DNA from: Xenococcaceae cyanobacterium MO_188.B19
GTDB lineage: Bacteria; Cyanobacteriota; Cyanobacteriia; Cyanobacteriales; Xenococcaceae
NCBI GenBank assembly: GCA_030065715.1
Contig: JASJDF010000005.1
Coordinates: 1-32,670, forward strand
Reading direction: 5' to 3'
Length of the DNA: 32,670 nt
Under the pieces are notes generated by a model. The model saw only the letters and a list, made by a program, of their open reading frames with translations, searched no databases and had not been told where the DNA came from. Below are positions 1 through 32,670 of the stretch, piece after piece. The stretch's first letter is position 1; each line of letters begins with the position of its first letter. Made by a program: the position numbers and the translations under genes.

Positions 1-357
1 GAATTATCGGGAGGAATGAAACAAAGAGTTGCGATCGCAAGAGCTTTAGCAACTAATCCCAAAATACTCTTAATGGATGAACCTTTTGGCGCATTAGATA
101 TTCAAACTAAAGAAAATATGCAGCAATTTTTATTAGATGTTTGGCATAAAACTGGCTGTACTATTTTAATGATTACTCACGATGTTCAAGAAGCAGTATT
201 TTTATCCCAAAGGATTTATGTACTTTCTGCAAGACCAGGTAGGGTAAAAGAGGAAATAACAATAGATTTACCTTTTGACCGTGACTATACTATTAAACGA
301 GAAGCTTTATTTTATGAACAATCTGATAAAATCAGAGACTTACTTAGGAGTTGCTAA
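1..357 (+). CDS. ABC transporter ATP-binding protein, NitT/TauT (nitrate/sulfonate/bicarbonate) type, 5'-truncated by window edge
   Basis: Frame is open from base 1: ELSGGMKQRVAIARALATNPKILLMDEPFGALD (ABC signature and Walker B), then MITHDVQEAVFLSQRIYVLSARPGRV. Confidence 0.92.
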   Translation, partial: ELSGGMKQRVAIARALATNPKILLMDEPFGALDIQTKENMQQFLLDVWHKTGCTILMITHDVQEAVFLSQRIYVLSARPGRVKEEITIDLPFDRDYTIKREALFYEQSDKIRDLLRSC

Positions 358-364
358 TTATTGT

Positions 365-736
365 TTAATCTGAAATTTGAAAAGCATTTTCTAGATAATC
401 TCTAATAATTAAGGAATTATTTTGATATCCAACTAAAGCTACGTCAAAGCGACAATAAAATTCTGCTAAGTGAGGGTAAGTAGCCAGAAATCGTTGGGCG
501 GTTCGGTAGATTTTTTGTTGTTTTGTTGAGGAAATTGCTTTTAAACCCCCTTCATCCCAATTGCCCTTACTGCGAGTTTTAACTTCAACAAAAACTAGAG
601 TATTACTGGGTTGATATTTGGCAATAAGATCTATCTCCCCCCAACGACAACGCCAACGACAGTGGATAACTTCGTATCCTTGAGACTTAAGCCATTCTGC
701 TACAATCTGCTCTCCTAATTCGCCAAGGGTTGCCAT
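365..736 (-). CDS. yraN: YraN/UPF0102 family endonuclease-like protein
   Basis: GELGEQIVAEWLKSQGYEVIHCRWRCRWGEIDLIA...LVFVEVKTRS: the typical UPF0102 G.xGE..A..L...GY and E-DLI-VFVEVK motifs. Confidence 0.93.
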   Translation of the reverse strand: MATLGELGEQIVAEWLKSQGYEVIHCRWRCRWGEIDLIAKYQPSNTLVFVEVKTRSKGNWDEGGLKAISSTKQQKIYRTAQRFLATYPHLAEFYCRFDVALVGYQNNSLIIRDYLENAFQISD

Positions 737-791
737 TTACATTTAACATTTAACATTTAAAGATTTATTATTTAACATAAGTCGGAATTAG

Positions 792-1304
792 TTGAGAAAT
801 ATGAACTATTACCAGAAAATAAGCTTAATAATTACTAGAAGTATTTTATCTTGTCTAATTGTAGTAATCGCAATTAGCAATTGGATTACACCAGCTTTTG
901 CTATTGACTATAATAAACAAACCTTAACGAACCAAGACTTTTCCCATCAAGAATTGACTGATGCTAGTTTCGATCATAGTAACTTACGAGGTAGCGATTT
1001 TAGTGGGTCAAATGTCCAAGGAGTGCGCTTTTTTGGCGCGAATTTAGCAGGGGTTAATTTTGAGGGTGCAGACATGAGATATGCAGATTTAGAATCGACT
1101 CGCATGACTCGTGCTAATTTGAAAAATGCCATCCTAGAAGGAGCATATATGACCAATACAATGCTAGAGGGAGCAAATATTGAAGGAGCAGACTTTACTG
1201 ATGCTCTTTTACGTCCTGTTACCGAAGAAATGCTCTGTGAAATGGCAACTGGAACTAATCCTACTACAGGTAGGGATACTAAAGATACTTTGTTCTGTCC
1301 TTAA
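792..1304 (+). CDS. Secreted pentapeptide-repeat protein
   Basis: N-terminal hydrophobic signal, then A(D/N)LxX pentapeptides ([37 protein letters not shown]...). Confidence 0.92.
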
Positions 1305-1391
1305 TTTTAAAGGGTACTCAGTAGCTCTACTTTGTTAAATATAAAATCTTGAGAACAGGCTTTAGGTATTAGGGTTTAGGTGTTAGGTGTT

Positions 1392-1495
1392 ATATCAAAT
1401 CACTTTAGATATGCTGTACATTAATCTCCCTAATCTCCCTAGTCCTCCTTGTCTCCCCATCAATCATCTGTAGCAAATTTAAAGGTAAATAATAT
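1392..1495. repeat. Imperfect inverted-repeat intergenic element of the ATATYAAATYACTnnAnnTTGCTACA family
   Basis: Left ATATCAAATCACTTTAGATATGCTGTACA; right TGTAGCAAATTTAAAGGTAAATAATAT is an imperfect inverted copy. The ends resemble repeats at 17868 and 24766. Confidence 0.4.
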
Positions 1496-1700
1496 TAGGT
1501 GTTAGGTTGTAGGGGAAATTTAAGTTATTACTGGTACTTACTACCTACTGCCTAACCTACAACTAAGTATTTAGTTACTTCGGCGAATTATTATTAGATA
1601 AACTCTTTAGAAAATGTCAAGGATCGAGATCACAGTCAATCTGTGTTTTGATAGACCACACTGTAAATAAAGTGTGTCCATATTGTCAATCTTATAATTA

Positions 1701-3137
1701 ATGAAGTTTTTATTATTAAAAACCCTTTTAATACGCCGTGGTAGAGATGATGAGGGATTTGTTGTTCCAGTAGTTATCTCACTGGGATTAATTATGGTTC
1801 TTTTAGGCACCTTTAGTATTGTTAAATCCAGTGATGAGAATCTAAATGCTATTACTCAAAGATCCACATCCATAGCTTTAGCAGCAGCAGAGACTGGTAT
1901 TGCTCAATACCAACAGCTACTAAGTAGAAATAGAGCTATCGCAGTGTATAGTGATTCAGACTGGATAGATTCAAATCTGAATAATCTTAATCTTTGTAAT
2001 ACTAATACTGAAATTACTAATGCAATAAATAGTAATAATTTTAAAAACGTAGTTACTAGCACCAGTACCTATGATGATTTAGGACAATATAAGCTAGTAA
2101 GCTATCAATATCTTAATGGAGCTACTGGTGCAACAGTCGTCCCAGGAACAAATCCTAATAACGATACAATTGGAAGACTAATAGTTGAAGGTAGGGCTAA
2201 TTCAAACGATACTGGCGGTACAAGAATTCAAGTCGATATTCCTATTCGCCGAGAAGCTCCAAAATTAACTGACTTAGACCCAGCACTTTGGATTGACAGT
2301 ACAAGTGTAACAAATATTGGCGGTGATAATCTTATAGTTGGCAAAGATAATAATAATAATAGAGACCTGACGGATGTAGGAGATGGTTACAACAGTATTA
2401 TCTTTTCTAATCCTGCCACAGTAAGCAGTGGTTGTAATGTACCGACTGGTCTTAATCAGCCTAATAATGGTATCAATGTTAATAGTGAGAAAGTATTTTC
2501 TATCCCATATAGCTTTCCAAATACCCCAGCAGAGCCATCAAAATATATAAAAACTAACTCTAATAACCTAAATGAATTGATGGCAGCAGGAGGAAAACTT
2601 CCATCTGCTCTTGGTCAGGATATTGACAATGCTAAGGATACTAATAATATCTACCATTACGTTATTGATGGAAACCTTACTCTAACAAGCGATCTTAGAG
2701 TGAATTCTGGAACAAGGATTATGCTGTATGTCTGTGGTGATATTACTATTGACAATAGTGCAGGAACAATCAATATCAACAAAAACGCTCTAACTAATAC
2801 ATCATCTAATTTAGAAATTTATGGTAATAATACTGCTATAAGTTATTCTTTTTGTGATGCTGCTGATAAAACTAGAATAATCAGTTTTACAGGAGGAGGA
2901 ATAACTAATATTGAAGCCTTAATTCATGCTCCTGATGCAACCATAAGAATAGCAAGTGACGAGACTATTAGGGTAATTGGGGCTATCTGGGTTGATGACT
3001 GGAACGATAGTAGCTCTGGTTCAACAGTTACCGTTACTTCTGATACTGACAGTCATCAAGAGTATTTGAGTAGAGCCAGTTTTGTTATGCCTACTCTCAG
3101 TAATGCTACTGAGTGGAAAACAATTGTGATTCCCTAA
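1701..3137 (+). CDS. PilX-like / HpsA-like pilus-associated membrane protein
   Basis: N-terminal DDEGFVVPVVISLGLIMVLLGTFSIVKSSDENLNAITQRSTSIALAAAETGIAQY: PilX-type TM helix and the AAAETG motif. First gene of a four-gene pseudopilin cluster. Confidence 0.65.
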   Translation: MKFLLLKTLLIRRGRDDEGFVVPVVISLGLIMVLLGTFSIVKSSDENLNAITQRSTSIALAAAETGIAQYQQLLSRNRAIAVYSDSDWIDSNLNNLNLCNTNTEITNAINSNNFKNVVTSTSTYDDLGQYKLVSYQYLNGATGATVVPGTNPNNDTIGRLIVEGRANSNDTGGTRIQVDIPIRREAPKLTDLDPALWIDSTSVTNIGGDNLIVGKDNNNNRDLTDVGDGYNSIIFSNPATVSSGCNVPTGLNQPNNGINVNSEKVFSIPYSFPNTPAEPSKYIKTNSNNLNELMAAGGKLPSALGQDIDNAKDTNNIYHYVIDGNLTLTSDLRVNSGTRIMLYVCGDITIDNSAGTININKNALTNTSSNLEIYGNNTAISYSFCDAADKTRIISFTGGGITNIEALIHAPDATIRIASDETIRVIGAIWVDDWNDSSSGSTVTVTSDTDSHQEYLSRASFVMPTLSNATEWKTIVIP

Positions 3138-3154
3138 CTTCAATAATTTTATTT

Positions 3155-3709
3155 ATGTCAATATCTTACAAACTAACTAAATTTAATCGCAAAACTTCTC
3201 GTAAAGATCGAGGTTTCACCTTGATGGAAGTTATTGTTGCTACCCTGATTACTTTTTTGTTTCTAGCTGGCTCTCTACAAGCTATTGTTTTAGCCACTTT
3301 CATTAGAGTACAAGCTCAAGAAAAACAGCTTTCCAATCAGCTAATTCAAGAAGACATAGAAGCACTTCAATCTACAGCAGAAAATTTAGCACGAAATGAT
3401 AGTCTTTGTTCCGCTAATACTCTTGCTAATGGATATGCTCAAGCATTAATCACTGCATACTCTGGAAATACATATCAATTAGATGAACCTTTTTTCGGTT
3501 ATACAATGCGCCTACATCGAGATTATCTAGGTGATGGTCGTTTAATAGATGGCACAACTGGAAACACAACAGATATAGCAGAAAGTACTCCTCCCCATAG
3601 AGTTCTTAAAGTAAGATATGTTACCCAATCAGTTAAAAATGGCACAACAAAAGACGTTACCGAACATTATGTTGAAGTTATCCCTAGTGCAGCTTTGCAA
3701 TGTCCCTAA
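3155..3709 (+). CDS. Prepilin-type cleavage/methylation protein, PilV/HpsB-like pseudopilin
   Basis: RGFTLMEVIVATLITFLFLAGSLQAIVLATFIRVQAQ prepilin class III signal. The start at 3155 (MSISYKL) fits better than the track's 3113, which overlaps the upstream gene. Confidence 0.8.
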   Translation: MSISYKLTKFNRKTSRKDRGFTLMEVIVATLITFLFLAGSLQAIVLATFIRVQAQEKQLSNQLIQEDIEALQSTAENLARNDSLCSANTLANGYAQALITAYSGNTYQLDEPFFGYTMRLHRDYLGDGRLIDGTTGNTTDIAESTPPHRVLKVRYVTQSVKNGTTKDVTEHYVEVIPSAALQCP

Positions 3710-4193
3710 AAAAAATAGTGGCTTTACTCTACTTGAGATGCTAATTACCGTAATAGTGATTGGTGTATTATCGGCTATAATAGCCCCAAATTTAATAGGT
3801 TTATACAACCAAAATCAAGTTAGAGATGCTTTATCACAAGTAGAAAGTTCATTAAAAGAAGCTCAAAGACAAGCGATTAAAAACAGCAAAACTTGTACAG
3901 TTACTTTTAATAGAATAGATAAAACTATAACTGGTACACCTAATGGTTGTTTGTTAAGCACTAGAACTTTAAATAATTCTGTTACTCTTACTACTAATGA
4001 AGCTTCTCCTCCTGATATATTTGATCTTGCTTTTTCCTATAAAGGGAATTACGGAGGTTTAGGAAAAACAATTATTGTTTCAGGAAATAATAGTAGCGAA
4101 AAAAAATGTCTTGCTATTACTAGTGGAATAGGAATTATGAGAACAGGGGAATTTGTTGGTAATATTCCTGGTGGTAATTGCCAAAAGAAATAA
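3669..4193 (+). CDS. GspH/FimT-like prepilin (start uncertain; overlaps the upstream gene)
   Basis: NSGFTLLEMLITVIVIGVLSAIIAPNLIGLYNQNQVRDALSQVESSLKEAQRQAIKNSK. Track start is 3618; ATG at 3669 gives a short leader (MLKLSLVQLCNVPKKNSG|FTLLEM). Confidence 0.8.
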   Translation: MLKLSLVQLCNVPKKNSGFTLLEMLITVIVIGVLSAIIAPNLIGLYNQNQVRDALSQVESSLKEAQRQAIKNSKTCTVTFNRIDKTITGTPNGCLLSTRTLNNSVTLTTNEASPPDIFDLAFSYKGNYGGLGKTIIVSGNNSSEKKCLAITSGIGIMRTGEFVGNIPGGNCQKK

Positions 4194-4404
4194 ACTCAAC
4201 TGATATTCAAGGTTAATTTGAAATTAATTATCTGAAAGCAGCAACAAGTTAATAATATCTTTACTTACAATAATCTGAAAATCAATAATTATACTGATTT
4301 AAAAAATCAACAAAAGAAATAAAATTATACTTAAAAACAAGATTGTAAACTGTTTTTAAGTAATTTTTCAATTGCTAAATTTTAAATTATTTTACATATA
4401 AAAA

Positions 4405-5970
4405 ATGAACTTATATCAATTTTATAAAATAAGAAATCAATCTAAAAAGTCAAATGGCTTCACTTTAACAGAATTATTGGTCGGAGCATTAATAAGTACT
4501 ATTGTTATTGGTGGTGCTGGTTGGGGCTTGATGCAGATGTTGAATGTCACCCTAGATAATAGCGACCAGACTGAAAGAAGAGCCGAAATCAACCGTGCAA
4601 TGGATTTTGTTTCTGATGAAATTAGAAGAGCTAAGAGAGTTTGGACTAACTATCCAGATTATACAGATTCTCCAGGAAACGCAGATGTAGCAAACTCAAC
4701 CACTGTACTTGAACTACAAATTCCTGATGTTGATGGTGATGGTGATGATGAATTTATCGCCTATTACATAAAAGAATCACCTAATATAAGTTCTAATTGG
4801 CGTGGACCTCAAGCTTTATATCGTCTTGGACCACCTCTTGATGCAGATGGAGAATACTCTATTAATTCCTCAACTGGATTTTTAAATGCAAGAACTCCTA
4901 GTATCTTAATAGATAGTTTGCAAAAAAGGACTACCCCAGGTTGTGCGGGAACAATGTTTCCTACCCCTATTAGTGGAGAAGTTCCTGGTTTCGCTGTTTG
5001 TTTAGAGAACTCAATGACAATTCCAGACGTTGATAGTGATGGTTTAGATGAAACCGCTTATGAAACTGCTCATCTATTCTTCAGTGGCGTATTTGATTCT
5101 GATGCAGGTAGTGAAACCTATTTAGCCGACTCGAAAACTTTTGCTAGAGTCGATGATGATGTAACTACCGCAGCTATTATTGATAAAGGCTCAAGTTTTA
5201 CTGGCACTCTTGGGGGTTCTTGTTCCGTTAGTGGGAGCAGTCTTAGTTGTACAAACGATACGATTGTATCAGTCCGTTCTTTAGGTAGTGTTTATGCCTG
5301 TGACACTAGTACCAATTGGAAAATGAAAACTGAAATTAAGATTGGAACACTTGATGCCAGTGGAAATATTACAGACAATAGTCCTGATATTCTAGATGAT
5401 AATACAACTTCACAAATAGTTAATCTATCAGGAGGTGATTCTATAGAGGTGACATCAGACCCTTATCTCGGAAATAGTTGGACTAATCCAGATACATCAG
5501 CAGAAGATAACTGCTTAAACTCTTCCGATCCTGTGAGCAGTAAAAACAACGTTCAGGTCTCAGTTCTTGATATTACAAGTAATACTTTTTCTTATAAAGA
5601 TGGGTACACTGATGAAAATAATAACCAACAAGATTCTGTGTTTAAAATTCTGGATGATGAAGGTTTAGTGCTAACTAAAGCACAAATTATTAATGGCAAT
5701 AATAGTCAATTTCAAATACAGGATGATGGAATAAATATAACTATTAGTGAATTACAGGATGATGGCAGTTACGCGGTAACAACAGACTATGAGATTAAAG
5801 AAATAAACGGAACAGACTACCTTGTCAAATCTAATGGTGAGTACGTATTGAACGTTGAGAAAAATCAACAAGTTTTTCTATATCTTGTTGAAATTGGTCA
5901 GGATAATCCTAGCTCATCTGGTTTTGATCAACAAGATAATGTTGTTTTAGTTGTTGCTGAATCTCAATAG
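4405..5970 (+). CDS. PilW/HpsC-like pseudopilin with long acidic C-terminal domain
   Basis: SNGFTLTELLVGALISTIVIGGAGWGLMQM prepilin signal; PilW-type EINRAMDFVSDEIRRAKRVW; Asp-rich DVDGDGDDE and DVDSDGLDE loops. Confidence 0.75.
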   Translation: MNLYQFYKIRNQSKKSNGFTLTELLVGALISTIVIGGAGWGLMQMLNVTLDNSDQTERRAEINRAMDFVSDEIRRAKRVWTNYPDYTDSPGNADVANSTTVLELQIPDVDGDGDDEFIAYYIKESPNISSNWRGPQALYRLGPPLDADGEYSINSSTGFLNARTPSILIDSLQKRTTPGCAGTMFPTPISGEVPGFAVCLENSMTIPDVDSDGLDETAYETAHLFFSGVFDSDAGSETYLADSKTFARVDDDVTTAAIIDKGSSFTGTLGGSCSVSGSSLSCTNDTIVSVRSLGSVYACDTSTNWKMKTEIKIGTLDASGNITDNSPDILDDNTTSQIVNLSGGDSIEVTSDPYLGNSWTNPDTSAEDNCLNSSDPVSSKNNVQVSVLDITSNTFSYKDGYTDENNNQQDSVFKILDDEGLVLTKAQIINGNNSQFQIQDDGINITISELQDDGSYAVTTDYEIKEINGTDYLVKSNGEYVLNVEKNQQVFLYLVEIGQDNPSSSGFDQQDNVVLVVAESQ

Positions 5971-6014
5971 TTACTTTGGATTACCATAAACCTGAAAGAA
6001 TTTATCTATACCAA

Positions 6015-6255
6015 GGCTTTATAAGCTGCGAGGGTTTTTTGTGCTGTTTTTTGCCAAGAAAATTATTGGTCTTGCTGTTTTCCTTTCTCTATTAATTCTT
6101 GATGTAATAATTGATCGCTAATCACTTTACATATTGCTTCTGCTAATTGTATTGGCTGATTGGGATCGATTGTTAAGTCTACATTTCCTGCTACTTCTGG
6201 TAATGAAGAAACATTAGAAGTAACTACTGGAGTGCCGAGAGTCATTGCTTCTAAT
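6015..6255 (-). pseudogene. C-terminal fragment of a glycosyltransferase (partial duplicate of the GT at 8237-9397)
   Basis: MTLGTPVVTSNVSSLPEVAGNVDLTIDPNQPIQLAEAICKVI... near-identical to the GT C-terminus. In-frame TAA replaces a Gln codon (QDQ*FSWQKTAQKTLAAYKAL); homology stops abruptly near 6255. Confidence 0.88.
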
Positions 6256-6288
6256 AATCTAGCTACAATGGTTTGTGTCGAGTAAATA

Positions 6289-6581
6289 AGACGTGAAGTT
6301 TAAAATTCTGCTTCGGAACGAGTTTCATGAACATAATTTAGGCATTATTCAATAGACTTGTTGGGTAATAAGAGTTGAAACGTCTGAAAAGCTTATCCTA
6401 TAAGGCTTAGGGATATTTTCAATCAAAAATCGCTGAATGCTTTGATAGACAAGAGTTTCGTCCATTTTTTTGAGTTAATTCCCAACAAGTCTAATATCTT
6501 CTCCTTGCCATTTTCTTGTATGTTTGAGTAAATGTTGGGCTTTTTTTCCTCTTTTAATGGGGGGAAGTTTACGTAATAAAG
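6289..6581 (-). pseudogene. Remnant of an antitoxin-like gene homologous to 7715-7975, interrupted by a MITE-like element
   Basis: 6289-6353 plus 6496-6581 (151 bp) align end to end with 7704-7854 (151 bp). GAA to TAA nonsense (DI E*CLNYVHETRSEAEF) and a 5' truncation. Confidence 0.85.
6354..6492. mobile_element. MITE-like insertion, 139 bp, with 12-bp TIRs and a 3-bp (AAT) target duplication
   Basis: Left end AGACTTGTTGGG; right end CCCAACAAGTCT. Flanked by AAT at 6351-6353 and 6493-6495. The intact homologue at 7704-7854 has a single AAT and no insert. Confidence 0.88.
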
Positions 6582-6606
6582 CAAATCCGTTGAGGTAGAG
6601 AGTATT

Positions 6607-6873
6607 TTACTTTTCCCAAAAGCTTTTATTCCGAAATAATTTAACTAATTTTGGGTCTGGCTTATGATCTGTACAAAACAAATATTCGTAGTCTACTTCG
6701 TCTAAGATGTAGAGTGTCTGATCTAAAATAGTGCGCTCTGCTTCCTTATAGGAAGTCTCAATCATAAATTCAGTACAAGATTTTCCTTGAAGCCTAGCTG
6801 CTTCGTCAATCAAATTTTTCCTACTCTCATCAATTCTCAGATTAATTACTTTTTGCTTGTGTGTAGTTGCCAT
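6607..6873 (-). CDS. DUF1778/TacA-type antitoxin, apparently without an adjacent GNAT toxin
   Basis: KVINLRIDESRKNLIDEAARLQGKSCTEFMIETSYKEAERTILDQTLYILDEVDYEYL: ribbon-helix-helix and the DUF1778 C-terminal pattern. Confidence 0.75.
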   Translation of the reverse strand: MATTHKQKVINLRIDESRKNLIDEAARLQGKSCTEFMIETSYKEAERTILDQTLYILDEVDYEYLFCTDHKPDPKLVKLFRNKSFWEK

Positions 6874-6895
6874 ATTATGATTATTATTTCTGTTT

Positions 6896-6920
6896 TATAC
6901 AACATATTGTATACATATAC
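6896..6920. promoter_or_regulatory. Candidate autoregulatory operator: overlapping palindromes upstream of the DUF1778 antitoxin
   Basis: TATACAA-CATA-TTGTATA (6896-6913) overlapping GTATA-CA-TATAC (6909-6920), 23-47 bp upstream of the start codon. Confidence 0.5.
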
Positions 6921-7091
6921 AAAATAAGAATTATGAGAGTATTCACGCTTGATTGATAAAAGATTTTCTTCGAGCGAAACTTTAGTAGTAGTTATTATTA
7001 TTGGTACTATAATAGCGATCGCTATACTAAATTTATTAATTTTATTAAGCTGTAATAGACTTAAATGAAGCATTAGAAAAAATACACAGCA

Positions 7092-7316
7092 ATGGAAATT
7101 TTACAACTCACAACAGAAATTGATGACAGTGGACAGTTAAAGATCAATCTGCCCACTAATTTAGAGGTGGGAAAAGTGGATGTAGTAGTAATTGTTAATC
7201 CCGTCACAGAGAAAGATAAAAAACAGAAATCCTATGATTTTTCTGATTTAGTAGGAAAACTTAGCTGGCAGGGAGACGCGGTAGCAGCACAGAGACAATT
7301 AAGAGATGAGTGGTAA
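7092..7316 (+). CDS. VapB-like antitoxin
   Basis: 74 aa, MEILQLTTEIDDSGQLKINLPTNLEVGKVDVVVIV (AbrB-like/cyanobacterial antitoxin style). Overlaps the start of the PIN gene (GATGAGTGGTAA). Confidence 0.75.
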   Translation: MEILQLTTEIDDSGQLKINLPTNLEVGKVDVVVIVNPVTEKDKKQKSYDFSDLVGKLSWQGDAVAAQRQLRDEW

Positions 7317-7683
7317 TCGTTATTTATTGGATACCAATGCTATTATTGCTCTGCTGCAAAAAGACCCCAACTTAATTAGATTGCTTCAAAGTGCAGAGTG
7401 GGTTGGTATTTCTGTAATTAGTCAAATTGAATTTTTAGCTTTTTCTGGCTTAAGTGAAGCAGATAGACAGCTTTTTGAACAATTTTTACTAAGAGTAGAA
7501 ATTATCGATTTATCGAGTCACAATAGAATCCTCCTCAAACAAATCATTTCAATTCGCCAACAATATCGTTTGAAACTACCTGATGCCATTATTTCTGCGA
7601 TGGCAGTACAAAATTTGGCAAAATTAGTAACTCGCGATGTTCAATTAAATAGGGTTACTGAATTAACAGTTGTTGATTGGTAG
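7306..7683 (+). CDS. PIN-domain toxin, VapC-like
   Basis: RYLLDTNAIIALLQKDP ... GISVISQIEFLAF ... LKLPDAIISAMAV: canonical PIN D/E/D motifs. Confidence 0.92.
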   Translation: MSGNRYLLDTNAIIALLQKDPNLIRLLQSAEWVGISVISQIEFLAFSGLSEADRQLFEQFLLRVEIIDLSSHNRILLKQIISIRQQYRLKLPDAIISAMAVQNLAKLVTRDVQLNRVTELTVVDW

Positions 7684-7714
7684 AGTGTTTAATGTATCAC
7701 ATCAGACGTGAAGT

Positions 7715-7975
7715 TTAAAATTCTGCTTCGGAACCAGTTTCACGAACATAATTTAGGCATTCTTCAATATCTTCTCCTTGCCATTTTTTTGTATGTTTGA
7801 GTAAATCTTGGGCTTTTTTTCCTCTTTTAATGGGGGGGAGTTTACGTAATAAAGATGAATCTTTAGGTTTGTTTATTTGGATAGAGTCAAGAAAATAACT
7901 TACAATTTTCAGTATGTCAGGAGATAATTTATCTAATTGATTATCAATCTTTTGGCGCAATTCAGCATTATTCAT
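7715..7975 (-). CDS. Small antitoxin-like protein (DUF2281-like), orphan
   Basis: 86 aa, MNNAELRQKIDNQLDKLSPDILKIVSYFLDSIQ...; size and composition match cyanobacterial TA antitoxins; no toxin ORF adjacent on the same strand. Confidence 0.5.
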   Translation of the reverse strand: MNNAELRQKIDNQLDKLSPDILKIVSYFLDSIQINKPKDSSLLRKLPPIKRGKKAQDLLKHTKKWQGEDIEECLNYVRETGSEAEF

Positions 7976-8219
7976 ATTTACCTCATTTAAAATAGCTATA
8001 GTATTGGCAATACTAATTCTAAAATTTACATATCAGTAGGAATCATTCATGAACATCATTTTTTAATAAACCACAGAGAACACAGAGAGCTTTGGGTTGG
8101 GTGTTTGAGGTTGATGGTTGTGGTTGAGAGGTTCTTTTTGAGTATTGATGATTAGGGGTTTGAGTTTTTCACAAATCAATTGTAGTAGTTATTATTTATT
8201 ATGATAACTGCCAACAATC

Positions 8220-8259
8220 CAGCCTATAAAGCTTTTTCAATACAAAGCTTTATAGGCTG
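8220..8259. repeat. Perfect 16-bp inverted repeat overlapping the 3' end of the glycosyltransferase gene
   Basis: CAGCCTATAAAGCTTT - TTCAATAC - AAAGCTTTATAGGCTG. The right arm lies inside the GT coding sequence; no clear U-tract follows. Confidence 0.8.
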
Positions 8260-9397
8260 CAATAGTTTGTCGTGCGGTTTTTTGCCAAGAAAATTGCTGC
8301 GCTTGGTGTTTTCCTTTTTCTATTAATTCTTGACGTAGTAGATTATCATTAATAACTTTATATATTGCTTCTGCTAATTGTATTGGCTGATTTGGATCGA
8401 TGGTTAAGGCTGCATTTCCTGCTACTTCTGGTAAGGAGGAAACATTAGAAGTAACTACAGGAGTGCCAAGAGTCATTGCTTCTAAGACTGGTAATCCAAA
8501 GCCTTCGTAATAGGAAGGATAGGCAAAAACATCTGCCCTACTGTAGCAAAAAGCAACAGCTTGGTCAGAGAGATAGTCTAAATGATAGATATTTTGGTTA
8601 TGGGGTGAGTTTTTAATAGATTCAAAAATAGGTTCATATCGCCATCCTGGTTTACCAATAAGTAAGAGGTTATGGGGAATTCCGTGTTTTTGCTTAAGAT
8701 AGTTAAAAGCAGTAATTAGAGTTGTAATATTTTTTCTGGGTTCGATAGTACTGACAAATAAGATGTAAGGTTGATTAAAGTCGTAGTTAATAGATTTTTT
8801 GACTGTATCTAGGGGAAGTTGAGATAAATAATCGGGAGTGTAGCGACTTGCTAGGGGAGTCACCCAAATCTTTTCTGGTTCAATATCTAAGTATTGGATA
8901 ATATCTTTTTTGGTACTTTCTGAGATGGCAATAATTAAATCCGTCCATTGCAAACATTTTTTAACTTTTTTACCGTAATTCGCTGCTACGGAGTCCAGAT
9001 ATTGGGGATATCTCAAAAAAGCTAGGTCATAGATAGTAATTACTTTACGGCTCTGGGGATAGGGAAAAACACTGTAGTTAGTTCCGTGAATAATATCGAC
9101 GGAGTCAGTAAATTTTTGGAGATAGTTGGAAAATAACTGAGGAAAATTATTAATTAAGATATTAGATATTTTTACGGGAATAGGTAAAACCTTTTTATTG
9201 GGATAGGTTTGTAAGTTTTCGGGAAAAGCTAAATTTCTTTTTAACCAATTATTCAATCTTGGTTGATAAATAATCCCTAGTTCAAAGTCTTCCTGGCTTT
9301 GTAGGGTGGATAAGTTGGCTAGTAAATTGGTTACATATAATCCAACTCCACTGGGTTGGGGGGTGACTGGAGTAGCATCAAGGACAATTTTTAGCAT
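8237..9397 (-). CDS. Glycosyltransferase family 1/GT4-type
   Basis: MLKIVLDATPVTPQPSGVGLYVTNLL ... LFVSTIEPRKNITTLITAFNYL ... YEGFGLPVLEAMTLGTPVVTSNVSSLPEVAG. Internal Met at 9397 is a better start than the track's 9463. Confidence 0.92.
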   Translation of the reverse strand: MLKIVLDATPVTPQPSGVGLYVTNLLANLSTLQSQEDFELGIIYQPRLNNWLKRNLAFPENLQTYPNKKVLPIPVKISNILINNFPQLFSNYLQKFTDSVDIIHGTNYSVFPYPQSRKVITIYDLAFLRYPQYLDSVAANYGKKVKKCLQWTDLIIAISESTKKDIIQYLDIEPEKIWVTPLASRYTPDYLSQLPLDTVKKSINYDFNQPYILFVSTIEPRKNITTLITAFNYLKQKHGIPHNLLLIGKPGWRYEPIFESIKNSPHNQNIYHLDYLSDQAVAFCYSRADVFAYPSYYEGFGLPVLEAMTLGTPVVTSNVSSLPEVAGNAALTIDPNQPIQLAEAIYKVINDNLLRQELIEKGKHQAQQFSWQKTARQTIAAYKALY

Positions 9398-9463
9398 TCC
9401 GCTTAGGTTTGGATTTTGGGCTATTGTAGTGAGTCCGAGGGCATTGAAGAAACCTCTCCCCAA

Positions 9464-9486
9464 CCCCTCTCCTATTAGGAGAGGGG
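9464..9486. repeat. Palindromic CCCCTCTCC-TATTA-GGAGAGGGG element
   Basis: Perfect 9-bp arms around TATTA, just upstream of the likely GT start. Confidence 0.75.
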
Positions 9487-9563
9487 CTTTAATTTCTGGA
9501 ATTTGGCTAATATTGATAGCGAGCGAGACGTTCGCACCATTGGGCTTTAATAATCAGGTTGAT

Positions 9564-11072
9564 TTACTTCATGTCGTAACCAAATAAATTAGCATTTACC
9601 TCAGATAAATCAATATCTTCTAAGCCATATTCTGCCCAACGTCTGGATACCATACTCTCTGTATCGGGGTCAGATTCTAGAGGTTCGCCCCATTCATGAT
9701 TGGTTTCAGGAGGAATTTTGGTTGTGGCATCAATTCCCATGCGCCCACCTAAACCAATTTTGGCACTGGCAAAATCCAGTGTATCAAAGGGAGTATCAGG
9801 AAGAATAAATACATCACGGGAAGGATCGACTTTAGAAGAAATTGCCCATACTACCTGACGGGGATCGCGGATGTTAATATCTTTATCTACCACAATCACA
9901 AATTTGGTATAGGTAAATTGGGGTAGGGCACTCCAAAAAGCTAAAGCAGCACGGCGAGCTTGACCAGGATAAGCTTTATCAATGGAGATAATAGCAGCTT
10001 TGTAGCTTAAAGCTTCCATTGGTAGGAAAAAATCGACGATTTCTGAGACTTGTTGCCGTAAAATGGGGGTATATATGCGATTCAATGCGATCGCCATCAT
10101 GGCTTCTTCTTTGGGAGGGCGACCACTAAAAGTAGTTAGATATATGGGGTCTTTACGATGGGTAATACATTGAAAACGCACTAAGGGAGAATCTTCTACT
10201 CCTCCGTAATAACCCATATGATCGCCAAAAGGACCATCGGGTAGTACTTCACCTGGGGTAATTGTGCCTTCTAAAACAAATTCTGAATCCGCAGGTACTT
10301 CCAAATCTACCGTTTTACATTTGGCAAGTTTTACCCCACTACCGCCGTATAAACCAGCAAAGAGCCATTCCGATAAATCTACAGGAATGGGGGTAGCTGC
10401 TGCCATAATAATTAAAGGATCGACTCCTAATGCGATCGCAATTTCGAGTTTTTTACCTGCTTCCGCTGCTTTTCTGAGGTGTCTCGCACCACCTCTAACC
10501 GATAGCCAATGAACAGTCATAGTAGTTTTAGACTGTAACTGTAAGCGATATACCCCCACATTAGGAGTACCTGTTTCTACATCTTTGGTAATTACTAATC
10601 CTAGGGTAATAATTTTGCCCGCATCCCCAGCATAGGGACGAATCATCGGAATTTTGTTTAAATCTAAATCTTCTCCCTCAATCACTACTTGCTGACAGGG
10701 AGGGAAAAAGTCTCTTCCTGGTTTAGCTTTAACTACATCAAATAGAACTTTACCAAAATCTATAGCTTGGGATATCTTTTTCGGAGGTTTGGGTTGTTGC
10801 AACATTGCCAACTTGCGCCCCAAGTCTTCCAACTCCTCTGGCTGCTCCATGTTCATCGCCCAACAGATTCTTTCTACTGTCCCCATCAGATTCACAGCCA
10901 CAGGAAAGGGAGAACCTTTTACATTCTCAAATAGTAAACCAGGTCCTCCTGCTTGAAGCATTCTGTTAGAAATTTCGGCAATTTCTAAGTCTCCATCTAC
11001 TAAGGCTTTGATGCGTCGTAGTTGTCCTTTCTCTTCTAAGATTTTGATAAATCCCCGTAAATCCCTAGCCAT
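9564..11072 (-). CDS. UbiD family decarboxylase
   Basis: 502 aa, MARDLRGFIKILEEKGQLRRIKA ... GPFGDHMGYYGGVEDSPLVRFQCITHRKDPIYLTTFSGRPPKEE, typical UbiD. Confidence 0.95.
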   Translation of the reverse strand: MARDLRGFIKILEEKGQLRRIKALVDGDLEIAEISNRMLQAGGPGLLFENVKGSPFPVAVNLMGTVERICWAMNMEQPEELEDLGRKLAMLQQPKPPKKISQAIDFGKVLFDVVKAKPGRDFFPPCQQVVIEGEDLDLNKIPMIRPYAGDAGKIITLGLVITKDVETGTPNVGVYRLQLQSKTTMTVHWLSVRGGARHLRKAAEAGKKLEIAIALGVDPLIIMAAATPIPVDLSEWLFAGLYGGSGVKLAKCKTVDLEVPADSEFVLEGTITPGEVLPDGPFGDHMGYYGGVEDSPLVRFQCITHRKDPIYLTTFSGRPPKEEAMMAIALNRIYTPILRQQVSEIVDFFLPMEALSYKAAIISIDKAYPGQARRAALAFWSALPQFTYTKFVIVVDKDINIRDPRQVVWAISSKVDPSRDVFILPDTPFDTLDFASAKIGLGGRMGIDATTKIPPETNHEWGEPLESDPDTESMVSRRWAEYGLEDIDLSEVNANLFGYDMK

Positions 11073-11148
11073 AGTTAAGTATTATTAAAATTCCACTATT
11101 CATTGTTACGCTTTCTGAGAAAAAATGGTAGTTGATTGATATCAGAAT

Positions 11149-11943
11149 CTAGAGCCAACCTTTGAGACGATAAACCAACGTGCCAATATATTCCTTAATC
11201 GCTAGAGTAGTACGAGCTAAATTGTTAGGCTCTGGTAAAAAGCTCAAAATTTTCGACTCTGTACTGTAATCAACTGCTGCTAATTCTTGTTCGCTGACCA
11301 AAAAGTCGGTTGGTGCAGGAATTGGCTCAATTCCCAGACGGCGAAAAATTGCCATCGATCGCGGCATATGAAAAGCTGATGTTACCAATAAAATACTATT
11401 AATGTTGTTTTCTTCTAAGATTTTTTGAGTATAAATGGCATTGTCATGAGTATTAAGAGAATGTCCCTCTTTGATAATTACTTCTGGAGGAATCCCGATC
11501 AATTCCAAAATTTCTGCCATATCTTCAGCTTCCGAATTTCCTTGACCAAACCATTCGATTCTGCCTCCCGATAAGATAATTAGAGGTGCTTTTTCCTCTT
11601 TGTAGAGTTTAGCTGCATAAATAATGCGATCGCCATGTTCATTTAAATCTGCTAAAGTTCTAGGGGGAGATACTCCTTTAGTCGCACCACCCAAAACTAC
11701 TATGGCATCAGCAGTAGGCATTTCTGTCAAAGGTAGGTATTGCTTTTCTAGAGATTGAAGCAAATAGTTAGCGGTTCTAGGATTTGCTGTGGTTAATAAT
11801 AAAACTAAAGATAATAAAATTGGGATACAAGTAAAGCGAGACTTCCTAATACTGAAAAATAGGCTGACCAACAACAGAATGCAAGACAATCCTAAAGGAT
11901 AGACAAATAAAGGCAATAACTTCGATAAAAATAAAAAATTCAT
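11149..11943 (-). CDS. YdcF/ElyC/SanA family (DUF218) membrane protein
   Basis: ADAIVVLGGATKG ... RIIYAAKLYKEEKAPLIILSGG ... SAFHMPRSMAIFRRLGI, the DUF218 signature, plus N-terminal TM helices. Confidence 0.93.
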   Translation of the reverse strand: MNFLFLSKLLPLFVYPLGLSCILLLVSLFFSIRKSRFTCIPILLSLVLLLTTANPRTANYLLQSLEKQYLPLTEMPTADAIVVLGGATKGVSPPRTLADLNEHGDRIIYAAKLYKEEKAPLIILSGGRIEWFGQGNSEAEDMAEILELIGIPPEVIIKEGHSLNTHDNAIYTQKILEENNINSILLVTSAFHMPRSMAIFRRLGIEPIPAPTDFLVSEQELAAVDYSTESKILSFLPEPNNLARTTLAIKEYIGTLVYRLKGWL

Positions 11944-11956
11944 CTTTTAGATCGGG

Positions 11957-13277
11957 CAATGGTTCGGACAATTTTTAGAAATCAGGAAAAAAGCTATCCA
12001 TTTCTGTAAGGTAAAAGTGTTGAAAGATTACCAAGAATGGATAGCGTTAAAACAATTATACAAAGCCTATTGGTTTCAATGGGGGATTTAGCACAGCCTC
12101 AAAAAAAATTTCTCTTAACCTTATTTTCGACTTTGGTGATGAGCTGCGGTCGAGCTACTTTTACTAATTTGAGTCGTTATAGCCAACTTAATGAACGAAC
12201 TTATCGCCGACAGTATCAACGCTCATTTAATTTCATCAAGTTTAACCAACAACTAATCGAGCAAGCAATTAAACCAGAATCAGAGGTAATTTTGGCAGTA
12301 GATTGCTCTTTCATTCCCAAAAGTGGAAACAAGACCTATGGCATAGATTACTTTTACAACGGTAGTGCATCGAAAACAGAGAAGGGATTAGAGATTTCAG
12401 CAATGGCGGTAGTAGATGTAAAGAACAAAATTGGCTACAATCTCAGTGTTCAGCAAACCCCAGCAAATACCTCATCTTCAAAGAAACCTCGTCAATCTGA
12501 AACAACCCGAATTAATCACTATCTTACTCAACTAGAAGCAACTGTTCCTTATTTACCAACGTCTCTTCGCTATGTAGTGAGTGATGGCTTCTACAGTAAA
12601 ATTAAATGGGTTGAGGGAGTCACGGATTTAAAGCTAGAAGCAATTGGCAAATTACGTAGGGATGCCAATCTACGTTACCCCTATCAAGGCGAGTATTCTG
12701 GAAGAGGTAGACCGCGTAAATATGCTGGCAAAGTTGACTTAACTGACTACAGTAGTTTCGAGTTGGTCACTCAATTATCTGATGATGTAGATCTTTATAC
12801 TGTTGTGGTTTGGTCTATCAGTCTCAAGCGTAAGATTCGTTTAGTTTATCTACTGAACCATTCTGCCTCTTCCCCTCGCTATGCTGTTTTGTTCTGCACC
12901 GATCTTCAGTTAGATGCTTACTCGATTTATCTTTACTATCAAGCTCGATTCCAAATCGAGTTTTTGTTTCGTGACAGCAAACAATTTACTGGATTAGCTG
13001 ATTGTCAGGCTCGCGACCTGACTAAACTTGACTTTCATTTCAATAGTTCACTCTCTGCCCTTAATCTTGCCAAATGGGATGCTGTTCAACAGCATCATTC
13101 TGATACAAATTTTGTCTTTTCAATGGCAAGTTACAAACGCCGTGCCTTTAATTATCATCTTCTTGAACGATTTATTGACAAGTTAGGTTTAGAGCCTACT
13201 TTTATTAAATCCCATCCTAACTACTCAAGCCTTTATGACTACGGATCTATTGTTGCTTGATTTTGTCCGAACCATTG
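11957..13277 (+). mobile_element. IS4-family insertion sequence (1321 bp)
   Basis: Encodes a DDE transposase; 15-bp identical terminal inverted repeats CAATGGTTCGGACAA / TTGTCCGAACCATTG. No flanking target duplication seen. Confidence 0.92.
12037..13260 (+). CDS. IS4-family DDE transposase
   Basis: 407 aa; VILAVDCSFIPKSG (first D region) and the YREK signature YYQARFQIEFLFRDSK (Y-2-R-3-E-6-K). Confidence 0.93.
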   Translation: MDSVKTIIQSLLVSMGDLAQPQKKFLLTLFSTLVMSCGRATFTNLSRYSQLNERTYRRQYQRSFNFIKFNQQLIEQAIKPESEVILAVDCSFIPKSGNKTYGIDYFYNGSASKTEKGLEISAMAVVDVKNKIGYNLSVQQTPANTSSSKKPRQSETTRINHYLTQLEATVPYLPTSLRYVVSDGFYSKIKWVEGVTDLKLEAIGKLRRDANLRYPYQGEYSGRGRPRKYAGKVDLTDYSSFELVTQLSDDVDLYTVVVWSISLKRKIRLVYLLNHSASSPRYAVLFCTDLQLDAYSIYLYYQARFQIEFLFRDSKQFTGLADCQARDLTKLDFHFNSSLSALNLAKWDAVQQHHSDTNFVFSMASYKRRAFNYHLLERFIDKLGLEPTFIKSHPNYSSLYDYGSIVA

Positions 13278-13474
13278 TTAAACATTATGACTTCGATAGA
13301 ATCAATCAAATAAAATTAGATAAAGATAAAACAAAAAATATTGTAAATGGAACTATTATTTTACAATTCAATCCAGATTACGATTATGTTGTTGATGAAT
13401 TTAGAGATTTTGAACATGGAGAGCAAAATTTTAAAATAATTCAAGATTTTTTTAAAAAACATAAGGTTCGATAA
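13278..13474 (+). pseudogene. 3' remnant of a truncated gene fused to the IS right end (ORF 13235-13474 is chimeric)
   Basis: Coding-like VKHYDFDRINQIKLDKDKTKNIVNGTIILQFNPDYDYVVDEFRDFEHGEQNFKIIQDFFKKHKVR starts at the IS boundary. The track Met (13235) lies inside the transposase gene. Confidence 0.6.
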
Positions 13475-13518
13475 AATGATAGACTGTTTAACTCATCAGA
13501 CAAAAGGAGAAACAAAAT

Positions 13519-14241
13519 TTGTTAACTCTAGGCGTTAATATCGATCATGTAGCCACCATTCGCCAGGCTAGAAGAACGGTAGAACCCGATCCTGTAGCTG
13601 CTGCGGTACTAGCAGAATTAGGTGGTGCAGATGGTATTACGGTTCACTTAAGAGAAGATCGTCGCCATATCCAAGATCGAGATGTGCGTTTACTCAGACA
13701 AACAGTTAGCACTCATCTTAACTTAGAGATGGCACCTACCCCAGAAATGGTTAAAATTGCCTTGGATATTAAACCAGACTATGTGACTCTGGTACCAGAA
13801 AAAAGAGAAGAAATCACCACTGAAGGGGGTATTGATATTGTTGCTAATTTAGACCGTTTTACGGAAGTAGTAACAAAACTTCAAGATGCTGGTATTCCTG
13901 TAAGTTGGTTTATTGATGCAGACTTACCCCAAATAGAAGCTGCTGCTAATACTAAAGCTAAGTTTATTGAACTCCACACAGGTAAATACGCTGATGCTAC
14001 CGATGAAATTACCAGAAAACAAGAACTAGCAGCTCTAGGAAAAGGTACAGAACAAGCTATATCATTAGGTTTACGGGTTAACGCTGGTCACGGTTTAACC
14101 TATTTGAATGTTTATCCTGTAGCTTGTATTCCTGGTATGGAAGAATTAAACATCGGACATACGATAGTTTCCCGTGCTGTCATGGTAGGAATAGAAAGAG
14201 CAGTAAAAGACATGAAACTTGCAATGAGGGGTAAATTTTAA
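13519..14241 (+). CDS. pdxJ: Pyridoxine 5'-phosphate synthase (TTG start)
   Basis: [62 protein letters not shown] Shine-Dalgarno upstream of TTG. Confidence 0.97.
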
Positions 14242-14306
14242 TATCTATCATTGATAAATGATTGCTGATTTTGTAATTATCAACTTAAAAAAAGGACAGT
14301 ATAAAA

Positions 14307-14636
14307 ATGACAACTTATTATTATGTTTTAGCTAGTCAAAAGTTTTTACTAGAAGAAGAACCTTTTAATGAAGTAATAGAAGAAAGAATTCGTAATTATA
14401 AAGAGCAAAATAAAGAAATTGACTTTTGGTTAGTCAAGCAGCCTGCTTTTTTAGAAGCTCCAGAATTCAAAGAAATTAAAGCTAAATGTCCCCAACCTTC
14501 TGCTGCTGTTATTTCTACTAATAAACAACTGATTACCTGGTTAAAATTGAGATTAGAATATGTTTTAACAGGAGAATTTGAAGCTCCTTCGGAGACAATT
14601 TCCGATCCTTTAGCTTCTTTAGAAACTGCGGTTTAG
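14307..14636 (+). CDS. ycf54: Ycf54-like protein (Mg-protoporphyrin monomethyl ester cyclase complex)
   Basis: MTTYYYVLASQKFLLEEEPFNEVIEERIRNY ... WLKLRLEYVLTGEFEAPSETISDPLASL, the cyanobacterial Ycf54 pattern. Confidence 0.93.
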   Translation: MTTYYYVLASQKFLLEEEPFNEVIEERIRNYKEQNKEIDFWLVKQPAFLEAPEFKEIKAKCPQPSAAVISTNKQLITWLKLRLEYVLTGEFEAPSETISDPLASLETAV

Positions 14637-14690
14637 GTAGTTAGTAGTTAGTGGTTAGTAGTTAGTAGTTAGTAGTTAGTGGTTAGTAGA
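14634..14690. repeat. Short tandem repeat tract of heptamer type (TAGTTAG/TGGTTAG)
   Basis: gtagttagtagttagtggttagtagttagtagttagtagttagtggttagtag, immediately after the ycf54 stop. Confidence 0.85.
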
Positions 14691-14785
14691 TAAACTTCAG
14701 TGATTGTTTTACTAACCACTAATTTATAGCCTTTACCAAATAAGAGAGTACACTCAATTAACAATCAACTATCAACTATCAATAT

Positions 14786-14905
14786 GCCCTAAAGGATTCC
14801 CTACGGTTATCCGAAGGTGTCCCGCAAGGGGATACCGCTATATCCGAAGGTGTATCCTTTAGGACGCATATATCCTTTAGGACTCGAAGCGGTATCCTTT
14901 AGGAC
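14786..14905. repeat. Modular palindromic repeat cluster (TCCTTTAGGA / ATCCGAAGGTGT / CCCGCAAGGGGATACCGC modules)
   Basis: Three ATCCTTTAGGAC copies plus TATCCGAAGGTGTCCCGCAAGGGGATACCGCTA; the 33-mer recurs exactly, inverted, at 26238-26270. Confidence 0.88.
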
Positions 14906-14970
14906 AATCAACGAAAACCAGGGTATAGTTATGTATTATTAAAATGAAAACCACTATATCCAGAGCAAAT

Positions 14971-16629
14971 TTATATTTTCATTGAACTCACATCAGTATC
15001 TGCATATTTCCAAGCAGAATTAAATTGTAGTTCCACAGTTTTAGCTTCCGATTCTTTACCTTGAAGTTTAAGACTTTGAGCTAGACTCCACAAAGACCAA
15101 CCGTTATTAGGATAGATGGCTAAATCTTCACGATAAACCTCTTCTGCTTCTATAGGAAGATTTGCCTCTAATAAGACTGCTCCCAAATATTGTCTGGTAG
15201 GAGTTGACCACTCCGCTGGTTCATTATAGTTTAAGTCATCTTCTAGTTTAACGGCTTTGCGTAAATGTGCGATCGCCTCACCATAATTTTCTTGCTTGGC
15301 ACTTAATTCTCCAGCTAAGACTTCTTGAGCTATTTTTAAAATATCTTGAGTGGTATTGATATCCCAAATAGTTACTGTTGCTAATTCTGGATCGTTAGCC
15401 AGTACAGTTAAGAGTTTTAGTTCCTGTTTGGCTGCTAATAGTTTGCCCTTGGTAGTATAAGCTAATCCTCTAGCATAGTGCCATAAACCTGTAGGATATT
15501 TAAGGTCTTGATCTGGTTGGGGTGTGGCTAGAATATCATCCCATTGACCAAAGCGAATCATAGTAAATAAAGGAACAGAATAGAAGTGTTGCAGTGTTCC
15601 CATACCTGGTTCTCGCATCATTTCAGGATTCACCATCTCAGCAACATTATTACCTGCTTCAGTAGCTAACTTACTATTACCTTCTAAAGTAGCAGCAAAC
15701 CAGAGAAAATGATGATTGTGGGGTACATAGCCTAAAGGGTAGACTCCTTGAGCATGACATTGAGTTAGATAATCTCGATCTACCGCGATCGCTTTTTCAT
15801 TAGCATTAGCTGCATCACGATATCGTCCCACACGAATGTAAATATGGGAAGGCATATGAACTAAATGCCCTGAACCTGGTACAAGATTGCCTAATCTATC
15901 CGCTGCTGCAATGGCTTTTTCAGGTTGTACTGCTTCTACTGCATGGATATAGAGATGATTTGCCCCTGGATGATTGGGTTTACGCTGTAAAACTGATTCT
16001 AAAGTAGTCAAAACTTCTTGGGTTTCGGGTTTAGGTTGCTGTTTTTCTGTCCAATAATCCCAAGGCATAGTGTCCATTAATGCTTCAGCAAAGATAGTTG
16101 CAGCATCAAGATCATCGGGATAAGTTTGTGCAACTTTTCTCATTGCATCGGCATAGTTGCGATCCAGAAAACTGCGATCTTCTACAATTTTATCTGTATA
16201 ACGTTCTGCTAAAGCTTTAATATATGCTTGTTCAACTGGAGTACTATTTTGAGCCAATTTTAACGCCTTTTCTATAGCCTGATAGGATTCGGGGATGGCA
16301 TCATTTTCCATAGCAGCATTAATATTAGGTCCTAAAACATAAGCTAAACCCCAATAACACATAGCACAATCAGAATCTAGTTTAATTGCTTCTCGAAATG
16401 AACGAGCTGCTTCTGCATGATTAAAACCATAGGCTAAAACTAGTCCTTGATCGAAATAGCGTTGGGCTGCTTTAGAATCTGTGGTGATGACATGATGGAG
16501 ATCCCCCATTCCTTTAAATAAAGGGGCTTTCGGCTGGTTCACTTTACCTAATTCGCAACCAAATGCACTGATACAAATAGTTAAAGACAAACTAATAATA
16601 AAAATCTGCCAAAGTTTCATAATATCCAC
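14971..16629 (-). CDS. Tetratricopeptide-repeat protein, probable exported or lipoprotein
   Basis: N-terminal signal MKLWQIFIISLSLTICISAFGC; TPR units (FNHAEAARSFREAIKLDSDCAMCYWGLAYVLG; NYGEAIAHLRKAVKLEDDL). Confidence 0.85.
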   Translation of the reverse strand: MDIMKLWQIFIISLSLTICISAFGCELGKVNQPKAPLFKGMGDLHHVITTDSKAAQRYFDQGLVLAYGFNHAEAARSFREAIKLDSDCAMCYWGLAYVLGPNINAAMENDAIPESYQAIEKALKLAQNSTPVEQAYIKALAERYTDKIVEDRSFLDRNYADAMRKVAQTYPDDLDAATIFAEALMDTMPWDYWTEKQQPKPETQEVLTTLESVLQRKPNHPGANHLYIHAVEAVQPEKAIAAADRLGNLVPGSGHLVHMPSHIYIRVGRYRDAANANEKAIAVDRDYLTQCHAQGVYPLGYVPHNHHFLWFAATLEGNSKLATEAGNNVAEMVNPEMMREPGMGTLQHFYSVPLFTMIRFGQWDDILATPQPDQDLKYPTGLWHYARGLAYTTKGKLLAAKQELKLLTVLANDPELATVTIWDINTTQDILKIAQEVLAGELSAKQENYGEAIAHLRKAVKLEDDLNYNEPAEWSTPTRQYLGAVLLEANLPIEAEEVYREDLAIYPNNGWSLWSLAQSLKLQGKESEAKTVELQFNSAWKYADTDVSSMKI

Positions 16630-16744
16630 CTCTCAAACGTCAGGAGTTTTGTTTGTTATTACTCCTTTACATTCATGTTATTACTGAGTTCAGTTTATGA
16701 AACGATTGGGAAGAACTAGAGATAACCTTAGAAATAATTTGCTC

Positions 16745-17764
16745 CTAATTCCATTCAGTTAATACAATTTTCCCGATTGTATTTCCCTGTTCAATACGCT
16801 GATGAACCTTTCTCAGATTTTCAGCATTAATTGGTTTAACAATATCATTGCAGGTTGTGAAAATTGAATTTCCTTCGATAAGTTGACTGATTCTATTGAG
16901 TAATTTACCTTGTTCTGCCATATCCTCCGTCTGATACATGGAGCGAGTAAACATAAATTCCCATACCAAACCTGCACTTTTACTTTTGAGAAGATTCATA
17001 TCTAGTGGCTTGCGGTTTTGAACAATGCAACAGATAACGCCTTGGGGTTTAATTGCCTCTGTAATAGCTTGCCAATGTCCATCAGTATCATTCAAACAAA
17101 GAATATAATCGACATTTTTATAACCAATCTGAGTAATTTCTTCTGCAAGATTACGACGATGATTAACAACTTCATCCGCACCGAGTTTTTGACACCAGGC
17201 AATAGTTTCAGCACGAGAAGCTGTAGCAATAACCCTCAGTTGGGCTAGTTTTTTTGCCAATTGAATGGCAATTGAACCTACTCCGCCCGCACCATTGATC
17301 ATTAAAATTGTTTTACCTGCATCATTTCCATTGGTGCTAATGTTTAATCTTTCAAAAAGGGCTTCCCAAGCTGTAATACTGGTTAATGGCAAAGCTGCTG
17401 CTGAAGCAAAATCCAAATTTTTGGGTTTATGTCCCACAATTCTCTCATCTACTAACTGAAACTCACTGTTGCTTCCTGGGCGAGTAATATCACCTGCATA
17501 ATAAACTTCATCTCCAGGCTGAAACTTTGTTACCTTATCTCCTACTTCAACTACGACTCCTGCTGCATCCCAACCGAGAATTTTTGGCGTAGTTTCTACC
17601 TTATCTTTAGGCGCACGTACTTTAGTATCTACAGGATTAACAGAAATTGCTTTTACTTCTACTAGTAAATCATGTCCACTTGTTATAGGCTTGTGAATTT
17701 CTAGATCTAGCAAGGTATTTTCATCAGTAATTGGTAAGTATTGAGTTAAACCTACTGCTTTCAT
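16745..17764 (-). CDS. Zinc-type alcohol dehydrogenase-like/quinone oxidoreductase (MDR superfamily)
   Basis: MKAVGLTQYLPI ... ILGWDAAGVVVEVGDKVTKFQPGDEVYYAG ... INGAGGVGSIAIQLAK. Confidence 0.92.
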   Translation of the reverse strand: MKAVGLTQYLPITDENTLLDLEIHKPITSGHDLLVEVKAISVNPVDTKVRAPKDKVETTPKILGWDAAGVVVEVGDKVTKFQPGDEVYYAGDITRPGSNSEFQLVDERIVGHKPKNLDFASAAALPLTSITAWEALFERLNISTNGNDAGKTILMINGAGGVGSIAIQLAKKLAQLRVIATASRAETIAWCQKLGADEVVNHRRNLAEEITQIGYKNVDYILCLNDTDGHWQAITEAIKPQGVICCIVQNRKPLDMNLLKSKSAGLVWEFMFTRSMYQTEDMAEQGKLLNRISQLIEGNSIFTTCNDIVKPINAENLRKVHQRIEQGNTIGKIVLTEWN

Positions 17765-17905
17765 GGTTTTTTTAGTCTCATCGATATACTTCTAGTTGGA
17801 AAAGATGACAAAAGCAACGATATTAAACGCTGATTACTAGCTTTATTTGGGAATAATATCAATAGTCATATCAAATTACTAAATGTTTGCTACAAATGAA
17901 AATCT

Positions 17906-17957
17906 GTAAGGGCTAAGAGGTTCGCTACCTTCGTCCGCGTACGCGAATAGCCCTTAC
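17906..17957. terminator. Stem-loop between ppsA and the MDR gene (possible terminator, or a repeat)
   Basis: GTAAGGGCTA ... TAGCCCTTAC perfect 10-bp arms, with an inner TTCGC/GCGAA pairing; 27 bp past the ppsA stop. Confidence 0.5.
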
Positions 17958-17983
17958 GAATCAAACAATAACTGAAACTCTAA

Positions 17984-20491
17984 TTAGTTGTTATCCATGC
18001 CTTCAGTTTGAGCAACTTCTAGCAAAGTTTTGAGTACTGAGTCAGGGTTAAGACTGAGAGAATCAATACCTAGTTCTACTAGAAAGCGGGCAAACTCAGG
18101 ATAGTCACTAGGTGCTTGACCACAGATACCCACCTTGCGACCTTTGGCTTTTGCCTTGGTAATTACTTGTCTTACCATCTCTTTGACTCCCTCATTGCGT
18201 TCATCAAAGAGGTGAGCAACCAAAGCGGAGTCACGGTCAAGTCCTAAAGTTAGCTGAGTTAAGTCATTAGAACCAATAGAGAACCCATCAAATACTTCGC
18301 TGTATTGATCTGCCAAGATAACATTATTGGGGATCTCGCACATGACATAGACTTGCAAACCATTTTCCCCTCGCTTCAGACCATATTTGGCCATTTCTGC
18401 TAACACCTTGCGACCCTCGTCAGGGGTGCGGCAGAAGGGAATCATCGGAATAACATTAGTTAAACCCATTTCATCCCGCACCCGTTTCAGAGCTTTACAC
18501 TCTAAACCGTAAGCATCGCGGTATTTCTCATCGTAGTAGCGAGAAGCACCCCGCCAGCCAATCATCGGGTTTTCTTCCTCTGGCTCAAATTGTTGCCCAC
18601 CAAGGAGATTAGCGTACTCATTGCTCTTAAAGTCAGACATCCGCACCACTACAGGTTTGGGATAAAAAGCAGCAGCAATCATACCAATGCCTTGAGCCAA
18701 CTTATCGACGAAAAACTCGGGTTTATGGTCATAAAGTGCAGTTAACTCAGCAATTTTTCCTTTGACTAATTCATCTTCTAACTCGTCAAAATGAAGTAAT
18801 GCTAGGGGATGGGCTTTGATGTGGTTGGCAATGATAAACTCAAACCGCGCCAAGCCAACTCCATCGCAGGGAATAGCAGATAGACCAAAGGCTTCTTCTG
18901 GGTTGCCCACATTCATCAGGATTTTGGTACGTGTACGGGGGAGGTTTTCCAGTTCGGTTTCTTGAATCTCAAACGGCACTAATCCCTCATAAACTCTTCC
19001 TTCTTCTCCTTCTGCACAGGAGACAGTCACTTCCTGACCTGTGGTTAAGACTCCTGTCGCCTTACCACAGCCAACGAGTGCCGGAATTCCCATTTCGCGA
19101 GCAATAATTGCTGCGTGGCAGGTCCGTCCGCCCTGATTAGTAATAATCGCGCTGGCTTTTTTCATAATCGGTTCCCAATCGGGATCGGTTTTATTGGTAA
19201 CTAAAACTTCCCCAGCTTGAAATTCATCGAGCTTCTGGACATTCAAAATTACCCTGGCTTTACCTTGACCGATCATTTCCCCTACAGCACGACCTCGGAC
19301 GAGAATTTCGCTGGTTCCTTGAAGTTGATAGTTCCGTAGAGTAGTTCCAGATTTTTGAGATTGTACTGTTTCTGGGCGAGCTTGAACGATGAATAATTCC
19401 CCTGTTAGACCGTCTTTGGCCCACTCGATGTCCATGGGAGTGTATTGACCACGCACTTGGGAATAATGGTCTTCAATAATGGCAGACCACTTGGCTAAAG
19501 TGAGAATTTCCTCATCAGCGATCGCGTATTTCTGCCTTTCTGATTCAGGTACGGGGACATTTTTAGTCAGTTTCCCACCACCCACATCATAGACCATTTT
19601 GATTTCCTTACTACCGAGACGTTTTTTCAAGATCGGTCGGTAGCCTTCCTGGAGAGTGGGCTTAAACACAAAGTACTCATCGGGGTTAACTGCACCTTGA
19701 ACGACATTTTCCCCTAATCCATAGGCAGCAGTAACTAAGGCTGCATTCTTGAACCCTGTCTCCGTATCAATGGAGAACATGACCCCAGACGCAGCGAGAT
19801 CGGAGCGCACCATCTTTTGGACTCCCACCGAGAGAGCTACTTCAAAGTGGTCGAAACCCTTAATCGTACGATAAGAGATAGCTCGGTCGGTAAATAGGGA
19901 AGCGAAGCACTTGTGGCAAGCGTCTAACACTGCTCTTACCCCATGAACATTGAGATAGGTTTCTTGCTGTCCCGCAAAACTAGCATCGGGCAAGTCTTCT
20001 GCTGTTGCGGAAGAGCGCACCGCTACATCAGTATAACTGGTATAACGCTTGCACTCCTCCTGTTCTAACTCCGACAAGCGATCGCAGAAATCAGCAGCCC
20101 CATTATAGCGATCGCACAATTTGATATAAGCCCTGGTAATGGCTAGTTCTAGTTCAGCTGGGAAGGGGGTATTGAGAATTAAAGCACGAGCTAACTTACC
20201 ATGTTGTCGCAGGTTGCTCATATCTTCCACATCTAGGTCTGAGAATAACTCTCGCAGTTTCTTTTGTAAACCTGCTTGCTCAATAAAGTAGCGATAAGCG
20301 TAAGCTGTGGTGGCAAAGCCAGTGGGAACATTAACACCTTTCGGGGTTAATTGTTGAATCATCTCACCCAAAGAGGCATTTTTGCCCCCCACCAAGGGGA
20401 TATCTCCAATGCCAACCTCTTCAAACCACAGAACTAAAGCTTTTTCTTTAGTAGATGGGAAAGGCTTGGGATTAACTGTTGTTTGGGTCAT
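17984..20491 (-). CDS. ppsA: Phosphoenolpyruvate synthase
   Basis: 835 aa; VGGKNASLGEMIQQL ... AVRSSATAEDLPDASFAGQQETYLNV ... GGRTCHAAIIAREMGIPALVGCG ... SIGSNDLTQLTLGLDRDS. Confidence 0.97.
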   Translation of the reverse strand: MTQTTVNPKPFPSTKEKALVLWFEEVGIGDIPLVGGKNASLGEMIQQLTPKGVNVPTGFATTAYAYRYFIEQAGLQKKLRELFSDLDVEDMSNLRQHGKLARALILNTPFPAELELAITRAYIKLCDRYNGAADFCDRLSELEQEECKRYTSYTDVAVRSSATAEDLPDASFAGQQETYLNVHGVRAVLDACHKCFASLFTDRAISYRTIKGFDHFEVALSVGVQKMVRSDLAASGVMFSIDTETGFKNAALVTAAYGLGENVVQGAVNPDEYFVFKPTLQEGYRPILKKRLGSKEIKMVYDVGGGKLTKNVPVPESERQKYAIADEEILTLAKWSAIIEDHYSQVRGQYTPMDIEWAKDGLTGELFIVQARPETVQSQKSGTTLRNYQLQGTSEILVRGRAVGEMIGQGKARVILNVQKLDEFQAGEVLVTNKTDPDWEPIMKKASAIITNQGGRTCHAAIIAREMGIPALVGCGKATGVLTTGQEVTVSCAEGEEGRVYEGLVPFEIQETELENLPRTRTKILMNVGNPEEAFGLSAIPCDGVGLARFEFIIANHIKAHPLALLHFDELEDELVKGKIAELTALYDHKPEFFVDKLAQGIGMIAAAFYPKPVVVRMSDFKSNEYANLLGGQQFEPEEENPMIGWRGASRYYDEKYRDAYGLECKALKRVRDEMGLTNVIPMIPFCRTPDEGRKVLAEMAKYGLKRGENGLQVYVMCEIPNNVILADQYSEVFDGFSIGSNDLTQLTLGLDRDSALVAHLFDERNEGVKEMVRQVITKAKAKGRKVGICGQAPSDYPEFARFLVELGIDSLSLNPDSVLKTLLEVAQTEGMDNN

Positions 20492-20695
20492 AGATTTAAC
20501 TCCTGAGATGTTTGAACTTTTATCCTAGAAGAGGGATTCTTTAACGCTTCAGAAATTAATTAATTTATAATTTGTGTTGCTTAACTCTTAACTAGGGTTG
20601 GTTAAAATTAAGGTTCTCGATCAATCTTCCTTGCCCTCCTTGTCTTCTCATAAAACATCTCGACTTTTATGAAACAGAATGGGAATTAAAGAGGT

Positions 20696-20905
20696 TCAAT
20701 TGATTGCTTTTGTTAGAGGATGCCACAGTTCTGCTTCTGTAGGAATAATCCAGTTGTCTTTTTGGCTGTCTAGTGAACCTGAACCATAGATTAACGGTAT
20801 TGACCCCATAAGCACGGAAGCAATAAGCACTAGCAAAACTAAAGTAAGTTCGTTCAGATGTTTGCGGTTCGGGTGGAGTAATTGTGTAAGTCGTTGTGTA
20901 CTCAT
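20696..20905 (-). CDS. Small single-TM protein (69 aa), unknown function
   Basis: Strong RBS (AAGGAGAGGTGGGAA-ATG); central hydrophobic helix LTLVLLVLIASVLMGSIPLIYG. The overlapping 81-aa frame has no comparable RBS. Confidence 0.6.
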   Translation of the reverse strand: MSTQRLTQLLHPNRKHLNELTLVLLVLIASVLMGSIPLIYGSGSLDSQKDNWIIPTEAELWHPLTKAIN

Positions 20906-21334
20906 TTCCCACCTCTCCTTAGTATTTTTTTTGCTGAAAAAGCTAACTAACTAACCAACTAACTTTTTTGAAGCATAAAATAGTTATTAGCTTTCATATT
21001 TTTATTTTAAACTCTAAAAAATATTTGTTCATATTAATATAAATCTTAATATGAAAATGTCAAGAAATCACGACAATTAATTGTGGTAATAGATTATTTT
21101 AATCTGGCAGATTTGATCTCATTACTTTTAGTTCTCAGAGTTTAATTTGTTTGTAATTTAGGCTAAACAAGGTTTTAAGCTATTTTTCTTGGAAATAAAT
21201 AAAAATAATTTTAGTAACTTATTGCTAAATTGATCGAGATAATTATAACAAAGTCAATATCGGCAAATGATCATACTCTGACTATTCTTGACACTTTAAG
21301 TGTTATAATTAGTGTTTGGTTATAAATCAACAAG

Positions 21335-21358
21335 TAAAACAACATTGATGTTGTTTTA
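21335..21358. repeat. Perfect inverted repeat TAAAACAACAT-TG-ATGTTGTTTTA
   Basis: 11-bp arms in the long intergenic region upstream of pfkA. Confidence 0.7.
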
Positions 21359-21489
21359 GTAGCAAACAAAATAATCATAAAAGTGTTACCTGTTTAACAA
21401 AAAAATAATCGTGTTTAATGGTTGAATAGAATTAAATAGCAACTAAATTCAATAAAAATGTTGAAGTTAATAACTCCTGTTTTTGTGAT

Positions 21490-21740
21490 TGGTGGTATCA
21501 GAGCAAGCAAGAACTAGCAGACTACATTTTTCCCTATAACGGGATTGAAGTGAATCCAAATTCACTGTTTGACCTTCAAATTACGCTGATTCACTCTGTA
21601 GCTGATGTAGTCAATAACGACCCTGATATAGGCGATCTCCTTCAAGTAGTATTTTTGGAAACTGTAATGTTTCTCTCGGCGAAAAAGTTGATCCTACTGT
21701 CGAATTGGAAGATAGCAGTACAGTAATTGCAGCGGAGTAA
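21490..21740 (+). pseudogene. Glycogen phosphorylase remnant with internal deletion and frameshift
   Basis: WWYQSKQELADYIFPYNGIEVNPNSLFDLQ joined to ITLIHSVADVVNNDPDIGDLLQVVFLE; frame shift to ..NCNVSLGEKVDPT. These segments resemble GlgP K(Q/R)LA.YI...G..V.P.S.FDVQ and VA.VVNNDP..GD.LKVVFLPNYNVSLAEK. Confidence 0.72.
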
Positions 21741-21746
21741 AGGTAG

Positions 21747-22817
21747 ATGGGAAAAAGAATTGGTATTCTAACTAGTGGTGGTGACTGTCCTGGACTTAAT
21801 ATGGTAATCAGAACGGTGGTTAGTCATGCAAGACTCACCTATGATTGGGAAGTTTTAGGCATTCCTTACGCCACCAAGGGTTTGCTAGAGAGCAAAGCCA
21901 GTACTTTGAGCTTACACGGCTTAGATTTGCATGGTATCGATCCCTTACTCAGTATGGGAGGAACAATTCTCGGTTCTACCAATAAAGGAGATACCCTAGC
22001 TCAGGCAAAACAGCTTTTTGCTGGATACCAAGCACTAAAACTAGATGCCCTAATTGCAATTGGTGGTGACGGAAGTTTAGCAATTTTGCGAGAATTAGCT
22101 AATCAGGGAAATTGGAATCTGGTAGCAATTCCCAAGACAATTGATAATGATGTGGCTTTTACAGAACGCTCAGTGGGGTTTGATACGGCAGTCAACACCG
22201 TAGTAGATGCCCTCAATCGTCTGACTTACACAGCTGCAAGTCATGATCGCATCATGGTGGTAGAGGTTATGGGGCGCACAGCAGGGCATTTAGCTTTACA
22301 AGCAGGCATTGCTGGGGGTGCAGATGTCATTTTAATTCCAGAAATTCCCTATTCCCTGCCCCAAGTTTGTCAGAAACTGAGAGAGTTGCGGGATAAATGG
22401 CAGCGCAAATTTGCTCTGATTATTGTTGCCGAAGGAGCCAAAACCCAAACAGGAGAAATCAGTTGCTATACTGATTCTTTGGGAGAAGTCCGACTGCGGG
22501 GTATTGGTCAATATATTACCGAGCAAATACCTGCTTGTAGTGAAGAGGGAGTAGAAACTCGCTTGACCATTTTAGGACATGTCCAAAGGGGTGGTATGCC
22601 ATCCGCTTGGGATCGGATTCTGGCTGCTGCTTTTGGTAAAGCTGCCATTGATCTAGTCGCTCAAAAACAATTTGATCGTATGGTTGCCTGGCGCAATGGG
22701 GAAGTAGGTAGTGTTCCTCTAGAATTAGTTATCAACGACAGTCCTTCTTTGGTCACTCCCAATAGTGCTTTGGTGCAAACAGCCCGTTCTCTTGGAATTT
22801 ATGTTGGGCAGAGTTAA
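21747..22817 (+). CDS. pfkA: 6-phosphofructokinase
   Basis: MGKRIGILTSGGDCPGLNMVIRTVV ... AIGGDGSLAIL ... IPKTIDNDV ... GHVQRGGMPSAWDR. Confidence 0.95.
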   Translation: MGKRIGILTSGGDCPGLNMVIRTVVSHARLTYDWEVLGIPYATKGLLESKASTLSLHGLDLHGIDPLLSMGGTILGSTNKGDTLAQAKQLFAGYQALKLDALIAIGGDGSLAILRELANQGNWNLVAIPKTIDNDVAFTERSVGFDTAVNTVVDALNRLTYTAASHDRIMVVEVMGRTAGHLALQAGIAGGADVILIPEIPYSLPQVCQKLRELRDKWQRKFALIIVAEGAKTQTGEISCYTDSLGEVRLRGIGQYITEQIPACSEEGVETRLTILGHVQRGGMPSAWDRILAAAFGKAAIDLVAQKQFDRMVAWRNGEVGSVPLELVINDSPSLVTPNSALVQTARSLGIYVGQS

Positions 22818-23170
22818 CATATTCTACTAATCAATGAACGTGGTCTGAAGCAATTTCTAAAAACCTAACAAATCAACCTTTATAGGTTGAAGTACTTCCC
22901 ATTGTTGGCGAAGTTTGTGTTTTGTGTATAGAGGGGATCTTTCTGGTTAGCTTCAGAGAAGGCACTACCAATCACTGTTTTGGCGTCTTGGCAAACACTA
23001 GACCCAGCAATTCTCATAATCGGAATTGCTGAGATTCAGCCATAAAGAATTTTAACCGAATGAATGACCTTGGACAATCCCCGTTTCTTTTTGGGCTTTT
23101 ATTCGGGAAACCCAATCGCAAATAGCTTTAATTTTTCTAACTTCGGAAAAAATGAGCGAAACGTAAGCTA

Positions 23171-24223
23171 CTAATCACGCCCTAATGTCGGTATCAGAAT
23201 TTTCTGGTCATAAACCTTAACTTGATCAACATCAACTAAAGAATTTTGCAAAGGATATCCTTTTTCAAAGTCTCTCAGATTTGACAAAGTTGTCTCGGCA
23301 ATGTTACTTAGAGCATTGTCAGTCAAGAAAGCTTGATGACTAGTAATAAGTACGTTAGGAAATGTTAAGAGCCTTTCCAACAAATCATCCTCAATGATTT
23401 CATTCGACAAATCCTCAAAGAAAAAACGCTCCTCTTGCTCATAGACATCGAGACCTAGATAGCCAATTTTCCGGCTCTTAAGCCCTCTAATTACGGCTTT
23501 AGTGTCAATTACTCCTCCTCGGCTGGTATTAATCAGCATCACGCCTGGCTTCATGTAATTGATAAGCTCTTCATTAATCAGGTAATGGGTATTTTGAGTT
23601 AGAGGACAGTGAAGCGAAATGATATCAGATGTGGCAGCAAGTGAGATCAAATCGACATATTTTACTCCTTGAGCTTCCAAATCTTGGTTTGGATGTAAGT
23701 CATAAGCTAAAATCTTGCATCCAAATCCTTTGATTAACATCTGCGATACAAGAGAGCCAATTTTACCAGTTCCAATAATTCCCACAGTCTTGCCATAGAG
23801 GTCAAATCCTACTAGACCCTCTAGGGAAAAATTACCATCTCGCACTCGGTTGTAAGCACGATAAATTTTTCGGTTTAGGGATAGAATTAAAGCGATTGTA
23901 TGTTCAGCGACGGCATGTGGCGAATACTCAGGAACACGCACAATGGTTAACCCCAACTTTTTGGCAACTTTTAAATCTACATTGTTGAAACCAGTGCAGC
24001 GTAGTGCAATAAGGCGAGTTCCCCCATCGGCAAGCTTACAAAGGGTTTCTTGATCCACTTGGTCGTTAACAAATACACACACTGATTTAAATCCTGATGC
24101 TAAAACTGCCGTGTACTGATTCAGATGCAGATCCAAAAAATGCAAATCATGACCATAATTTAAATTAACCTCTTCTAAGAACTTTCGTTCGTACGGTTTT
24201 GTACTAAATACTGCCGCTCTCAT
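23171..24223 (-). CDS. ldhA: D-lactate dehydrogenase / 2-hydroxyacid dehydrogenase
   Basis: MRAAVFSTKPYERKFLEEVN ... VGIIGTGKIGSLVSQMLIKGFGCKILAYDLHPN ... MLINTSRGGVIDTKA. Met at 24223 preferred over 24274. Confidence 0.92.
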   Translation of the reverse strand: MRAAVFSTKPYERKFLEEVNLNYGHDLHFLDLHLNQYTAVLASGFKSVCVFVNDQVDQETLCKLADGGTRLIALRCTGFNNVDLKVAKKLGLTIVRVPEYSPHAVAEHTIALILSLNRKIYRAYNRVRDGNFSLEGLVGFDLYGKTVGIIGTGKIGSLVSQMLIKGFGCKILAYDLHPNQDLEAQGVKYVDLISLAATSDIISLHCPLTQNTHYLINEELINYMKPGVMLINTSRGGVIDTKAVIRGLKSRKIGYLGLDVYEQEERFFFEDLSNEIIEDDLLERLLTFPNVLITSHQAFLTDNALSNIAETTLSNLRDFEKGYPLQNSLVDVDQVKVYDQKILIPTLGRD

Positions 24224-24803
24224 GATTTTCTTTTGGTAATTTATTACACTAAATGGATATTTAATAATTAACATTAATATATTTAATTCTACATATTTTT
24301 CAGTATATAGAACTACAAAATTAAAATTTTATACACGAGAAAACCTAAAATTTTAAAATTATACTTTTCCGAAAATATATATATTATTTTTATGGAAAAA
24401 AGATAAATAAATGATAAAGACAGAACGATTATGAATGACCTTCTCCTTTAGAATACATCCTTCAAAATCATGATCGATAATGTATATAAAAATAATGCTT
24501 CTGTCGCAAAAAGTAAAAAAAAACAGAATTAACCTGTGTTTATCTAATTTTTCAGATAGTAATTTCAAAGAGAAACTCAACAAATTTTTCTGTCCTAAAA
24601 CATCTTTTTTATTAACTCCTTTGACCTGGACTTTACTGAAATCTTGCATCTAATCTGTAACTGACTTGTGGGATCAGGGAAAAGGGTAAAACTTAAGGGG
24701 AAAAGGATAATAAATTGATTATCAACCCTGGATTATCAAGTTTATTTATACTAGCGCAAGATCTGATATTAAATCACTAAATGTTTGCTACACATAAAGC
24801 ATC

Positions 24804-24936
24804 TATAGCGGTTCTCAAATTGATGAGGTACATGATCTAGGATATTCAAAATAAGTGCAATCCCTTTCACCATTTACCTTTCCTCTTTTACCATCCACAC
24901 CGATTAACGTATTTCACTGAATCGAGAACCGCTATA
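24804..24936. mobile_element. MITE-like element (133 bp) with TATAGCGGTTCTC terminal inverted repeats
   Basis: Left TATAGCGGTTCTC (24804-24816); right GAGAACCGCTATA (24924-24936). Weaker pairing extends inward to GTAC/GTAT. TA at the outer ends fits a TA-target (IS630/Tc1-type) element. Confidence 0.65.
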
Positions 24937-25080
24937 CTACTGTAAAAGGTGCAATTATAGGGGCTATAAATAAGGGAAAAAGTTGATAACTTATTAATAA
25001 AACTATCATGGTTATACGCAATAAATATTTATTATACTTTTGGATTAAATCATGATTAGTTAATAATTTAGGAATTAGAT

Positions 25081-26166
25081 TTATTTCTGCTCAATTATCT
25101 CAATATTTCTACTATCCATTGCTGCTAAAAATAAATCTGTAGGTAAAGCTTGTTCTACAGGATGAATACCAGGCTTATGTAACTTTTCTGCTAATAGTAA
25201 TTGAGCAATACTTCCCGTACCAGCAGCAGCAGCGATCGCGGTATTTTCATGTACCATAGTAGAACAATAGCGAGATGCTTTGCCTGTTTTGATTCCTGTA
25301 ATCTCGGCTCGCATCGCTACCCCAATACCACTAAACTTATCTGTTACAGAAGTCATGAAATAACTGACTTTAGAAAAGAACTCAATTCCTTTAGGAGTCG
25401 TTACCCAAGACTCAGGAAAAATATGAGCCGTAATCCAAGTAAGGTGATTATAAAAGTCGGGAACAGAGCCAAATTTAGTAATTACTGTATCTGCATTAAA
25501 AGAGTCAGCAAAAGTATAAGTTTCTGGAACATCAAACCAATATACTCCCGTCTTACCATAGGGTTTGGGAAACTCTATTACTTCTCTTGCTGTGTAAGGT
25601 AAAACTTTTTGCCATTTGCCATCTATCCAAGCATCAAATTGATTTTTTAACCCCAAAAAAGTAGTTCGCATCACTGTAACTCCTGCCCCACCAGAGCCAG
25701 CTACTACATAACTTAAATGAATCTTTTCGGGCTTATCAAAATGCTCTACGCCTTGCTTGACCATACTGTTAGAAATACCAGGAAAAATACCTGTATTCAG
25801 AATTGCTGTAATTCCTGAAGCTTTGGCTTTATCTTGATATTGAATTACTTTTTCATAGAAAGAACGGTGATCACTGACATCAAGATAATCAACCCCTAAA
25901 TCAATACAAGTTTCTAAAACTCGACCATCACGATAATGAAAAGCACCGGCACAATGTACTACCAAATCAACATTACTAATTGCTGTTGCTAAATGCGATT
26001 TATCTGTTAAATCTAAACAAAGAAAATTGAGAGGAGATTTAACTACTGTATTAGGATTTCTACTAGTAACAATTACTTTGGCATTAGTATGGTTAGCAAT
26101 ATCTTCGGCTACACTAGACCCAATTCTGCCACAACCACCAATAACTAAAACTTTTTTCTGACTCAT
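25081..26166 (-). CDS. Saccharopine dehydrogenase-like NAD(P)-binding protein
   Basis: MSQKKVLVIGGCGRIGSSVAEDIANHTNAKVIVTSRN ... NVDLVVHCAGAFHYRDGRVLETCIDLGVDYLDVSDH. Confidence 0.85.
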   Translation of the reverse strand: MSQKKVLVIGGCGRIGSSVAEDIANHTNAKVIVTSRNPNTVVKSPLNFLCLDLTDKSHLATAISNVDLVVHCAGAFHYRDGRVLETCIDLGVDYLDVSDHRSFYEKVIQYQDKAKASGITAILNTGIFPGISNSMVKQGVEHFDKPEKIHLSYVVAGSGGAGVTVMRTTFLGLKNQFDAWIDGKWQKVLPYTAREVIEFPKPYGKTGVYWFDVPETYTFADSFNADTVITKFGSVPDFYNHLTWITAHIFPESWVTTPKGIEFFSKVSYFMTSVTDKFSGIGVAMRAEITGIKTGKASRYCSTMVHENTAIAAAAGTGSIAQLLLAEKLHKPGIHPVEQALPTDLFLAAMDSRNIEIIEQK

Positions 26167-26218
26167 CTGGTTTAATCGTGCATTTTTAATTTGGAAAACT
26201 CATTACCGTTACTCAACC

Positions 26219-26272
26219 GTCCTAAAGGATATATGCGTAGCGGTATCCCCTTGCGGGACACCTTCGGATATA
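26219..26272. repeat. Inverted copy of the modular palindromic repeat at 14786-14905
   Basis: Reverse complement contains TATCCGAAGGTGTCCCGCAAGGGGATACCGCTA, identical over 33 bp to 14808-14840, followed by CGCATATATCCTTTAGGAC. Confidence 0.88.
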
Positions 26273-26325
26273 AAACAATGAAGTCTGTAGTGACAAGTAA
26301 CTAGTTGTGCAAAATTAATTAGATA

Positions 26326-27315
26326 CTACTTGGACTTGACAAGTCTGAATTTGTTCGCATGGGGAACATAGATTCTTGAAGGAATTGAGTCAGGTTTTTC
26401 TCCTTTTAGAACAGCAATCAAATCCATGCCCACGGGATCGCTTTCGACGTGATAGGAATGTTCAGCAATACCACCAACAACTTCACTGACATCAACAGTA
26501 ATAACTTTTCCAGATAGTTGATGAGGCTTACGAGGACCCGAACTTCCAAGGCGTTCTGGATTACCTTTTGTAATATCAATGATATCAAGTGCCCTATCTT
26601 CAGTGTTGTAGTAAATAGTTATACTTTTAGTGAGTTCTGGCAATCTCCCTAACTTATTATTCTCCTCAAATGCATCGTTGTCTTCGTCAGCAGCAGTTAA
26701 TACAATATTGTCGAACAGACGTTGTAACAACGAATCTCCGTGTATCGCTTGAGCTTCTTGCAATGCATGCCTCAAAACATAACTACCCATGCTATGTGCA
26801 ATAAGATTAATGTTCTGGTTACAATTTTTTTTCCCAGTCGATTCCCTTAAAAACTCAGATAGCTTTGCTAAACCTCTAGCAAATGCATATCCAGAAGCCT
26901 TGGCATCATGGCGATCATCTCCATAGTCAAGCAATTTTCCATTAGAGGGCCAAGAAAAGACAAACATATTAGGTTGATATGTATCTCCAGAAAGTTGGGA
27001 AAAGCGATCGCTGAGTTTAGCTGCTGATTCAATTGCTCCTTTAAAGCTGACATTAAAGCCATGTATAAATATCAAAGAATCTAGAGACTGTTTTCTCATT
27101 TTTTTACGTAATTCTTTAAGCAGAACTTTAGATCCTTGATCGGGGTTATCGGGTAAGGTTTCTATTGCGCCTTCTTCAAGTTTGCCCTTAATTACTTCTG
27201 CTCTACCGAAACGCAAATCTCCCAAATTTGCTGTGGCAAAACTAGTTCCAAAACCAGTAGGGTTTGCTCCTCCATTTAAGGGATTTCTATTGGTAGCGAA
27301 ATAAATAATGCTCAT
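26326..27315 (-). CDS. Alpha/beta hydrolase (DUF900 family)
   Basis: MSIIYFATNRNP ... LIFIHGFNVSFKGAIESAAKLSDRF ... NINLIAHSMGSYVLRHALQ ... VVLTAADEDNDAFE-type active-site context. Confidence 0.9.
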   Translation of the reverse strand: MSIIYFATNRNPLNGGANPTGFGTSFATANLGDLRFGRAEVIKGKLEEGAIETLPDNPDQGSKVLLKELRKKMRKQSLDSLIFIHGFNVSFKGAIESAAKLSDRFSQLSGDTYQPNMFVFSWPSNGKLLDYGDDRHDAKASGYAFARGLAKLSEFLRESTGKKNCNQNINLIAHSMGSYVLRHALQEAQAIHGDSLLQRLFDNIVLTAADEDNDAFEENNKLGRLPELTKSITIYYNTEDRALDIIDITKGNPERLGSSGPRKPHQLSGKVITVDVSEVVGGIAEHSYHVESDPVGMDLIAVLKGEKPDSIPSRIYVPHANKFRLVKSK

Positions 27316-27658
27316 GGTAGCCTCCAGAGTAACCTTAGACAGATCCTATAATCCTAAGGCTAGTTCATACTGAATTTAACTGATTACTATCATCATGAGA
27401 CTTAACCTTAACCTTATGAAAAAAGGGGAGTAGTTAATAAATGCGATCGCTGCAAAACAAGTGACGAGAAGTAAAATTAAGATATCTATCTCAGTGTTTA
27501 GAAGTAAATTATGAGACAAAAGTTGGTAGCAAAAAACTGTTCTTACTTAAAGATACTAAATTATGGGAAATTAATTTTTAATTAATCATTAATTTTCAGG
27601 CTTAAAATTAAAATTAAAAAATAATACCAACTCAAAAAAGACATTTTTAGTAACAAAT

Positions 27659-28204
27659 ATGAATAAACTTATATTTTCTTTATTGGCGATCATGTACAGC
27701 ACCACTATTTTACTTCCTGCTGCTATAGCTAGAGAAAAACCTTATGGTGGTAAATGTCTTTATATTGATGAAGAGGCAGAAGACCAAAAATTCAGATCTT
27801 GTGAAGTTAATATTAAACAAAAAACTCTGACAATTAACTTTGATAAAGAGCAATATCAAGATGATAATAAAGCGATCTCAGCTAGAAATATTTCTGAAAT
27901 TGCTTCAGGAGAATATGCCAAAAAGTTGCTCTCAGATTCTGGCAGTATAGTTAGTGGCATCCTACTTGGTCCAATTAATCTTATTGGTAAAATTTTTGTA
28001 CCAGATCGTAATTATCAGCAATACATAATTGAATATAAAGACGCTAAAGGCAAGAAGACAGCTACAATTCTCAATGTTAATCGTTCCGATGCCCCTGAAT
28101 TCCAACAAGAATTGACTGTAATGACCCGTAAATTAATTACTTTTCGACCAGGTCAAACTAATACGATAATTAATGTTGGACCAGATATCGATGATATAAA
28201 ATGA
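27659..28204 (+). CDS. Conserved-looking secreted protein of unknown function
   Basis: 181 aa with signal peptide MNKLIFSLLAIMYSTTILLPAAIA; no family recognised. Confidence 0.6.
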   Translation: MNKLIFSLLAIMYSTTILLPAAIAREKPYGGKCLYIDEEAEDQKFRSCEVNIKQKTLTINFDKEQYQDDNKAISARNISEIASGEYAKKLLSDSGSIVSGILLGPINLIGKIFVPDRNYQQYIIEYKDAKGKKTATILNVNRSDAPEFQQELTVMTRKLITFRPGQTNTIINVGPDIDDIK

Positions 28205-28366
28205 TTGATGCGATCGCAAAAAGCAACTATTAGTAGAATAGACCTATTGACTGGGTCTTAGTGAATTAGTTTAAAACAACAATGAACGCCCACCAAGAGA
28301 GGGGAAAATGGATTAAAAATTTACTTTTGCAACGGGTCTAATAGCTAATCAGAAATTGGTAATCAA

Positions 28367-28427
28367 AAGTTAAAAATTTGCATTTTAACTTGTTAACCAG
28401 AAGTTAAAAAAGTCCGATTAAGTTAAA
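28367..28427 (+). promoter_or_regulatory. Iterated AAGTTAAA boxes upstream of the transketolase-like gene
   Basis: AAGTTAAAA (28367), inverted TTTTAACTT (28383-28391), AAGTTAAAAA (28401), AAGTTAAA (28420); ATG at 28462. Confidence 0.4.
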
Positions 28428-28461
28428 TTGTAAACACTATCTTTATTGGGAGATATCAGCC

Positions 28462-30387
28462 ATGACAATTGCTAGAGAGGGTTTTCCTATCGATCTTGGA
28501 GCATATAAACCATTAGCTTTCAATCCTGCAAACTCCAATCTCACACCACAAGAGTTAGAAGATTTAAAGAGTAATATTCAACTGGCTAGAGATGCCATTG
28601 TTTTCTTTACTGCCACAGGGGCTGCTAGAGGTGTTGGTGGTCATACAGGGGGTCCTTACGATACAGTACCAGAAGTAATGATTCTCGATGCCTTGTTTCG
28701 AGGTGCGCCAGATCAGTTTGTCCCCATTTTCTTTGATGAGGCTGGTCATCGTGTAGCTACCCAATATCTTATGGCAGTACTTCATGGAGATATGCCTGCC
28801 AAAAATCTTCTCAGTTATCGTGCAGCCCATTCTAAACTACCAGGACATCCAGAATTGGGATTAACTCCTGGGGTCAAATTTAGCTCTGGGAGATTGGGTC
28901 ATATGTGGTCTTATGTCAATGGTGTAGCCATAGCTAATCCTGATAAAGTAGTGTTCTGTTTAGGTTCTGATGGTTCCCAACAAGAAGGCAATGATGCGGA
29001 AGCAGCTCGTTTAGCGGTGTCTCAAAATCTCAATGTTAAATTATTGATTGACGATAATGATGTAACCATTGCTGGGCATCCCTCAGAATATGTCAAAGGG
29101 TTTGATGTAACCAAAACTTTAACTGGTCATGGACTGACCGTAGATGAAGGAGCAGGAGAAGATATAGAGCAATTATACCGTCGCATCTGCCAAGGGGTTC
29201 ATGCTTCTGGTCCCGTTGCCCTAGTTAATAAACGGAAAATGTGCGTGGGAATTGAAGGTTTAGAAGGCTCACCCCATGGTCATGACGTAATTTCCGTAGA
29301 TTTGGCGATCGCTTATTTAGAAACTAGAGGGCAAACTGCTGGTGCTGAATATCTCAAGGGAATTGTTAAGCCTAAGCACGACTATACTTTTATTGGTTCG
29401 GGAAATAAAATCGGTTCTAACCGTAATGTATTTGGGGATACAGTGGTTGATATCTTAGGCGAGATGAGTCCCACTGAACGGAAAGAGAAAGTATTTTGCA
29501 TTGACAGTGACTTAGAAGGCTCTTGCGGTTTAAAACAAATTCGCCAGGCTTATCCTGAAATCTTTGTTAATTCAGGGGTTATGGAACGGGGTAATATTTC
29601 TGCTGCTGCGGGATTTGGCATGGAGAAAGGGAAACAAGGTATTTTTGCCACCTTTAGTGCCTTCTTAGAGATGTGCATCTCCGAAATTACTATGGCAAGA
29701 CTCAACGATTCCAATCTCCTCTGTCATTTTTCCCATTCTGGGATCGATGACATGGCTGATAATACTTGTCATTTCGGTTTAAATAATATGTTTGCGGATA
29801 ATGGCTTAGATGACGGCTACGAAACAAAATTATATTTTCCTGCTGATGCCAATCAAATGCAAGCTTGTGTCAAAGGCATTTTTAACGATCCTGGATTACG
29901 GTTTATTTTCTCTACTCGCTCCAAAACTCCCAACATCCTAGATGCTGATGGCAATGACCTTTATGGCAATGGTTATACTTTTGTCCCTGGTAAAGACGAA
30001 ATAGTACGAGAGGGAACTGCTGGTTATATCATTAGCTTTGGTGAGGCTCTTTATCGTTCCTTAGATGCTGTAGAAAGACTTAAGCAAGAAGGAATAGATG
30101 TGGGTTTAGTTAATAAATCTACTTTAAACGTCATCGATGAATCAATGTTGGCTAAAGTGGGTGCAGCACCCTTTGTCTTAGTAGTTGAAGCTTTTAACCG
30201 TCGTACAGGATTAGGTAGTCGGATGGGTTCCTGGTTACTAGAACGTGGTTTAACTCCGAAATTTGCCTACCTGGGTACTCACAAAGAAGGTTGTGGTGGT
30301 CTCTGGGAACAGTATCCCTATCAAGGTATTGATCCTGTTGGCATTATGAACAAAGTTAAAGAGTTAGTTCACAGAGAAATCAATTAG
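28462..30387 (+). CDS. Transketolase-like enzyme (thiamine-diphosphate dependent), divergent from classical TktA
   Basis: 641 aa; GSDGSQQEGNDAEAARLAVSQNLNVKLLIDDNDVT (ThDP motif region), FATFSAFLEM pyrimidine-domain region, C-terminal LVVEAFNRRTGLGSRMG. Confidence 0.85.
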   Translation: MTIAREGFPIDLGAYKPLAFNPANSNLTPQELEDLKSNIQLARDAIVFFTATGAARGVGGHTGGPYDTVPEVMILDALFRGAPDQFVPIFFDEAGHRVATQYLMAVLHGDMPAKNLLSYRAAHSKLPGHPELGLTPGVKFSSGRLGHMWSYVNGVAIANPDKVVFCLGSDGSQQEGNDAEAARLAVSQNLNVKLLIDDNDVTIAGHPSEYVKGFDVTKTLTGHGLTVDEGAGEDIEQLYRRICQGVHASGPVALVNKRKMCVGIEGLEGSPHGHDVISVDLAIAYLETRGQTAGAEYLKGIVKPKHDYTFIGSGNKIGSNRNVFGDTVVDILGEMSPTERKEKVFCIDSDLEGSCGLKQIRQAYPEIFVNSGVMERGNISAAAGFGMEKGKQGIFATFSAFLEMCISEITMARLNDSNLLCHFSHSGIDDMADNTCHFGLNNMFADNGLDDGYETKLYFPADANQMQACVKGIFNDPGLRFIFSTRSKTPNILDADGNDLYGNGYTFVPGKDEIVREGTAGYIISFGEALYRSLDAVERLKQEGIDVGLVNKSTLNVIDESMLAKVGAAPFVLVVEAFNRRTGLGSRMGSWLLERGLTPKFAYLGTHKEGCGGLWEQYPYQGIDPVGIMNKVKELVHREIN

Positions 30388-31132
30388 AGAAGTTTGCTGA
30401 TTCACAGATGTAAGAGATTATTTCTTGATTTAGTGCAGTATAGTTATCTGAGCTAGTTTCTAGAGAATGTAATTGTTGCAAAGAATCTGACCATAAATCT
30501 TTTTCGGCGAAATATTTGGCTTTGGCTAAAGTAATCTCTTCTTTATTTGCTCCAGAGGCAGTTAATTCTGTTTCTAGTTGGGCTAATTCTTGAGAAATAA
30601 TATTTCTTTCCTCTGCATCTATGATTTTAAAGGAAATACGTCGGCGGTTAGTTTGAGAATCTGTGACTATTTCCCAATCGTATATTTTCCCTGGTTGCAA
30701 GGATTCTCCCGTGTAGGAAATATTGCGGGATTGATCATTGATAGTTTTAGCCCAGAGTATTTCTTGTTCTGCATCTAAACTAAAAGGACTATATAAGTTT
30801 ACTTCTAAGTTGGTTACTTCTCCTTGCCAGAGAAATAAAGGGCGATCGCTGTAAATTAGGTTAGTTTCTCCTAGTAAACCAGGAGTAATCTCACAAATAT
30901 TACTGCGAGAGCTTAATGCAGGTTCTTGTTCTCTTTTAGCTTTTAATAAGTTCCAAATTGACTCTAATATAGAGCTTCGTTCCCTTTTTCTAGTGATTGT
31001 ACTTTCTCTAGCTTTTTCAGGAGTAGCACTAGGCTCTCTTAAAGATTCAGAATTGGTTTGAGCGATCGCAAAACTGGGAACACTGCAAGTGAGTATAGTC
31101 AAAAACAGGAGACAAAAAAGTCGAGTTTTCAT
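30380..31132 (-). CDS. Exported protein of unknown function, next to the CHASE2 gene
   Basis: Signal peptide MKTRLFCLLFLTILTCSVPSFAIAQ; beta-rich middle (LFLWQGEVTNLEVNLYSPFS...LQPGKIYDWEIVTDS). 8-bp overlap with the convergent transketolase-like gene. Confidence 0.65.
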   Translation of the reverse strand: MKTRLFCLLFLTILTCSVPSFAIAQTNSESLREPSATPEKARESTITRKRERSSILESIWNLLKAKREQEPALSSRSNICEITPGLLGETNLIYSDRPLFLWQGEVTNLEVNLYSPFSLDAEQEILWAKTINDQSRNISYTGESLQPGKIYDWEIVTDSQTNRRRISFKIIDAEERNIISQELAQLETELTASGANKEEITLAKAKYFAEKDLWSDSLQQLHSLETSSDNYTALNQEIISYICESANFSN

Positions 31133-31229
31133 AAGTAAGTAGATCCTTGTTGGTTGATAGATTTTTGGGTTAAATGTTATCTTCAGATACGCCCAGATAG
31201 TTTTTTTATTCCTTGTTCCTTGTTCCTTA

Positions 31230-31253
31230 TGCGAAGCGGTATCCTTTAGGATG
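31230..31253. repeat. Third copy of the GCGAAGCGGTATCCTTTAGGAT palindromic repeat, within a TTCCTTG heptamer tract
   Basis: CGAAGCGGTATCCTTTAGGA is identical to the segment at 14884-14904. Flanked on both sides by GTTCCTTGTTCCTTA. Confidence 0.85.
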
Positions 31254-32670
31254 TTCCTTGTTCCTTAGACGACCAAATATAGAATAGAAAGGTTGCAGAA
31301 GGGAAAAACCAAGGTAACAGAATTTCGGCAGTAATATATAGTTGCAATTCTAGTAAGCCTAAAATGACTGGAATTGTTGTTAAAGCTAATAGCCAATGTT
31401 TTCGTTGATCGTATTCTGTTTTTACCATTAGGGCTAATCCCTTGCCCAATATAGCTATTAATGCGATCGCCCATAAATCGGGAATGGGAATTACTAACCT
31501 TTGAGTTAGTAAGTGGTGAATCATATAGGCGTTGGCTTCGGAACCTGTGAGCTTGTAGGGATTTGGGGCAATTAAACCAAATCTTTCGCGCCAGTAAACA
31601 ACAGCTAAAGGTGCCGAAAAGTTATCTGAACCAGGGGTTATGCCTGCTTGGCGGTATCCTCCAGGAGCAATAATAATAATTTGCTGGTTGATCCTATAGT
31701 TAGTTGTTGGTTCATTCTGTTTCAGTAATTGCCAAGTAGGAAGACGGTCATAAACTACATCAGGTGGCAGAGAAAAATCGTTAATAGGGCGTAACCAAAC
31801 TCGATTAAAGTTTTGGGCAAAATTGGCTAAGGGATCACTAGAGGCTTGTTGAAGGAAGGCAAGATTTGGGCTATCTGTTTGATAGAAATGATTAACTATT
31901 TGGGTGCGAAAATCTTCTTGATTATTGAGTTTTGCTTGAGGAAAATTGGCTAGAGAGGATTCTTGATGCAACGTATAAGCGATCGCAATTAGGTAGGTAA
32001 ATGGGCAACTAGAATCACAATCTCTGGATGGGGGAAGTTTGAGATACTGGGGTAAAGTGTTGGTATAGCCTTGAAGACTCCAATTAGGATCGGCGATACC
32101 AGTGTTAGGGTTTACCCCTGTTTCTCTACTTTGGTTGTTTTTAATAGCAGCAAAGATAAACCAAGTATTATTTTGCTCAACGGCATTTTCTATTGACTGA
32201 GCCAAAATCGGATCATTAGCTGGTTGTTGGCGATCAAATAAGTAATCAATAGCTACAACTGGAGCATCTAGAACTGTAATGCGATCTACAATCTGAGCTA
32301 GATACTTACGATCCATAGGATGAGGATCGCTAATTCCTGCTTTGTTAATTGATGCTTCATCAATTTCTACTAACAATACCGGTGGTGTAGTAACGGGGGG
32401 GATTTGATTAGTGACATCCCGATAGATAGATTGAATCAACAATCTGGTATCTAATAAAACATCGTGTACTGGTGATAATAAACTAATAGCAGCTAAAGTA
32501 GTAATTGCGATCGCTTCTAAGCGAGTAGGGAACCATTGTTTAATTTGTTGTTGCCATCCCCAAGGCTTAAGGCGAAATAGTTGAGCTTCTGGATGACAAA
32601 ATAGGGAAGGAATTAGGGATGCAGAGGGATAGGTTAAATTATGTTTTTGTTTTAAATAGGAGCAAGTAGC
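31246..32670 (-). CDS. CHASE2 domain-containing membrane protein, 5' end beyond the window
   Basis: PPVLLVEIDEASINKAGISDPHPMDRKYLAQIVDRITVLDAPVVAIDYLFD, then C-terminal TM helices. The frame stays open upstream of the track Met (32442) to the edge: ...FRLKPWGWQQQIKQWFPTRLEAIAITTLAAISLLSPVHDVLLDTRLLIQSIYRD. Confidence 0.9.
   Translation of the reverse strand, partial: ATCSYLKQKHNLTYPSASLIPSLFCHPEAQLFRLKPWGWQQQIKQWFPTRLEAIAITTLAAISLLSPVHDVLLDTRLLIQSIYRDVTNQIPPVTTPPVLLVEIDEASINKAGISDPHPMDRKYLAQIVDRITVLDAPVVAIDYLFDRQQPANDPILAQSIENAVEQNNTWFIFAAIKNNQSRETGVNPNTGIADPNWSLQGYTNTLPQYLKLPPSRDCDSSCPFTYLIAIAYTLHQESSLANFPQAKLNNQEDFRTQIVNHFYQTDSPNLAFLQQASSDPLANFAQNFNRVWLRPINDFSLPPDVVYDRLPTWQLLKQNEPTTNYRINQQIIIIAPGGYRQAGITPGSDNFSAPLAVVYWRERFGLIAPNPYKLTGSEANAYMIHHLLTQRLVIPIPDLWAIALIAILGKGLALMVKTEYDQRKHWLLALTTIPVILGLLELQLYITAEILLPWFFPSATFLFYIWSSKEQGTS

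Follow-up and report, generated by a model that had tools for sequence, protein, structure and literature searches.

The 139-bp element at positions 6354–6492 of the window (the whole 32,670-nt stretch of DNA analysed here) is very probably a MITE whose insertion hit a single AAT in a duplicated pseudogene fragment and was catalysed in trans by a DDE transposase from an IS5/ISL2-like IS. Its boundaries were obtained by direct reading of the sequence and by a repeat search, and end-to-end relatives agree with them. The ends, AGACTTGTTGGG...CCCAACAAGTCT, are complementary at 12 of 12 positions and constitute perfect terminal inverted repeats (TIRs). These reach 18 bp imperfectly, with 17 of 19 positions paired when the comparison is extended and one flanking base is counted; the first 12 bp of the left TIR, AGACTTGTTGGGTAATAA (6354–6371, + strand), are the perfect partner of the right TIR, AGACTTGTTGGGAATTAA (6475–6492, − strand). 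The element is flanked on both sides by AAT (6351–6353 and 6493–6495), a target-site duplication of the ANT kind seen across the family, and the 18-bp end pattern with zero mismatches occurs within the window only at these two termini. With TIRs and without a transposase gene, the element qualifies as a MITE. The initial annotation had described a small non-autonomous element of 139 bp with perfect 12-bp TIRs and an AAT duplication, which the sequence and the repeat search show to be correct to the base.

The insertion site is also present in uninterrupted form. The host site (6286–6581, − strand) is a copy of the 3′ part of ORF 7715–7975 that lacks a start and is interrupted by the element, and the uninterrupted paralogue (7701–7854, − strand) lies within this intact 86-aa ORF (− strand). 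In the repeat search, the paralogue matched in two pieces, 6286–6354 against 7701–7769 (94%) and 6493–6581 against 7766–7854 (97%), which rejoin at a single AAT and give an exact empty site. The 296 bp of 6286–6581, minus 139 and minus 3, leave 154 bp, which is the length of 7701–7854. The earlier proposal of 7704–7854 as a clean empty site is therefore borne out, its 151 bp instead of 154 bp reflecting a start 3 bp later, and the possibility that the segment is part of the ancestral gene fails, as it is absent from the uninterrupted paralogue. A search of relatives for an orthologous empty site did not find the paralogue in the same genus and gave only a weak 38-bp match in one genome of the family; the empty-site evidence thus rests on the paralogue.

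The interrupted ORF copy has no start and lies in frame downstream of the stop of a TacA-like antitoxin ORF (6607–6873), and its frame is closed by the MITE as ...WQGEDI-RLVGN-stop. The host gene copy was a start-less pseudogene fragment already before the insertion, and loss of function through this MITE is not likely. Close by, a 243-bp duplicate (6012–6254 and 8243–8485, 87% identical) represents the 3′ end of a glycosyltransferase gene (8237–9463, − strand); this duplicate and the interrupted ORF copy point to segmental duplications, now decayed, in the surroundings of the MITE. Among the neighbouring genes, the antitoxin ORF (6607–6873, − strand) is TacA1-like (Pfam 1.2e-14) and apparently an orphan, with no acetyltransferase toxin seen beside it. 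A VapBC-like pair is found at 7092–7316 and 7306–7683 (+ strand), where a 74-aa ORF overlaps a PIN-domain VapC (Pfam 2.6e-13), and the ORFs 3113–3709 and 4405–5970 (+ strand) are weakly similar, below the NCBIfam cut-offs, to the pseudopilins HpsB and HpsC of hormogonium polysaccharide secretion.

The source assembly (4.67 Mb, 436 contigs, 76% complete) contains a single copy of the MITE. Matches were found in 24 of 391 genomes of the order, many of them end to end at 69–81% identity, and the end-to-end relatives come from Xenococcus, Pleurocapsa, Calothrix, Nostoc, Tolypothrix, Okeania, Trichodesmium, and Hydrocoleum. We infer that the source genome falls into one family-level group with Xenococcus sp. 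MO_188.B8 and Pleurocapsa sp. MO_192.B19. A scan for termini only, with the two TIRs 88–118 bp apart, in a species-representative genome collection gave 68 loci, nearly all cyanobacterial, in Okeania, Xenococcus, Pleurocapsa, Calothrix, Tolypothrix, Nostoc, Westiellopsis, Fischerella, Trichodesmium, and Hydrocoleum; the loci of Westiellopsis and Fischerella have the ends in common with the family and the interior only in part. Although the scan required the ends only, identical 3-bp flanks are present at 61 of the 68 loci (27 ATT, 20 AAT, 8 AGT, 1 ACT, and 5 other, i.e. 56 of 61 ANT). A length of 137–140 bp is likewise found at 61 of the 68, and the MITE interior forms a dispersed family with a mean column identity of 82%. 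With these loci, the full-length matches in relatives, and a related subfamily described below, the concern that there might be no other copies anywhere has been removed. The single copy in the genome is what a chance inverted repeat within ancestral sequence would predict, with no mobile element involved, but the empty site and the dispersed homologues with target duplications already refute such an origin, whose probability we regard as practically nil. Chance is excluded because the empty-site comparison gives the boundaries independently, and because 3-bp duplications accompany 61 of the 68 loci that were found by their ends alone.

With a Nostoc copy as query, full-length relatives were found in only 5 of 218 genomes of that family, indicating that the MITE family is not abundant there. 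Plasmid carriage was seen only in Calothrix sp. 336/3, and a search of viral contigs and phages revealed no MITE carriage. Three loci with the same kind of TIRs and unrelated interiors (L088, L092, and L103; 126, 150, and 126 bp) were set aside. They sit in non-cyanobacterial MAGs labelled Desulfatirhabdium, WWE3, and Parabeggiatoa, and could mark either a genuine expansion of the IS group or contamination during binning.

Elsewhere in the source genome, the exact inverted pair of 18-bp ends occurs only once, on contig C195 (L064) at 121–1131, where AGACTTGTTGGGAAATAA stands at both ends of a 1011-bp IS. A full-length IS with common termini, which the initial annotation had proposed to look for, is thus found in the very same genome. 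Its intact ORF (L064:188–1081, − strand) encodes a transposase of 297 aa that matches DDE_Tnp_4 (4.9e-28, above the Pfam cut-off) and HTH_Tnp_4, and the catalytic residues D136, D211, and E255 are invariant among six related transposases; a search by sequence found no solved structure for it. The NCBIfam IS5 models give 68 and 22 bits, below their cut-offs of 140 and 110, and formal assignment to ISL2 can be called no more than likely. The flanks of this IS, ACT and AAT, do not match, and its own insertion is therefore not demonstrable. In other genomes, related complete ISs of 1005–1044 bp carry ends of this type and are flanked by matching duplications (AGT, ACT, ATT, and AAT). Genome G134 contains pairs of the ends at 139 bp and gave no transposase match. 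The own-genome IS resembles the ISL2-like group of the IS5 family in its size of about 1.0 kb, single ORF, DDE_Tnp_4 domain, 18-bp TIR, and 3-bp ANT duplication (the last seen at the related ISs), and judged by its sequence the candidate partner fits this group. Since the genome also contains an IS that shares the 18-bp ends and has an intact DDE_Tnp_4 transposase, an IS5/ISL2-like partner is well supported, and mobilisation of the MITE in trans by the partner transposase is probable.

The relation between the MITE and this IS appears to be one of partners. The 18-bp ends common to both would be expected if the MITE were a simple internal-deletion remnant of the resident IS, i.e. a classical type I MITE born here. 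However, the likeness is limited to about 18–21 bp at the ends, with no similarity past ~20 bp at either end, and the interior is common to MITEs of other families and genera, which makes such a remnant highly improbable. Origin by deletion from the resident IS was rejected on the unlike interiors: compared with this IS, the MITE lacks a transposase and has the ends alone in common. The suggestion of an IS5/ISL2-type parent consequently holds for the type, given the same 18-bp ends, the DDE_Tnp_4 and HTH_Tnp_4 matches, and the ANT duplications of the related ISs, whereas "parent" is too strong a word because the MITE interior is not derived from the own-genome IS.

The length of the family is nearly constant. 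In 27 genomes where the family or its end pattern is present, paired ends were found once at a spacer of 30–90 and 57 times at 91–151, and all 57 elements from the latter range are 135–142 bp long. Among aligned pairs that differ by at least 28 substitutions, there are ~31 substitutions for each indel event; related pairs enter this count more than once, and it does not amount to a test. A palindromic hairpin module of ~38 bp is located at about element positions 27–64 (6380–6417), and among otherwise alike Okeania MITEs (L078, L083, L087, L104, L124, and L137) it occurs in opposite orientations, as if inverted by template switching or hairpin extrusion. Shuffled sequences fold less well than the single strand (z −3.7 as DNA and −3.4 as RNA), which, with the fixed length, would be compatible with retention for a host function, as a structured RNA or a regulatory repeat, mobility being incidental. 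Yet when a conserved internal RNA structure was sought with RNAalifold, the consensus fold retained the terminal 12 pairs only. The two co-varying pairs (columns 4 and 11) are both in the TIR, where they are expected from one transposase binding both ends, and the insertions are dispersed with target duplications, here in a dead fragment. We therefore consider a host function of this kind very unlikely. A coding mini-element, with the 38-aa ORF 6349–6465 (− strand; MDETLVYQSIQRFLIENIPKPYRISFSDVSTLITQQVY) as its functional part, is a still more doubtful proposal and can be given hardly any weight. The frame runs through the element without a stop and terminates in the target site, but stops break it in the other family members inspected, the consensus has no codon structure, and no relatives with a kept frame and synonymous excess were seen. 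A coding role was rejected since the frame is not conserved.

A second MITE subfamily, with TTGTCGCT ends (AGACTTGTCGCTTTATAA...TTATTTAGCGACAACTCT), was initially encountered next to a decayed IS in Okeania hirsuta; at this locus (L147:1449–2488), a 139-bp TCGC-type MITE adjoins or lies inside a decayed TGGG-type IS. The subfamily has dozens of copies per Okeania genome, with ANT duplications at 25 of the 27 copies examined and a length of exactly 139 bp in 20 of the 27. The interiors of the two subfamilies are homologous, with a mean profile score of 14.3 bits, whereas dinucleotide shuffles average −3.8 (set-wise sd 0.5); the 99th percentile is exceeded by 26 of the 27 TTGTCGCT-end copies. 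ISs with TTGTCGC ends (TCGC-type) occur in genomes bearing the TTGTCGCT-end MITEs. Together with the homologous interiors, this shows that the MITE body carries end variants matching different ISs. A further reading, which we put forward tentatively and consider somewhat less probable than its negation, is that one ~139-bp MITE body has been kept for very long across many cyanobacterial families, with its ends switched between TTGTTGGG and TTGTCGCT in step with the IS partners. Fixed spacing and invertible hairpin modules would then be required for transposition, and the MITE would be a specialised long-term parasite of the IS family, not a short-lived deletion derivative.

Bacterial MITEs, including Correia, RUP, and ERIC, have been reviewed (PMC10969869), and the present MITE has in common with them a short length without transposase, TIRs, a target duplication, a same-ended partner IS, and the capacity to form hairpins. 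It differs in a near-constant length of 137–140 bp over several cyanobacterial families and in its two TIR variants. Another cyanobacterial MITE, Nezha of Anabaena/Nostoc (Zhou, Tran and Xu 2008, as cited in PMC10969869), is mobilised by ISNpu3-like elements according to PMC3049150. Both Nezha and the present MITE are cyanobacterial and have a proposed IS partner, and the two are likened here by description only. Nezha is also of similar size. The present element is of a known kind, and only its fixed length, its matching ends, and its invertible hairpin core set it apart.

In the proposed mechanism, the transposase would bind the 18-bp TIRs of both the IS and the MITE, cut both ends, and join them to staggered 3-bp ANT targets, and repair of the staggered joins would leave the 3-bp duplication. 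Two readings are offered for the constant length. The 137–140 bp and the hairpin interior may persist through selection via the transpososome, if it or the extruded hairpins tolerate length change poorly, or all copies may stem from one compact ancestral MITE of which few length variants were amplified.

For the source genome alone, the insertion is an ordinary one in an already dead gene fragment, and the single copy gives no sign of recent amplification there. With the element, its empty site, and a candidate transposase source in one genome, it is nevertheless a clean case, and it connects a dispersed family with a defined group of ISs. Provided that the length constraint and the matching ends hold, the family would be a good natural system for studying the minimal substrate requirements of a transposase, and also how MITEs outlast their parents.
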